A stretch of 64,000 nucleotides of DNA from Qipengyuania proteolytica (GTDB lineage Bacteria; Pseudomonadota; Alphaproteobacteria; Sphingomonadales; Sphingomonadaceae): assembly GCF_019711565.1 (NCBI RefSeq), contig NZ_JAIGNN010000001.1, positions 124,001 to 188,000 on the forward strand. The letters are read 5' to 3'. The position numbers were made by a program, and so were the translations under genes. Below, in pieces: positions 1 to 64,000 of the stretch. Numbering within the stretch: the stretch's first letter is position 1; the number at the start of each line of letters is the position of its first letter. The notes below the pieces were generated by a model. It ran no database searches. It worked only from the letters and a program-made list of their open reading frames with translations, and had not been told where the DNA came from.

Positions 1-15
1 GCAAGCGGGGATGCG

Positions 16-1176
16 TCAGTCGCCGTAACGGATGTGGACCTTGTGCGCCGCCTCGCGGGCCTTGCGTCGCGCTTCATCGGTATCGCCCGCAGTCGCCAGT
101 GCGACGCCCATGCGGCGATAGGGGCGGCTCGTCGGCTTGCCGAAGATACGGATGTCGGCGCCGTCGGCCATCGCGTCGGCGAGCCCCTCATAGGACAGGC
201 TGGCGCTGTCGCGATCGGCGAGGATCACTGCGCTGGCTGCCGGACGCGCGCGCATATCTGCGGGGATCGGCAGGCCCATTACCGCGCGGGCATGGAGGTC
301 GAACTCGGTGAGGTTCTGGCTCACGAGCGTCACCATGCCGGTATCGTGCGGGCGTGGCGAGACTTCGGAGAAGATCACCTCCTCGCCCTTCACGAAGAAC
401 TCGACCCCGAAGAGGCCGTAGCCGCCGAGGTCGTCGACAACCTTCGTCGCCATCTCCTGTGCCTTGGTGATGGCGGCGTCCGACATGGGTGTCGGCTGCC
501 AGCTTTCCTGGTAGTCGCCGCGCTCCTGCCGGTGGCCGATGGGCGGGCAGAAGGTGACGCCGCCTGCATGGCGCACGGTCAGCAGCGTTATCTCGTAGTC
601 GAAATCGACGAATTGCTCGACGATCACCCGCTGCCGGTCGCCGCGCATATTGGCGACGGCATAGTCCCACGCAGCCTCCAGCCCGTCCGCATCGCGCACG
701 GTCGTCTGCCCCTTGCCGCTCGAGGACATGACCGGCTTGATCACGCAGGGAAAGCCGGAGTGCTCGGCTGCCGCGCGAACTTCGTCGAGGTTCTTGGCGT
801 AGCGATAGCGTGACGTGACGAGACCAAGTTCGTTCGCCGCAAGGTCTCGGATCGCGTCCCGGTTCATCGTCATCTGCGTTGCGCGGGCGGAGGGGGCGAC
901 GGTGAAGCCTTCCTCCTCCAGCTCGGCCAGCACCTCGGTGCGGATCGCCTCGATCTCGGGCACGATGTAATCGGGGCGGTGCTGCTCGACGACGGCACGC
1001 AGCCGCTCGCCATCGAGCATGGAGAAAACTTCGCGGGCATCGGCCAGCTGCATCGCCGGCGCATGGTCATAGGCGTCGCAGGCGATGACACAGGCGCCGA
1101 GCCGCTTGGCGGAGATCACGAATTCCCGCCCGAGCTCGCCCGAGCCCAGCAGCAGGATCTTCGCGGTGTGGCTCAC
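16..1176 (-). CDS. purT: Formate-dependent phosphoribosylglycinamide formyltransferase (PurT)
   Basis: ATP-grasp enzyme that formylates glycinamide ribonucleotide with formate and ATP in de novo purine synthesis, in the cytoplasm. At 386 residues it is close to the usual family length of about 390. The N-terminus has a nucleotide-binding-like start (ILLLGSGELGREF), the ATP-grasp part includes PCVIKPVMSSSGKGQ near residue 145, and the C-terminal half has SEVSPRPHDTGMV, all typical of PurT/PurK-type enzymes. The start is GTG at 1176, which overlaps the lysC stop as GTGA, so the two are probably translated in a coupled way from one minus-strand message. PurT rather than PurK because of the length and the HDTGMV segment. 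Confidence 0.95.
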   Translation of the reverse strand: MSHTAKILLLGSGELGREFVISAKRLGACVIACDAYDHAPAMQLADAREVFSMLDGERLRAVVEQHRPDYIVPEIEAIRTEVLAELEEEGFTVAPSARATQMTMNRDAIRDLAANELGLVTSRYRYAKNLDEVRAAAEHSGFPCVIKPVMSSSGKGQTTVRDADGLEAAWDYAVANMRGDRQRVIVEQFVDFDYEITLLTVRHAGGVTFCPPIGHRQERGDYQESWQPTPMSDAAITKAQEMATKVVDDLGGYGLFGVEFFVKGEEVIFSEVSPRPHDTGMVTLVSQNLTEFDLHARAVMGLPIPADMRARPAASAVILADRDSASLSYEGLADAMADGADIRIFGKPTSRPYRRMGVALATAGDTDEARRKAREAAHKVHIRYGD

Positions 1177-2453
1177 GCAGCCTCGTCCGTCGCATCCAGC
1201 CCGTAGGCCGTGTGCAGCACGCGCACCGCGAGTTCGGTTTCGTCCTCGTCGATCATGACGCTGATCTTGATCTCGCTGGTCGAGATCGCCTGGATGTTGA
1301 TCCCGCGATCGGACAGGGCGCGGAACATGGTGCTGGCGACGCCCGCGTGGCTCTTCATGCCGACGCCCACGACGCTGATCTTGGCGATCTTGCTGTCGGT
1401 GATGAGGCGGTTGTAGCCGATCTCGTCGCGCTTGTCCTCGAGCAGCGCCTGCGCGCGGGCAAGGTCGGTCTGCGGCACGGTGAAGGTCACGTCGGTCTCG
1501 CCCTTGTCGCGGCCGACGTTCTGGATGATCATGTCGACGTTGATCGAGGCGGCGGCGAGCGGCTCGAAGATATGGGCCACCGCGCCGGGCTTGTCGGGCA
1601 CGCGGGTGAGGATCACCTTGGCCTCGTTCTTGTCATGCGCGATGCCGGTCACGTGCTGGCGTTCCATGTCGCCCTTCTCCACCAGTTCGTTCATTTCATC
1701 TTCCGAGACGATCATCGTGCCCGGAAGCTCGTCGGCGGGGATCGCATCCTCGCCGACGAAGCTGGAGAGGACCTGCACCCGCACGCCCTCCTTCATGGCC
1801 AAGCCCACCGAGCGCGTCTGGAGCACCTTGGCCCCCACGCTCGCGAGCTCGAGCATTTCCTCGTAGGTCACCGCCTTCTGCTTCTTCGCCTTGGCGACGA
1901 TGCGCGGATCGGTGGTGTAGACGCCGTCGACGTCGGTATAGATGTCGCAGCGGTCGGCCTTGACCGCCGCCGCCACGGCGACTGCCGAGGTGTCGGAACC
2001 GCCGCGGCCGAGCGTGGTCACGCGATTGTCTTCGGAGAGGCCCTGGAAACCGGGGATCACCGCGATCTCGCCGCGTTCCATGCTGGCGATCAGGGCATCG
2101 GCATCGATACTCTCGATCCGCGCCTTGGCATGCGCTTCGATCGTGTTGATCGGCAATTGCCAGCCGAGCCAGCTGCGCGCCTTGCAGCCGAGCGATTGCA
2201 GCGTCAGCGCGAGGAGACCGCTGGTCACCTGCTCGCCGCTCGCCACCACCACGTCGTATTCGGCCGGGTCGTAGAGCGCGTTCGCTTCGCGGCAGAAATT
2301 CACCAGCCGGTCGGTCTCGCCCGCCATCGCGCTGACCACCACCGCGACCTCGTGCCCGCGCGCCTGTTGTTTGCGCACGATATTGGCGACGCGGCGGATG
2401 CGTTCGGTCCCCGCCATGGAGGTGCCGCCGAATTTCATCACGATACGAGCCAA
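1173..2453 (-). CDS. lysC: Aspartate kinase
   Basis: Phosphorylates aspartate, the first step toward lysine, threonine and methionine. The kinase domain opens with the signature VMKFGGTSMAG and carries GRGGSDTSAVA near residue 170. The C-terminal third (from about residue 260) looks like two ACT domains, where feedback inhibitors normally bind. I chose the TTG at 2453, which gives 426 residues starting MARIVMKFGG, the usual alphaproteobacterial N-terminus, with GGAG ten bases upstream. An in-frame ATG at 2519 would add 22 residues without family resemblance and would overlap the divergent ubiG start. It is followed at once by purT, with a 4-base overlap. Confidence 0.95.
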   Translation of the reverse strand: MARIVMKFGGTSMAGTERIRRVANIVRKQQARGHEVAVVVSAMAGETDRLVNFCREANALYDPAEYDVVVASGEQVTSGLLALTLQSLGCKARSWLGWQLPINTIEAHAKARIESIDADALIASMERGEIAVIPGFQGLSEDNRVTTLGRGGSDTSAVAVAAAVKADRCDIYTDVDGVYTTDPRIVAKAKKQKAVTYEEMLELASVGAKVLQTRSVGLAMKEGVRVQVLSSFVGEDAIPADELPGTMIVSEDEMNELVEKGDMERQHVTGIAHDKNEAKVILTRVPDKPGAVAHIFEPLAAASINVDMIIQNVGRDKGETDVTFTVPQTDLARAQALLEDKRDEIGYNRLITDSKIAKISVVGVGMKSHAGVASTMFRALSDRGINIQAISTSEIKISVMIDEDETELAVRVLHTAYGLDATDEAA

Positions 2454-2506
2454 GCGAGGAGGTCTCCGTGCTGGAATAGCTGGGATATGGCTGCTAGCCA
2501 GAGCGC

Positions 2507-3268
2507 ATGAGCGATGCAACCATGCAGCAGCGTAGCAATACTTCAGGCGGCCAAACGATCCGACCGGAGGAAGCGGCGCATTTCGGCCGGCTGGCGAAGG
2601 ACTGGTGGGACCCCAAGGGCTCCTCGGCCATGCTCCACCGCCTCAACCCCGTGCGGCTGAAGTTCCTGCGCGAGGCGATCGACCTGCACTGGGCGGGCGA
2701 TATCGAGGCGCGCCGTCCGCTGGCAGGCAAGAGCGCGCTCGACGTCGGCTGCGGCGCGGGCCTGCTGTGCGAACCGCTGGCGCGGCTGGGTGCGGATGTC
2801 ACCGGCGTCGATGCCGCGCCCGAGAATGTCGCCGCCGCCGCTGTCCATGCCGAAGGTGCAGGGCTCGATATCCGCTACATGGCGGGCGAGATCGGATCGC
2901 TCGACGTCGGCAAATTCAACCTCGTCACCGCGATGGAAGTGATCGAGCATGTCGCGGACAAGCGCGCTTTCCTCGGCGAGCTGGCAGCGCGGCTTGCACC
3001 CGGCGGGCTGATGGTCCTTTCCACCCCCAACCGCACCCCGCAATCGCGGCTGGTGATGATCGGAGCGGCGGAAGGGATCGGGCTGATCCCGAAGGGCACG
3101 CACCACTGGGACGACTTCGTCACGCCCGAAGAGCTGGGCGAACTGCTGGCGGAGGCCGGGCTCGAGACAGGCGAGCCGACCGGCATCGCCTATCGCCCCG
3201 ACAAGGGGCTGCATCTGTCGCACGACCTCTCGCTAAACTATCTCGTCTCGGCGCGCCGCGCGGCCTAG
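2507..3268 (+). CDS. ubiG: Ubiquinone biosynthesis O-methyltransferase (UbiG)
   Basis: SAM-dependent methyltransferase that carries out the two O-methylations of ubiquinone synthesis at the membrane surface. At 253 residues it fits the family. Visible marks are the UbiG-type N-terminus (FGRLAKDWWDPKGSSAMLHRLNPVR), motif I for SAM binding (LDVGCGAGLLCEPLARLGA, near residue 77), the acidic end of beta-2 (VTGVDAAPENV), and the LSTPNRT and KGTHHWDDFVTPEEL segments diagnostic of UbiG. It is divergent from lysC with about 50 bases between starts. Its stop codon lies in a CTAG shared with the convergent deaminase gene. Confidence 0.95.
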   Translation: MSDATMQQRSNTSGGQTIRPEEAAHFGRLAKDWWDPKGSSAMLHRLNPVRLKFLREAIDLHWAGDIEARRPLAGKSALDVGCGAGLLCEPLARLGADVTGVDAAPENVAAAAVHAEGAGLDIRYMAGEIGSLDVGKFNLVTAMEVIEHVADKRAFLGELAARLAPGGLMVLSTPNRTPQSRLVMIGAAEGIGLIPKGTHHWDDFVTPEELGELLAEAGLETGEPTGIAYRPDKGLHLSHDLSLNYLVSARRAA

Positions 3269-3759
3269 TCGTTGGCCTGCATTTCCTCCGGAACGTCGTC
3301 GCCGGGCCGGAAATAAAGGTCGGCGCACGCCTCTGCCAGAACGCCGCCGACAAGCTCGAGATCGTCCTTGTAGGCGTCGGCGATGAAATCGAGCGTCGAG
3401 AGGTGGCGGTCCTCGAAATACATCTCGTGCACATCGTCGCGCCCGGCGCCATAGACGATGCGGCTCACGCCCGCCCAGATACTGGCGAAGGTGCACATTC
3501 CGCAAGGCTGCAGCGTGGAATAGAGTGTCGCGCCTTCGATGCGCATGTCGCCAAAAGCCGCGCCGCCGGCGCGCAAGGTCACGATCTCCGCATGGGCTGT
3601 GGCATCGCAGCATTCTGCGGTGTGATTGACCCCGCGCGCGATCTCCTCGCCGTCGAGCACGAGTATGGCCGCGATCGGCGTATTGGCCGGATCGGTGCCC
3701 TTCTCCGCGATCGCATGGTCACGGGCGGTGCTCATCCACTCGATGTCGTCGCGCTGCAT
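3265..3759 (-). CDS. Zinc-dependent nucleoside/deoxycytidylate deaminase family protein
   Basis: Cytidine/deoxycytidylate-deaminase-fold protein of about 164 residues. The zinc-binding and catalytic motifs are present: HAEI (His ligand and catalytic Glu) near residue 75 and PCGMC (two Cys ligands) near residue 105. Substrate is not evident; guanine, cytosine or tRNA-adenosine type deaminases share this fold, and the acidic C-terminal tail (residues 130-164) is not like TadA. I start at the ATG at 3759; an upstream TTG at 3777 would add six residues, and neither has a clear ribosome binding site. The stop TAG overlaps the ubiG stop on the other strand within CTAG. Confidence 0.8.
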   Translation of the reverse strand: MQRDDIEWMSTARDHAIAEKGTDPANTPIAAILVLDGEEIARGVNHTAECCDATAHAEIVTLRAGGAAFGDMRIEGATLYSTLQPCGMCTFASIWAGVSRIVYGAGRDDVHEMYFEDRHLSTLDFIADAYKDDLELVGGVLAEACADLYFRPGDDVPEEMQAND

Positions 3760-3892
3760 GAGAAGCCAACGCCGCAACCCCGCATCTTATCCCGACCCCA
3801 TCGTGTCCCACTGTTATGATGCTCCGGCTGACAGGCGCGCTGGGAGGCGCGTTAACGCGATCTTGACGATCCCGGCCGTATAATCGCGTACC

Positions 3893-4060
3893 ATGTTCAA
3901 GAAGCTCCTCATCGCGACCGCCGTGGTGCTCGGCCTGATCTACGGGTCGGGCCACGATATCGCGTCGGTCAAGCGCATGGTGAAAGGCGCCGCGAACGAG
4001 AACGCGCGCAGCTTCACCAACGGCTCGAACGACGGCTGGGGTGCCAATAGCGGCTACTGA
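3893..4060 (+). CDS. 55-residue exported or membrane-anchored microprotein, unknown function
   Basis: Small ORF starting MFKKLLIATAVVLGLIYG, that is, a short basic N-terminus followed by one hydrophobic segment (residues 5-18) and then a polar, Asn/Gly/Ser-rich tail ending GWGANSGY. This looks like an uncleaved signal anchor or signal peptide with a mature part of about 35 residues. I do not recognise a family. It sits alone on the plus strand between two minus-strand genes and its end overlaps the Spx/ArsC gene by 7 bases. A TATAAT hexamer lies at 3879-3884 just before the ATG, but no correctly spaced -35 box accompanies it. Coding is plausible but not certain. Confidence 0.55.
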   Translation: MFKKLLIATAVVLGLIYGSGHDIASVKRMVKGAANENARSFTNGSNDGWGANSGY

Positions 4061-4401
4061 AGCGCCGCAGCCCACTCCGTCTCATCGAACCCGACCAGCA
4101 GGCCGCCCGCATGTTCCACCACGGGCCGCTTGATCATGCTCGGGTTGTCCTGAAGCAGCGCGATGGCTTTCGCGGCATCGATATCCGCCTTCTGCTCGTC
4201 GCTGAGCTTGCGGAAGGTCGTGCCGCGACGGTTGAGCACAGTGTCGACGCTCTCCCCCTCGATCCACGCAGCCAGCTTGGCCGGATCGGCGCCTTCCTTC
4301 TTGTAGTCGTGGAACGTGTAGCCGATGCCGTGCCTGTCCAGCCACGTCCGCGCCTTCTTGACCGTATCGCAATTGGGAATGCCGTAAAGGTGGATGGCCA
4401 T
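4054..4401 (-). CDS. Spx/MgsR/YffB-type ArsC-family protein
   Basis: Thioredoxin-fold protein of 115 residues in the arsenate-reductase-like ArsC/Spx family. The N-terminus MAIHLYGIPNCDTVKKA carries the redox cysteine (Cys10) in the family position, followed by the LDRHGIGYTFHDYKK helix-strand. The central FRKLSD and C-terminal MIKRPVV segments are also characteristic. Members of this group (YffB) are usually glutathione-dependent reductases of unknown substrate rather than true arsenate reductases or Spx regulators. It is the last gene of the yebC-membrane protein-ruvC-arsC minus-strand cluster, 9 bases after ruvC. Confidence 0.88.
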   Translation of the reverse strand: MAIHLYGIPNCDTVKKARTWLDRHGIGYTFHDYKKEGADPAKLAAWIEGESVDTVLNRRGTTFRKLSDEQKADIDAAKAIALLQDNPSMIKRPVVEHAGGLLVGFDETEWAAALQ

Positions 4402-4410
4402 GCCGGTTCC

Positions 4411-4884
4411 TTAGCTTCTGGGTGAGAGATGTGCGTCGGCAATCGCAACCGCGAGCGCATCGGCCGCGTCCGCCCCGGTGATCGGCGCGCCGGGCAGGAG
4501 CACCTTGAGCATCGCCTGCACCTGCGCCTTCTCCGCCCCGCCCGTGCCGACGACCGCCTTCTTGACCAGCCGCGCGGCGTGTTCGTTCACCGTCAGTCCC
4601 GCCGCCCCGCAGGCCGCCAGCACCGCGCCGCGCGCCTGCGCCAGCTTGAGCGTCGATTGCGGGTTCTTGTTGACGAAGACCTCTTCCGCCGCGGCGCGAT
4701 CAGGGCGGTGGGTGGCAATTACCTCCGCAAGGGCCGCCTGCAGAGCTGCCAGCCGCTCGGGCATGGACGCCTTCGCATCGGTGGGCACCTGCCCATTGGC
4801 GATGTGGGCAATGCGAGAGCCCTCGGCACGGATCACCCCCCAGCCCGTGCAGCTGAGCGAAGGGTCGAGGCCGAGGATGATCAC
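4411..4884 (-). CDS. ruvC: Crossover junction endodeoxyribonuclease RuvC
   Basis: Holliday-junction resolvase acting with RuvAB in recombinational repair. At 157 residues it is slightly shorter than the common 165-175. The first catalytic Asp is in LGLDPSLSCTGWG (Asp7), the second acidic residue in EEVFVNKNPQST (around residue 67), and the C-terminal catalytic pair in GADAADALAVAI (around residues 138-143). ruvA and ruvB are not in this window. The start ATG at 4884 overlaps the stop of the upstream membrane-protein gene by four bases (ATGA), and yebC lies upstream, the usual neighbourhood of ruvC. Confidence 0.95.
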   Translation of the reverse strand: MIILGLDPSLSCTGWGVIRAEGSRIAHIANGQVPTDAKASMPERLAALQAALAEVIATHRPDRAAAEEVFVNKNPQSTLKLAQARGAVLAACGAAGLTVNEHAARLVKKAVVGTGGAEKAQVQAMLKVLLPGAPITGADAADALAVAIADAHLSPRS

Positions 4885-5231
4885 AGGTCGATGCCGATGC
4901 GCGAACCCGCCTTCAGCATGCCGGCATAGAGCACGGCGGTCAGCGCGCAGCCGATCGCCAGCGAGAGCCAGAAACTCATGCCCTGGCGCAGCAGGACGGG
5001 GATCAGCAGGAACATCGGCAGGCTCGGCAATACGAACCAGAAAGTCGCCTGCGCGTGCTGCGCCATGTTCTCCGCGTCGGGGCGCGCGAACCAGAGGAAG
5101 ATCATCCCGAGGATCGAGACAAGCGGCAGCGAGGCGATCAGCGCCGCCGCCGCCGGCAAGCGCCGGCCGACTTCCGCAATCGCCGCGATCATGACGCCGG
5201 CCAGCAGCGCCTTCGCGACGAAGGCGAACAT
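4881..5231 (-). CDS. Small integral membrane protein, DUF3147-like
   Basis: Protein of 116 residues with four predicted membrane helices (about 5-20, 27-48, 63-80 and 85-107). It resembles the DUF3147 group of small inner-membrane proteins (LASLPLVSILGMIFLW and the FWFVLPSLPMFLLIPVLL segment), a family with no assigned function. It lies between yebC and ruvC on the same strand; its stop overlaps the ruvC start (ATGA), so expression is probably coupled to ruvC. The family assignment is from memory of the pattern and is moderate. Confidence 0.75.
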   Translation of the reverse strand: MFAFVAKALLAGVMIAAIAEVGRRLPAAAALIASLPLVSILGMIFLWFARPDAENMAQHAQATFWFVLPSLPMFLLIPVLLRQGMSFWLSLAIGCALTAVLYAGMLKAGSRIGIDL

Positions 5232-5262
5232 CAGCCCACCGTCCCGCTTGCCGGGCCGGCCA

Positions 5263-6006
5263 TCAGCCCAGCTTCTCCATGATCTCGTCCGAAATCTCGT
5301 AATTGCCCCAGACGGTCTGGACGTCGTCGTCGTCGTCGAGCGCGTCGACGAGCTTGAGCAGCGTGTTGGCCGCGCCTTCGTCCATCTCGACCGTGAGGTT
5401 AGGCTTCCAGGCCAGTTTGACCGTCTCCGCCTCGCCGAGCGATTTCTCCAGATCGCCCGCGACCTGGTGCAGGTCTTCGGGGGCGGTCCAGATCGTGTGC
5501 CCGTCGGCGGAGCTTTCGATGTCCTGCGCGCCCGCTTCCATCGCGGCCTCGAGGACCTTTTCCTCGTCGCCCACGCTGGCGGGATATTCGATCAGGCCGA
5601 GGCGCTCGAACCCGTGGCTGACCGAACCTTCGCTGCCGAGGTTGCCGCCGTTCTTGCTGAAGGCGGTGCGCACATTGGTGGCGGTCCGGTTGCGGTTATC
5701 GGTCAACGCTTCGACGATGATCGCGCTGCCGCCCGGGCCATAGCCTTCGTAGCGGACCTCTTCGTAGTTCTCGCCGTCATTGGCGGACGCCTTGTCGATC
5801 GCACGCTGGATGTTGTCCTTGGGCATCGACTGCGCCTTGGCGGCGTTGACCGCGAGGCGCAGGCGCGGGTTCATGTCCGGATCGGGCATGCCCATCTTGG
5901 CCGCGACGGTGATTTCGCGGGAAAGCTTGGAAAACATCGCGCTCCGCTTCTTGTCCTGCGCACCCTTGCGATGCATGATGTTCTTGAATTTGGAATGGCC
6001 TGCCAT
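5263..6006 (-). CDS. YebC/PmpR family protein
   Basis: 247-residue member of the YebC/PmpR/TACO1 family. The N-terminus [21 protein letters not shown] is the family signature, followed by [24 protein letters not shown] and the YEGYGPGG loop. The long-known label is DNA-binding regulator, and recent work on YebC-type proteins supports a role in relieving ribosome stalling at proline stretches; the sequence alone does not choose between these. Full length with an acidic C-terminus. It is first in a minus-strand run followed by a DUF3147-like gene, ruvC and an ArsC-family gene. Confidence 0.95.
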
Positions 6007-6074
6007 GGTTTCGCTTTTCGCGTTGCTGCTGGTGGGTACCCACCTCGGTGGAATCAGGGGGCCGCCTTAGCCGC

Positions 6075-6863
6075 ATGGATGCAGTGACGACAAGTGGCGA
6101 GAACGCACTCGCGCCCGCCGATACGCTCCGCGGGGAATGGGCGCGTTTCGGAGCCTTCCTGAAATGGCCGAAGCTGCCCGACCGGGCACCCATGCCGCGC
6201 GTGTCGAGCCTGGTGGCGGTGATGCGCATGCTGCTGCTGGATTTCACCTTCATGGCGATCCTGCTGGGCATCGCCGGGATCGCCATGGCTGTCGGGACGG
6301 AACTGCCGCAAACGGCGCTTTCCGGGATGGAGATGACGCCGCTGATCATCTTCGCTGCGGTCGTCGCCGCGCCCCTGCTGGAAGAGATCGCGTTCAGAGG
6401 CTGGCTTTCGGGCCGGCCCGGTCATGTGCTCGGCTGGCTGCTGCTGGGTGGCGCCGTGGTCGGTGTGGGAGTTGCCGGGCTCGCAGGCGGCGCACCGAGC
6501 GGCGCTGCAAAGACGGGGATTGCGTTCGCCGGCCTAGGGGTCCTGGTGGCGATCGTCGCCGCGATCCTCGCCATAGTCCTGCTGCGCAAGCGCGACGCGA
6601 TGCGCTGGTTCCAGCGTATCTTCCCGCTGTTCTTCTGGCTGAGCACGCTCGCCTTTTCGATCGTCCACATCTTCAATTTCCCGCCCGACCAGATGGTCAT
6701 GGCGCTGCCGCTGGTCCTGCCGCAGTTCGCTACCGGGATGATCCTCGGTTACCTGCGTGTGAACTACGGCTTGTGGGCGAGCATTCTGCTCCACTTCCTG
6801 CACAATGCCGCCTTCATCGGCATGGTCGTGCTGGCGAGTGGGGCCGGCAAGGCGGCAAGTTAG
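6075..6863 (+). CDS. CPBP-family intramembrane glutamic endopeptidase-like protein
   Basis: Polytopic membrane protein of about 262 residues in the CPBP/ABI (CAAX protease and bacteriocin-processing) family. Motif 1 EEIAFRGW (EExxxR), motif 2 FSIVH (FxxxH) and motif 3 HFLHN are all present, so the putative active site is complete. About six to eight hydrophobic segments are visible. Substrate unknown; relatives range from prenyl-protein proteases to bacteriocin self-immunity proteins. I start at ATG 6075; a GTG at 6048 would add nine residues. It ends one base before the convergent UPF0145 gene. Confidence 0.85.
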   Translation: MDAVTTSGENALAPADTLRGEWARFGAFLKWPKLPDRAPMPRVSSLVAVMRMLLLDFTFMAILLGIAGIAMAVGTELPQTALSGMEMTPLIIFAAVVAAPLLEEIAFRGWLSGRPGHVLGWLLLGGAVVGVGVAGLAGGAPSGAAKTGIAFAGLGVLVAIVAAILAIVLLRKRDAMRWFQRIFPLFFWLSTLAFSIVHIFNFPPDQMVMALPLVLPQFATGMILGYLRVNYGLWASILLHFLHNAAFIGMVVLASGAGKAAS

Positions 6864-6864
6864 G

Positions 6865-7212
6865 TCAGATCTTCACCGCCGTGCCGCTGGCGCTGACCAT
6901 CAGCATCGAGCCCGTGTCGCCGATCACCTCGTAATCGAGATCGATCCCGACAACGGCATTGCCGCCGCGCGCACCGCATTCGGCCTGCAGTTCCTGGATC
7001 GCCTGTTCGCGCGCTTCGGCAAGGATCCGTTCGTAGCTGCCGGAGCGCCCGCCCACGATATCGCGGATATTGGCGAAGAGATCGCGGAAGATATTGGCGC
7101 CGACGATGACCTCGCCCGTCACGATGCCGAGGTATTCCTGGATCGGACTACCCTCGATCGTGGGCGTGGTGGTCACGGTGATCCCACGGGCGTCTTTCCA
7201 GTGCGGCGGCAT
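6865..7212 (-). CDS. UPF0145 (YbjQ) family protein
   Basis: Small cytoplasmic protein (115 residues) of the YbjQ/UPF0145 group, thought to form pentamers and annotated as heavy-metal-binding by homology only. The conserved VTTTPTIEG start strand, the [15 protein letters not shown] segment and the C-terminal [13 protein letters not shown] strand are all clear. I chose ATG 7212 because AAGGAG lies eight bases before it; a GTG/ATG further upstream (up to 7248) lacks this. It faces away from the tadG gene across a 289-base spacer. Confidence 0.88.
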
Positions 7213-7501
7213 GGCTCGGGCTCCTTCATGGCAAGGTGTATTAGTCATGTAGGGCGCGCGGGCGGGATTTCAACTCGCCCGGCCAAATGGCGAACGAATT
7301 TACAAGGATCGCATAATGACCCGGCGGAAACCAATTGGTAACGTTCACCCTCCTAGGAAATCCATGCCGAACGATCGCTGCGCGCCCAGCGCAGATTTTA
7401 CGATTGGTTAGCCATGCCTTTTCTGACGGTCTTAACCCTGCTCGTCATCCGTTGATTATGTCTGAGCCCCTAGGTGTTTTTCCGCAACCAGGGGAAACAC
7501 G

Positions 7502-8986
7502 ATGGGACAGTCCTTCCTAAGCCGCCTGTATCGCGACGAGACGGGCAACGTATTGCCGCTCTTCGCGGCCGGCATCCTGCCGCTGATCGCGCTCGTCGGC
7601 GGAGCGATGGACATCAGCGTCGCCTATATGGCGCGCTCGAAGCTCCAGAAGGCCTGCGACTCCGCGGCATTGGCCGGACGGCAGGCCATGGACGGGACGA
7701 GCTTCAAGGAAGCGCACAAGAAGGAAGCGGAGAAATTCTTCGACTTCAACTACCCCGCCGGCCTCTATCGTGCGGCCAGCCTAAAGTTCAACATCAAGCA
7801 GAACGGTGCCGACAACACCGAATTGCTCGCCGATGCGTCGGCGAAGATCCCGACCAGCCTGATGCGGATCTTCGGGTTCACCGAAATCCCGGTCGCCGTC
7901 ACGTGCAACGCCAAGAAGGACATCGGGCATAACGACATCGTCATGGTGCTCGACGTTACCGGTTCGATGAACGACAGCCCGTCGACCGGCGGCGGCTCCA
8001 AGATCGCCGCGTTGCGGGACGGTGCTTCCGGCCTCTATCGCGCGCTCGAGAATGCGGCAGGCTCGACTACGCGCTACGGCATCGTGCCCTATTCGCACAC
8101 GGTCAACGTGGGCCGTTCGCTCCAGAACCGCGATATCGTCGTCAACCAGCAATATGTCGACGGCAACTGGTACAAGGCCAACAACGGTTATTGGTATTTC
8201 AACCACACCGGCCTGCGGACCGTCCATATCAGCAACTCGACCTGGAACGGCTCGAACACGGCGAACGGCAACCGGCAGGGCTTCCGCACCAGCGGCGACG
8301 CCTGCATCGAGGAACGCGCCTCGATCGGCTACAGCTCGAACCCGATCCAGTATGCCAACTCGGTGAGCCTTGCGGACGTCAACACCATGGCGGCCAACGG
8401 CAACGACAGCGCCCTGCAGTTCGGACGCTACGATCCGGGCGTCCAGCGCGGCCAGAGCCAGAACGGCTGCCCCTCGGAAGCGACCACATTGCGGGAGTAT
8501 GCCAGCGAGACGAGCTTCAACAACGCCGTCACCGCGGCGACGGCTCGCGTGACGGGCGGCACCTATCACGACATCGGCATGCTCTGGGGCCTGCGCTACA
8601 TTTCGCGCAACGGCTTTTTCGCCGCCGACAATCCGGACGACCTTGCCGGCATCCCGGTCAACCAGCACATCGTGTTCATGACCGACGGCAAGCTCGATAC
8701 CGGCGGCACGCTGTACTCGGCCTTCGGCGTCGATAGCTACACCAACCGGATGCAGGGCACGGGCTCGCGAACCGACAAGCACATCTCGCGCTTCAAATCG
8801 ATCTGCAACCTCGCCAAGTCGATGAAGGTGACCGTCTGGGTGATTGCGCTCGACGTCACCGATACTAGCGAGATCAAGCAGTGCGCCACCAGCGAAACGC
8901 ACTTCAAGACCAGCGATGGAAGCGATCTCGAGCAGGTCTTCGCCGATATCGGTCGCGGCATCGGCAATCTGAGGCTGACCCAGTGA
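7502..8986 (+). CDS. TadG-like pilus assembly protein with N-terminal TadE-type segment and von Willebrand A domain
   Basis: 494-residue envelope protein. The N-terminus (DETGNVLPLFAAGILPLIALVGG) is a prepilin/TadE-like anchor with the conserved Gly then a hydrophobic helix (about residues 18-40). A vWA domain begins near residue 150 with the MIDAS-type motif DVTGSM, and later FMTDGKLD matches the second MIDAS region. It has many Cys and Asn-rich loops in the middle, as is usual for exported TadG. TadG proteins are associated with tight-adherence (Flp) pili, but no ATPase or Flp pilin gene is in this window. GGGGA lies shortly before the ATG. It overlaps the next gene by GTGA. Confidence 0.87.
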   Translation: MGQSFLSRLYRDETGNVLPLFAAGILPLIALVGGAMDISVAYMARSKLQKACDSAALAGRQAMDGTSFKEAHKKEAEKFFDFNYPAGLYRAASLKFNIKQNGADNTELLADASAKIPTSLMRIFGFTEIPVAVTCNAKKDIGHNDIVMVLDVTGSMNDSPSTGGGSKIAALRDGASGLYRALENAAGSTTRYGIVPYSHTVNVGRSLQNRDIVVNQQYVDGNWYKANNGYWYFNHTGLRTVHISNSTWNGSNTANGNRQGFRTSGDACIEERASIGYSSNPIQYANSVSLADVNTMAANGNDSALQFGRYDPGVQRGQSQNGCPSEATTLREYASETSFNNAVTAATARVTGGTYHDIGMLWGLRYISRNGFFAADNPDDLAGIPVNQHIVFMTDGKLDTGGTLYSAFGVDSYTNRMQGTGSRTDKHISRFKSICNLAKSMKVTVWVIALDVTDTSEIKQCATSETHFKTSDGSDLEQVFADIGRGIGNLRLTQ

Positions 8987-9606
8987 TCGGGCGCCGGCAC
9001 AGACGCCTAGCCCGCGACGAGCAGGGCGTTACCGCGGTCGAGTTCGGCCTGCTGCTCACGCCCTTCCTCGTCATGCTGATGGGCGGCATGGACCTCGGCC
9101 ACCAGTTCTACATGCGCGGCGTTGCGCAGGGTGCGCTCGATGACGTCAGCCGCCGGGCCTCGGTGGAAGAACCGAAGTTCGTCGCGTCGGGCAACACGCT
9201 CGAGGAGCGGATCGAGAACACGCTCAAGGCGCAGATCGGCAATATCGCGCCCAATGCTACCTACACGATCACGCAGACCAACTTCTTCGACTTCAAGGGC
9301 ATCGGCAATCCCGAACGGCTCGTCACCGACGTCAACGGCAACGGCAAGTTCGACAATGTCGACAGCGACTGCTGGGAAGACCTCAACGAGAACGGAGTAT
9401 ACGACCTCGATTCCGGGCGCACCGGGGTGGGCGGCGCCAACGACGTCGTCTTCTATTCGGTCAGGGTGCAGCTGCCGCGCCTGTTCCCGACTGCCGAACT
9501 GATCGGCTTTTCGCCCAATATCGATTTCACCGTGGAAACTGCGGTGCGCAACCAGCCCTACGCCAACCAGGCGACGCCGCCGGTGCTGTGTGGAGACGGA
9601 ACATGA
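8983..9606 (+). CDS. TadE-like pseudopilin
   Basis: About 207 residues with the TadE signature: a basic start, then DEQGVTAVEFGLLLTPFLVMLMGG with Glu at the position typical of prepilins (EF), and a single N-terminal hydrophobic helix, the rest extracytoplasmic. GTG at 8983 overlaps the tadG stop (GTGA); no closer start exists in frame except upstream ones inside tadG, so this start is preferred. A short acidic stretch near residues 110-145 (DVNGNGKFDNVDSD, DLNENGVYDLDSG) looks like two calcium-binding dockerin/EF-hand-type loops, which is unusual for TadE. Confidence 0.82.
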   Translation: MIGRRHRRLARDEQGVTAVEFGLLLTPFLVMLMGGMDLGHQFYMRGVAQGALDDVSRRASVEEPKFVASGNTLEERIENTLKAQIGNIAPNATYTITQTNFFDFKGIGNPERLVTDVNGNGKFDNVDSDCWEDLNENGVYDLDSGRTGVGGANDVVFYSVRVQLPRLFPTAELIGFSPNIDFTVETAVRNQPYANQATPPVLCGDGT

Positions 9607-10238
9607 TCGCAGCCAGCAAGTCGCTGAAACGCCGCCTTGCCGAGGACACCGCAGGCGTCGCCATGGTCGAATTCGCCATGGTCGCGCCGGTCATGGCCAT
9701 GCTGATCGTCGGCGGGCTGGAGCTTGCCAATTTCGCAGTAACGCACATGCGCGTGAGCGAGATCGCCAATACCGTGTCGGACAATGCCGGACGCGTAACC
9801 AACGGCATGGACGAGGCCAATGTCTACGAGATTTTCGCGGGTGCCGGCGTGCTCGGCAAGCCGATCGATTTCGAGGCGAACGGCCGCGTGGTCCTGTCCT
9901 CGCTGCAGGACAACGGTCAGAGCGGCAATGCCAAGGGCCAGAAGATCGAATGGCAGCGCTGCTGGGGAGACCAGGCGATCGCGTCCAGCTATGGCACCGA
10001 AGGCAAGGGCAAGAACGACAAGTCGCTCGAAGACGGCATGGGCAAGTCCGGCCGCCGGATCAAATCCGAGTACGGCAATGCGGTCATGTTCGCCGAGGTT
10101 TCCTACAACTACTCGCCGCTATTCCTGAACGGGTTCATCCAGCCGCAGACCATCCGTTACGAGACCGCGTTCAACGTCCGCGATTCCGAAAACCGGAAAA
10201 TCTCAAACGCGCAGGGTCTCGCGAAGATGGCCTGCTGA
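9603..10238 (+). CDS. TadE-like pseudopilin, second copy
   Basis: 211 residues, starting at ATG 9603, which overlaps the preceding stop (ATGA). The prepilin-like segment is DTAGVAMVEFAMVAPVMAMLIVGG, one helix at about residues 20-42, with the remainder predicted to be outside the cytoplasm. Together with the two genes before it this forms a tightly coupled tadG-tadE-tadE set, all three with the EF-type processing region, probably minor subunits of a Tad/Flp pilus whose secretion machinery is elsewhere. Confidence 0.85.
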   Translation: MIAASKSLKRRLAEDTAGVAMVEFAMVAPVMAMLIVGGLELANFAVTHMRVSEIANTVSDNAGRVTNGMDEANVYEIFAGAGVLGKPIDFEANGRVVLSSLQDNGQSGNAKGQKIEWQRCWGDQAIASSYGTEGKGKNDKSLEDGMGKSGRRIKSEYGNAVMFAEVSYNYSPLFLNGFIQPQTIRYETAFNVRDSENRKISNAQGLAKMAC

Positions 10239-10256
10239 GGGGCGCGCCGGCGCCCC
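10239..10256. terminator. GC hairpin between convergent tadE and gapR genes
   Basis: Perfect 7-bp stem (GGGGCGC / GCGCCCC) with a GCCG loop, filling the gap between the two convergent stop codons. There is no T-run on either side, so this is only a candidate terminator or transcript-end stabiliser. Confidence 0.4.
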
Positions 10257-10257
10257 G

Positions 10258-10494
10258 TCACGCCATGCCGAGCGCGGCCTTGTAGGTGTCGAGGATCGTT
10301 TCCTGTTCGCTGCGCTCGTCGGGCTTCATCTTCCGCAAGCGGATGATCTGGCGCATGATCTTGGTATCGTAACCCACCGCCTTGGCCTCGGCATAAACGT
10401 CGCGGATGTCGTCGGCGATGCCCTTCTTCTCTTCCTCGAGGCGTTCGATACGCTCGATCAGGAGGCGCAGGCGGTCGTCGGTGGCTTCGGCCAT
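10258..10494 (-). CDS. gapR: GapR-like nucleoid-associated protein (DUF2312)
   Basis: 78-residue DUF2312 protein. The family member GapR of Caulobacter binds overtwisted AT-rich DNA ahead of replication and transcription and stimulates topoisomerases. The sequence shows the expected coiled-coil N-terminus ([31 protein letters not shown]) followed by [16 protein letters not shown], the conserved DNA-contacting part. Length is normal (about 80). It stands as a single gene, convergent with the tad set. Confidence 0.92.
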
Positions 10495-10585
10495 GGGAAA
10501 TCAGCTCCAATGCTATGAGAATCGCCGCGAAGGCGTGTGGCGGGTGCGATAGCCAGACTGCCGCGCCGGGTGAAGGGCGCGAATC

Positions 10586-10909
10586 CTATTCCTGTGCGTG
10601 ACCCTGTGCATTCTTCGCCACGCTCGCCTCCATCCGGGCGAGTTGTTCGGGCGTGGCGGGAGTCTGGCGCGTCGCCTTCCATTCTTCCTGCGGCATGCCG
10701 TGGATCAGTTCGCGCGCCGCGGCCTTGTCGCCTTCGTAGCCGGCATCGCGGATCCAGTCGGCCAGGCAATTGCGGCAAAAGCCGGCCAGCCCCATCAGCT
10801 CGATGTTCTGCGCATCGTGGCGATGGCGCAGGTGGCGGACCAGCCGGCGAAAGGCCTGTGCGGCGACTGCATCGTCGAGCTCCTCGAGCGGGTCTGTATT
10901 CGTATCCAT
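10586..10909 (-). CDS. DUF1244 family protein
   Basis: 107-residue alphaproteobacterial protein of the DUF1244 group, function unknown. The conserved core is FRRLVRHLRHRHDAQNIELMGLAGFCRNCLADWIRDAG, with a Cys-x-x-Cys pair (FCRNC) and a His-rich stretch that could bind metal (inference). I start at ATG 10909; a much longer frame upstream has no family resemblance and is antisense to pyruvate kinase. It is divergent from pyk, 49 bases apart, a pairing seen in related genomes. Confidence 0.85.
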   Translation of the reverse strand: MDTNTDPLEELDDAVAAQAFRRLVRHLRHRHDAQNIELMGLAGFCRNCLADWIRDAGYEGDKAAARELIHGMPQEEWKATRQTPATPEQLARMEASVAKNAQGHAQE

Positions 10910-10958
10910 GGCACACTTGTCCTTGAGTTGCGCCAAGCCTGTGCCATAGCGATCAGCC

Positions 10959-12428
10959 ATGGCAAAGCCCCCTGCTCCCAAGCTCGATCCGCGCGGCCGC
11001 AAGGTCAAGATCCTCGCCACCGTCGGTCCCGCCAGCCGCTCGCCCGAAATGCTCGCCCGCCTGTTCAAGGCCGGCGTCGATGCCTTCCGCGTCAACATGA
11101 GCCATGGCGAGCATGCCGACCACGCGGAGACGATCAAGTCGATCCGCGATCTCGAGAAGCAGTTCATGCGCCCGATCGCCATCCTCGCGGACCTGCAGGG
11201 GCCGAAGCTGCGTGTCGGCAAGTTCAGGGACGGGCAGGCGGTGATCCGCCATTCGGGCCACTTCACGCTCGACCGCGACCCAACGCCTGGCGACGAGACG
11301 CGGGTCGAACTGCCCCATCCCGAACTCTTCGGCCTGCTCGAAAAGGGCCAGCGCCTGCTCATCAACGATGGCAAGATCCGCCTCAGGGTGATCAGCGCGG
11401 ACGCTGACAAGATCCACTGCTCGGCAGAGGTCGGCGGGGTCATTTCGGATCGCAAGGGCGTGAACGTGCCCGATGCCGAAGTGCCGATCCCCGCACTGAC
11501 CGAAAAGGACCGCCGGGACCTCGCCTTCGCGATCCAGCAAGGCGTCGACTGGATTGGCCTCAGTTTCGTCCAGCGCCCCGAAGACCTTGCCGAAGCGCGC
11601 AAGCTCATGGGCGGCTACGGCGCGCTGTGCGCCAAGATCGAAAAGCCCATGGCGGTGCGGCGCTTGAGCGAAATCATCGAGATGAGCGACGGGATCATGG
11701 TCGCGCGCGGCGACCTCGGCGTCGAGCTCGAGCCGCAGGAAGTCCCGCCGCTGCAGAAGAAGATCGTCAACGAGACGCGCCTGCGCGGCAAGCCCGTGAT
11801 CGTGGCGACACAGATGCTCGAGAGCATGATCGAAAGCCCCGCCCCGACCCGCGCCGAAGTCTCCGACGTGGCGAATGCGGTCTATGACGGCGCCGATGCG
11901 GTGATGCTGAGCGCGGAAACCGCCGCGGGCGACTGGCCCGAGGAAGCGGTCACCATCATGCACAAGATCGCCCGCCAGGTGGAGCGCGACGAAAGCTATC
12001 TCGAGCGTGTGCGGCTGCTCGACACCCCGCCCGACGCCACCACCGCCGACGCGCTGGCGCATGCCTGCATGACCGTGGCGGATACCGTGTCGATCAGCGC
12101 AATCACCGTCTTCACCGGTTCGGGCAGCACCGCCCGCCGCGTGGCGCGCGAACGGCCCAGCGTGCCGATGCTGGTGCTCACCCCCAGCATGAAGACCGCG
12201 CGCCGCCTGGGCCTGCTATGGGGCGCCCATGCCGTCGCCACCAAGGACATCGGCAGCTTCGAGGAGATGATCGCCAAGGGCAAGCGCATGGCGCTGCGCC
12301 ACGGCTTCGGCGAAGCGGGGAGCAAGCTGATCGCGCTCGCCGGCGTGCCCTTCGGAACACCGGGTTCGACCAACCTCATGCATGTCGTCACCGTCAGCGG
12401 CGACGAGCTGCAAAAGCACGGGGGCTAG
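10959..12428 (+). CDS. pyk: Pyruvate kinase
   Basis: Final glycolytic enzyme making ATP and pyruvate from phosphoenolpyruvate. 489 residues, typical. Visible motifs: KILATVGPASRSPEML at the start, FRVNMSHGEH, LADLQGPKLRVG, the active-site helix (AKIEKPMAVRRLSEI with catalytic Lys at about residue 226), DGIMVARGDLGVE, and the MLSAETAAGDWPEEAV region. The C-terminal allosteric domain is present. Its TAG stop is shared, in CTAG, with the convergent membrane-protein gene. Confidence 0.97.
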   Translation: MAKPPAPKLDPRGRKVKILATVGPASRSPEMLARLFKAGVDAFRVNMSHGEHADHAETIKSIRDLEKQFMRPIAILADLQGPKLRVGKFRDGQAVIRHSGHFTLDRDPTPGDETRVELPHPELFGLLEKGQRLLINDGKIRLRVISADADKIHCSAEVGGVISDRKGVNVPDAEVPIPALTEKDRRDLAFAIQQGVDWIGLSFVQRPEDLAEARKLMGGYGALCAKIEKPMAVRRLSEIIEMSDGIMVARGDLGVELEPQEVPPLQKKIVNETRLRGKPVIVATQMLESMIESPAPTRAEVSDVANAVYDGADAVMLSAETAAGDWPEEAVTIMHKIARQVERDESYLERVRLLDTPPDATTADALAHACMTVADTVSISAITVFTGSGSTARRVARERPSVPMLVLTPSMKTARRLGLLWGAHAVATKDIGSFEEMIAKGKRMALRHGFGEAGSKLIALAGVPFGTPGSTNLMHVVTVSGDELQKHGG

Positions 12429-13246
12429 CCCGGCACGCCGATAAGCCGGCCACCCATCCTTAGCCACCATTCGCTGTCCCACAGCAAGTGGACCACGATC
12501 GCCGAGGGCACCATCACGGCCGCATATATCCAGTAGGCCCGGTGGATGGTCTTCTGGCGATAGAGGTCCCAGACCAGCATCGGTGCGAGCGCGATCAGCG
12601 GCCAGAGGTCCATCGTCAGCGGCGAGTCCGGCAAGGAGTGCGGCAGGAAAGTCATCCGGTCGAACGCGGCGGGCAGAGGAGCGATGGTCGCGAGGACGAT
12701 GAGCCGTTTGTGCAGCTGGGAGTCGGTTTTCCGGCTCCTGAGCGCAATCGCCACGAGCAGCAGGAAGCACACCGCGATGCGCAGCTGCGCCAGCGCGATG
12801 TTGGTCATGAAGTGCATGAAGCCGGCCACCTGCTCCTGCACCTCGGGAGGCGCCCCGGCGGAAAACTCGGTCATCACGCGGATGTTGGTTGGCACCAGCA
12901 CCAGTCCCGCCAGGACCAGCGCCGGGGCCAGCAGCGCCCCCGCAACGCCGAGCTGCATGTGCATGGATTTGCGTCCGGTCGCCATGAGTGTCGTCTGCGC
13001 CAGCAGGAGCAGCAGCCAGCATCCCATGAGCACAGCATGCACGTGCATCGCCACCGGAAACGCGGGGCGCTGCCCCTCGCGCACCGCATCGATTTTCGCC
13101 AGCGAGTCGGGCACGAACCCGACGAGCACGATGGCGATCAGGAAGACCGCCATGAAAACATAGATCCAACGATCGATGATGGCGGTAATGTTGCTGCCTG
13201 CATCGGCTTTGCCGGTCCGCAGCATATGTTCGGCGTGGGTCGCCAT
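12425..13246 (-). CDS. Polytopic membrane protein of unknown function
   Basis: 273 residues with about seven predicted membrane helices. Several histidines sit at helix ends (MHVHAVLMGCW, KSMHMQLGV, HFMTNIALAQLR), in the manner of haem- or metal-binding membrane proteins such as DUF2306/DUF420 types, but I cannot assign a family. ATG 13246 is preceded by AAGGGAGGGGGCC. An inverted repeat at 13275-13303 lies just upstream and could be an operator. Its stop overlaps the pyk stop (CTAG). Confidence 0.75.
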   Translation of the reverse strand: MATHAEHMLRTGKADAGSNITAIIDRWIYVFMAVFLIAIVLVGFVPDSLAKIDAVREGQRPAFPVAMHVHAVLMGCWLLLLLAQTTLMATGRKSMHMQLGVAGALLAPALVLAGLVLVPTNIRVMTEFSAGAPPEVQEQVAGFMHFMTNIALAQLRIAVCFLLLVAIALRSRKTDSQLHKRLIVLATIAPLPAAFDRMTFLPHSLPDSPLTMDLWPLIALAPMLVWDLYRQKTIHRAYWIYAAVMVPSAIVVHLLWDSEWWLRMGGRLIGVPG

Positions 13247-13274
13247 GGCCCCCTCCCTTGAGAACCGCGACCCG

Positions 13275-13303
13275 CCGGTCGATATTACGCGATATTCGAC
13301 CGG
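13275..13303. promoter_or_regulatory. Operator-like inverted repeat
   Basis: CCGGTCGA at 13275-13282 is repeated inverted as TCGACCGG at 13296-13303, and the 13-base centre contains the direct repeat GATATT-ACGC-GATATT. It lies about 30-57 bases upstream of the ATG of the minus-strand membrane protein, the position of a promoter/operator. No regulator gene is adjacent. Confidence 0.35.
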
Positions 13304-13330
13304 AAAGGTAGCCTATCGGTATCGGCCCGA

Positions 13331-14677
13331 TCAGGCCGATGCCGCCAAAAGCCGCCGCCGCGCCGCCTCTTCCCCGATCAGCGGCAACAGCTCGCCCATA
13401 TCGGGGCCATGGTCCATGCCCGTCAACGCCTGCCGCAGCGGCAGGAAGAGCGGCTTGCCCTTGCGGCCCGTACTGGTTTTCAGCGCACTGGTCAGCGCAT
13501 GCCAGGGATCGTTGTCCCATGCGAGCAGGCGCGCCGCTTCGGCGAGATAGGCGCGGTCCTCGTCCGAAAACGCGGGCTGGTCGATCGGACCGGTCACGAG
13601 CCGCCACCAGTCACCGGCCTCGCTTATGTGGCCGAGGTTCGGGCGGATCGCGTGCCAGCCGGCCTCGTCCATGCCTTCGGGCAGCCGGTCGGCGACTTCG
13701 GCGAACTCCATCTGGTGGACCAGCGCGGCGTTGATCCGTTCGAGCTCGGCATCGTCGAATTTCGCCGGGGCACGCCCGAAGGTCGAGAGGTCGAAGGTCT
13801 CGATCAGCACGGCCCGGTCGGCAATGGGTTCGACCGGCTGCGAGGTGCCGAGCCGGGCCAGCAGCGCGATCAGCGCTTGCGGCTCGATGCCCTGTTCGCG
13901 GAACGCGTCGCAGCCCAGCGACCCGAGCCGCTTCGACAGCTTGCCCTCGCGCCCTACCAGCAGCGCCTCATGCGCGAAGGACGGCATTCTTGCTGCGGGA
14001 TATTGCGCAGCAATCAGCGCGGTAAACATCTGGATCTGCACTGCCGTGTTGCTGACGTGGTCCTCGCCGCGCAGCACGTCGGTCACGCCCATGTCGAGAT
14101 CGTCGACCGCGCTCGGCAGCATGTAGAGCCAGCTGCCGTCGGCGCGGCGGATCACCGGGTCGGAAAGCTGCGAGGGATCGAATTTCTGCGTCCCGCGCAC
14201 CCCGTCGTTCCATGCGATCGGTTCATCATGGTCGAGCTTGAAACGCCAGTGCGGCGCCACTCCCTCGGCCTCCTTCGCCGCGCGCTCTGCATCGGTCAGC
14301 GAAAGCGCCGCGCGGTCGTAGATCGGCGGCAAGCCGCGCCCGAGCCGGATCTTGCGCTTGAGTTCGAGTTCCTGCGCGGTCTCGTAGGCCGGATAAACCC
14401 GCCCCGCAGCCTTCAGCGCTGCGAACGCCGCTTCGTAAAGCTCCAGCCGCTGCGATTGCCGTTCCTCGCCATCGGGCTGCAGGCCGAGCCAGGCCAGATC
14501 CGCGCGGATCGCCTCGACATATTCTTCGCGGCTGCGCTCGGCATCGGTGTCGTCGATCCGCAGAAGGAAGCGACCGCCCTGCTTCTTCGCCAGCATCCAG
14601 TTGTGGAGCGCGGTGCGGATATTGCCGACATGGAGCCGCCCGGTGGGCGAGGGCGCGAAACGGGTGGTGGTGGTCAT
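13331..14677 (-). CDS. gltX: Glutamate--tRNA ligase (GluRS)
   Basis: Class I aminoacyl-tRNA synthetase charging tRNA-Glu (or tRNA-Gln in organisms that use GatCAB). 448 residues. HIGH-type motif in FAPSPTGRLHVGNIRTALHNW (residues 7-27) and KMSKS-type motif as GKLSKRLGS near residue 250; FLLRIDDTD and the C-terminal anticodon-binding helical part are present. Length and the KLSKR variant are like the shorter of the two GluRS forms found in many alphaproteobacteria; whether a second gltX exists cannot be seen here. Confidence 0.95.
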   Translation of the reverse strand: MTTTTRFAPSPTGRLHVGNIRTALHNWMLAKKQGGRFLLRIDDTDAERSREEYVEAIRADLAWLGLQPDGEERQSQRLELYEAAFAALKAAGRVYPAYETAQELELKRKIRLGRGLPPIYDRAALSLTDAERAAKEAEGVAPHWRFKLDHDEPIAWNDGVRGTQKFDPSQLSDPVIRRADGSWLYMLPSAVDDLDMGVTDVLRGEDHVSNTAVQIQMFTALIAAQYPAARMPSFAHEALLVGREGKLSKRLGSLGCDAFREQGIEPQALIALLARLGTSQPVEPIADRAVLIETFDLSTFGRAPAKFDDAELERINAALVHQMEFAEVADRLPEGMDEAGWHAIRPNLGHISEAGDWWRLVTGPIDQPAFSDEDRAYLAEAARLLAWDNDPWHALTSALKTSTGRKGKPLFLPLRQALTGMDHGPDMGELLPLIGEEAARRRLLAASA

Positions 14678-14717
14678 GCGCGAGCCGATAGCCGAGCGCG
14701 CGCCTGAATGCGAGCGG

Positions 14718-17054
14718 TCAGGCGACCTCGCCGTCGCGGCGCCTGAGCGCGGCCTCGCGGGCCTTGCGATAGTCGAGCACGTCGGGACCGTGATCGATCA
14801 TCGCGGCCTCCGCTGCTTCGGGTGTGGCGAAGGTTTCGGCCGGGGCAGGCTCGCAGATCAGGAAGCCCTGCGCCTCGTTGCAACCGAGCTTGCGCAGAAG
14901 GTCGAGCTGGCGGCGCGTCTCGATGCCCTCGGCCGTGGTCTGCATGCCGAGCGCGTCGGCCAGCCGGGTGATGCTCGACACGATCGCCTGGCTGTCGGTA
15001 TCCTCGACGATGTGCTCGACGAACTTGCGGTCGATCTTGATGCGATCGAACGGGAAGCGCCGCAGATAGCTGAGCGAGCTGTAACCGGTGCCGAAATCGT
15101 CGAGCGCGATCCGGGTGCCGAGTTCGCGCAGTCGGTCGAGGGCCGCCGGGACGACGTCGCCTTCCTGCATCAGCACGTGCTCGGTTATCTCGAACTCGAC
15201 CCGCTCGGCGGGCATGCCGCTCGCATGGATTGCCTGTGCGACCAGCGACACGAGGTACGGGCTGCGCACCTGCGTCGGCGAGAGGTTGATCGCGATGCGG
15301 AAATCGCCCGCCCACCCGGCGGTTTCGGCGAGCGCCTGGCGGATGACCCATTCGCCGATCGGGACGATGAGGCCGGTTTCCTCCGCAATCGGCAGGAAGT
15401 CCGCCGGGGGGATGAGGCCGCGCCGCGGATGGTGCCAGCGCAGCAGCGCCTCGTAACCCGTCGTTGCGCCGCTATCGAGGTCGATGACCGGCTGGTAGTG
15501 GACGCGCAGTTCGCTGCGGGCGACCGCATCGCGCAAATCGGTCTCGAGATCGCGACGCTCGCGCGCTTCTCGGTCGAGCGCAGGCTCGAAGATCGCAAGC
15601 GTATCGCGGCCTTTCCGCTTGGCGGCAAACAACGCGAGATCGGCGCGGCGCATCAGTTCCTGCGCATCGCATTCGCCCTCGCTGCAGCGCGCCACGCCGA
15701 CGCTGGTGGAGACCCGGTAAAGCTGGCCGTCGATCTCGACCGGTTCGCGCACCGCGGACAGGAAACGGTGCGCGCGCTCGATCAACATGCCGACGCCGGC
15801 GCGGGTCTCGATCAGGATCGCGAATTCGTCGCCGCCGAGGCGCGCGACGAGATCTTCGGGGCGCACTTCCTGCTCGAGCCGGTTGGCGACTTCCCGCAGC
15901 AGCCGGTCGCCCACCAGGTGCCCGCGGGTATCGTTGACCGCCTTGAAATCGTCGAGATCGAGGTAGAACAGCGCAAGATTGCTGCCCCGTGCGCCGCGCG
16001 CGGTGAGCGCGGTCGCGAGGCGGTCGTTGAAGAGGTAGCGGTTGGCGAGCCCGGTCAGGCTGTCGAAATGCGCCATGAAGGCAACCCGCTCTTCGCTCAG
16101 GCGGTCATCGGTCACGTCGCGGGCGACGCCGCTGATCCGGCCGTCGCTGCGCGGATGCGCGGTCAGCCGCCAGTAACGCGTCTCGCCTTCGATGCGCAGC
16201 CTGACCAGGAGATCGCGGAAAGGGGTGAGTTCGGCGAGATGGCGCTCGAGCGCCGCATAGTCGTCACCCGGCTCGAACAGGGAGAGCAGCGAACGGCCTT
16301 CGAGACTATCCACATCGGTGCCCAGCGCCGCCGCGAAGCGCGGCACGACGTCGCGCAAATTGCCCTGCGGTCCGGTGCACCAGAGCCAGTCGGTCGAATG
16401 CTCCTCGTAATCGTGGAGCAGCATGGCGACCGTTTCCGCCGCCTCGCGGCTCTCGATCTCGGCGGCGATGCCAGACACGAACTGGCGGTCATTGCGTCCG
16501 ACCGCAGCCCACAGGGTCACGGCGTAGATGACTATCAGGGCAAGCATCGGCCAGGCCGCCGTTCCGCCGACGAGAATCACGGCAGCGGCGAGCCCCGCGG
16601 CCATCGTGGCGATGTGGAAATAGCCCGCAGCCGGGATCGTCCGGTGGATCAGGAGCACGCCTGCAAACATGGCCGCGCCCACTGCCGACAGCGCGGGCAA
16701 GGCCCACGCCTCCCCGACCAGGGCGAGGAGGGGGAAGATCGCGCTCCACACGAGGCTGACCGCCATGATCACGCCGGTGACCATGCTCAGCCTTTGCCGC
16801 AGGTAGTCTTCCACCGTCACCTCGACATTGGTGATCCGCAACAGGACCAGGCGCGCAACCAGCAGGCAGGCGAGTGCCGCGGCCCAGCCGAACACCAGCG
16901 GATGGCCGAGCGCGTGGCGGAAAATCCCAAGCAGGACCATCGCCGAGGCGAAGCTGGACAGCACGGCAAAGGGGGCCCCCGCCGACACGGCCTTGAGCCT
17001 GCGGGAGAGTATCTGGAGACGTAACTCGTCGTTCTGCGATACCGTGTCGAACAT
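14718..17054 (-). CDS. Membrane-anchored bifunctional diguanylate cyclase/phosphodiesterase (GGDEF-EAL)
   Basis: 778 residues. The N-terminal third (to about residue 190) has five or more hydrophobic segments, then a PAS-like domain (about 220-330, WLWCTGPQG... RYWRLTAHPRSDGRISGVARDV), a GGDEF domain with intact RLGGDEFAIL near residue 406, and an EAL domain with intact YEALLRWHHP near residue 534 and DDFGTGYSSLSYL later. Both catalytic signatures look complete, so it may make and degrade cyclic di-GMP; only assay can say which dominates. It is a single gene on the minus strand between rpoC and gltX. Confidence 0.93.
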   Translation of the reverse strand: MFDTVSQNDELRLQILSRRLKAVSAGAPFAVLSSFASAMVLLGIFRHALGHPLVFGWAAALACLLVARLVLLRITNVEVTVEDYLRQRLSMVTGVIMAVSLVWSAIFPLLALVGEAWALPALSAVGAAMFAGVLLIHRTIPAAGYFHIATMAAGLAAAVILVGGTAAWPMLALIVIYAVTLWAAVGRNDRQFVSGIAAEIESREAAETVAMLLHDYEEHSTDWLWCTGPQGNLRDVVPRFAAALGTDVDSLEGRSLLSLFEPGDDYAALERHLAELTPFRDLLVRLRIEGETRYWRLTAHPRSDGRISGVARDVTDDRLSEERVAFMAHFDSLTGLANRYLFNDRLATALTARGARGSNLALFYLDLDDFKAVNDTRGHLVGDRLLREVANRLEQEVRPEDLVARLGGDEFAILIETRAGVGMLIERAHRFLSAVREPVEIDGQLYRVSTSVGVARCSEGECDAQELMRRADLALFAAKRKGRDTLAIFEPALDREARERRDLETDLRDAVARSELRVHYQPVIDLDSGATTGYEALLRWHHPRRGLIPPADFLPIAEETGLIVPIGEWVIRQALAETAGWAGDFRIAINLSPTQVRSPYLVSLVAQAIHASGMPAERVEFEITEHVLMQEGDVVPAALDRLRELGTRIALDDFGTGYSSLSYLRRFPFDRIKIDRKFVEHIVEDTDSQAIVSSITRLADALGMQTTAEGIETRRQLDLLRKLGCNEAQGFLICEPAPAETFATPEAAEAAMIDHGPDVLDYRKAREAALRRRDGEVA

Positions 17055-17163
17055 TGCCCCTCGAGCGGCGAGTATAGCGGCGACGCGTTAAAGAATAAAT
17101 ATGTCTTGCACCGCCGGGTTCGCGCAATGGATTTGCGGCTCGATTTAGGTGGCGCCGGAAACG

Positions 17164-17193
17164 AAAAGGCCCCGCGGATCGCTCCGCGGGGCC
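17164..17193 (-). terminator. Rho-independent terminator of the rpoB-rpoC transcript
   Basis: Perfect 11-bp stem (17168-17178 with 17183-17193, GGCCCCGCGGA type) and TCGC loop, followed on the minus strand by TTTT at 17167-17164. It lies 29 bases after the rpoC stop. Confidence 0.9.
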
Positions 17194-17221
17194 CTTCTTG
17201 TCGGGGTGGGAAAAGAGCGGC

Positions 17222-21546
<4,325 letters not shown>

Positions 21547-21550
<4 letters not shown>

Positions 21551-21777
21551 TTTTCAATTCCCAAGTCGGGTTGAATTCGATCGGAGGCGAGAAGAGCGTT
21601 TCTCACATCCCTGAAAGCCTTAAATGTCCATGCAAATCCCAAGACGAAGCCGAAGTAAGTTAGCCAACCCGGACCCAAGTTCGGAGAATTGAACCAGAGG
21701 GTCGGGATGACCCACCAGACAATCGCATTGGCCACGCTCCACAATGCCTCAGTCTTGGAAGTCCGCTTGGACACCAC
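21547..21777 (-). CDS. 76-residue membrane protein encoded between rpoB and rpoC
   Basis: Small ORF beginning GTG GTG six bases after the rpoB stop, with GGAG overlapping that stop and eight bases from the start, a good ribosome binding site. The protein has a basic N-terminus (MVSKRTSK), two hydrophobic segments (about residues 13-29, [17 protein letters not shown], and 38-54, [18 protein letters not shown]) and a polar tail. Its TGA overlaps the rpoC ATG. I know no family for it. The stretch from 21551 to 21780 is visibly AT-richer (about half G+C) than rpoB and rpoC, which suggests a later insertion. Spacing, SD site and exact stop/start overlap argue that it is translated. Confidence 0.72.
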
Positions 21778-21782
21778 TCAAA

Positions 21783-25967
<4,185 letters not shown>

Positions 25968-26201
25968 AAGGGGTGTATACCTCTTCTCGTGTGCTGTACT
26001 CCCGCGCGGACAGGAGTGTAATTCGTGTCTCATGCGCGTGAGAACCATGACCGGGACGCGAAGAGGCCGCAGCGTAGGGCACACCCCTCGGGGCGGCGGC
26101 TGCAGCTCATTCAAAGCGTCGCGATATGGAAACGCCGCTTCCATCCTGTGTCCGAAACCCGCGCATGAATCGGACTCGCTCGAAGCGTGCGGTCGAGGGG
26201 G

Positions 26202-26230
26202 CATGTAGGAGCCACGCAGGGCTCTGTCAA
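26202..26230 (-). promoter_or_regulatory. Putative sigma-70 promoter of rpoB-rpoC
   Basis: On the minus strand, TTGACA (26230-26225) is followed by a 17-base spacer and TACATG (26207-26202). The spacer contains the inverted repeat GAGCC-N6-GGCTC. Start of transcription would be near 26195, leaving a leader of about 230 bases before rpoB. The rest of the 348-base gap between rpoB and the plus-strand gene at 26316 shows no further gene. Confidence 0.55.
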
Positions 26231-26315
26231 ACCCGTCATGGCGCGGCCCCTGCACGCATTACCGCCGCCGGGCCCTTTGTGATAAGCTTCGCGTCCGAAA
26301 GGCAGGGAGACGGCG

Positions 26316-27353
26316 ATGCGGTGGCTCTGGTACCTGGCCCTGGTCTGCGTGATTGGGACGATGCCGCTGCGCGCCGAGGAGCGCGATGGCGAGGCGACCG
26401 CGCTGTTTGCGGATGATTCGATCCTCGAGGTCACGCTCACCGGCCCGATCGGCAGGATCGCGAGCCGGGCGCAACGCTCCACCGAGCCCCATCCCGCGAC
26501 GCTGGCCATCGCGGGCGAGACCCACGCGATCGAACTGTCGGCACGCGGCGTCTCGCGACGCAAGCGCGAGAACTGCCAGTTCCCGCCGCTCCGCATCCGC
26601 ACCGCGGAGAAGGCACCCGAAGGCTCGATCATGCACCGGCAGGGCAGCGTCAAGCTGGTCACCCACTGCCGCGATACCGACAAGCTGGAGCAGACCCTGC
26701 TGCGCGAATACACCGCCTACCGGCTCTACAATCTCGTCACGCCCGAGAGCCTCAGGGTGCGGCTTGCCCGCGTGACCTATCTCGATGGCGACAAGGTCGT
26801 CGCCGAGCGTCTGGCCTTCTTTATCGAGGATGCCGACGATGCGTCGCGGCGGCTCGGCCTGAAGGAGGTCGATCTCGGCAACATCCGCGTGGCCGCGCTC
26901 GACCGCAATGATGCGGCGCGGCTCGCGCTGTTCCAGTACATGATCGGCAACACCGACTGGGCGATGATCTTCGCGGCCGAAGGCGCGACTTGCTGCCACA
27001 ACACCAAGCTGCTGGGCGCGGACAAGGATGCGACCGGGGGTCTCACGCCCGTGCCCTATGATTTCGACGGCGCCGGGCTGGTCGATGCGGAATACGCGCG
27101 GCCCAACGCGGCGCTCGGCACGGTCTCGGTCAGGACGCGCGTCTACCGCGGCTTCTGCGCCGTCAACGACTTGATCCCGGCGGAGGCCGAGCAGCTGTGG
27201 CGGCTGCTCCCCGCGCTCGAGGCGGAAATTGGCGCAACGCCACTCGCCGATGCGAAGACGCGCGAGGAGATGCTGGATTACCTCGCGGGTTTCTTCCGCG
27301 ACATCGCCGACGATGCGTCGCTTGAGCGCAAGCTGCTGAAGGCCTGCCGCTAG
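26316..27353 (+). CDS. Secreted protein with CotH-kinase-like features, unknown function
   Basis: 345 residues. Residues 1-20 are a signal peptide ending near LRAEE. The central part has the pattern of CotH-type atypical kinases: GNTDWAM near residue 212, an NTKLL strand, and PYDFDGAGLVDAEYA near residue 247, where the DFD would be the metal-binding residues. CotH proteins of spore coats phosphorylate proteins; bacterial relatives outside spore-formers are mostly uncharacterised. GGGAG lies six bases before the ATG. It converges on a DUF4956 membrane protein with a shared CTAG stop. The family call is from motif pattern only. Confidence 0.6.
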   Translation: MRWLWYLALVCVIGTMPLRAEERDGEATALFADDSILEVTLTGPIGRIASRAQRSTEPHPATLAIAGETHAIELSARGVSRRKRENCQFPPLRIRTAEKAPEGSIMHRQGSVKLVTHCRDTDKLEQTLLREYTAYRLYNLVTPESLRVRLARVTYLDGDKVVAERLAFFIEDADDASRRLGLKEVDLGNIRVAALDRNDAARLALFQYMIGNTDWAMIFAAEGATCCHNTKLLGADKDATGGLTPVPYDFDGAGLVDAEYARPNAALGTVSVRTRVYRGFCAVNDLIPAEAEQLWRLLPALEAEIGATPLADAKTREEMLDYLAGFFRDIADDASLERKLLKACR

Positions 27354-28018
27354 CGCGTCCCGATCCCCTCGCCCGACTGGTCGTGCAGGTCTTCCGGCTC
27401 GGCCGCATCCTGCGGGCGCAGGTAGCGGTGGGTGCCGTCCTTCGCGCCGTAATCGACCGACCACAGCAGTGCGAAGGCGTAGTTGAACATCACCGTCATC
27501 ACGAGCGCGATCTCGAGCGCGCCGATTCCCGCGGCCAGCCCGATCCCGATCGCGAGCAGGATATAGATCGCATCGCCCGAACTCTTGAGCGTGTTGCGAA
27601 ACCGCACCCCGCCGACGATCCCCGCCAGCGAGAACGCCAGAGCGAGCGAATTGTGGACCATCACCACGATCGCGGTCACGGCGATCGGCAGGACGATGAT
27701 CGTCTCGACCAGCGCCTGGTCGTATTCCGCCCGGTTGCGGCTCGCCATGTAGGTCCAGGTGACCGGCAAGGTGGTGCACAGCGCGCCGCCCACCGCGATG
27801 AACAGCCACAGGATCGAACTGCCGAGATTGGCCACCCGCCGCGCCCCGATACCGACGCCTTCGAGCGGGTTGCCGTCGGGCGCGGCGATCAGCGTCTGCG
27901 CGCCGCCGATGGGCAGGAAGTCGCCGAGTTCGGGCCGCAGCGTCACCGCCGCGGCGACCAGCCCGGTGACGAGCGCATAGAACACGGTCAGGCGTAGAAA
28001 CAGGCTGCGGACGATCAT
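27350..28018 (-). CDS. DUF4956 membrane protein
   Basis: 222 residues with four to five membrane helices. The DUF4956 core is clear: FSLAGIVGGVRFRNTLKSSGDAIYILLAIGIGLAAGIGALEIAL (about residues 115-160). In many bacteria DUF4956 genes stand with a VTC-type polyphosphate polymerase gene and a CotH-type gene; here a CotH-like gene is the convergent neighbour but no VTC gene is visible in the window. Start at ATG 28018; GGAGGG lies just upstream. An ATG 33 bases further upstream is less likely. Confidence 0.87.
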   Translation of the reverse strand: MIVRSLFLRLTVFYALVTGLVAAAVTLRPELGDFLPIGGAQTLIAAPDGNPLEGVGIGARRVANLGSSILWLFIAVGGALCTTLPVTWTYMASRNRAEYDQALVETIIVLPIAVTAIVVMVHNSLALAFSLAGIVGGVRFRNTLKSSGDAIYILLAIGIGLAAGIGALEIALVMTVMFNYAFALLWSVDYGAKDGTHRYLRPQDAAEPEDLHDQSGEGIGTR

Positions 28019-28101
28019 GGGCCCTCCCTCCCGATGCGGCAGTTGCCCCAACCATACCCCGAAAGCCAGATCCGGCCAATCGACAGGGTTCTCGGTAACC
28101 C

Positions 28102-28165
28102 ATATCGAAATTCGATATTATCGATTGACGATAAGGCCGAATCGCTTTATTGATTATCGATATCG
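28102..28165. promoter_or_regulatory. AT-rich operator cluster upstream of the DUF2975/XRE module
   Basis: Three palindromes in 64 bases: ATATCGAA-A-TTCGATAT (28102-28118), TATCG-N5-CGATA (28119-28133) and TATCGATA (28155-28162). A possible promoter, TTGACG (28125-28130), 17 bases, TATTGA (28148-28153), overlaps the second one. The likely regulator is the XRE protein encoded third in the downstream run (28888), giving autoregulation; this is inference. Confidence 0.55.
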
Positions 28166-28185
28166 GACCACAAGGAGATCGATAA

Positions 28186-28314
28186 ATGCCCCGCTTCCCC
28201 GCCCAATGCGCCGCGGCCGTCGCCGCGATCCTCATGACGCTCGTGTCGATACAGGCGATCGTCGCCGTGCCGCCCTATCGCGCCGCCGTCGCCCAGCCCC
28301 TGCTGCTGGCCTGA
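28186..28314 (+). CDS. 42-residue membrane microprotein
   Basis: Very small ORF with an excellent ribosome binding site (AAGGAG, eight bases before ATG). Product: a short N-terminus, one hydrophobic helix (about residues 8-28, AAAVAAILMTLVSIQAIVAV), then PPYRAAVAQPLLLA. It could be a signal-peptide-like secreted peptide or a single-pass protein. It is first in a run of three plus-strand genes (microprotein, DUF2975, XRE regulator), 22 bases before the DUF2975 gene, directly after the operator cluster. Confidence 0.65.
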   Translation: MPRFPAQCAAAVAAILMTLVSIQAIVAVPPYRAAVAQPLLLA

Positions 28315-28336
28315 TCCGCACGAGAGGGAGATAGAA

Positions 28337-28888
28337 ATGACCACCGCTCAGCACTTCCGCGATCCGCTGCTCCTGGCGGGACAGGCCCTGACGGTCCTGC
28401 TGCAAATCCTGATGACGATCGCCGGAATCGGCTTCCTCGTCGCCATCCCGGCCCTTGTCCTGTTCCACGACCGGATCGTCGCGGAACTCGCCAACAACCT
28501 GGGGCCCCAGGCAGCCGACCTGCCGGTTTACCCCATGGTTGGCGTCATGGCCCTCGCGCTGGTCGCGGTGATCCTGATCTTCCTGTTCTTCGAGAACCTG
28601 CGGCGGATCATCGGCACCGTCGGGGCCGGCGATCCTTTCGCGCCGGACAACGCCGCCAGGCTCGGCGTGATGGCGTGGCTGCTGCTCGCAGTCCAGCTCA
28701 TCGACATACCGATCGCCGCCATCGGTGCCTCGGTATCCGACTGGGTAGCCGATCTGGGCGAAGGGAGCCTTATCTTCACCTCGGATGTCGACTTCACCGG
28801 CTTCCTGATGGTCATCGTGCTCTTCATCCTTGCCCGCGTGTTCAAGCTCGGCGCCGCGATGCGCGACGATCTCGAAGGGACCGTGTGA
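28337..28888 (+). CDS. DUF2975 membrane protein
   Basis: 183 residues with four predicted membrane helices (about 12-42, 65-87, 108-133 and 150-168) and the DUF2975 pattern GDPFAPDNAARLGVMAWLLL. Such proteins occur next to a YozG-type helix-turn-helix regulator in many bacteria, but the job of the pair is not known. GAGGGAGA precedes the ATG. The stop overlaps the start of the XRE gene (TGATG). Confidence 0.87.
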   Translation: MTTAQHFRDPLLLAGQALTVLLQILMTIAGIGFLVAIPALVLFHDRIVAELANNLGPQAADLPVYPMVGVMALALVAVILIFLFFENLRRIIGTVGAGDPFAPDNAARLGVMAWLLLAVQLIDIPIAAIGASVSDWVADLGEGSLIFTSDVDFTGFLMVIVLFILARVFKLGAAMRDDLEGTV

Positions 28889-29112
28889 TGCCGGCAGATG
28901 AAGGAACCGCAATCATGGTCAAGCTCGACGACCTGCTCCACGCGCGCCGGATGACGCTGACCGAACTGGCGGATCGCGTCGGCCTGACGCTCGCCAACCT
29001 GTCGATCCTCAAGACCGGCAAGGCCAAGGCGATCCGCTTCTCCACGCTCGAGGCCATCTGCCGTGAGCTGGAATGCCAGCCGGGCGACCTGCTCGCCTAC
29101 CGGCCGGACTGA
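28888..29112 (+). CDS. YozG-like XRE-family transcriptional regulator
   Basis: 74 residues, essentially one helix-turn-helix domain: MTLTELADRVGLTLANLSILKTGKAKAIRFSTLEAICRELEC, followed by QPGDLL. This is the small Cro/CI-type regulator usually paired with DUF2975. I take ATG 28888 (overlapping the previous stop as TGATG, AAGGG eight bases upstream). ATG 28915 is a real alternative, giving 65 residues, with AAGGA nine bases upstream. Confidence 0.88.
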   Translation: MPADEGTAIMVKLDDLLHARRMTLTELADRVGLTLANLSILKTGKAKAIRFSTLEAICRELECQPGDLLAYRPD

Positions 29113-29204
29113 CCCGGCAAGCCTGATTTCCAGAAACGGTCAGGAATCCACGCCACCCTAGAGGCGGCGGCGGGTGACCTGCGCCCATCGCAAAGGACTA
29201 AGAC

Positions 29205-30290
29205 ATGCTTCGCAAGATCTCTCTCGCCCTGGCCTCTGCCGGCCTCCTGCTCGCACCCGCCGCCATGGCTGCCGCAACCCCGCCCGCTCCCGCCGAGGCC
29301 GTCGCCGCCCTGCCGCAGCGCGTCCTGCTCGTGGTCAGCAGCCACGGGCGGGGCACGGGCGGGGAGGCGGGGCAGAGCCAGCCCGGCTTCGAGATGGACG
29401 AGCTCGCGCAGGCCTGGCTGATCCTGAAGGCCAATGGCCTCGCGGTCGACATTGCCAGTCCGGCCGGCGGACCGGTCGAGGCCGACGGTTTCGATCCGGC
29501 CAAGGCCTACAACGCGGCGTTCCTCGCCGACGCGGAGGCGAGTGCGAAGCTGGCGCAGACCCTGCGGCTCGATCCGGGCATGGCGGAGGCCTATGGCGCG
29601 ATCATGGTGATCGGCGGCAAGGGCGCCATGTTCGACCTGCCCTTCTCGCAGGTCCTGCACGGGTTGCTCGCCACCCTCGAAAACCGCGGCGGCGTGATTG
29701 CGGCGGTATGCCACGGACCGGCGGTGTTTGCGCGCATGCTGCGCGAGGACGGCACGCCGTGGGCCGCAGGTCGCCAGCTTGCCGGCTTCACCGACGAGGA
29801 AGAGGCCCTGTTCGGCAAGCGCTGGGTCAAGCAATTCCCCTTCCTGCTGGAAAGCGAACTGCGCGCGAGCGGCGCCCGCTTCGGCGAAGCGCCCATGATG
29901 CTGCCGCATGTGGAGATCGATGACCGGCTCGTCACGGGCCAGAACCCGTTCTCGGTCGGCAGGGCGAGCGAGGCGGTGGTGCGCGTGATGGGCAAGGCCC
30001 CGGTCTCCCGCGAGCCCTGGGCGGACGAGCGCAGCGTGATGCTGGTCGCCCGCGCGCTGGAGGGCGACGAGGGACCGCTGGTGGCCGCCCTTGCCGACAA
30101 GGGTGCGGACATCGATGTACCGCTGGTCGCGATCTGGGGCTATTACCGCGCGCTCGAGGCGGGGGAGAATCGGGCGATGCTGGCACCGGCGCTGCGCATC
30201 ATGGAACTGGCGCTGCCTCATTTCCCCGAGCCGCAACTCCAGGCGGCGATCGCCGATGCGCGCGCCCGACTCGTCGCCAACGGGCAGTGA
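29205..30290 (+). CDS. Exported DJ-1/PfpI (type 1 glutamine amidotransferase-like) protein
   Basis: 361 residues with a cleavable signal peptide (about 1-23, ending PAAMAAA). Residues 39-260 are a DJ-1/PfpI-type domain: RVLLVVSSHG first strand, GFEMDELAQAW with the conserved Glu, and the nucleophile elbow AAVCHGPAVF with Cys at about residue 170. Relatives include Hsp31-type glyoxalases/chaperones. The remaining C-terminal 100 residues form a helical extension I do not recognise. Periplasmic location is inferred from the signal peptide. Confidence 0.82.
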   Translation: MLRKISLALASAGLLLAPAAMAAATPPAPAEAVAALPQRVLLVVSSHGRGTGGEAGQSQPGFEMDELAQAWLILKANGLAVDIASPAGGPVEADGFDPAKAYNAAFLADAEASAKLAQTLRLDPGMAEAYGAIMVIGGKGAMFDLPFSQVLHGLLATLENRGGVIAAVCHGPAVFARMLREDGTPWAAGRQLAGFTDEEEALFGKRWVKQFPFLLESELRASGARFGEAPMMLPHVEIDDRLVTGQNPFSVGRASEAVVRVMGKAPVSREPWADERSVMLVARALEGDEGPLVAALADKGADIDVPLVAIWGYYRALEAGENRAMLAPALRIMELALPHFPEPQLQAAIADARARLVANGQ

Positions 30291-30402
30291 CAGGGGCGGC
30301 GGCAAGACCGCGGTTCGACGGAGGAGAACGCCTGGCGCCAACGCGCAAGGTGCTGGTGCAGGGGCGTTCCGCAATTTTTTTCGCCGCGATGCAAAATGTG
30401 TC

Positions 30403-30432
30403 TTTTCGCGGGCGAAAATAAGGCTATTTTAT
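30403..30432 (+). promoter_or_regulatory. Inverted repeat and -10-like sequence upstream of the lipoprotein gene
   Basis: TTTTCGC-GG-GCGAAAA (30403-30418) is a perfect 7-bp inverted repeat; TATTTT at 30425-30430 could be a -10 box 40 bases before the ATG. The -35 match is poor, so the exact promoter is uncertain. Confidence 0.35.
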
Positions 30433-30467
30433 GTCCACGCCAATCATGGCGCCAGGAACATATACCC

Positions 30468-30707
30468 ATGAAGAAGATCGCCCTCGTTGCCGCACTTCCG
30501 TTCGCGCTGACCCTCGCCGCTTGCGGTGAACAGGCTGCCGAAGAAGCTCCGGCCGAAGACACCGCAGCGATGGAAGCTCCGGTCGTTGAAGAAACCGCTC
30601 CGGCTGTCGACCCGATGGCAACCGAAACCCCGGCTGCTGAAGCTGGCATGGAAGCCGCTCCGGCTGACGAAGCCGCTCCGGCTGAAGAAGCTCCGGCTGC
30701 TGAATAA
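30468..30707 (+). CDS. Small Ala/Glu/Pro-rich lipoprotein
   Basis: 79 residues. The N-terminus MKKIALVAALPFALTLAACGE is a lipoprotein signal with lipobox LAAC (Cys19). The mature part is low-complexity, built from repeats of EEAPA/EAAPADEAAP type; at DNA level a GAAGCTCCGGC-like unit recurs about seven times. It uses GCT for alanine more than the neighbours do. A similar but differently composed lipoprotein is at 44717-44989. ATG 30468 is preceded by AGGAA; an in-frame extension upstream lacks sense. Followed by a strong terminator at 30754. Confidence 0.78.
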   Translation: MKKIALVAALPFALTLAACGEQAAEEAPAEDTAAMEAPVVEETAPAVDPMATETPAAEAGMEAAPADEAAPAEEAPAAE

Positions 30708-30753
30708 TCCCTTTTAGGTCCGGCGCTCCGGCGTCGGCCAGACGGATTGTCGA

Positions 30754-30790
30754 GAGGCTCGTCCCTGCGGGGGCGGGCCTCTTTCGTTTC
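30754..30790 (+). terminator. Rho-independent terminator after the lipoprotein gene
   Basis: 12-bp stem (30754-30765 with 30770-30781, two G-T pairs) and TGCG loop, followed by TTTCGTTTCC. It separates the lipoprotein gene from the rplJ promoter at 30810. Confidence 0.85.
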
Positions 30791-30809
30791 CGGGTTTCGC
30801 CGCCCGAGC

Positions 30810-30837
30810 TTGACTCCGCGGCGAAACCGGCTATATG
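30810..30837 (+). promoter_or_regulatory. Putative sigma-70 promoter of rplJ-rplL
   Basis: TTGACT (30810-30815), 16-base spacer, TATATG (30832-30837). Transcription would begin near 30844, giving a leader of about 250 bases before rplJ. Confidence 0.6.
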
Positions 30838-30844
30838 CGCGCCC

Positions 30845-31080
30845 GACCGCTCCGGCGGTCATCCGTCCGAGACAGTTGGTGACCGGGATCTGCCGGTCTT
30901 AATTTCCAGCCTAGACGGGGAACAGAGATTTTCCGGCCGGCCGCAAGCCTGCCAGCTTCGCGCCGGTTCCCATTTCCGATGGTGGCGCACCTCCTTCCCC
31001 CTCAACGGACCCGCCCGTGTCGATTGTTCGGCATGGACAAACGTAGCCGGCCGCTCGGGAGCCATCCCGTCCGGCCATTG
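30845..31080 (+). promoter_or_regulatory. L10-type leader of rplJ-rplL
   Basis: Long untranslated leader with several hairpins: GACCGC-TCCG-GCGGTC (30845-30860) right at the presumed transcript start and GACCGG-N6-CCGGTC (30881-30898), followed by further GC-rich pairing up to the rplJ ribosome binding site. In many bacteria ribosomal protein L10, in complex with L7/L12, binds such a leader and represses its own translation. I assign this by position and structure only; no match to the RNA family model was run. Confidence 0.6.
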
Positions 31081-31094
31081 TGAAGGAGTATGGC

Positions 31095-31610
31095 ATGGAT
31101 CGTTCGCAGAAAGCCGATTCGGTCGCCCAGCTCAGCGAAGTCTTCAACCAGGCTGGCGTGGTCGTCGTGACCCGCAACCTGGGCCTTACGGTCGCCCAGT
31201 CGACCGAATTGCGGACGAAGATGCGTGAAGCCGGTGCGTCCTACCAGGTTGCGAAGAACCGTCTCGCCAAGCTCGCTCTCGACGGTACCGACTACACCGG
31301 TATCGCCGACCACCTGACGGGCCCGACCGGCCTCGCATACAGCGAAGACCCGGTTGCGGCAGCCAAGGTGGCAGTGGATTTCGCCAAGACGAACGACAAG
31401 CTCGAAATCGTCGGCGGCTCCATGGGAGCGACCGTGCTCGACGAAGCAGGGGTCAAGGCACTCGCCTCGATGCCCAGCCTCGACGAACTGCGTGGCAAGA
31501 TCGTGGGCCTCGTCAACGCGCCGGCAACCAAGGTTGTCCAGCTCGTCAACGCACCCGCAAGCAAGCTCGCTCGTGTCTTCGGCGCATATGCCGCCACGGA
31601 AGCCGCGTAA
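31095..31610 (+). CDS. rplJ: 50S ribosomal protein L10
   Basis: 171-residue ribosomal stalk base protein. The N-terminus [35 protein letters not shown] and the [15 protein letters not shown] segment are standard. I start at ATG 31095 with AAGGAG six bases upstream; a GTG at 31080 would add five residues and put the SD site inside the gene. It forms a two-gene unit with rplL, 81 bases apart, and is not followed by rpoB. Confidence 0.97.
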
Positions 31611-31691
31611 GAGCTGGTTCTCGCACAGAACACATATTCATCGGGGCAGAGCCTTTCCGGCACCCCGGCCTATTATTTGGAGTGAAACATC

Positions 31692-32069
31692 ATGGCCGAT
31701 ATCGCCAAGCTTGTTGAAGAACTGTCGAAGCTGACCGTCATGGAAGCCGCTGAGCTTGCCAAGGCGCTCGAAGAAGAGTGGGGCGTCAGCGCCGCCGCTG
31801 CTGTTGCCGTTGCTGCGCCTGCCGGCGGTGGCGACGCTGGTGCCGCTGCTGAAGAGAAGGACGAATTCGACGTCATTCTCACCGGCGACGGTGGCAAGAA
31901 GATCCAGGTCATCAAGGAAGTCCGCGCCATCACCGGCCTGGGCCTGACCGAAGCCAAGGCTCTCGTCGAAGGCGCCCCGAAGGCGCTCAAGGAAGGCGTG
32001 AACAAGGCCGAAGCCGAAGAAGTCAAGGCGAAGATCGAAGCAGCCGGCGGTACCGTCGAACTGAAGTAA
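31692..32069 (+). CDS. rplL: 50S ribosomal protein L7/L12
   Basis: 125 residues. N-terminal dimerisation region ([28 protein letters not shown]), Ala-rich hinge (about residues 35-55), and C-terminal factor-binding domain with [32 protein letters not shown] lies about ten bases before the ATG. It is followed by a strong terminator, so the transcription unit ends here instead of running into rpoB-rpoC, which lie 5 kb away on the other strand. Confidence 0.98.
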
Positions 32070-32128
32070 GCGCATGTCCTCGCGCAAGCGGGGATCAGCT
32101 TACGCTTCGAACAGCTTTTGCTGATCAC

Positions 32129-32161
32129 GAAAGGGCGGTGCCGCGAGGCGCCGCCCTTTTT
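32129..32161 (+). terminator. Rho-independent terminator of rplJ-rplL
   Basis: 13-bp stem (32130-32142 with 32147-32159, one G-T pair), GCGA loop, then further T. The 32 bases 32129-32160 recur exactly, in reverse complement, at 44645-44676. Confidence 0.9.
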
Positions 32162-32280
32162 GCGTCAGGCGAGCCCGCTCCCGGTGTGACGCGCAGGGCG
32201 CAGGTGCCGCATAATCTTGCCGGCACCGGCGCATAGCGTTTGAGCGCCGCCGGCACCGCGCCTATCCGGGCCGGCTTGCC

Positions 32281-33696
32281 ATGACGCATGACCACGCCCC
32301 GGAGCCCCTGCCCCTCGGCAGCGACGGCTGGCGCGACGAAATCGCCGCGACCTTCAGGCTCGCCTGGCCGCTGGCGCTCGCCAACCTTTTGCAGATGCTG
32401 GTCCATGCGGTCGACGTGGTGTTCGTCGCCCGGCTGGGCGAGCGCGAGCTCGCCGCCTCGGCGCTCGGAATCGCGCTGTTCGGACTGCTGCTCTGGGCCT
32501 TTTCGGGCCTCACCGGCATGGTCGCCGCGCTGATCGCAGAGGAACTGGGGCGCAGGCGCCACGCGGTGCGCGAAGTGCGCCGCTCGGTGCGCATGGGCCT
32601 GTGGCTGGCAGTACTCACCGGCCTGGTCGGCATGGCCCTGTGCTGGCAGGGTGAGCAGATCATGCTGGCCACCGGGCAGGAACCCGAACTGGCACGCCGG
32701 GCGGGCGATTTCCTGCGGATCATCATGTGGGCCATGGTCCCGATGATCGCCTCGGCCGTGCTGCGCAATTTCGTCTCGGCACTGGGCCGGCCGGTCTTCG
32801 CCACCGCCATCACCGGCGTGGCGCTGGCTGCCAGCCTGCTGGGCAATTACGCTTTCGTCTTCGGCAATCTCGGTGCGCCCGCGCTGGGCCTCGAAGGTTC
32901 GGCGCTGGCGAGCGTGCTGACCGCACTGGTCCAGCTCGCTAGCTATGTCGTCGCGATCCTGTGGGACCGGCGCCTGCGCCGCTATCGCATCTTCGGCAAC
33001 TGGTGGCGGCCCGAATGGGACCGTTTCCGCGAGCTCGTGCGGCTGGGCACGCCGGTCATGGTGATCATTATCGCCGAGGCCGGGCTATTCAGTGCCGCCG
33101 CCTTGCTGATGGGCAATATCGGTGCCTCCGAACTGGCGGGCCACACGGTCGCGCTGCAGGTGGCCTCGCTCGCCTTCCAGATTCCCTTCGGCGTCGGGCA
33201 GGCCGCGACGATCCGCGTCGGCTATCATTATGGCGCGGGCAATGTTGGCGCGATCGCGCGCGCAGGCTGGGCGGGCATCGTGATGGGCGCGAGCTTCATG
33301 TGCCTCACCGCCGCGCTGATGATCCTCGCCCCGACGCTGCTGCTGCGCATCTATGTCGACCCGGCGGCGCCGGAGAATGCCGCCATGGTCGGCTTTGCGG
33401 TGCAGTACATGGTCGTCGCGGCGGCGTTCCAGCTGTTCGACGGGGTGCAGGCGGTGGCGGCAGGCGCCTTGCGCGGATTGCAGGATACGCGCGTGCCGAT
33501 GCTCATCGCGGTCTTCAGCTACTGGGTCCCGGGCCTCGGTACCTCGCTCTGGCTCGGCTTCCATACGCCGCTCGAAGGGACCGGCGTGTGGATCGGGCTC
33601 GCCACCGGGCTCGTGTTCTCGGCCTTCCTGCTGACCTGGCGCTGGTCACGCCGCGACCGGCTGGCGCTGACGGGCGCGCATCGCGCCGTCCAGTAA
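32281..33696 (+). CDS. MATE-family multidrug/Na+ antiporter
   Basis: 471-residue membrane transporter with twelve predicted helices in two homologous halves, as expected for MATE exporters. The N-terminal helix AWPLALANLLQMLVHAVDVVFVARLGERELAA and the second-half start VRLGTPVMVIIIAEAGLFSAAALLMGNIGASELAGH are typical of the NorM-like branch. Substrate cannot be read from sequence. It is a single gene; no clear terminator separates it from groES, only a T-run at 33725-33730. Confidence 0.92.
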   Translation: MTHDHAPEPLPLGSDGWRDEIAATFRLAWPLALANLLQMLVHAVDVVFVARLGERELAASALGIALFGLLLWAFSGLTGMVAALIAEELGRRRHAVREVRRSVRMGLWLAVLTGLVGMALCWQGEQIMLATGQEPELARRAGDFLRIIMWAMVPMIASAVLRNFVSALGRPVFATAITGVALAASLLGNYAFVFGNLGAPALGLEGSALASVLTALVQLASYVVAILWDRRLRRYRIFGNWWRPEWDRFRELVRLGTPVMVIIIAEAGLFSAAALLMGNIGASELAGHTVALQVASLAFQIPFGVGQAATIRVGYHYGAGNVGAIARAGWAGIVMGASFMCLTAALMILAPTLLLRIYVDPAAPENAAMVGFAVQYMVVAAAFQLFDGVQAVAAGALRGLQDTRVPMLIAVFSYWVPGLGTSLWLGFHTPLEGTGVWIGLATGLVFSAFLLTWRWSRRDRLALTGAHRAVQ

Positions 33697-33743
33697 GCGC
33701 CACGCCTCACCGAAAGCCGCGCAATTTTTTCCCGCCCGACCCG

Positions 33744-33772
33744 TTGACTCGGGAAAGGCGCACCCCCAAATG
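33744..33772 (+). promoter_or_regulatory. Putative heat-shock-type promoter of groES-groEL
   Basis: GTTGACT (33743-33749) followed after about 14 bases by CCCCCAAAT (33763-33771), which resembles the CCCCAT-type -10 of RpoH promoters more than a sigma-70 -10. It lies just upstream of the CIRCE element. The alphaproteobacterial heat-shock consensus is loose, so this is tentative. Confidence 0.4.
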
Positions 33773-33780
33773 CGCCGCGC

Positions 33781-33805
33781 TGGCACTCTCACCGAGTGAG
33801 TGCCA
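33781..33805. promoter_or_regulatory. CIRCE operator (HrcA binding site)
   Basis: TGGCACTC (33781-33788), nine bases, GAGTGCCA (33798-33805), a perfect 8-9-8 inverted repeat matching the CIRCE consensus (TTAGCACTC-N9-GAGTGCTAA) apart from an outer base. HrcA is expected to repress groES-groEL here in the absence of stress. hrcA is not in the window. Confidence 0.92.
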
Positions 33806-33844
33806 ACACCTGTTTCACACTCTATGCAAGAGAGAGGTCACACC

Positions 33845-34132
33845 ATGGCATTTCGTCCACTGCACGACCGCGTTCTGGTCCGTCGCATCGAAGCCGAAGA
33901 AAAGACCGCCGGCGGGATCATCATTCCCGACAGCGCCAAGGAAAAGCCGAGCGAGGGCGAGATCGTCGCCGTCGGTAACGGCGCCAAGGCCGAAGACGGC
34001 AGCGTCACCCCGCTCGACGTCAAGGCGGGCGACCGCGTGTTGTTCGGCAAGTGGTCGGGCACCGAAGTGAAGATCGACGGCGAAGACCTGCTGATCATGA
34101 AGGAAAGCGACATCATGGGGATCATCGGCTGA
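33845..34132 (+). CDS. groES: Co-chaperonin GroES
   Basis: 95 residues, full length. The start [29 protein letters not shown] includes the mobile loop that contacts GroEL; the ending is [21 protein letters not shown] precedes the ATG at 33845. It is first in groES-groEL, controlled by the CIRCE element upstream. Confidence 0.98.
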
Positions 34133-34161
34133 GCCGGATCCGCATCGCTTCCAGACACTAG

Positions 34162-35832
<1,671 letters not shown>

Positions 35833-35865
35833 GCCCTACCGACCAGCCGACAGCCACACGCAAAG

Positions 35866-35900
35866 AGGCCCGGCGGGAGCGATCCTGCCGGGCCTTTCTT
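35866..35900 (+). terminator. Rho-independent terminator of groES-groEL
   Basis: 13-bp stem (35866-35878 with 35883-35895), GCGA loop, then TTCTT. One G-T pair. Confidence 0.88.
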
Positions 35901-35971
35901 ATGTCCGATGCGGGCGTGGAGAGGAGTTGCCGGCACGGGCGCTGGCCTGACCCTGCCGCCATCGCGCGGGC

Positions 35972-36661
35972 CTAGGCTCGACGCCCTCCGACGAGAATCC
36001 TGTCCCGCAAATAGGCTTCCAGGTTTCGGCCGGGCTCCTCTTCGAAGCGATTGCCTGTCGGTTCGAGCGACGCGATCCTGTCGAGGCGGAAGGCGCGGAA
36101 GTCGCGGCGCATTTCGCACCAGCCGGCGAAGAGCCAGCCATCGGTGAAGGCCCAGATCGCCAGTGGCCTGACGGTGCGTTCGGACAACGCACCCTCGGCA
36201 TCGCGATACGCGATGCGCACGATGGCCCGGTCGCGGATGGCGCGGCGGACGGTGCCCGCCATGAGCGGCGCCCGGCCCTCGCGGCGGCTCGCGAAGATCG
36301 GAGCCTTGCCCAGTCGGCGGTCGGCGGGATCGGGCAGCGAAGCCTCGATCTTGGCGCGCACGTCCCTGGCGGCGTCGGCCAGCGCCGTATCCCCGGCGGC
36401 TTCCACGAAAGACAGGCCGAGCGCCAGTGCATCGATCTGGTCGAAGGTGAAGGTCATGGCCGGCAGGTCGAAACCCGGTCGCAGCATATATCCCACCCCG
36501 GCCTCGCCCTCGATCGGGAGCCCTGAACCCTGCAGGTGGCCGATATCGCGATAGACCGTCCGGACGCTGATCTCGAAATGGTCGGCCAGATCCTGCGCCC
36601 GGCACACACCGCGCGATCGCAATTCACTGACCAGACGGAACAGGCGTTCGGCGCGGCGCAT
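35972..36661 (-). CDS. YafY-type WYL-domain transcriptional regulator
   Basis: 229 residues. Residues 1-60 are a DeoR/HTH_11-type winged helix (RLFRLVSELRSRGVCRAQDLADHFEISVRTVYRDI), residues about 135-215 a WYL domain (RIAYRDAEG..., AFTDGWLFAGWCEMRRDFRAFRLDRI). WYL regulators sense small ligands or nucleic acids through this domain. It is divergent from a PaaI-type thioesterase; the gap holds an operator-like repeat (36671-36688) that occurs again upstream of the nearby monooxygenase gene, consistent with this protein controlling itself and both neighbours. Confidence 0.9.
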   Translation of the reverse strand: MRRAERLFRLVSELRSRGVCRAQDLADHFEISVRTVYRDIGHLQGSGLPIEGEAGVGYMLRPGFDLPAMTFTFDQIDALALGLSFVEAAGDTALADAARDVRAKIEASLPDPADRRLGKAPIFASRREGRAPLMAGTVRRAIRDRAIVRIAYRDAEGALSERTVRPLAIWAFTDGWLFAGWCEMRRDFRAFRLDRIASLEPTGNRFEEEPGRNLEAYLRDRILVGGRRA

Positions 36662-36670
36662 GCGATTCTA

Positions 36671-36692
36671 CTGACACCAAGCTGTCAGGAGC
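36671..36692. promoter_or_regulatory. Operator-like inverted repeat, WYL site 1
   Basis: CTGACA-N6-TGTCAG (36671-36688) followed by GAGC, in the 61-base gap between the divergent WYL regulator and thioesterase genes. Twenty of 24 bases match the site at 37511-37534. Confidence 0.7.
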
Positions 36693-36722
36693 GCCAGCCT
36701 ATCCAGGCACGAAGGAGAGACC

Positions 36723-37148
36723 ATGGCCATCGCGAGCGTTCTTGATCGATTTCCCTCCCCGCCCTGCGCGCGTCATCTCGGCTTCGAACTTCTCGATGCA
36801 GACCCTGCCGCGGGGGAGGTCAGGATCGCATTCGCGGCGCGGCCCGAGTTCTGCAATCCGGCAGGATACGTCCAGGGCGGGTTCCTCGCCGCCATGCTCG
36901 ACGATTGCATGGGACCGGCGGTGATGATCCTGACCGACGCCGCCGTCTTTCCGACGACCATCGATCTGCACGTCCAGTTCCTCGCACCGGCACGTCCCGG
37001 CGCGATCGTGGGCGTGGGGCGCGTGGTCAAGCTGGGCAAGGCCGTCGGGTTCATCGAAGGAATACTCACCGATGGCGATGGCGAACCCGTCGCGCGCGCC
37101 AACGCCAGCGTCCGGCTCGCGCCCATCGAGAAGGTCATCACCCAATGA
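36723..37148 (+). CDS. PaaI-family hotdog-fold thioesterase
   Basis: 141 residues with the hotdog-fold pattern of PaaI/YiiD acyl-CoA thioesterases: NPAGYVQGGFLAAMLDDCMGPA (about residues 44-65, with the catalytic Asp/Gly helix) and PTTIDLHVQFLAPARPGAIVG. Substrate unknown, probably an acyl- or aryl-CoA. GAAGGAGA lies seven bases before the ATG. Divergent from the WYL regulator and convergent with the monooxygenase gene, nine bases apart. Confidence 0.87.
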   Translation: MAIASVLDRFPSPPCARHLGFELLDADPAAGEVRIAFAARPEFCNPAGYVQGGFLAAMLDDCMGPAVMILTDAAVFPTTIDLHVQFLAPARPGAIVGVGRVVKLGKAVGFIEGILTDGDGEPVARANASVRLAPIEKVITQ

Positions 37149-37157
37149 CTCGCCGCC

Positions 37158-37469
37158 CTAGCCTGCAATCCGGCGCAAGGCGGTGAAGCTGGGTTGGCCC
37201 GCAAGGTAGGACATCAAGGTGGTCAGGTCGCCGCGTTCGATGCGCCACGCCATATAGGCCTGCTGGGCTTCGACCGTTTCCCAGACCTCGTAAAACGTGA
37301 CCTCGTCCGGTCGTGATTCATCGATCAGGATATCGAAGGCGATATTTCCCGCCGCCGAACGGCTGATGGCCAGATTTTCGACCGTGTAGGCGAGAAAGGC
37401 GTCTCGCTTGCCCGGCTTTAGTACCATCCGCGCCAGCATGATCAGCTGGCTGTCCAAAGTGTGCGTCAT
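37158..37469 (-). CDS. Antibiotic-biosynthesis-monooxygenase (ABM) domain protein, quinol-monooxygenase type
   Basis: 103 residues from ATG 37469, with GGGAG six bases upstream. The single ferredoxin-like ABM domain is shown by LIMLARMVLKPGKRDAFLAYTVENLAISRSAAGNIAFDILIDE and the FYEVWETVEAQQAYMAW segment typical of the YgiN-like group. Such proteins oxidise quinols or act as small dimeric oxygenases. An upstream in-frame ATG (37544) would run through the operator at 37508-37533 and is rejected. Confidence 0.83.
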   Translation of the reverse strand: MTHTLDSQLIMLARMVLKPGKRDAFLAYTVENLAISRSAAGNIAFDILIDESRPDEVTFYEVWETVEAQQAYMAWRIERGDLTTLMSYLAGQPSFTALRRIAG

Positions 37470-37507
37470 GCGTTTCTCCCTGTGAATGAAAGGCGGTGTA
37501 CTTCGAC

Positions 37508-37533
37508 ACTCCTGACACCCTTCTGTCAGGAGT
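37508..37533. promoter_or_regulatory. Operator-like inverted repeat, WYL site 2
   Basis: Perfect ten-base inverted repeat ACTCCTGACA-N6-TGTCAGGAGT, 39 bases upstream of the monooxygenase start on the minus strand. Same core as the site between the WYL regulator and thioesterase genes. Confidence 0.7.
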
Positions 37534-37636
37534 GCGGGCGCCACCGATATCTAGCCATGCCGATACAGGGAGGCCCTGATGCCGGTTCGTTTCAGGGCCC
37601 CTTTCCTACAACCCCATAGCGTGCTTATGAACCTAT

Positions 37637-38206
37637 ATGGCACACAATATCCCCCAGAGCGAACCGCTCATCCTCACTCCTACCGTCCCCACCCGCGCCG
37701 CGCGGTACGATGGCTGGACCACCGAAAAGCAGGTCGATTTCCTGCGCATGCTTGCGACCACCCAGAATGTCGCGGCGGCGGCGCGCAGTGTCGGGATGGG
37801 GCGGCAATCGGCCTACAAGCTGCGCGCACGGCTCGACGACCAGCCGTTCGGCGCGGCGTGGCGGCTGGCGCTGCGCAATGCGCGCAACACGGTGCTCGAT
37901 GCGGCGATCGAGCGGGCGGTCAACGGCGTCGAAGTGCCGCATTACTGGAAGGGCGAACTGATCGGCACATCGCGCAAGTTCGACGAGCGGCTGACCACCG
38001 CCCTGCTAGCTACCGGCGCGCTGCAACGTTCGACCGCGCACATCCACGGCCCGGAGCGCGAGTTTGCCGAGCGCGGCCTGCCCCGCCTGCTCGACCGGAT
38101 CGCCAATGGCCCAGCCGAATGGTGCGACCTCGAGGACGAGCGCGATTTCGCCTGGGGCGATCCGGAACCGGGCGAGGATGACGGCGACTCCGGCACCGCC
38201 GAATGA
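37637..38206 (+). CDS. Helix-turn-helix protein of unknown function, sphingomonad type
   Basis: 189 residues. A helix-turn-helix is likely at about residues 30-62 (FLRMLATTQNVAAAARSVGMGRQSAYKLRARL). The middle is rich in Ala/Arg and the C-terminus is strongly acidic (EDERDFAWGDPEPGEDDGD). I recall similar proteins as multi-copy hypotheticals in sphingomonads but no function; a terminase-small-subunit-like or resolvase-like DNA-binding role is possible. No other phage gene is near. Confidence 0.72.
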   Translation: MAHNIPQSEPLILTPTVPTRAARYDGWTTEKQVDFLRMLATTQNVAAAARSVGMGRQSAYKLRARLDDQPFGAAWRLALRNARNTVLDAAIERAVNGVEVPHYWKGELIGTSRKFDERLTTALLATGALQRSTAHIHGPEREFAERGLPRLLDRIANGPAEWCDLEDERDFAWGDPEPGEDDGDSGTAE

Positions 38207-38326
38207 GCAGCGCGACGCACCACTCGGGCGGCCGCGCCGGATTTTTTCGCAGAACCGGCCCGAGTGTCGCCTTCACGCCTCCGGCCGGAAATTTCCCTTA
38301 CATTACCATAGACTTATAGGTCACAA

Positions 38327-38352
38327 GGTAAAGGCGACACCGAGTCGCCTTT
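38327..38352 (-). terminator. Hairpin terminator of the DUF305-LVIVD gene
   Basis: Perfect 9-bp stem AAAGGCGAC / GTCGCCTTT (38330-38338, 38344-38352) with five-base loop, about 25 bases after the stop on the minus strand. The U-tract is short (TTTACCTT). Confidence 0.55.
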
Positions 38353-38377
38353 GTCGCCTTGTCGCCCTCGCAGCGGG

Positions 38378-40585
38378 TCAGCCGCCCTTGCGGCTGTTCT
38401 CCGCCGCGGCGACCACTTCGGCAGGCCAGGTCACCTGCGACTGGGTCTGCGGGTTGAACACGTCGCCCGGGTAGATCGCGGCTTCGGCCGCTGCGATCTC
38501 TTCTGCTGTGAGGAACTCGCTCGGCTCGAGCGCGAAGACGTCGAGCCCGCGGCTGATCTCGGTCGCGTAGATGCGGCCCTTGTACCAGTAGGCCGACCAG
38601 TAGCCGCCGGTGACCAGCTGGTCCTTGTCGATCGGGCCGCGGTCGAAATAGGCGATCTCGAACGGCTTGGTCGCATCGGTGAAGTCGATCACGCTGATGC
38701 CGCCTTGGTACCAGGCCTGGACGAAGATATCGCGGCCCGGGACGGGGATGATCGAGCCGTTGTGGGCGACGCAGTTCTCCTTGTCGCCCTGCGGTGCGGG
38801 CAGCTTGTACATGCCGCGGTACTGCAGCTTGCCGTCGACGATGGCGTAGAAGGCGTTGGCGCCCCAGTTCATCGGGTCGCCCGCCTGGCAGCGCGGCCGC
38901 CCGCCGCCGCCCCATTCGTCGGTGAACAGCACCTTGGTGCCGTCGTTGTTGAAGGTCGCCGAGTGCCAGTAGGCGAAGCCCTTGTCGGTCACGTCGTCGA
39001 TGCGGACCGGCTTCATCGGGTCGCTGATGTCGAGGATGATGCCATTGCCCGAACAGGCCCCGGCGGCGATCTTCTTCGAGGGGAAGACGGTGATGTCGTG
39101 GCACATGTCGGTCACTTCGGTGTCCTGCGTGCCCTCGCCATGGTCGCCGCCGCGCCACAGGCCCGCGATCTCGCCGTCCTTGGCGAAGACGCGAGGGCGG
39201 TCGACGATGCGGGCCTTCGACGCATCGGCCAGCGGGATCTCGATCACGTCGATGCTGAACAGGGCGGTGTTGTCCCCGCCCACGTTGTAGCAGCCGGCCA
39301 GCTCGTCCTCGTCGCGGACGTAGCTGGTGCCCGAATTGTAGACGATCAGCCGGTCGGCATCGGCGCTGACGATCGAGTGCGTGTGGCTCCCGCGGCAGGT
39401 CTGGACCTGGCCGATCTGGCGCGGGCGGGTGATGTCGGAGATGTCGAAGATGCGGATGCCGCGGAAGCGGTCCTCGCTGACCCGGCCGTTGACGCCCTGC
39501 AGGCCGCAGTCGATCCGCGCGCGGCTGTCCTGCACGCTCATGACGAGGATATTGCCCGCGATCGAAACGTCGCCCTGCCCGCCGGGGCAGACGGTCGAGC
39601 TGACCAGCGACGGCACGCCGTCCGCGCCGAGGCGGTAGGCGTTGAAGCCGTGGTAATTGCCCGCCACCATCAGGTCGCCCGAGAAGGCGATGTCGGTGTT
39701 GGCGAAATCGAGCAGCGAGCCGCGTTCGCCAAATTCGGGCTTGGCCTCCTCGCCCTCCTCGCCCTTCTTGTCGGCGCCCTTCTTGTCGGCCTCGTCCTTG
39801 TCCTTCTGCTCCTTCACGGGCTGCAATTGCGCCGGATTGGCCGGATCGTAGAAGCCCGCGGGCTTGCCCATGGTGGTGACGAGGCGGAGGTTGGCGATGG
39901 CCTCTCCGGCATCGCGGAAGCCCGCAGCCAGCGTGGCGCGCGGATCGGTCGAGAGACGGGCGGCGACGGAGTTCATGCGGTCGATCTCGGCCTTCTGCTC
40001 GGTCACCACCTCGTTGGTGAATTCGAACATCACCGGCTCGTAGGCGCTGCCCGGCACCTTGTGCAGGTCGTCCACCATATCGACCGCGCCGAGGTGGTGG
40101 GCGGTCATCAGCTTGAGGAACAGCCGGTCGAACTCGGTGCCGTTGGCCGCGGCCAGCGCGTCCATCTGGCTCGGCGTCGCCATGCCCTTCATCAGGCTGT
40201 GCGCGCCGTGGCCCATGTGCATGGCATGATCGCCCTCCAGCTTCTCGCCGCGATCCTCGAGCCACTTCGTCATGAAGCCGATCTCGTCCTTCTGGCTCGC
40301 ATCGATCCGCTCGGCGATCTTGACGATCGCGTCGTTATTCGTGCGCCCCTCGACGAGGTCGGCCATCGCGACCGCCTGGCGGTGGTGGACGATCATGCCT
40401 TGCATGAAGGCCACGTCGGCGGGCGAGTAGGCGGTGTTCGACAGCGCAATCGCCGCGTCCCGGTCGATCACGCGGGGCGCCTCGCCCGGCGCGCCCGGCA
40501 GCACGATCGGCGCCTCCTGGGCGATGGCGAGCGAAGAGGTCGAAAGGAGGAAACCGGCGCAGAGCGCCCGCAGCGTGTTCGTCAT
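38378..40585 (-). CDS. DUF305 domain protein fused to LVIVD-repeat beta-propeller
   Basis: 735 residues from ATG 40585, with signal peptide (to about residue 22, SLAIAQE). Residues about 45-220 hold two DUF305-type four-helix units with MIVHHRQAVAMA and MTAHHLGAVDM, His pairs likely to bind metal (DUF305/CopM proteins bind copper). A very charged linker (KEQKDKDEADKKGADKKGEEGEE, about 270-295) joins to a beta-propeller made of LVIVD-like repeats (GIRIFDISDITRPRQI, GIILDISDPMKPVRI, GISVIDFTDATKPFEI), 330-720. Possible promoter TTGACT with a loosely spaced -10 lies at 40641-40615. Secreted or periplasmic; function unknown. Confidence 0.82.
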   Translation of the reverse strand: MTNTLRALCAGFLLSTSSLAIAQEAPIVLPGAPGEAPRVIDRDAAIALSNTAYSPADVAFMQGMIVHHRQAVAMADLVEGRTNNDAIVKIAERIDASQKDEIGFMTKWLEDRGEKLEGDHAMHMGHGAHSLMKGMATPSQMDALAAANGTEFDRLFLKLMTAHHLGAVDMVDDLHKVPGSAYEPVMFEFTNEVVTEQKAEIDRMNSVAARLSTDPRATLAAGFRDAGEAIANLRLVTTMGKPAGFYDPANPAQLQPVKEQKDKDEADKKGADKKGEEGEEAKPEFGERGSLLDFANTDIAFSGDLMVAGNYHGFNAYRLGADGVPSLVSSTVCPGGQGDVSIAGNILVMSVQDSRARIDCGLQGVNGRVSEDRFRGIRIFDISDITRPRQIGQVQTCRGSHTHSIVSADADRLIVYNSGTSYVRDEDELAGCYNVGGDNTALFSIDVIEIPLADASKARIVDRPRVFAKDGEIAGLWRGGDHGEGTQDTEVTDMCHDITVFPSKKIAAGACSGNGIILDISDPMKPVRIDDVTDKGFAYWHSATFNNDGTKVLFTDEWGGGGRPRCQAGDPMNWGANAFYAIVDGKLQYRGMYKLPAPQGDKENCVAHNGSIIPVPGRDIFVQAWYQGGISVIDFTDATKPFEIAYFDRGPIDKDQLVTGGYWSAYWYKGRIYATEISRGLDVFALEPSEFLTAEEIAAAEAAIYPGDVFNPQTQSQVTWPAEVVAAAENSRKGG

Positions 40586-40678
40586 TGTGTGCAGTCCCCG
40601 ATAGTGCAGTGGGCGCATAAGCCGCCGCGCGAAGCGAACAGTCAAGCAATCCTTCTGCGAACCGCCAACCGGCCCGGA

Positions 40679-41971
40679 TCAACCGGCGGCGAACTTGCCC
40701 CGCCGCGGGCCGAGATAGCCGAACAGATAGGCACCGACCTTGCGCATCTGGATCTCTTCCGCCCCCTCGGTGATCCGGTAGCGTCGGTGGTGGCGATAGA
40801 TGTGCTCGAACGGCTTGTGCCGCGAATAGCCGATCCCGCCATGCACCTGCATCGCGCGGTCGGCGGCCTGGCAGACGAGGCGGTTCGCCCAATAGTTGCA
40901 CATGCTGACCTTGTCGGAGATCGTCTTCTCGATCTCTTCATGCGGCATGTTGTCCATCTCCCAGGCGGTCTTGTAGATCAGCAGGCGCAGCATCTCGCAC
41001 TGGGTGGCGAGCTCCACGAGCGGGAACTGGATGCCCTGGTTGCGCGCCAGTTCCTCGCCGAAAGGCTTGCGTTCGCGAGCGTACGTTACGCTCTCCTCGA
41101 CACAGTATTGCGCCGCACCGAGGCTGCTTGCCGCCTGCCGGATGCGGTTCTGGTGGACGAAGCTCTGCGCCAGCGCGAGGCCCCTGCCCTCGACCCCGAG
41201 AATGGCGCTGTCAGGGACCCAGACGTTGTTGACGCTGAGCCGCGGATGGTCGGTCGGCATGTTGAAGGTCCACATCCACTCCTCGATCTCGAGGCCCGGC
41301 GTGGGATTGGGAACGAGAAAGCAGGTGATCCCGCTGGCGTCGCCGACCTTGCCGCCGGTGCGGGCGAACATGGCGCAATGGGTCGCGACATGCATGCCGG
41401 TGATCCACATCTTCTCGCCGTCGATCCGCCAGCCGTCCACGCCATCGCGAGTCTCGCGCACCGCCTTGGTCTCCATGAAGGTCGCGTCCGAGCCATGGTG
41501 CGGTTCGGTCAGCCCGAAGGCGACGCGGCGCGTGCCCTCGAACCCGCCGAGGATGAATTCCTGCTTCTGCTCCTCGGTCCCGAAGGTCTCGAACATGGCG
41601 ACGAAGGGGAAGTTGCCGACGATCGAGTGTTCGTTCTGCAGGTCGTTGTGCAGTCCCAGCCCGCGCTGGGCGAAGCGATCGCGGATCACCGCCATCCAGA
41701 GGTTGGAGCCGTCCTTGCCGCCATACTTCTTCGGGGCGGAGAAGCGCCAGTGACCCGCCTCGTCGGCCAGCTTGCGAGACCGGCGCAGGAGGTCCTCCCA
41801 CTCGTGGCGCGGAAGGCCGCCGTTCTCGAAGTCGGTCCGGGCCCATTCGCGGCGGTGGTCGAAGAAGCGGATGTTGTCGTCCTGCCGTTCGAGCGGGATG
41901 ATTTCGGCTTCGATGAACCTTACCAGCTCCTCGTAATAGGCCTTGAGGTCGGCCGGTATCGCGAAGTCCAT
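40679..41971 (-). CDS. Acyl-CoA dehydrogenase (ACAD10/11-like)
   Basis: 430-residue FAD-dependent acyl-CoA dehydrogenase. FAD-binding segment FGLTEPHHGSDATFMETKA (about residue 150), C-terminal helices including RKPFGEELARNQGIQFPLVE and the nucleotide-contacting MQVHGGIGYSRHKPFEHIYRHHRRYRI, and the TEGAEEIQM motif near residue 405 close to where the catalytic base occurs in several family members. Its ATG overlaps the stop of the phosphotransferase gene (TGATG). In related bacteria and in human ACAD10/11 an APH-type kinase acts with such a dehydrogenase on hydroxylated fatty acids (established for ACAD10/11, inferred here). Confidence 0.93.
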   Translation of the reverse strand: MDFAIPADLKAYYEELVRFIEAEIIPLERQDDNIRFFDHRREWARTDFENGGLPRHEWEDLLRRSRKLADEAGHWRFSAPKKYGGKDGSNLWMAVIRDRFAQRGLGLHNDLQNEHSIVGNFPFVAMFETFGTEEQKQEFILGGFEGTRRVAFGLTEPHHGSDATFMETKAVRETRDGVDGWRIDGEKMWITGMHVATHCAMFARTGGKVGDASGITCFLVPNPTPGLEIEEWMWTFNMPTDHPRLSVNNVWVPDSAILGVEGRGLALAQSFVHQNRIRQAASSLGAAQYCVEESVTYARERKPFGEELARNQGIQFPLVELATQCEMLRLLIYKTAWEMDNMPHEEIEKTISDKVSMCNYWANRLVCQAADRAMQVHGGIGYSRHKPFEHIYRHHRRYRITEGAEEIQMRKVGAYLFGYLGPRRGKFAAG

Positions 41972-43320
41972 CAGTCTTCTCCCATCCACTTGGCCCGAGC
42001 CAGTTCGAGCATCGGGTATTTCGGCACGTCCGCTGCGAGCTTGTCGAGCGCCGAGCGCCGCAGCATGGCGAGCAGGCCCGGGGTCGCCAGCGACCGGTCG
42101 CCATCGAGCAGTTCCTGCGCCAGGAACTCGTCCGCAAACTCGCCTGCCAGTTCCTCGCCCCGCGCGATCATGCCGAGCGCATTGCGCGCGACCGCCAGCT
42201 GGAAGCGGTCGTGACCCTCCATCCGGTCCTTGATCGTCGCCAGCCATTCCGAGATTGCCGTGGCGATCTCGCCGACGCTGGCCTCGCCCTGCGGTTCCGG
42301 GGCAAGGTCGGGGGGCGGGAGCGGGCGTGCCTGCTCCTCCTCCGGCGAGCCGTCTTCGAGCAGCAGGAGCAGGTCGAGTTCCTGCTCGCTCGTGCGGCGC
42401 GAAATGACCACGCGCTCGAGCATGCGGTCCTCGCCGGTCCGCCAGAAATCCGCCATCCGGATGCAGCCGAGCGCCCACCAGACCGTGCGATACACCAGCC
42501 AGAAGCGGAACCGGCCGGCGTCGAGCGCCACGCCGCTCTCGGCCTCGTAGGCGGCGACGTAGTCTTCGAGCGATCCGAGCCCGAGCGCCGGGCGGTCGAC
42601 CCGCGCGAACCGCCAGACGGCCATGCAGCCGAAGGCGAGGTCTTCGTGCCGATCACCGAAATGCGCCAGCTCCCAATCGAGCACCCCGGTCAGGTGCGAG
42701 TCTTCCGCGAGCAGGTTCCCGAGCCGGTAGTCGCCATGATTGAGCACCGGTTCGACCCGCTCGGGCAAATTGTCGCGCAGCCACTTCAGCCCGAGCGCGA
42801 TGATCGGCCGATCGGCCCCGGCGTCCTCATACTGGTCGACCAGCCCTTCGACTGCCTCGCCGTAATCCATGTCGGGTATGTTACCCGGAAGCGTGGCGGG
42901 ATCGAGCGAGTGGATGCGGGCCAGATCGCGGGCGACTTCGCCGAGCAGCTGGCCGGGTTGGTCCATCGCGAGAATAGCGCGGGGATCGGGGGTACCTGCC
43001 AGCGCGCGCATGACGAATCCGCTGCCGATCCCGTCATCCGGATCGAGTTCCAGCACCACCTCGGGCGCGGTGACGCCTGCGCCGTGGGCCGCACGGATGA
43101 TCGCGGCTTCGGTATCGTGGCCGTAAGGCCGCCCGTCCATGAATTCGAGCGAGGGCGCGCGCCGCAACACGAAGGGCTCCCCGCCGCTGACGAACAGCCA
43201 GCTTTCCATCGTTGCCCCGCCGGTGAGCCGCCTGAGCTGTTCCGGCGCGGGCATCCCGCAGCGGGCCAGTGCCCGTGCCAATCCGTCGACGATGCTGGTC
43301 GCGCTGTGCTCTTCTCCCAT
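41971..43320 (-). CDS. APH-type phosphotransferase fused to DUF6285-like C-terminal domain
   Basis: About 449 residues. Residues 1-330 are an aminoglycoside-phosphotransferase-fold kinase: RLTGGATMESWLF at the start, LNHGDYRLGNLL (catalytic HxDxxxxN, near 225) and LDWELAHFGDRHEDLAF (DFG-like metal site, near 245). The last 110 residues, after a Pro/Glu-rich linker (LPPPDLAPEPQGE), resemble DUF6285 (WLATIKDRMEGHDRFQLAVARNALGMIARGEEL), usually a separate small protein next to such kinases. Start uncertain: ATG 43320 is used, but ATGs at 43329 and 43341 and GTG at 43353 are also in frame. Followed by an acyl-CoA dehydrogenase with a TGATG overlap. Confidence 0.85.
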   Translation of the reverse strand: MGEEHSATSIVDGLARALARCGMPAPEQLRRLTGGATMESWLFVSGGEPFVLRRAPSLEFMDGRPYGHDTEAAIIRAAHGAGVTAPEVVLELDPDDGIGSGFVMRALAGTPDPRAILAMDQPGQLLGEVARDLARIHSLDPATLPGNIPDMDYGEAVEGLVDQYEDAGADRPIIALGLKWLRDNLPERVEPVLNHGDYRLGNLLAEDSHLTGVLDWELAHFGDRHEDLAFGCMAVWRFARVDRPALGLGSLEDYVAAYEAESGVALDAGRFRFWLVYRTVWWALGCIRMADFWRTGEDRMLERVVISRRTSEQELDLLLLLEDGSPEEEQARPLPPPDLAPEPQGEASVGEIATAISEWLATIKDRMEGHDRFQLAVARNALGMIARGEELAGEFADEFLAQELLDGDRSLATPGLLAMLRRSALDKLAADVPKYPMLELARAKWMGED

Positions 43321-43591
43321 GCGCGCCATGCTTGCAGGCATTCGGGGAGTCACTCAAGCCCCGTTGATGGGGCGATGGTCCTCCACGGACTGAAGAGCGA
43401 TTTGGTGGGCGTCTTCGCGTACCCGCGACACGCGTTCGCGAAGATCGATTGCGCAGCCTCAACCGCACTGATCTTTCTGGCGCGCGGAAGTCCCTGTCGC
43501 CAGGCGGACACTTTTCGTCGCAATCTTGCTTGCCCGGAAGAATTTACATAGCTTAAGCAAGCATAAACCACGCTCTTGGTAAGTGGATCGA

Positions 43592-44608
43592 ATGCGGACA
43601 AGATTTCTCGAGAAGATCATTGCGGCAGGCGCGCTGTTGCTGGCGACGCCGGCCCTGGCGAACACCGACGCACAACGCTTCGAGGCGGCGTTCGACCAGA
43701 CGCTCGGTACCGAGGTTCGCGAACCGCAGACATACAATGCCGTTTACGGCACCGCACTCGAGCAACAGCTGGCCCAACTCGCCGAAGGCTCGAAGGGCCG
43801 CATCGGCGTCTACGCTATCGACCTTGCCAGCGGCCGCGAAGTGGGCGTCCTGCAGGACCAGCGCTTTCCCCTTGCCAGTACCAGCAAAGTGGCCATCGCC
43901 GCCACCTATCTCGCCGGCGTGGACGCGGGCCGCTGGAGCCTGACGAGCGAATATCGCCTGCCGCGGGCCGGTGGCTCCTATATGCCGGCGCATCGCCACA
44001 TCAGCCTGATGATCAGCAAGAGCTGCAACGACTGTACCGATGCCATTCTCGATGCGGTCGGCGGCCCTGCCGCGGTCAACGCATGGATGCGCAAGGCCGG
44101 CATCTCGGAATTCCAGCTGTCGCGGGATATCAGGACGCTCATTCGCGAAGATGGCCAGGTCGATCCCGCCTCGCGGATCGACGTGAAGGATAGCGCGACG
44201 CCGCGGGCCATGGGACAGTTGCTGGCCGGGATCTACAAGGGCCGCTGGCTCAGCGAGACTTCGCGCCGCTTCCTGCTCGATGCGATGGAGGAAACGACGA
44301 CCGGAAAGCAGCGGATGCGGGCCGGCATGCCGATGAGCGCCAATCTGGCCCACAAGACCGGCACGCTCAGCCGGACAGCAAGCGATATCGGTATCTTCCA
44401 CACGCGCGACGGGCGGGCCGTTGCGGCAGCGATCTATGTGACCGGCCAGAGCCCTTCGATGGCAGCCGAGAACGGCGACCGGTCCCTGAAGCTCGAGGCG
44501 CGTCGCCAGCGCGATTGGCGCATCGCGCAGATCGCCGGCGCGCTGTATGCGGGCTTCGCAGGCGATGACGGTCGCAACTGGACCGGTGCGGATTACGGCG
44601 GCGAGTAA
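43592..44608 (+). CDS. Class A beta-lactamase-like serine hydrolase
   Basis: 338 residues, signal peptide 1-24 (ATPALA/N). The serine-enzyme motifs STSK (96-99) and KTG (255-257) are intact; SDN reads SCN (144-146). Aligning the following segment with TEM, the omega-loop R-W-E-P-E-L-N region reads R-D-I-R-T-L-I, so Glu166 and Asn170 are both replaced by Ile. Lacking the general base for deacylation, it may act poorly on beta-lactams or have another role (DD-peptidase-like or sensing). GTG 43583 is an alternative start three residues longer. Single gene, shares a bidirectional terminator with the lipoprotein gene downstream. Confidence 0.82.
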   Translation: MRTRFLEKIIAAGALLLATPALANTDAQRFEAAFDQTLGTEVREPQTYNAVYGTALEQQLAQLAEGSKGRIGVYAIDLASGREVGVLQDQRFPLASTSKVAIAATYLAGVDAGRWSLTSEYRLPRAGGSYMPAHRHISLMISKSCNDCTDAILDAVGGPAAVNAWMRKAGISEFQLSRDIRTLIREDGQVDPASRIDVKDSATPRAMGQLLAGIYKGRWLSETSRRFLLDAMEETTTGKQRMRAGMPMSANLAHKTGTLSRTASDIGIFHTRDGRAVAAAIYVTGQSPSMAAENGDRSLKLEARRQRDWRIAQIAGALYAGFAGDDGRNWTGADYGGE

Positions 44609-44644
44609 GCCTTACCCGTTATACGGAGTCGCGTCTGCCGAAGG

Positions 44645-44676
44645 AAAAGGGCGGCGCCTCGCGGCACCGCCCTTTC
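44645..44676. terminator. Bidirectional terminator between beta-lactamase-like and lipoprotein genes
   Basis: AAAGGGCGG... hairpin with 13-bp stem (44646-44658 with 44663-44675) and TCGC loop; A-run on one side and T-run on the other serve both strands. The 32 bases are an exact reverse complement of the rplL terminator (32129-32160). Confidence 0.88.
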
Positions 44677-44716
44677 CTGTTTCGAAACGTAAACCGTTGC
44701 GAAAGCGAAGGTCTGA

Positions 44717-44989
44717 TTAATCGACCTGAGCTTCAGCGGTGGTTTCGTCCTGCACGTCGGCTTCGACTTCTGCAGCAGCAGCGTCGGCTTCAGCAGCGAC
44801 TTCGCCAGCTTCAGCAGCAACTTCATCACCGGTTGCTTCGACGGCGTCGCCAGCAGCTTCCATGTTGGCTTCAGCGTCGGCAGCAGCGGCGTCGACGGTT
44901 TCGCCAGCGGCGTCTTCGGTGGCTTCCGAGCAAGCGGCGAGCGAGAGAGCAGCAGCCGAAGCGGCAGCGACAAGAGCGATCTTACGCAT
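44717..44989 (-). CDS. Small Ala/Glu/Asp-rich lipoprotein
   Basis: 90 residues. MRKIALVAAASAAALSLAACSE is a lipoprotein signal with lipobox LAAC (Cys20). The mature part is a repeated Ala/Glu/Asp pattern with heptad-like spacing (VDAAAADAEANMEAAGDAVEATGDEVAAEAGEVAAEAD), so an extended helix or coiled coil is likely, as in Lpp-like or entericidin-like small envelope lipoproteins. The signal peptide matches the lipoprotein at 30468 closely, but the bodies differ. It has its own promoter at 45096-45123. Confidence 0.8.
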   Translation of the reverse strand: MRKIALVAAASAAALSLAACSEATEDAAGETVDAAAADAEANMEAAGDAVEATGDEVAAEAGEVAAEADAAAAEVEADVQDETTAEAQVD

Positions 44990-45095
44990 AAGTCTAAATT
45001 CCTTAGTCAGCGAGTTGCATGCGGTTACACTCCCGACCGGAAGCTCCCCGCGCGAAGCCCTGATTTGGACCTCACAGTGGCTAAATAATGGCGCG

Positions 45096-45123
45096 ATTAT
45101 GGCCACGCAAGCAATTTCGACAA
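45096..45123 (-). promoter_or_regulatory. Putative promoter of the lipoprotein gene at 44717
   Basis: On the minus strand TTGTCG (45123-45118), 16-base spacer, CATAAT (45101-45096), in an AT-rich stretch; start near 45089, about 100 bases of leader. Confidence 0.45.
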
Positions 45124-45234
45124 AATTTTGCCCTATTTTCGCCATAATTGACCGTTCTCGCCTGATTTCCGCCCCATTTCCGCCACGAAGCGAAACCGCT
45201 CCCAAAGCATCGAAGGCGCTGCTAAGCCCCCGTC

Positions 45235-48069
45235 ATGGCCGAAAAATCGCATCTCTACCTGGTCGACGGGTCAGCCTATATCTTCCGGGCCTATCACCGC
45301 CTGCCGCCGCTCACCGATCCCGAGGGGACGCCGGTCGGGGCAGTGTACGGCTACACGACCATGCTGTGGAAGCTGGCGGACGATCTCGACAAGGCCGACG
45401 GCCCGACGCACCTCGCAGTCGTGCTCGACAAGTCGAGTCAGTCCTTCCGCAACGAGATCTACGACCAGTACAAGGCGAACCGGCCCGATCCGCCTGAAGA
45501 CCTCGTCCCGCAGTTCCCGCTGATCCGCGATGCGACGCGCGCCTTCAGCCTGCCCTGCATCGAGGAGCCCGATGTCGAAGCGGACGACATGATCGCCTCC
45601 TATGCCCGCGCCGCACAGGCCCAGGGGTGGGACGTGACGATCGTGTCTTCCGACAAGGACCTGATGCAGCTCGTCGGCGAGAAGGACGGCGCGCGGATCG
45701 ACATGCTCGACACGATGAAGAGCGCGCGTATCTATATCGAGGAGGTGGAGGAGAAGTTCGGCGTACCGCCGGAGAAGGTCGGCGACGTCCTCGCGCTGAT
45801 GGGCGATTCGGTCGACAACATCCCGGGCATCTTCGGCGTCGGCCCCAAGACCGCCAGCAAGCTGATCGCCGAGCATGGTGACCTGACGGCCGCGCTCGAT
45901 TCGGCCGAAGACATGAAAAAATCGAAGCTGAAGGAACGGTTGATCGAGCACCGCGCCGATGCCGAACTCAGCCGCGTGCTCGTTACTCTCAAGGAAGATT
46001 GCGCCCTGCCCGTCGCGCTCGAAGACATGAAGCTCGACGGGGTGCCGCCGGAGCCGCTTGCAGCCTTTCTCCAGAAGCATGGTTTTACCAGCCTGCTCAA
46101 GCGGCTCGAAGCGGGCACCGGCAGTCCGACCCGCGCGACCGACCTCAACCCTGCGAAGCAGGGCACCGCGAGTGCGCCAGCCAATGCCGAGGGCAATCGG
46201 CAACCGCTGCCGGAGATGCCGGAGATCGATCGCTCGGCCTATGAATGTGTCCAGTCGATGGAGCGGCTCGAGCAATGGATCGCACGGGCGTACGCGGCCC
46301 GGCTGGTCGCGGTCGATACCGAAACCGACAGCCTCGATGCGATCCGCGCCGGACTTGTCGGCGTCAGCCTCGCGCTGGGCGCGAACGACGCCTGCTACAT
46401 CCCGCTGGGCCACGGCGGGAGCGACATGTTCGCCGAGAAACCCGCGCAGGTCGAGCTTGAGGCGGCCCTCGCAGCGCTGAAGCCGCTGCTCGAAAGCGAC
46501 GCGGTGCTCAAGGTCTTCCACAACGGCAAGTACGACCTCAACGTGCTTGCCCGATGTGGAATCATGGTCGCGCCGATCGACGACACCATGGTTATCAGCT
46601 TCGATCTCGACGCGGGCCGCGCGCTCGACGGGATCGGTGGCGGGCACGGCATGGACGAACTCGCCGAGCGCCACCTCGGCCATACGTGCATCGCTTTCAA
46701 GGACGTCTGCGGCACGGGCAAGAAGGCGATACCCTTCGGCGAGGTCCCGCTCGACAAGGCGACCGAATACGCGGCCGAGGATGCCGACGTCACCTGGCGG
46801 CTGCACCAGTATCTCAAGCCGCGCCTGGCGAGCGAAGGCGGAACAACGGTCTACGAACGCGTCGACCGCCCGCTGGTGCCGGTTGTCGCCCAGATGGAGC
46901 GTCACGGGATCAAGGTCGATCGCGCAGCGCTCGCGGGACTCTCGCAGGAATTCGCCAAGGAGATCGGTCGGCTCGAAGGCGAAATCCACGAGCTTGCAGG
47001 AACGGAGTTTACCGTCGGCAGCCCGAAGCAGCTCGGCGAGGTGCTGTTCGACACGCTTGGCTACAAGGGCGGCAAGAAGGGCAAGAGCGGCCAGTACTCG
47101 ACCGATCAGAGCGTGCTGGAGCGCCTGTCGGGCGAAGGGGCCGCGATTGCCGACAAGGTGCTCGAATGGCGCCAGCTGGCGAAGCTGAAGTCGACCTACA
47201 CCGATGCCCTGCAGGAAGCGATCAATCCGGATACCGGCCGCGTCCACACGAGTTACAGCCTGGTCGGGGCGCAGACCGGACGCCTGTCCTCAACCGATCC
47301 GAACCTGCAGAACATCCCGATCCGCACGGAGATCGGCCGCCAGATCCGCGATGCCTTCGTCGCCGAAGAGGGCAATGTCCTGCTCGCCGCGGACTATTCG
47401 CAGATCGAGCTGCGGCTTGCCGCGCACATGGCCGATGTCCCGAGCCTCAAGGAAGCCTTCGCCAATGGCGAGGATATCCATGCGCGCACCGCGATGGAGA
47501 TGTTCGGCGAGGTCAACCGCGACACGCGCGGACGCGCGAAAACGATCAACTTTGCAATCCTTTACGGTATATCGCGCTGGGGACTCGCGGGACGACTCGG
47601 GGTCCAGCCGGACGAGGCGCAGGACATGATCGATACGTATTTCCAGCGCTTTCCGGGCATCCAGCGCTACATCCTCGAGACGACCGAGCAGGTCCGCGAG
47701 TGCGGCTATTCGGAAACGCTCTTCGGGCGCAAGACCTGGTTTCCGCGGATCAATTCCAAGAACCCCAACGAACGCCAGGGTAGCGAGCGCGCCGCCATCA
47801 ATGCCCCGATCCAGGGTACCAGCGCCGACATCATAAAGCGGGCCATGGCCCGCATGATGCCCGCGCTGGACGAGGCTGGTCTGGGGCATGTCCGCATGCT
47901 GCTGCAGGTGCACGATGAACTGGTCTTCGAACTCCCCGAAGGCGACGTTGCAAAGGCTGCAGAGGTGATCGAACAGGTGATGGCGCGCGCTGCGCGCCCT
48001 GCCGTGGAGCTGAGCGTGCCGCTAGGGGTCGAGATCGGGACCGGCCAGAGCTGGGGAGCGGCGCACTGA
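45235..48069 (+). CDS. polA: DNA polymerase I
   Basis: 944 residues with all three domains: 5'-3' exonuclease (residues 1-290; LVDGSAYIFRAYH, VVSSDKDLMQLV, GVGPKTASKLI), 3'-5' exonuclease (about 330-520; the DxE residues in VAVDTETDSL, HNGKYDLNVL, and YAAEDADVTWRL are intact, so proofreading is likely active) and the polymerase domain (from about 570; LAADYSQIELRLAAHMA, TINFAILYGISRWGLA, LLQVHDELVFE). Fills gaps in excision repair and removes Okazaki primers. Followed by a histidine kinase gene 20 bases on. Confidence 0.97.
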   Translation: MAEKSHLYLVDGSAYIFRAYHRLPPLTDPEGTPVGAVYGYTTMLWKLADDLDKADGPTHLAVVLDKSSQSFRNEIYDQYKANRPDPPEDLVPQFPLIRDATRAFSLPCIEEPDVEADDMIASYARAAQAQGWDVTIVSSDKDLMQLVGEKDGARIDMLDTMKSARIYIEEVEEKFGVPPEKVGDVLALMGDSVDNIPGIFGVGPKTASKLIAEHGDLTAALDSAEDMKKSKLKERLIEHRADAELSRVLVTLKEDCALPVALEDMKLDGVPPEPLAAFLQKHGFTSLLKRLEAGTGSPTRATDLNPAKQGTASAPANAEGNRQPLPEMPEIDRSAYECVQSMERLEQWIARAYAARLVAVDTETDSLDAIRAGLVGVSLALGANDACYIPLGHGGSDMFAEKPAQVELEAALAALKPLLESDAVLKVFHNGKYDLNVLARCGIMVAPIDDTMVISFDLDAGRALDGIGGGHGMDELAERHLGHTCIAFKDVCGTGKKAIPFGEVPLDKATEYAAEDADVTWRLHQYLKPRLASEGGTTVYERVDRPLVPVVAQMERHGIKVDRAALAGLSQEFAKEIGRLEGEIHELAGTEFTVGSPKQLGEVLFDTLGYKGGKKGKSGQYSTDQSVLERLSGEGAAIADKVLEWRQLAKLKSTYTDALQEAINPDTGRVHTSYSLVGAQTGRLSSTDPNLQNIPIRTEIGRQIRDAFVAEEGNVLLAADYSQIELRLAAHMADVPSLKEAFANGEDIHARTAMEMFGEVNRDTRGRAKTINFAILYGISRWGLAGRLGVQPDEAQDMIDTYFQRFPGIQRYILETTEQVRECGYSETLFGRKTWFPRINSKNPNERQGSERAAINAPIQGTSADIIKRAMARMMPALDEAGLGHVRMLLQVHDELVFELPEGDVAKAAEVIEQVMARAARPAVELSVPLGVEIGTGQSWGAAH

Positions 48070-48089
48070 AGCGGACCCTGGCCTTTGCC

Positions 48090-49346
48090 ATGCGCGACAA
48101 GCGCTTTCGCTGGGTGAACTTCGCCCTGCTGGCGGTCATCGGAGCGGCGATGGCGGCACTGATCTATCTTGTCTACGCGACGGTGGAAGCGGAGCGGGCC
48201 CAGCGCGACCAGGTCGAGAAGACCGCCGCGATCCTTGATGACCTGCGCCTCATCGGTCGCTCGGCTATCGAGGGCGAAACCGGACAGCGCGGCTATCTGA
48301 TCACGCTCGACCGGCGGTATCTCGAACCCTTCCAGGCGGGACGCGAGCGGATCGGTCCGGCACTCGACCGGTTGCGCAACCGGATCGGCGACGCGGCGAC
48401 GATGCGCCAGTCCGAACTGATCGACGAGATCGACATGCTCGCCCGTGCCAAGTTCGACGAGATGGAGAACAATGTCGCGCTGCTCGAAGACGGGCGGCTG
48501 CTCGATGCGCGGCGCGAAGTGCTGACCGACGAGGGCGTCGAGACGATGGAGCGGCTCGCGCGCGCCATCCGCGAGATGGAAGCCATCGAGAACGAAATCC
48601 TCAATCAGGCGATCACCGAAGCGGCCCGTGCGGAAGCCCGGGTCCTGCCCCTGCTCGGCGGGCTGCTGTTCATGCTCATCCTGGCGATGATTGCCGGCGT
48701 GCAGCTGGTCGGCAGGACCGCCCGCGCCGAAGCCGAAGCCGCCCAGGCTGCCGCCCTCGGCGAGGCGCGGGACCGCGCCGACCTTCTCGCGCGCGAGCTG
48801 AACCACCGGGTCAAGAACCTCTTCGCCGTCGTGCTCGCCATCGTCCAGATGAGCGCGCGCGACAAGCCCGAGGCGAAGGAAGTGACCGAGAGTATCGCGC
48901 AGCGCATCCGCGCGTTGCTGACCGCCCACGAGGTCAGCCAGGGCGAGCTCGAGCGTCCAGTCGCTTCGCTATCCCAGTTGATCGAGACGTCCCTCGCCCC
49001 GTACCGTTCCTCGAAGCAGGTTGCGGAGATCGAGGGGCCGGAAGTGATGCTGCCGGCCAAGCGCGTCACCCCACTCGGCCTCGTTCTCCACGAACTGACG
49101 ACCAACGCCGTCAAATATGGCTCATGGAAGGAGGCGGGAACCGTGAGGGTTACGTGGGATGTTCGCGATGGCCGCGTCTTTCTGACTTGGCGCGAAATGG
49201 GCGCAGCGATCGATACGCCTCCCGAACGCAAGGGCTTCGGCAGCCTGCTGATGAACAGCGCTGCGCGCCAGTTCGGCGGTTCGCTGGAGCGGGACTTCAC
49301 GCCAGACGGGCTGGTTGTGACCATCGACCTGCCGGCCGTCGACTGA
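48090..49346 (+). CDS. CHASE3-HWE sensor histidine kinase
   Basis: 418 residues. Two membrane helices (about 10-30 and 185-205) flank a CHASE3-type sensor (DLRLIGRSAIEGETGQRGYLITLDRRYLEPF). The kinase part is HWE type: phospho-accepting His in ARELNHRVKNLFAVVLAIVQM (about 237), N box ELTTNAVKYGS, and the W-x-E signature in LTWREMG. HWE kinases often work with PhyR/EcfG-type general stress signalling in alphaproteobacteria. No response regulator is adjacent. ATG 48090 lies 20 bases after polA. Confidence 0.92.
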   Translation: MRDKRFRWVNFALLAVIGAAMAALIYLVYATVEAERAQRDQVEKTAAILDDLRLIGRSAIEGETGQRGYLITLDRRYLEPFQAGRERIGPALDRLRNRIGDAATMRQSELIDEIDMLARAKFDEMENNVALLEDGRLLDARREVLTDEGVETMERLARAIREMEAIENEILNQAITEAARAEARVLPLLGGLLFMLILAMIAGVQLVGRTARAEAEAAQAAALGEARDRADLLARELNHRVKNLFAVVLAIVQMSARDKPEAKEVTESIAQRIRALLTAHEVSQGELERPVASLSQLIETSLAPYRSSKQVAEIEGPEVMLPAKRVTPLGLVLHELTTNAVKYGSWKEAGTVRVTWDVRDGRVFLTWREMGAAIDTPPERKGFGSLLMNSAARQFGGSLERDFTPDGLVVTIDLPAVD

Positions 49347-49392
49347 AGACTTGCCTTGAAAGCCCGCCGCTTGGCTCATAGGTCCGCGCGCA

Positions 49393-50472
49393 ATGCTTGA
49401 CCGTCTCGATCCCCGCAACTGGCCCATCTCCTACGAGGCTGCCCTCGAAGTCCTGATCGTCCTGGGCGGTGCCATTCTCGCTGCCCTGGTCCTGCATTGG
49501 ATCGCCTTCCGTGTCTTGCGCGCGATCGTTCGCCGGTCCGATAGCCAGATCGACGACATCGTTTTCGAGACGATCAAACAGCCGCTGCGCTGGGCCATGG
49601 TCGGCTTCGCGATTTCCGTCTCGGCCGAGAACGATGCCCTGGTCGGGCGTGGCTGGGACATCTTCGCCAGTTTCCTCGTCCCCGCGCTGATCGGCTGGCT
49701 GGCCTTCGCGACAGTCAAGGGGATTGCGCTCGGCTACGAAGCGCAGCTGCAAGGATCGGAAGATCCGGTCGCCCAGCGCGGCCGGATGACGCGGATTGCG
49801 ATCCTGACCCGAACTGCGCGGGTGGCGATCGTTATCATCACCATCTCGCTGATCATGCTCAACATCCCCGGCGTGCGCGATGTCGGCACGACGATGCTCG
49901 CCTCCGCCGGCCTCGCCGCGCTAGCCGTGGGTGCTGCGGCGCAACCGGCGCTCAAGTCGCTGATCGCAGGCCTGCAGATGGCGCTGACCCAACCGTTGCG
50001 CATCGGAGACCTCGTCAAGGTCGACGGGCAAGCGGGCCGGGTCGAGGAAATTCGCATGAGCTTCGTGACCGTGCGGACGTGGGACGAGCGCGTGCTGGTG
50101 GTGCCCACGAGCCGCTTCCTCGACCAGAGCTTCGAGAACTGGTCGCGGGTAAACGAAAAGCTGACCGGTCCGGTCATGCTGCATCTCGACCCCGCTGCCG
50201 AGATCGAGCCGATCCGCGAGGAATTCGAACGCTTCGTGAAGGAACAGCCGCTGTGGGACGGGCGCAATCTCGCGCTCTTAATGACCGAGGCCTACCCTGA
50301 AAGCATCGAGCTGCGCCTGTCGATGAGCGCGGATACCATCGGCGACCTGTTCACCCTGCGCTGTGCAGTGCGCGAACACATGCTGGCCTGGCTGCGCAAG
50401 GAACAACCCGGCGCGCTGATTCGCCACCGCCTCGAAGTCGAGACAGCGAACCAGCGCGCGATGGGCGGCTGA
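49393..50472 (+). CDS. MscS-family mechanosensitive channel
   Basis: 359 residues with about four to five membrane helices in the first 190 residues, then the MscS pore-lining helix and beta domain: LASAGLAALAVGAAAQPALKSLIAGLQMALTQPLRIGDLVKVDGQAGRVEEI (about residues 165-215) and the VVPTSRFLDQSFENWSR segment. Protects against hypo-osmotic shock by opening under membrane tension. Its TGA and the convergent CDC48 stop both lie within the palindrome CTGAGC/GCTCAG (50469-50480). Confidence 0.92.
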   Translation: MLDRLDPRNWPISYEAALEVLIVLGGAILAALVLHWIAFRVLRAIVRRSDSQIDDIVFETIKQPLRWAMVGFAISVSAENDALVGRGWDIFASFLVPALIGWLAFATVKGIALGYEAQLQGSEDPVAQRGRMTRIAILTRTARVAIVIITISLIMLNIPGVRDVGTTMLASAGLAALAVGAAAQPALKSLIAGLQMALTQPLRIGDLVKVDGQAGRVEEIRMSFVTVRTWDERVLVVPTSRFLDQSFENWSRVNEKLTGPVMLHLDPAAEIEPIREEFERFVKEQPLWDGRNLALLMTEAYPESIELRLSMSADTIGDLFTLRCAVREHMLAWLRKEQPGALIRHRLEVETANQRAMGG

Positions 50473-50476
50473 GCGC

Positions 50477-52798
50477 TCAGGCTTTCGTTTCTTCCCCGTG
50501 TTTGCGGTCGCGCGTCGGCTCGATCATGCCTTCGTGGATGAAACCGATCGGCTGAACCTCGGCGGCGCGTTTCTTCAATTCGCCGCGCATTTTCTTGTAT
50601 TCGGTTTCCATCTGTTCGGTCACCGTCGCACGACTGTCCTCGAGCGCCGCCGCGAAGTCCGCAGCGGTGACTTCCTGTACGTCCCCGCCTGCGCGCTGCA
50701 GCGCATTTAGGCCGGCACGCCGCACAACGTCCTCCAGATCGGCACCGGTGAACCGCACCGTCTTACCCGCGACATCTGCAAGGCTGACGTCACCTGCAAG
50801 CGGCGTGTTGGCCGTATGGATGCCGAGGATCTGCTCGCGGCCCGCCTTGTCGGGCGTCCCAACGTAAACCAGCTCGTCGAAGCGGCCGGGACGGAGCAGC
50901 GCGGGGTCGACCAGCGTCGGGCGGTTGGTCGCACCGATGACCACGACCGACTGCAACTCTTCCAGACCGTCCATCTCGGCGAGGATCGTGTTCACGACAC
51001 GGCCGGTGACCTGCGGTTCGCCCTGACCGCTGCCGCGCGCCGGAACGAGGCTGTCGATCTCGTCGATGAAGATCACGCAGGGCGCGACCGAGCGGGCACG
51101 CTTGAACATGCGCGCGATCTGCTGCTCGCTTTCGCCATACCACTTGCTCAGCAGGTCGCTCGATTTCATCGAGATGAAGTTCGCTTCTGCCTCCTTGGCG
51201 ACGGCCTTGGCGAGGAGCGTCTTGCCCGTCCCCGGCGGCCCATAGAGCAGGAAGCCCTTCGCCGGACGGATGCCCAGCCGGTGGAAAGCGTCCGGGTTCT
51301 TCATCGGCAGCTCGATGCCTTCCTTGAGCTTGCCGATCGCATCGCCCACGCCGCCGATATCGTCCCAGCCGACATTGGGCACCTGCACCATGACCTCGCG
51401 CATGGCGGAGGGCTGGATGCGCTTGAGTGCCGAGAGAAAGTCCTCGCGCCCCACATACAGCTCGTCGAGTACCTCGGGCGGGATGGTTCGCTCGTCGAGA
51501 TCGATCTTGGGCATGATGCGGCGGACCGCGTCGATGGCGGCCTCGCGTGCCAGTGCGGCGATATCTGCACCCACGAAGCCATAAGTGCCCTTCGCCAGCT
51601 CGTTGAGATCGACCTTGTCGCCGAGCGGCATCCCGCGAGTATGGATACCGAGGATTTCGCGGCGCCCCTTCTCGTCCGGCACGCCGATCACGATCTCGCG
51701 ATCGAAGCGGCCGGGACGACGCAACGCCTCGTCGATCGCATCGGGGCGGTTCGTCGCCGCGATGACCACGAGGTTGGAACGCGCTTCCAGGCCATCCATC
51801 AGTGTGAGCAGCTGTGCGACGAGCCGCTTCTCGGCCTCGCCCGGCACACGGTCGCGTTTGGGAGCGATGGAATCGATCTCGTCGATGAAGACAATCGCAG
51901 GCGCAGACTTGGTCGCCTGCTCGAAGACTTCGCGCAGCGCCTTTTCGCTCTCGCCATAGCCCGAGCCCATGATTTCAGGACCGTTGATGATGAAGAAGTT
52001 CGCATCGCTCTCGTTGGCGACCGCCTGCGCAAGGCGGGTCTTGCCGGTCCCCGGCGGGCCGTGGAGCAGCACGCCCTTGGGCGGATCGACACCCAGGCGC
52101 GTGAAGAGCTCGGGATAGCGCAGCGGCAATTCGACCATTTCGCGCAGCGCCTGGATCGTCTCGCCCATCCCGCCCACGTCGTCGTAATTGACCACCGCGC
52201 GGGCATCGCGCGGCGGCTCGAACTCGGCGCGCAACTCGACCTCGGTGTTCTCGTCGATGTGGACGATGCCCTTGGGCGTGGTCGAGACGACGCTGAGCCG
52301 GATCTGGGTGAGCGCATAGGCCGGCGCATTGAACATGCGGCGCACTTCGGGCGGCATGTTCTGCACCGGCTGCTGTCCGGTCGTGGCGACAAGGTCGCCC
52401 GCAACGATCGGCTTGCGGAAGAAATTGCGCTTGAGCGCCTGCGCGGGGCCCTGCAGCCGCATCTCGCGCTGGGCCGGCGCGAACACCACACGGGTCGCCG
52501 GGCGCGACTCCGCCACAGCCACCTTCACATGCTCCCCCGAGCCGACTTCGGCGTTGCCGCGCTGCAGACCGTCGAGGCGAATCACGTCGAGGCTCTGGTC
52601 CTCATCATAAGCAGCCATGGCAACAGCAGCAGTCGAGCGCTTGCCGGTGATCTCGACCACGTCGCCCTCGGTTATGCCGAGCGCCTGGAAGGCGGAGCGC
52701 GGCATACGGGCAATGCCCTGCCCGCTCTCTTCCTGTCGCGCGGCTGCCACCTGCAGCCTGACCGTCTTTTCCGCTAGCGCCGCGTCAGCATCAGCCAT
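50477..52798 (-). CDS. CDC48/VAT-like double-AAA ATPase
   Basis: 773 residues from ATG 52798. An N-terminal double-psi beta-barrel-like domain ([43 protein letters not shown]) precedes two AAA+ modules, each with Walker A ([17 protein letters not shown] near 245; [17 protein letters not shown] near 517), Walker B ([20 protein letters not shown]) and sensor/arginine-finger regions ([20 protein letters not shown]). It is a p97/VAT-type segregase or unfoldase, common in archaea and eukaryotes and also present in a range of bacteria. The C-terminus lacks a clear HbYX. Substrates unknown. A minus-strand terminator lies upstream (52898-52932). Confidence 0.9.
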
Positions 52799-53194
52799 GG
52801 GGGCAATTTCCCTTCGTCCATTTTCTCGTTGCGCCCTAGCTGGGGACTGGGCCGCATGGATGCAATGAACGAGCCCCCGCGCAAGGTCCGCCTGGACAAG
52901 AAAAAAGCCCGGCTGGCGAACCAACCGGGCTTGGAAAGTCTTGGGAGAGGATGCCTAAAAGGCAGGTGGAGATATGCTTGTGCGGCGCAGCATTCGCAAG
53001 TGCGAAAAGAACAAGCTCGATTGCATGAGACGCAACTCAGGCGGCGAGTTACCGGGCAATGCATTGAAAATCCTGAGCATGTTTCTCTATCGCCATATTC
53101 GTCCCTGCTGCAACGCAGCGAAACTGGCGGCTAATCCGGTGACGCTACGGCACACGCGTGACAGACTCGCACGGAGCGGTTAAGCGCACCAGCC
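52799..53194. other. 396-base gap without a convincing gene
   Basis: Between the CDC48 start and scoA. It contains a strong minus-strand terminator (52898-52932) and a short hairpin TTCGCA-AG-TGCGAA (52994-53007). Small frames on both strands here show no family resemblance or good ribosome binding site. A minus-strand small RNA ending at the terminator is possible. Confidence 0.5.
52898..52932 (-). terminator. Orphan minus-strand Rho-independent terminator
   Basis: Stem AAGCCCGG/CCGGGCTT plus TGG/CCA around a one-base mismatch, CGAA loop, and on the minus strand a run of six T (52906-52901). It faces the CDC48 gene start; no annotated minus-strand gene lies upstream of it. Confidence 0.75.
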
Positions 53195-53902
53195 ATGAAC
53201 AAGCTCTACCCCGATGCCGCCGCTGCCCTCGACGGGCTGCTCAAGGACGACATGCTTATCGCGAGCGGGGGTTTCGGCCTCTGCGGCATCCCCGAGAGAC
53301 TGCTTGAAGCGATCCGGGACTCGGGTGTGAAGGGCCTGACCTTCGCCAGCAACAATGCCGGGATCGACAACGAGGGCATCGGCATGCTGCTGCGCACGCG
53401 GCAGGTGAAAAAGATGATCTCGAGCTATGTCGGCGAGAACAAGGAGTTCGAGCGGCAATTTCTCTCGGGCGAGCTCGAGGTCGAGTTCTGCCCGCAGGGT
53501 ACGCTTGCCGAACGGATGCGCGCGGGCGGCGCCGGCATTCCCGGCTTCTATACCAAGACCGGCGTCGGCACGCAGGTGGCCGAGGGCAAGGAAACCAAGA
53601 CGTTCGGTGGCGAGGAATACATCCTCGAACGCGGGATCTTCGCCGACCTAGCCATCGTCAAGGCGTGGAAGGCCGACGAAACCGGCAACCTCGTGTTCCG
53701 CAAGACTGCCCGCAACTTCAACTTCCCCGCAGCGACTTGCGGCAAGGTCTGCGTGGTGGAAGTCGAAGAAATCGTGCCGACCGGCACCCTCGACCCCGAC
53801 TGCATCCATCTGCCGGGCATCTACGTCCAGCGCATGATCGTGGGCGCGCCCTACGACAGGAAGATCGAATTCGTCACCACCCGCCCGCGCGAGACCGCGT
53901 AA
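53195..53902 (+). CDS. scoA: Succinyl-CoA:3-ketoacid CoA-transferase subunit A
   Basis: 235 residues. Transfers CoA from succinyl-CoA to acetoacetate (ketone body or polyhydroxybutyrate use) with subunit B. The GGFGLCGIPERLLEAI glycine-rich loop near residue 26 and the ENKEFERQFLSGELEVEFCPQGTLAERMRAGGAGIPGFYT segment are typical of alpha-subunit CoA transferases. The partner scoB lies 1.4 kb downstream with two unrelated genes between. Confidence 0.94.
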   Translation: MNKLYPDAAAALDGLLKDDMLIASGGFGLCGIPERLLEAIRDSGVKGLTFASNNAGIDNEGIGMLLRTRQVKKMISSYVGENKEFERQFLSGELEVEFCPQGTLAERMRAGGAGIPGFYTKTGVGTQVAEGKETKTFGGEEYILERGIFADLAIVKAWKADETGNLVFRKTARNFNFPAATCGKVCVVEVEEIVPTGTLDPDCIHLPGIYVQRMIVGAPYDRKIEFVTTRPRETA

Positions 53903-53903
53903 G

Positions 53904-54356
53904 GTGGCCGCGAAGCACGCCGATCACGCAAGCATCGAGCGCACGGTCGACGCCGTCTATGCGGCGATCTCCGGCCCCGCAGGGGTCGAGCGCGACTGGG
54001 ATGCGATGCGCGCACTGTACTTGCCGCAGGCGCGCCTGACCGCGATTCGCGCCGACGGAATCGAGAGTGGGACGCTGGAGGAGTACATCGCGTCGAAGCG
54101 CGACTTCCTCGTCGCCAACGGCTTCTGCGAAGGCACGCTGGTCAACCGCATCCTGGTCTACGGCGACATCGCGCATGTCTGGTCTTCCTATTCGGGCGAC
54201 TGGACCGAGCCCGACGGCAAGAAGGGCGCAACGCGCGGCATCAACTCTTTCCAGTTGATGCGTCAGACCGACGATAGCTGGCGCGTCCTCTCGATCCTCT
54301 GGCAGGTCGAAATGCCTGGCCTGCCCCTGCCCGCCGATATGGAGACGGCTGCATGA
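53904..54356 (+). CDS. NTF2-like (SnoaL/DUF4440-type) protein
   Basis: 150 residues with the cone-shaped NTF2 fold pattern: IERTVDAVYAAISGPAGVERDWDAMRALYLPQARL, then VYGDIAHVWSSYSGDWT and the final FQLMRQTDDSWRVLSILWQVE strands. Such proteins range from isomerases to scaffolds; no catalytic residues can be named. GTG 53904 follows the scoA stop directly. Its TGA overlaps the next ATG (ATGA). Confidence 0.8.
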   Translation: MAAKHADHASIERTVDAVYAAISGPAGVERDWDAMRALYLPQARLTAIRADGIESGTLEEYIASKRDFLVANGFCEGTLVNRILVYGDIAHVWSSYSGDWTEPDGKKGATRGINSFQLMRQTDDSWRVLSILWQVEMPGLPLPADMETAA

Positions 54357-55285
54357 GAACCCTTGCCTTCACCACGCTCGCCCTGGCCCTTGCCGGATGC
54401 GCCACGGCCCAGGCGCCCGAAGTCGCCGGCACCCCGTCTGCGCCCGTTTCCCCAGGAGAACAGGCCGCGCCTGACGGCATGCGCTGGCTCTATGGTTCGG
54501 GCGAAGCGGCCGGAGCGTCGATCCAGGCATGGCGCCAGCTCGCCGACTACGCCGTTGCAGTCAGCCGGATGCGCAAGATGCCCGAATCCGTGCCCATGGG
54601 CGTGCCGGATGCCGAAGGTGGGATCGGATCGCCGTCCTGCGTTGCCGACGACGGGAAGGTGAAGCCTTTCGCCGCCGTGTTCGATGTCGACGAGACGGTC
54701 CTCCTCAACAACGGCTACGAATATTGGGCCGCCTATTCCGGCAAGCCCTTTGTCGCCGAGGAGTGGGCGCAGTGGGCCAACGGCGGTGCCGGCATCGCCG
54801 CGCCGGTTCCGGGTGCGGTCACCGGCCTGCGCCGCCTCCGCGAGGCCGGCATCACGGTGGTCTTCAACACCAATCGCAATACCGAGAATGCCGCCGGAAC
54901 CGCTGCTGCGATCGAGGCGGTCGGCGCAGGGCCGGCAATCCATCTCGACAATCTGTTCCTGCGCGGAGACGATGCCATGGGTGGCCGCAAGGATGGTCGC
55001 CGCTCCATGATTGCCGAGCGCTATTGCGTGATCGTACTGGCGGGCGACAATCTCGGCGACTTTGCCGATGTCTTCAACGCCAATGAAGACGCAATCCAGG
55101 CCCGCCGCGCCATGGTCGCACGCGGTGAATACGCACAGTTGTGGGGCAATGGCTGGTTCCTCATTCCGAACCCCGTCTACGGCGCGTGGCAGAAGGGCAA
55201 ACTGGACGAGGTCTTTCCGCCGGAAGCGCGCTGGATGCCCTCCGATGCGACCGATGCACCGAACACGATGAACGAGAGCGAATGA
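54353..55285 (+). CDS. Lipoprotein acid phosphatase, class C/e(P4)-like HAD family
   Basis: 310 residues. Lipobox LAGC (Cys16) after a short signal peptide. HAD-type catalytic DxDxT in [19 protein letters not shown] (Asp at about residue 119 and 121), the [11 protein letters not shown] motif II, and the [12 protein letters not shown] motif with acidic metal ligands near 235. Members dephosphorylate nucleotides such as NMN at the outer membrane (H. influenzae e(P4)). Coupled to the NTF2-like gene (ATGA) and to scoB (ATGA), so it sits inside the sco operon. Confidence 0.88.
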
Positions 55286-55944
55286 CGATGAACGACACCG
55301 CAGAAAAGATCGGCTGGGACCGCAACCAGATGGCCGCCCGCGCGGCCAAGGAGCTGGAAGACGGTTACTACGTCAATCTCGGTATCGGCATCCCCACGCT
55401 GGTCGCCAATCACATTCCCGAAGGCATGCATGTGACGCTGCAGAGCGAGAACGGCATGCTGGGCATCGGCCCCTTCCCTTATGAAGGCGAGGAAGACGCG
55501 GACCTCATCAACGCGGGCAAGCAGACCATCAGCGAACTGCCGCACAGCGCCTATTTCGACAGCGCGGCGAGCTTCGCCATGATCCGTGGCGGCCATATCG
55601 ACCTGACCGTACTTGGCGCGATGGAAGTCGCCCAGAACGGGGACATCGCCAATTGGATGATTCCCGGCAAGATGATCAAGGGCATGGGCGGCGCGATGGA
55701 CCTCGTCGCCGGCGTGAAGAAGATCATCGTGGTGATGGAACACACGGCCAAGGACGGCAGCCCGAAGTTCATCCCCGAATGTACCTTGCCGCTGACCGGC
55801 AAGAACGTGGTCGACATGATCATCACCGACCTCGCCGTCTTCCAGCGGCCGGAACATGATAGCCCGTTCCGGCTGATCGAGCTCGCGCCGGGGGTGACGG
55901 CGGAGGATATCGCGGCGAAGACCACGGCGAATTACGTTTCCTAA
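55282..55944 (+). CDS. scoB: Succinyl-CoA:3-ketoacid CoA-transferase subunit B
   Basis: 220 residues. Beta-subunit with [31 protein letters not shown]: the Glu in SENG is the residue that forms the glutamyl-CoA intermediate in this family. ATG 55282 overlaps the phosphatase stop (ATGA); a second ATG six bases on is an alternative. Pairs with scoA at 53195. Confidence 0.94.
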
Positions 55945-56009
55945 CGCAACGGGCCTTGCCTCCGGGCGCGGGTTTCAGCACTCTCCGGTTGGAGCAGGGA
56001 GAGCTTGAC

Positions 56010-57146
56010 ATGCCGATGAACCGCGTTTGCGAGATGACCGGGGCGGAATTTCCGCTGTTTGCCTTCAGCCACTGCCGCGATGTCGTGGCGGCGGTGAGCA
56101 AGGCGGGCGGCTTTGGCGTGCTCGGCGCGACGCGGTTCAGCCCGGACCAGTTGGAAGAGGAGCTCGCCTGGATCGACTCGCATGTCGACGGTGCGCCCTA
56201 TGGTGTCGACGTGCTCGTGCCCGAGGTGATCGACCCGCGGGTGCGCGAATTGGGCGACAACAGGAGCCGCGCGGCCGCCATCGATCCCGCCTACCAGGGC
56301 TTCGTCAACGAGGTGCTCGGCCATTACGGCATCGCGCCGGAGCCCGAAATGCCGATCCTGCGCGAGCGCATGGGCATCACCCCCGAGAACGGCCTTGCCT
56401 TGATGGAGGTCGCCTTCCGCCATCCGATCCGCCTCATCGCCAATGCGCTCGGTATCGCGCCGTCGGCGATGATCGAGGAGGGCAAGAAGCGCGGCGTGCC
56501 GGTCGCCGCGCTGGTCGGCGCCAAGGAGCACGCGATCCGGCAGGCCGAGGCGGGGGTCGACATCATCGTTGCGCAGGGCACCGAGGCGGGCGGGCATTGC
56601 GGCGAGGTGTCAACGCTGGTGCTGATCCCCGAAGTCGTCCGCGAACTCGCGCGCGCCGGTCACAAGATCCCGGTGCTTGCTGCGGGCGGAATCATGACCG
56701 GCGGTCAGATGGCCGGGATGATGGCTGCAGGCGCGCAAGGCGCGTGGACCGGATCGATCTGGCTGGCGACGCCCGAGGCAGAGACGAGCGAGGCGTTTCG
56801 CGAGAAGATGGTGGCCGCGCGCAGCCGCGACACGGTCCGCTCGCGCAGTCGTACCGGCAAGCCCGCGCGCCAGCTCAAGACCGCATGGCACGATGCGTGG
56901 GACTCCGCAGATGGCCCGGGCACGCTGCCGATGCCGCTTATGGGAATGGTGTCCGAACCCGCCTTCGCCCGGATCGAGCGCGAGGCGGCAGCCGGCAACG
57001 CAGAGGCGCGCGAGCTGGTGAGCTATTTTGTCGGCCAGGGCGTGGGCCTTGTCGAGCAGGTCAGATCGAGTCGGCAGGTGGTCCAGGATTTCCGCGAGGA
57101 GTTCATAGAAGCGGTGAGCGGCCTTGCCGGGCTACTGAACGAATAG
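56010..57146 (+). CDS. Nitronate monooxygenase (2-nitropropane dioxygenase family)
   Basis: 378 residues, FMN-dependent TIM-barrel enzyme of the NMO/enoyl-reductase-like superfamily. Glycine-rich flavin contacts GGFGVLGATRF near residue 36, AQGTEAGGHCGE near 190 and VLAAGGIMTGGQMAGMMAAGAQGAWTGS near 227. Converts alkyl nitronates to carbonyl compounds, but family substrates vary. ATG 56010 is chosen because GGGAG lies eight bases upstream; an upstream ATG would add 18 residues. It follows scoB after about 65 bases. Confidence 0.88.
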   Translation: MPMNRVCEMTGAEFPLFAFSHCRDVVAAVSKAGGFGVLGATRFSPDQLEEELAWIDSHVDGAPYGVDVLVPEVIDPRVRELGDNRSRAAAIDPAYQGFVNEVLGHYGIAPEPEMPILRERMGITPENGLALMEVAFRHPIRLIANALGIAPSAMIEEGKKRGVPVAALVGAKEHAIRQAEAGVDIIVAQGTEAGGHCGEVSTLVLIPEVVRELARAGHKIPVLAAGGIMTGGQMAGMMAAGAQGAWTGSIWLATPEAETSEAFREKMVAARSRDTVRSRSRTGKPARQLKTAWHDAWDSADGPGTLPMPLMGMVSEPAFARIEREAAAGNAEARELVSYFVGQGVGLVEQVRSSRQVVQDFREEFIEAVSGLAGLLNE

Positions 57147-57192
57147 GACCCTCGCCAGACCCGCAAAGCTGTGAGATAACCGCATCATCGGT

Positions 57193-57855
57193 TTGCACAA
57201 CGCCTTCCGGAACCGATTCCTCAATGTGCTCGGGTCGATCTACATTTACAACGAACAATGAGGCTACACCTCGCTCAATCGCGTGCTCGAAGCGGTGCGC
57301 GCCCGCTGCCCGGACGATGCCGCGTTCATCGCCGCCGTCGAGAAACACCGGGCGGACGAGGAAAAGCACTATCGCATGTTCCGTCGATGGTTCGAGTTGC
57401 GCGGGCAGATGCCGCTCAAGGTCGACCGGACCTGCGGCCATATCGATCATTTCATCGAGACGGTCTTCGGCTGCACGATCGACGAACTCGATACCCAGGC
57501 GATCGTGGCCGATGGCGATGAATTCGAGAAGCTGTGCCGTGTCATCATGATCACCGAACAACGCGGAATGGACCAGGTCGAGGTGCTGCTGAAGAATTCC
57601 CATATCCGCTCCGACAAGGCGATGAAGCGTATCTTCGAGGTCGTGGAGAAGGACGAACCGAGCCATTGGAGGCCGTATGACACATGGCTCCGCACGCATG
57701 GTCGCCGCCCGAAGCCACGCTGGCGCGAGCGCTGGACCGACTACTGGATCCATAAATCGCTGATGCTGGCAAAGCTTCCCGCGGTGTTCGTCAATCGCAA
57801 GAGTCCGCGACTGTCGAGCTGGCCAGATGAAGACCCCGACGCTTACGCCATCTGA
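57193..57855 (+). pseudogene. Di-iron ferritin-like protein gene interrupted by an in-frame TGA
   Basis: The reading frame from 57193 (TTG) runs HNAFRNRFLNVLGSIYIYNEQ, meets TGA at 57259-57261, then continues in frame to 57855 with GYTSLNRVLEAVRARCPDDAAF and a full ferritin-like body. The four-helix pattern of metal ligands is split by the stop: first Glu in YIYNE lies before it; EEKHY (ExxH), MITEQRG (Glu) and DEPSHW (ExxH) lie after. A protein starting at GTG 57283 would lack the first helix. Sequence both sides fits one family, so this looks like a nonsense mutation (for example GGA or TGG to TGA), a sequencing error, or, less likely, recoding. Confidence 0.65.
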
Positions 57856-57894
57856 CACTTGACCGCATGCCGTGGCTGGCCCAGCAGCACGCTC

Positions 57895-59070
57895 ATGTGG
57901 CTCGACAAACCTCGCAATCCGAATGCCCCGCTCGCCGGGCTCAAGGTCCTGGAACTTGCCCGCGTATTGGCGGGACCATGGGCCGGCCAGATCCTCGCGG
58001 ATCTCGGCGCGGACGTGATCAAGGTCGAGAGCCCCGAAGGCGACAACACCCGCATCTGGGGCCCGCCCTGGGTCGAGCATGGCGGGGAGCGGACCGCCGC
58101 CTATTACCACGCCTGCAATCGCGGAAAGCGCGGGATCGTGGCGGATTTCCGCGACGAGCATGACCTCGCGGGGGTCGCCGAGCTGGCAGCGAGTGCCGAT
58201 GTCGTGCTCGAGAATTTCAAGCCGGGTGCGCTCGCCAAGTTCGGGCTCGACTATGCCACGGTTGCCGCTGCGAGTCCCGCAGTCGTCTATTGCTCGATCA
58301 CGGGCTTCGGCCAGGATGGGCCACGCCGCAACGAGCCGGGCTACGACTTCGTCATCCAGGCGATGAGCGGCTTCATGGCACTGACAGGCGAGCCCGAGGG
58401 CGAGCCGATGAAGATGGGCGTCTCGATCAGCGACTTATCGACCGGGCTATGGGCCGCCAACGCCGTGCAGGCAGCCTTGCTGATGCGTCACCGCACCGGC
58501 AAGGGGCAGTGGATCGACATGAGCCTGCTCGATTGCTCGGTCGGCCTGCTGGCCAACCAGGCGATGAACTATTTCGCAAGCGGGCAAACGCCTCCGCGGA
58601 TGGGCAATGCACATGCGCAGGTGAGCGCCTATGGCGTTTTTCCGACCCAGGACGGGCCTGTCGTGCTCGCACCCGCGAACGATGCGCTGTTCCGCAAACT
58701 GCTCAAGGTGCTGGAGCGCAACGATCTCGTCGCCGACGAGCGGTTCGCGAGCAATGAGGGCCGCATCACCCATCGCGCAGAAATCGACCGGGAGATCGCG
58801 CGCTCGACGCAGGACTGGGTTCGCGCCGCCCTACTGACCGCTTGTGCCGAAGCTGGCGTGCCTGCCGGACCGATCAACGATCTCGACGAGGTCTTCGCCG
58901 ATCCGCAGGTCATCGCGCGGGGTCTGAAGATCGAGCTCGACGGCATGCCGGGCGTCCGCAGCCCCTTCCGTTTTTCCGACGCCGAGCTTGCGCTCGATGC
59001 GCCCTCGCCCGTCAAGGGCCAGCACGGGTGGAGCCGCGGCCAAGCCGCTTGGCAGCGCACGCCCCATTGA
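57895..59070 (+). CDS. CaiB/BaiF-family (class III) CoA-transferase
   Basis: 391 residues. Family III CoA transferases exchange CoA between carboxylic acids through an aspartyl thioester; the Asp is likely the one in GQWIDMSLLDC (about residue 207). The N-terminal LAGLKVLELARVLAGPWAGQILADLGADVIKVESPEGD (Rossmann part), VVLENFKPG and the GYDFVIQAMSGFMALTGEP segment are standard. Acyl substrate unknown. ATG 57895 used; an upstream TTG (57859) would add 12 residues. It starts 39 bases after the ferritin-like gene. Confidence 0.92.
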   Translation: MWLDKPRNPNAPLAGLKVLELARVLAGPWAGQILADLGADVIKVESPEGDNTRIWGPPWVEHGGERTAAYYHACNRGKRGIVADFRDEHDLAGVAELAASADVVLENFKPGALAKFGLDYATVAAASPAVVYCSITGFGQDGPRRNEPGYDFVIQAMSGFMALTGEPEGEPMKMGVSISDLSTGLWAANAVQAALLMRHRTGKGQWIDMSLLDCSVGLLANQAMNYFASGQTPPRMGNAHAQVSAYGVFPTQDGPVVLAPANDALFRKLLKVLERNDLVADERFASNEGRITHRAEIDREIARSTQDWVRAALLTACAEAGVPAGPINDLDEVFADPQVIARGLKIELDGMPGVRSPFRFSDAELALDAPSPVKGQHGWSRGQAAWQRTPH

Positions 59071-59082
59071 CCTCCGCCATTA

Positions 59083-59110
59083 ATTTCTGTAATTACAGAA
59101 ATACAGAAAC
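59083..59110. promoter_or_regulatory. Operator palindrome upstream of the GbsR-type regulator
   Basis: ATTTCTGTAA/TTACAGAAAT is a perfect 20-base palindrome (59083-59102), followed by a further half site TACAGAAA (59102-59109). It ends 12 bases before the GTG start, so binding would block expression, suggesting autorepression. Confidence 0.7.
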
Positions 59111-59121
59111 GGAGCCGAGTC

Positions 59122-59673
59122 GTGGCCGAGATCATGGACATCCCCGAAGCCCGCGCCTTCATCCTGCATTGGGGGGAGATGGGCAGCCAATGGGGCGTCA
59201 ACCGCTCGGTCGCGCAGATCCACGCGCTGCTCTATCTCAGCGACCGCCCGCGGCATGCGGAAGATATCTGCGAGAAGCTCGGCCTCGCCCGCTCGAATGT
59301 CTCGAACGGTCTCAAGGAATTGCAGTCCTACCAGATCGTCCGGCGCGTGCATGTGGAGGGCGACCGGCGCGACCATTTCACCGCCGATACCGACCTGTGG
59401 GACCTGCTCATGAAGATCACCGCCGAGCGCAAGCGGCGCGAGATCGACCCCACGATCCAGCTGCTCGGCGAGCTTGCCGAAAGCCTCGACGGTCGCGCCG
59501 ATGTGCCCGCCCATGTGAAGGAGCGCATCGGGCGGATGCATGACTTCATCGGCACGCTGGCGAACTGGTACGCCGACGTCCGCCGCCTGCCCAAGTCGAC
59601 CCTTGTCACGCTGATGAAGCTCGGCGGCAAGGTCGCTCGCCTGCTGCCGGGCGGCAGCAAGACCCCCGCCTGA
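59122..59673 (+). CDS. GbsR/MarR-family transcriptional regulator
   Basis: 183 residues. The GbsR-type winged helix is clear: GVNRSVAQIHALLYLSDRPRHAEDICEKLGLARSNVSNGLKELQSYQIVRRVHVEGDRRDHFTA (residues 25-90), followed by a helical C-terminal dimerisation part. GTG 59122 has GGAG seven bases before. An operator palindrome overlaps the promoter area (59083-59110). First of a three-gene run with two small membrane proteins, which it probably controls. Gram-positive GbsR senses choline; the ligand here is unknown. Confidence 0.88.
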   Translation: MAEIMDIPEARAFILHWGEMGSQWGVNRSVAQIHALLYLSDRPRHAEDICEKLGLARSNVSNGLKELQSYQIVRRVHVEGDRRDHFTADTDLWDLLMKITAERKRREIDPTIQLLGELAESLDGRADVPAHVKERIGRMHDFIGTLANWYADVRRLPKSTLVTLMKLGGKVARLLPGGSKTPA

Positions 59674-59698
59674 CCCGCAAGCAAAGGAAGTCCGCCTC

Positions 59699-60217
59699 AT
59701 GGACCATAAACCGCAAAACCAGATTTCTCAAATTCCAGAAACTTCAGACAAACCGTGGCTTTCCTTCTTGCGCCACTTTGTCGGGGCTTGGGGCTGGGGG
59801 ATGCTGTCCGGTCTCGCGGCACTGGTTGTCGGGACACCTTTCATTAGCCCCGCAACTTGGAATCTCTATGAGGTCGCCATGTTTACTTTCTCAATGGGGG
59901 TATTCGTCGGCATCTTCGCACTCGGTGGCATGCTGATGATCGGCCTGCCCCTCACCGTCCTCTTGCGGGCAATCGGGAAAGAAAATGCGGCCGTCTATGC
60001 GGCTCTTGGTTTCATCGCGGGCTTCCTCATCATAGCGATCATTTCGGACTTCCCGCGACACTCCAACCGAGAAGACCTGCTCTTCCTTGCAGCAGGCACA
60101 ATCGCCGGTCTTGCCGCAGCCTTGCGTTGGGGCCGCTGGCGGCAAAGCCGCTCCGCGGCACGCCACCGACCGATGCCAGAGAAACGCACCAATCCCATCC
60201 ACGACCTGATCCACTGA
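59699..60217 (+). CDS. Four-helix membrane protein of unknown function
   Basis: 172 residues with four hydrophobic segments (about 30-48, 58-86, 95-115 and 126-138), a polar N-terminus (MDHKPQNQISQIPETSDK) and a basic C-terminus. No family recognised. ATG 59699 has AAGGAAG eight bases before it. The stretch is visibly AT-richer than its neighbours and uses codons such as TTT and ATT freely, hinting at separate origin. It lies between the GbsR regulator and the next membrane-protein gene, 13 bases before the latter. Confidence 0.68.
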   Translation: MDHKPQNQISQIPETSDKPWLSFLRHFVGAWGWGMLSGLAALVVGTPFISPATWNLYEVAMFTFSMGVFVGIFALGGMLMIGLPLTVLLRAIGKENAAVYAALGFIAGFLIIAIISDFPRHSNREDLLFLAAGTIAGLAAALRWGRWRQSRSAARHRPMPEKRTNPIHDLIH

Positions 60218-60229
60218 AGGAGACCTGCA

Positions 60230-60634
60230 ATGATCGAGATTAGCTATGCCCTCTACCTGCTCCTCAGCCTCGGGCTCACGGTCTGGGTTGCCCGCACGCT
60301 GTCGAAGAACGGGATCGTGTTCCTGATCGAATGTTTCGGCCATGACGAGGTTCTCGCGCGCAGTACCAACCACTTGCTCGTGGTCGGCTTCTACCTCGTC
60401 AACCTCGGGTGGATCCTGCTGACGCTGCAGTTCGGGAGCGAGCCGCAAACGGTCGCGGACATGTTCCGCTTCCTCAGCACGAAGCTCGGGATCGTGGTGG
60501 TCGTGCTGGGCGCCATGCACTTCTTCAACATGAACGCCATCGCCAAGTTCGGTCGCAAGGTCGGCCAGTGGCTGCGCGAGGACAGCTTCGGCAATCCTGT
60601 CGAGCCGAAGGCGGAGGGCGTCGTGCTGCGCTGA
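60230..60634 (+). CDS. Three-helix integral membrane protein, GbsR-associated
   Basis: 134 residues with hydrophobic segments at about 4-24, 46-68 and 84-104 and a basic, Arg-rich ending (FGRKVGQWLRED). I recognise it only as a type often found behind a GbsR/MarR-type regulator and a further membrane gene. AAGGAGA lies before the ATG. Followed by a bidirectional terminator shared with metK. Confidence 0.75.
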   Translation: MIEISYALYLLLSLGLTVWVARTLSKNGIVFLIECFGHDEVLARSTNHLLVVGFYLVNLGWILLTLQFGSEPQTVADMFRFLSTKLGIVVVVLGAMHFFNMNAIAKFGRKVGQWLREDSFGNPVEPKAEGVVLR

Positions 60635-60652
60635 ACCGCCGGCCTGAAGGAG

Positions 60653-60683
60653 AAAGGGCGGCTCCCGCGAGCCGCCCTTTTCG
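60653..60683. terminator. Bidirectional terminator between membrane-protein gene and metK
   Basis: Perfect 11-bp stem AAAGGGCGGCT/AGCCGCCCTTT (60653-60663, 60670-60680) and a six-base loop, with T-run in both directions (TTTTCG on plus, TTTCTCC on minus). The outer part matches the rplL and 44645 terminators. Confidence 0.87.
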
Positions 60684-60685
60684 TG

Positions 60686-61924
60686 TCAGCCGATGGCGGC
60701 CTTGAGGTCGTCCACCAGATCGGTGCGCTCCCACGGGAAGCGGTCTTCATCCGCCTTGCGCCCGAAGTGCCCGTAAGCCGCGCTGATCCGGTAGATCGGT
60801 TTGTTGAGCCCCAGATGCATGCGAATCCCGCGCGGGGTCAGTCCCCCGAGTTTCTCGATCGAGGCGATCGCATCCTCGAGGCCTTCGTCGGTCACCCCCT
60901 CTGCGCCCGTGCCGTGCGTATCGACATAGAGCGAGAGCGGCTTCGACACGCCGATGGCATAGCTCAGCTGGATCGTGCAGCGCTTGGCCAGCCCCGCCGC
61001 GACGATGTTCTTCGCGAGGTAACGCGTGATGTAGGCCGCCGAGCGGTCGACCTTCGTCGGGTCCTTCCCGCTGAACGCGCCGCCGCCATGCGGCGCCGCC
61101 CCGCCATAGGTGTCGACAATGATCTTGCGACCCGTCAGGCCCGCATCGCCGTCCGGGCCGCCGATCTCGAAGGCGCCGGTCGGATTGATGTGCCATTCGG
61201 TCTGATCGGTGATCCAGCCGTCGGGCAGGATGTCCGTGACGACACCCTTAACATAGGCCTTGAGTTCGGCTTCTTTCTCGCCCTGGTGATAGCCCTTGGC
61301 ATGCTGGGTCGAGACGACGACGGCCGTGCATTCGACCGGCCGCCCGTTCTCGTAGCGCAGGGTCAGCTGGCTCTTGGCATCGGGTTCGAGAAAGGGGGCG
61401 GCGCCGCTCTTGCGATCGGCCGCGAGGCGTTCGAGGATCTTGTGGCTGTAGTCGAGCGTCGCAGGCATCAGGTCGGGCGTTTCGTCGCAGGCGAAACCGA
61501 ACATGATGCCTTGGTCGCCCGCGCCTTCGTCCTTGTTTCCGCTCGCATCGACGCCCTGTGCAATCTCGGACGACTGGCCGTGGAGGTGATTTTCGAACGT
61601 CAGCGTCTTCCAGTGGAACCCCGCCTGCTCGTAGCCGATCTCTCGCACGGTCCGGCGAACGGCCTTCTCGATCTCTTCCTTGGCGCCTGGAGCCCAGCCG
61701 CCGTTCTCGGCCCAGTCTGGGTTCTTGGCATCGTACATCGGCGCGCAGCGAATCTCGCCCGACAGGATGACGCGCTGCGTCGTCGTCATGGTCTCGCAGG
61801 CAACGCGCGCCTCAGGGTCCTTGGCCAGCATCAGGTCGACAATCGCATCCGAAATCTGGTCCGAAACCTTGTCGGGATGGCCTTCCGAAACGCTTTCGGA
61901 GGTGAAGAGGTAATTGGTGCGCAT
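60686..61924 (-). CDS. metK: S-adenosylmethionine synthase
   Basis: 412 residues, makes SAM from methionine and [23 protein letters not shown] at the start and [12 protein letters not shown] near residue 135 are the two signature motifs; [19 protein letters not shown] near 285 is the C-terminal signature. The gene begins 30 bases after the end of lnt, likely co-transcribed with it but with its own operator-like palindrome at 61943-61958. No SAM riboswitch fits in this gap. Confidence 0.98.
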
Positions 61925-61942
61925 ACCGCCGAATATCCCGAT

Positions 61943-61958
61943 ATAAAGATGTCTTTAT
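61943..61958. promoter_or_regulatory. Operator-like palindrome before metK
   Basis: ATAAAGA-TG-TCTTTAT, a perfect 7-bp inverted repeat 19-34 bases upstream of the metK ATG and overlapping the lnt stop codon. Its form resembles the ArsR-type SahR/SamR sites that control methionine-cycle genes in proteobacteria; that link is from memory and inference. Confidence 0.6.
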
Positions 61959-63550
61959 GTGTGAGACGTGGCGTAGCCGCCCCGGCGTCTCATTACAACC
62001 AGCGATCCGGCTAATAAGGCGATCCCCCAAACGAGCGTAAGCCAGTGTCCCAGCTTGGCAAAAAGGGTAGGCGCAGCCGCGGGTGGCACGAGCGTGTCGA
62101 TCCGGCCCGCGACATGCCGGCCTAGGTGTTCGCGCACCACCCCGCGTGCATCGACGACAGCGCTGATGCCGGTTGTTGTCGAGCGCAAAACTGGCAGGCC
62201 CTCCTCCGCCGCGCGCATTCGCGATTGCCCCAGGTGCTGCGGCGGACCCCAGCTTCCGAACCAGCCGTCGTTCGAGGGGTTGAAGATGTAGTCGGGCCGG
62301 TTGGCAGGGTCGACCACCTCACCCGAGAAGATGATTTCGTAGCAGATCTGCATTCCCGCCTTGCCGAACAGGCCGAGGTCCTGCGTGCGCGGTCCGGGGC
62401 CGGGGATGAAGTCGATCGTGCCTGCCACGAGCCTAGACGCCCCCAGCGGCTCGAGCAGCCAGCGCAGCGCGAGGTATTCGCCATAGGGCACGAGATGCGC
62501 CTTGGCGTAGCGCCGGCCCAGATTGCCCTGCGGGTCGATCGAGGTGATCGCATTGTAAGCGCCGACGGCCCGCAGTCGCCCATCCTCGATCCCTATCTCG
62601 AGATCGACCAGCCCTGTTAGCAGCAGCGCATCGCGGCCGATCACGCTGCCGATCCGCTTGCGCGCGAAGACCGGGTCGCCGCCGGCGGTCATCTGGTCGT
62701 AATAGCGCTGCGGATAGCCGTCGCGCAGGTAGTCCGGCACGCCGCTTTCGGGCCAAAGCACGAGACGGCGCTCGAGCCGCTGCAACGGCATGGAAAGCTT
62801 TGCAAGGGTCTGGAACTGGTCTTCGAACTTGCTCGGATCGTCGATCTCTTCCTGCCGCAGGTTGGGCTGGACCAGGGTGAGGGGGAGGTCGCCCTCCTCA
62901 CCCTTGCCCGCTGGCCAGTAGATCCCTGCGGCGAGGACCGCGGCGCTCATTGCCAGCACCAGCCAGCGCCGGCCGAGAGCCAGCCAGGCCAGCAGCACCG
63001 ACACGGCGACCGCGATTCCCGACAGCGCATAGGTGCCGGTAAACGGGAGCAGGAACCCCAGACCGGTGCGATCCATCGGCCCCATCAGCGCGAGCGAGAA
63101 CGGGCCCCAGGCATAGCCGGTGAAGACCCAGCTGCGCAGCCATTCGGCGAGCACCCAGCTGGCACCAAGCGCCAGGGCGAACGCCGGAAGCCTGGCGTCG
63201 CGAACGATGGCCTTGGCCAGCAGCGCAGCAAGCCCGGGATAGACCGCGAGGTAAAGCGAGAGGAGCGGCACCGCGACCCACCCGAGCACCGCAGGCATCT
63301 CCGCCTGATAGGTGAAAGCGGTCGCGATCCAGTTGTTGGTGACGGTGAAATGCGCGACGCCGAACAGCCAGCCGAGCCGGAAGGCGGCCTTGCGGGTGGA
63401 GCTGTGGGCGACCAGCAAAGCAAAACCGCCCATCGCAGCCAGCGCCAGCGGCCAGAGCTGCAAAGGCTGGAAACCCAGCGCGGCAAGCGCGCCGAGCAGG
63501 AGGGCGACCCAGTTCGGGTGGCGGCGGGCGAAACCGGGGAGCGTATCCAT
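61955..63550 (-). CDS. lnt: Apolipoprotein N-acyltransferase
   Basis: 531 residues. Adds the third acyl chain to outer-membrane lipoproteins. About seven membrane helices in the first 220 residues, then the nitrilase-like periplasmic domain with Glu (LWPESGVPDY, near 258), Lys (KAHLVPYGEYL, near 330) and Cys (GMQICYEIIF, near 380) forming the usual Glu-Lys-Cys triad. ATG 63550 is chosen; an upstream start would add 12 residues. The window also encodes several Lnt substrates-to-be (lipoproteins at 30468, 44717 and 54353). Confidence 0.93.
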   Translation of the reverse strand: MDTLPGFARRHPNWVALLLGALAALGFQPLQLWPLALAAMGGFALLVAHSSTRKAAFRLGWLFGVAHFTVTNNWIATAFTYQAEMPAVLGWVAVPLLSLYLAVYPGLAALLAKAIVRDARLPAFALALGASWVLAEWLRSWVFTGYAWGPFSLALMGPMDRTGLGFLLPFTGTYALSGIAVAVSVLLAWLALGRRWLVLAMSAAVLAAGIYWPAGKGEEGDLPLTLVQPNLRQEEIDDPSKFEDQFQTLAKLSMPLQRLERRLVLWPESGVPDYLRDGYPQRYYDQMTAGGDPVFARKRIGSVIGRDALLLTGLVDLEIGIEDGRLRAVGAYNAITSIDPQGNLGRRYAKAHLVPYGEYLALRWLLEPLGASRLVAGTIDFIPGPGPRTQDLGLFGKAGMQICYEIIFSGEVVDPANRPDYIFNPSNDGWFGSWGPPQHLGQSRMRAAEEGLPVLRSTTTGISAVVDARGVVREHLGRHVAGRIDTLVPPAAAPTLFAKLGHWLTLVWGIALLAGSLVVMRRRGGYATSHT

Positions 63551-63592
63551 CGGTTTCGCCTCTATTCGATCAGCCGGGCCGATCAAGCGCGA

Positions 63593-64000
63593 TCAGGCCG
63601 CGCTCGCCTCTTCGTCCGCATCCTTCTTGCGGCGACGGCGCGGCGCGGGCTTGGCATCGCCATCGTCGTCGTTCGAGCCGATCGAGGGCGGCAGTACCGC
63701 CGCGTCAATTTCGCCTTCGCTGCCGGCCTGGCCGTCGTCGCTCTTCTTCGCCTTGCGCGGGGCGCGGCGCTTCTTGGGCTCGTCCTCTTCGCGGCGGGTG
63801 AAGGGGTTCTCTTCGGGCTCGAATTCGCTGTCGCCATCGTCACGCTTGCGCGAGCGCTTGCCGCGATTGTCCCGGCTGTCGCGATTGTCGCGGCCTTCGC
63901 CATCGTTCTGGTCGTCGCGGCGACCGCGCTGGCGACGGTTGTCCGCGCGGCGGTCGTCCTGATCGTCGCCATCGTCGTCGTCCGACTGGTCGCGCTCGTT
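63593..64000 (-). CDS. C-terminal part of a highly charged protein, running off the window
   Basis: An open frame of 135 codons, without a start, reading in from the window end and stopping at 63593. It is rich in Asp, Arg, Lys and Glu with runs such as DDDDGDDQDDRR, RGRRDDQNDGEGRDNRDSRDN and KPAPRRRRKKDADEEASAA, with a short less charged stretch (GEIDAAVLPPSIGS). This looks like the disordered RNA-binding-type tail of a protein such as a DEAD-box helicase, RNase or DUF4167 protein; I cannot say which. It lies 42 bases upstream of lnt on the same strand. Confidence 0.6.
   Translation of the reverse strand, partial: NERDQSDDDDGDDQDDRRADNRRQRGRRDDQNDGEGRDNRDSRDNRGKRSRKRDDGDSEFEPEENPFTRREEDEPKKRRAPRKAKKSDDGQAGSEGEIDAAVLPPSIGSNDDDGDAKPAPRRRRKKDADEEASAA

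Follow-up and report, generated by a model that had tools for sequence, protein, structure and literature searches.

The window analysed here comprises 64,000 nucleotides of Qipengyuania proteolytica (bases 124001–188000 of contig 1; the genome is 3.11 Mb in 7 contigs), and all features discussed lie on its forward strand. At positions 57193–57855 a reading frame is interrupted by a TGA at 57259–57261 that is present in the assembly. As the initial annotation described, the frame carries YIYNE before this stop and EEKH, TEQRG and DEPSH after it. The frame does not occur by chance: relatives have a single gene spanning the same stretch. The neighbouring genes, a nitronate monooxygenase upstream and a CoA-transferase family III gene downstream (both assigned with Pfam), cover nearly all of their Pfam models, in agreement with the earlier view that the flanks are intact. 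A genome search found one copy of the interrupted gene in this genome.

In relatives the gene encodes a single protein of roughly 220–235 residues. In an alignment of 25 sequences, Glu23, Arg25, Glu58, His61, Glu124, Glu157 and His160 were invariant, giving the pattern E / ExxH / E / ExxH, which we take to be a di-metal site. The full ligand set is thus invariant among the relatives, as expected from the original assignment of the intact gene to the ferritin-like proteins. The codons of this set are all still present in the window DNA, that of Glu23 (57253–57255), the putative first metal ligand, lying ahead of the TGA. The interruption therefore falls just after the first ligand, as had been stated. 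The nearest intact orthologs come from Erythrobacteraceae (Erythrobacter sp. AP23, Qipengyuania marisflavi) and are about 88–92% identical to the window over the 190 residues that they share with it. They have the same metal-ligand pattern and, where looked at, the CoA-transferase gene downstream. Unlike the window, they retain the ATG start, Arg25 and a complete helix 1.

Sequence searches did not place the family in any named family of Pfam, NCBIfam, PHROGs or PDB. Pfam DUF455 (PF04305) was the target of scores of 21.2, 21.4 and 16.5 bits against a curated cut-off of 34.3, and the NCBIfam model for R2-like ligand-binding oxidase (R2lox) scored 11.5 and 13.7, far below its cut-off of 194; NCBIfam and PHROGs as a whole gave no match near significance, and the PDB sequence search gave none. 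The model of the AP23 protein is helical and confident (mean pLDDT 93.6, pTM 0.90), with helix 1 formed by residues 3–40, and it has the helical bundle fold of ferritin-like enzymes, with Z values up to 14.9. In VIA-align its matches were tied: MiaE (Z 14.9, 3.1 Å over 172 residues), a protein with aldehyde-deformylating oxygenase activity (Z 14.8, 2.7 Å over 171) and R2lox (Z 14.3, 3.6 Å over 192). These values should be read in the light of unrelated helical models and bundles, which can also reach Z of about 14, so that even 14.9 is only slightly above what helical bundles can attain by chance. Foldseek returned no match for the AP23 model at E of 0.001 or below; aldehyde-deformylating oxygenases topped the list, with E above 0.01. 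The intact protein thus resembles these three enzymes in fold; they are known by structure, whereas the family described here has no sequence match in PDB.

The comparison set contained one genome per species, and the relatives taken from the scan of genome contigs were the best 80 of 178. After removal of duplicates (L038, L039, L042 and L047) and fragments (L035 and L036), 95 loci were examined. Codon 25 was readable in 93 of them; the two that did not fit the pattern were L056, which has a variant motif and also carries arginine at this codon, and L072, which is cut by a contig end. It turned out that all 92 readable relatives encode arginine at codon 25 (CGC in 73, CGG in 15, CGT in 3 and AGG in 1), where the window has TGA. 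The three nearest relatives use CGG, so that the change to TGA involves two bases.

Contrary to what the initial annotation had implied, the stop is not the whole story; a second lesion was overlooked. The family start is the codon at 57187–57189, not the TTG at 57193 from which the frame had been read. In the alignment this codon is ATG in twelve close relatives and ATC in the window (in L046 and L048, relatives outside this group of twelve, the start lies four codons further 5′). In the window, no ATG, GTG or TTG was found in frame 5′ of 57187 as far back as the TGA at 57172–57174, and TTG 57193 (codon 3) is the only in-frame start-type codon left before the TGA at 57259. Further changes affect nearby residues that are otherwise invariant: D13N, H24Q and D31N. 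The original start of the gene is dead and, with both the start and codon 25 lost, the normal full-length protein can no longer arise in the ordinary way. Compared with intact orthologs, the gene therefore carries two disabling lesions of the kind that define a pseudogene, ATG to ATC and Arg25 to TGA. According to the initial annotation, homologs beginning at GTG 57283 would refute a broken gene. No such homologs were found: the upstream SIYxYNE motif is in frame in all 92 readable relatives, a count that uses inferred starts for the relatives and leaves aside a remnant with a deleted 5′ half (G073).

Could ribosomes nevertheless read through or recode the TGA, so that the full-length protein is made and the gene is functionally intact? 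The frame is open before and after the stop and, in the passages cited from Belinky et al. (PMC7918605), in-frame stops are described as widespread among bacterial genes of low dN/dS, and TGA as leaky. The gene in the window shares with those genes an in-frame stop and low pairwise dN/dS in the rest of its length. In contrast to them, as far as those passages describe them (PMC7918605), its start is also lost, its stop occurs in no readable relative and its constraint varies along the gene. Neighboring invariant residues have changed as well. Moreover, the only in-frame start-type codon left upstream of the stop is TTG 57193, and overcoming the TGA would not suffice to restore the gene, because the original ATG is gone too. 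The earlier suggestion that readthrough rescues the gene is thus unsupported, and we consider it highly improbable. Recoding of the TGA as some other residue was rejected in view of the uniform arginine of the relatives together with the loss of the start. A frame-shifted restart at ATG 57258 was also rejected, as it opens an 87-codon frame that is out of register with the family.

We next compare the front and the back of the gene. The front, codons 1–32 of the old gene (57187–57282), holds M1I, D13N, H24Q, R25stop and D31N, whereas the 190 codons still open from GTG 57283 onward (57283–57855; codons 33–222) retain Glu58, His61, Glu124, Glu157 and His160. Of the columns that do not vary among twelve close relatives, 25 lie in the front and 101 in the back; the window differs at 5 of the former and at none of the latter (Fisher test, p = 2.2e-4), the split at codon 32/33 being the next in-frame start codon and having been chosen after the data were seen. 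When the start and stop codons are left out, the counts become 3 of 23 and 0 of 101 (p = 0.0057); against the closest four relatives only, they are 5 of 27 and 3 of 147 (p = 0.0026). The same test applied to each of the twelve relatives gave no departure at 20 such columns of the 5′ part and between 0 and 8 departures in the 3′ part; G030, G014, AP23 and L040 have none there either. The G073 remnant, which served as an undated positive control, departs at 10 of 61 invariant columns at which the window departs at none. Constraint in the window thus shifts at about GTG 57283: it is lost in codons 1–32 only and not along the frame, and the last six-sevenths of the gene appear, from their sequence, to be under selection still.

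Weaker measures, private changes and pairwise dN/dS, do not clearly mark out the window. With three sisters, changes private to the window are 3 silent and 6 amino acid-changing in the front against 20 and 7 in the back (p = 0.037); inclusion of a fourth sister gave 2/4 and 12/5 (p = 0.13). Pairwise dN/dS of the window is 0.12–0.22 in codons 1–31 and 0.05–0.09 in the rest. However, this does not single it out, because the ratio for AP23 against G014 is likewise raised in the front (0.145, compared with 0.050 in the rest). In the tree, AP23 is the sister of the window (support 88).

The main rival to the interpretation that we favor below is a plain young pseudogene: the gene died recently through start loss or a nonsense mutation, yields no useful product, and its front cluster of changes is due to chance or is partly older. 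We regard this as a serious possibility, albeit one that falls well short of being probable. The private changes in the back of the gene (20 silent and 7 changing) are like those of intact sisters (18/8, 16/5 and 16/11), as expected after a recent death, and His24 is not an absolute requirement, being Tyr in 3 of 93 loci. On the other hand, two lesions and three further invariant-residue changes in the first 32 codons, with none at the 101 invariant columns behind them, make uniform decay unlikely by the test given above, with or without the two lesions. A very young pseudogene would be just as clean behind, so that the back part is compatible with one. The initial annotation had concluded from the undecayed downstream part that either the event is young or the TGA is read through. 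The part is indeed undecayed, which fits youth; yet youth is only one way to explain it, because the first 32 codons already hold five invariant-residue changes.

The five changed invariant codons all fall between 57187 and 57279, and the cluster might therefore stem from a single event, such as a burst of local substitutions or the exchange of a short tract with another sequence, or be artefactual, with about 90 bases misassembled or miscalled. We think this improbable. The dS of codons 1–31 against relatives (0.66–0.93) is similar to that of the rest (0.92–1.18), which gives no suggestion of a foreign tract. Sequencing error had also been proposed as the cause of the stop, and we set 400 kb of this genome against a stretch of equal length from G030. 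An initial list, in which 31 of 144 frames were flagged, seemed to indicate an assembly full of broken genes, but antisense and over-extended frames had been counted in it alongside real genes. Once frames were filtered by codon position and the identity limit was relaxed slightly, 5 of 91 orthologous coding-like frames were still flagged. After inspection, only the gene studied here stood. Three of the other four were aligned: one, which we take to be DNA polymerase I, has an over-extended start, one is a composite of an antisense and a real frame, and one was called antisense from composition alone. The fourth, which overlaps a 412-codon frame, presumably that of S-adenosylmethionine synthase, was judged over-extended from coordinates and frames. 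Substitution errors are thus not rife, and an error-ridden assembly is unlikely.

How the gene is normally started bears on the severity of the ATC. Start regions were scored in 80 of the 93 loci (79 relatives and the window); of the others, 12 lacked an ATG within range, and the upstream sequence of one was too short. By crude patterns and with no shuffle control, 12 of the 15 close-clade loci, the window among them, have a GATAAT-like element between −10 and −15, and 17 of the 80 scored loci have one at any position; a Shine-Dalgarno-like stretch was seen in only 17 of the 80. The window keeps GATAAC, a −10-like element by the same kind of crude pattern, at 57175–57180, seven bases 5′ of the old start. 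At the corresponding position, visual inspection of many Sphingomonas loci shows a pair resembling TTGAC ... TAGCGT. Across the start regions of L017–L117 and window positions 57142–57189, promoter-like elements were observed directly before the ATG in many relatives.

Since promoter-like elements abut the ATG and Shine-Dalgarno-like stretches are few, the whole family may be leaderless. Judging from these upstream regions, transcription of the gene in the relatives probably begins at or near the ATG and yields a leaderless mRNA. Zymomonas mobilis belongs to the same order as the source organism. Leaderless transcripts occur in that species, according to the cited part of PMC7566282. On leaderless mRNAs of E. 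coli, initiation at codons other than AUG is far less efficient, with a similar trend in Caulobacter and with exceptions, for example GUG in Mycobacterium smegmatis (PMC9031893). Given this inefficiency, ATC would be a severe lesion if the transcript begins at the start codon.

The explanation that we favor, tentatively and at a little under an even chance, is that the old start is dead and that ribosomes still translate, or did until very recently, the 190-codon rest by initiating internally near GTG 57283. Both lesions, the lopsided distribution of changes and the intact 3′ frame are direct observations, and an unspoiled 190-codon frame behind a front with five invariant changes fits translation from near codon 33. 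The ancestor would have been a ferritin-like di-metal gene on a leaderless transcript starting at or near the ATG. The ATG would then have become ATC, leaving the first 32 codons untranslated and free to drift; in this order of events, the TGA at codon 25 would be one of the drift changes and not the sole cause of loss. Translation of the remaining codons would start at GTG 57283 or close to it, probably with low output. A product initiated there is without Glu23 and most of helix 1, so that no single polypeptide would carry the complete ligand set, and it would probably lack a normal di-metal site. The model of this 190-residue product, built from a shallower alignment, has a mean pLDDT of 81.5 and pTM of 0.77, compared with a mean pLDDT of 93.6 for the full AP23 protein.

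Evidence on the internal start itself is mixed. In the window, the 50 bases surrounding GTG 57283 are predicted to fold less stably (−15.2 kcal/mol) than in three relatives (−22.1, −19.0 and −17.5 kcal/mol), which slightly favors such a start; no excess RNA structure was found in eight folds (z from −0.46 to 0.73). The lack of a good ribosome-binding site at GTG 57283 counts against such a start: the sole Shine-Dalgarno-like stretch ahead of this codon, GAGG at 57260–57263, lies at a distance of 19 bases and is base-paired in the predicted structure. None of the 92 readable relatives is without the upstream part, which counts against a shortened form. The same holds for the loss of an invariant ligand and most of helix 1 from the short product, and for the lower confidence of its model. 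Termination–reinitiation has been documented for archaea and E. coli, its efficiency being expected to drop with distance (PMC6728339). Here some ribosomes would first have to start at ATC or at TTG 57193. A stronger version of the proposal is that the ferritin-like protein shed its first helix and ligand and was selected as a shorter protein of changed function, with a new internal start arising after loss of the leaderless AUG and the old 5′ end serving as leader. We consider this unlikely.

If the short form is made, the locus offers a natural test of a ferritin-like bundle that lacks the first ligand helix, and an example of a gene shortened once its start codon was lost, on an apparently leaderless transcript. 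If it is not made, the locus represents the ordinary loss of a gene that is absent from most genomes of the genus. Such a gene would usually be filed as another nonsense pseudogene. It illustrates that the visible stop is not the only lesion, perhaps not even the earliest, and that a single gene can be constrained differently at its two ends.

Loss is common in the genus, in line with the young-pseudogene explanation. Among 60 genomes surveyed, including that of the window, only 20 had a match at E of 1e-20 or below, and two of these hold damaged copies: G067 (L036, L037) has a frame change in mid-gene, and G073 (L035) has lost the 5′ half, its 3′ remnant adjoining the CoA-transferase gene. 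A gene so often absent or broken suits a dispensable function and argues against a shortened functional form. Taken with the above, the locus mostly reflects ordinary gene loss in progress, with a hint of a shortened protein that is possibly still used. A metagenome-assembled relative (L065:389-1051) has an internal in-frame stop after residue 98, on a contig with a stated coverage of 1.6, so that an error may be the cause.
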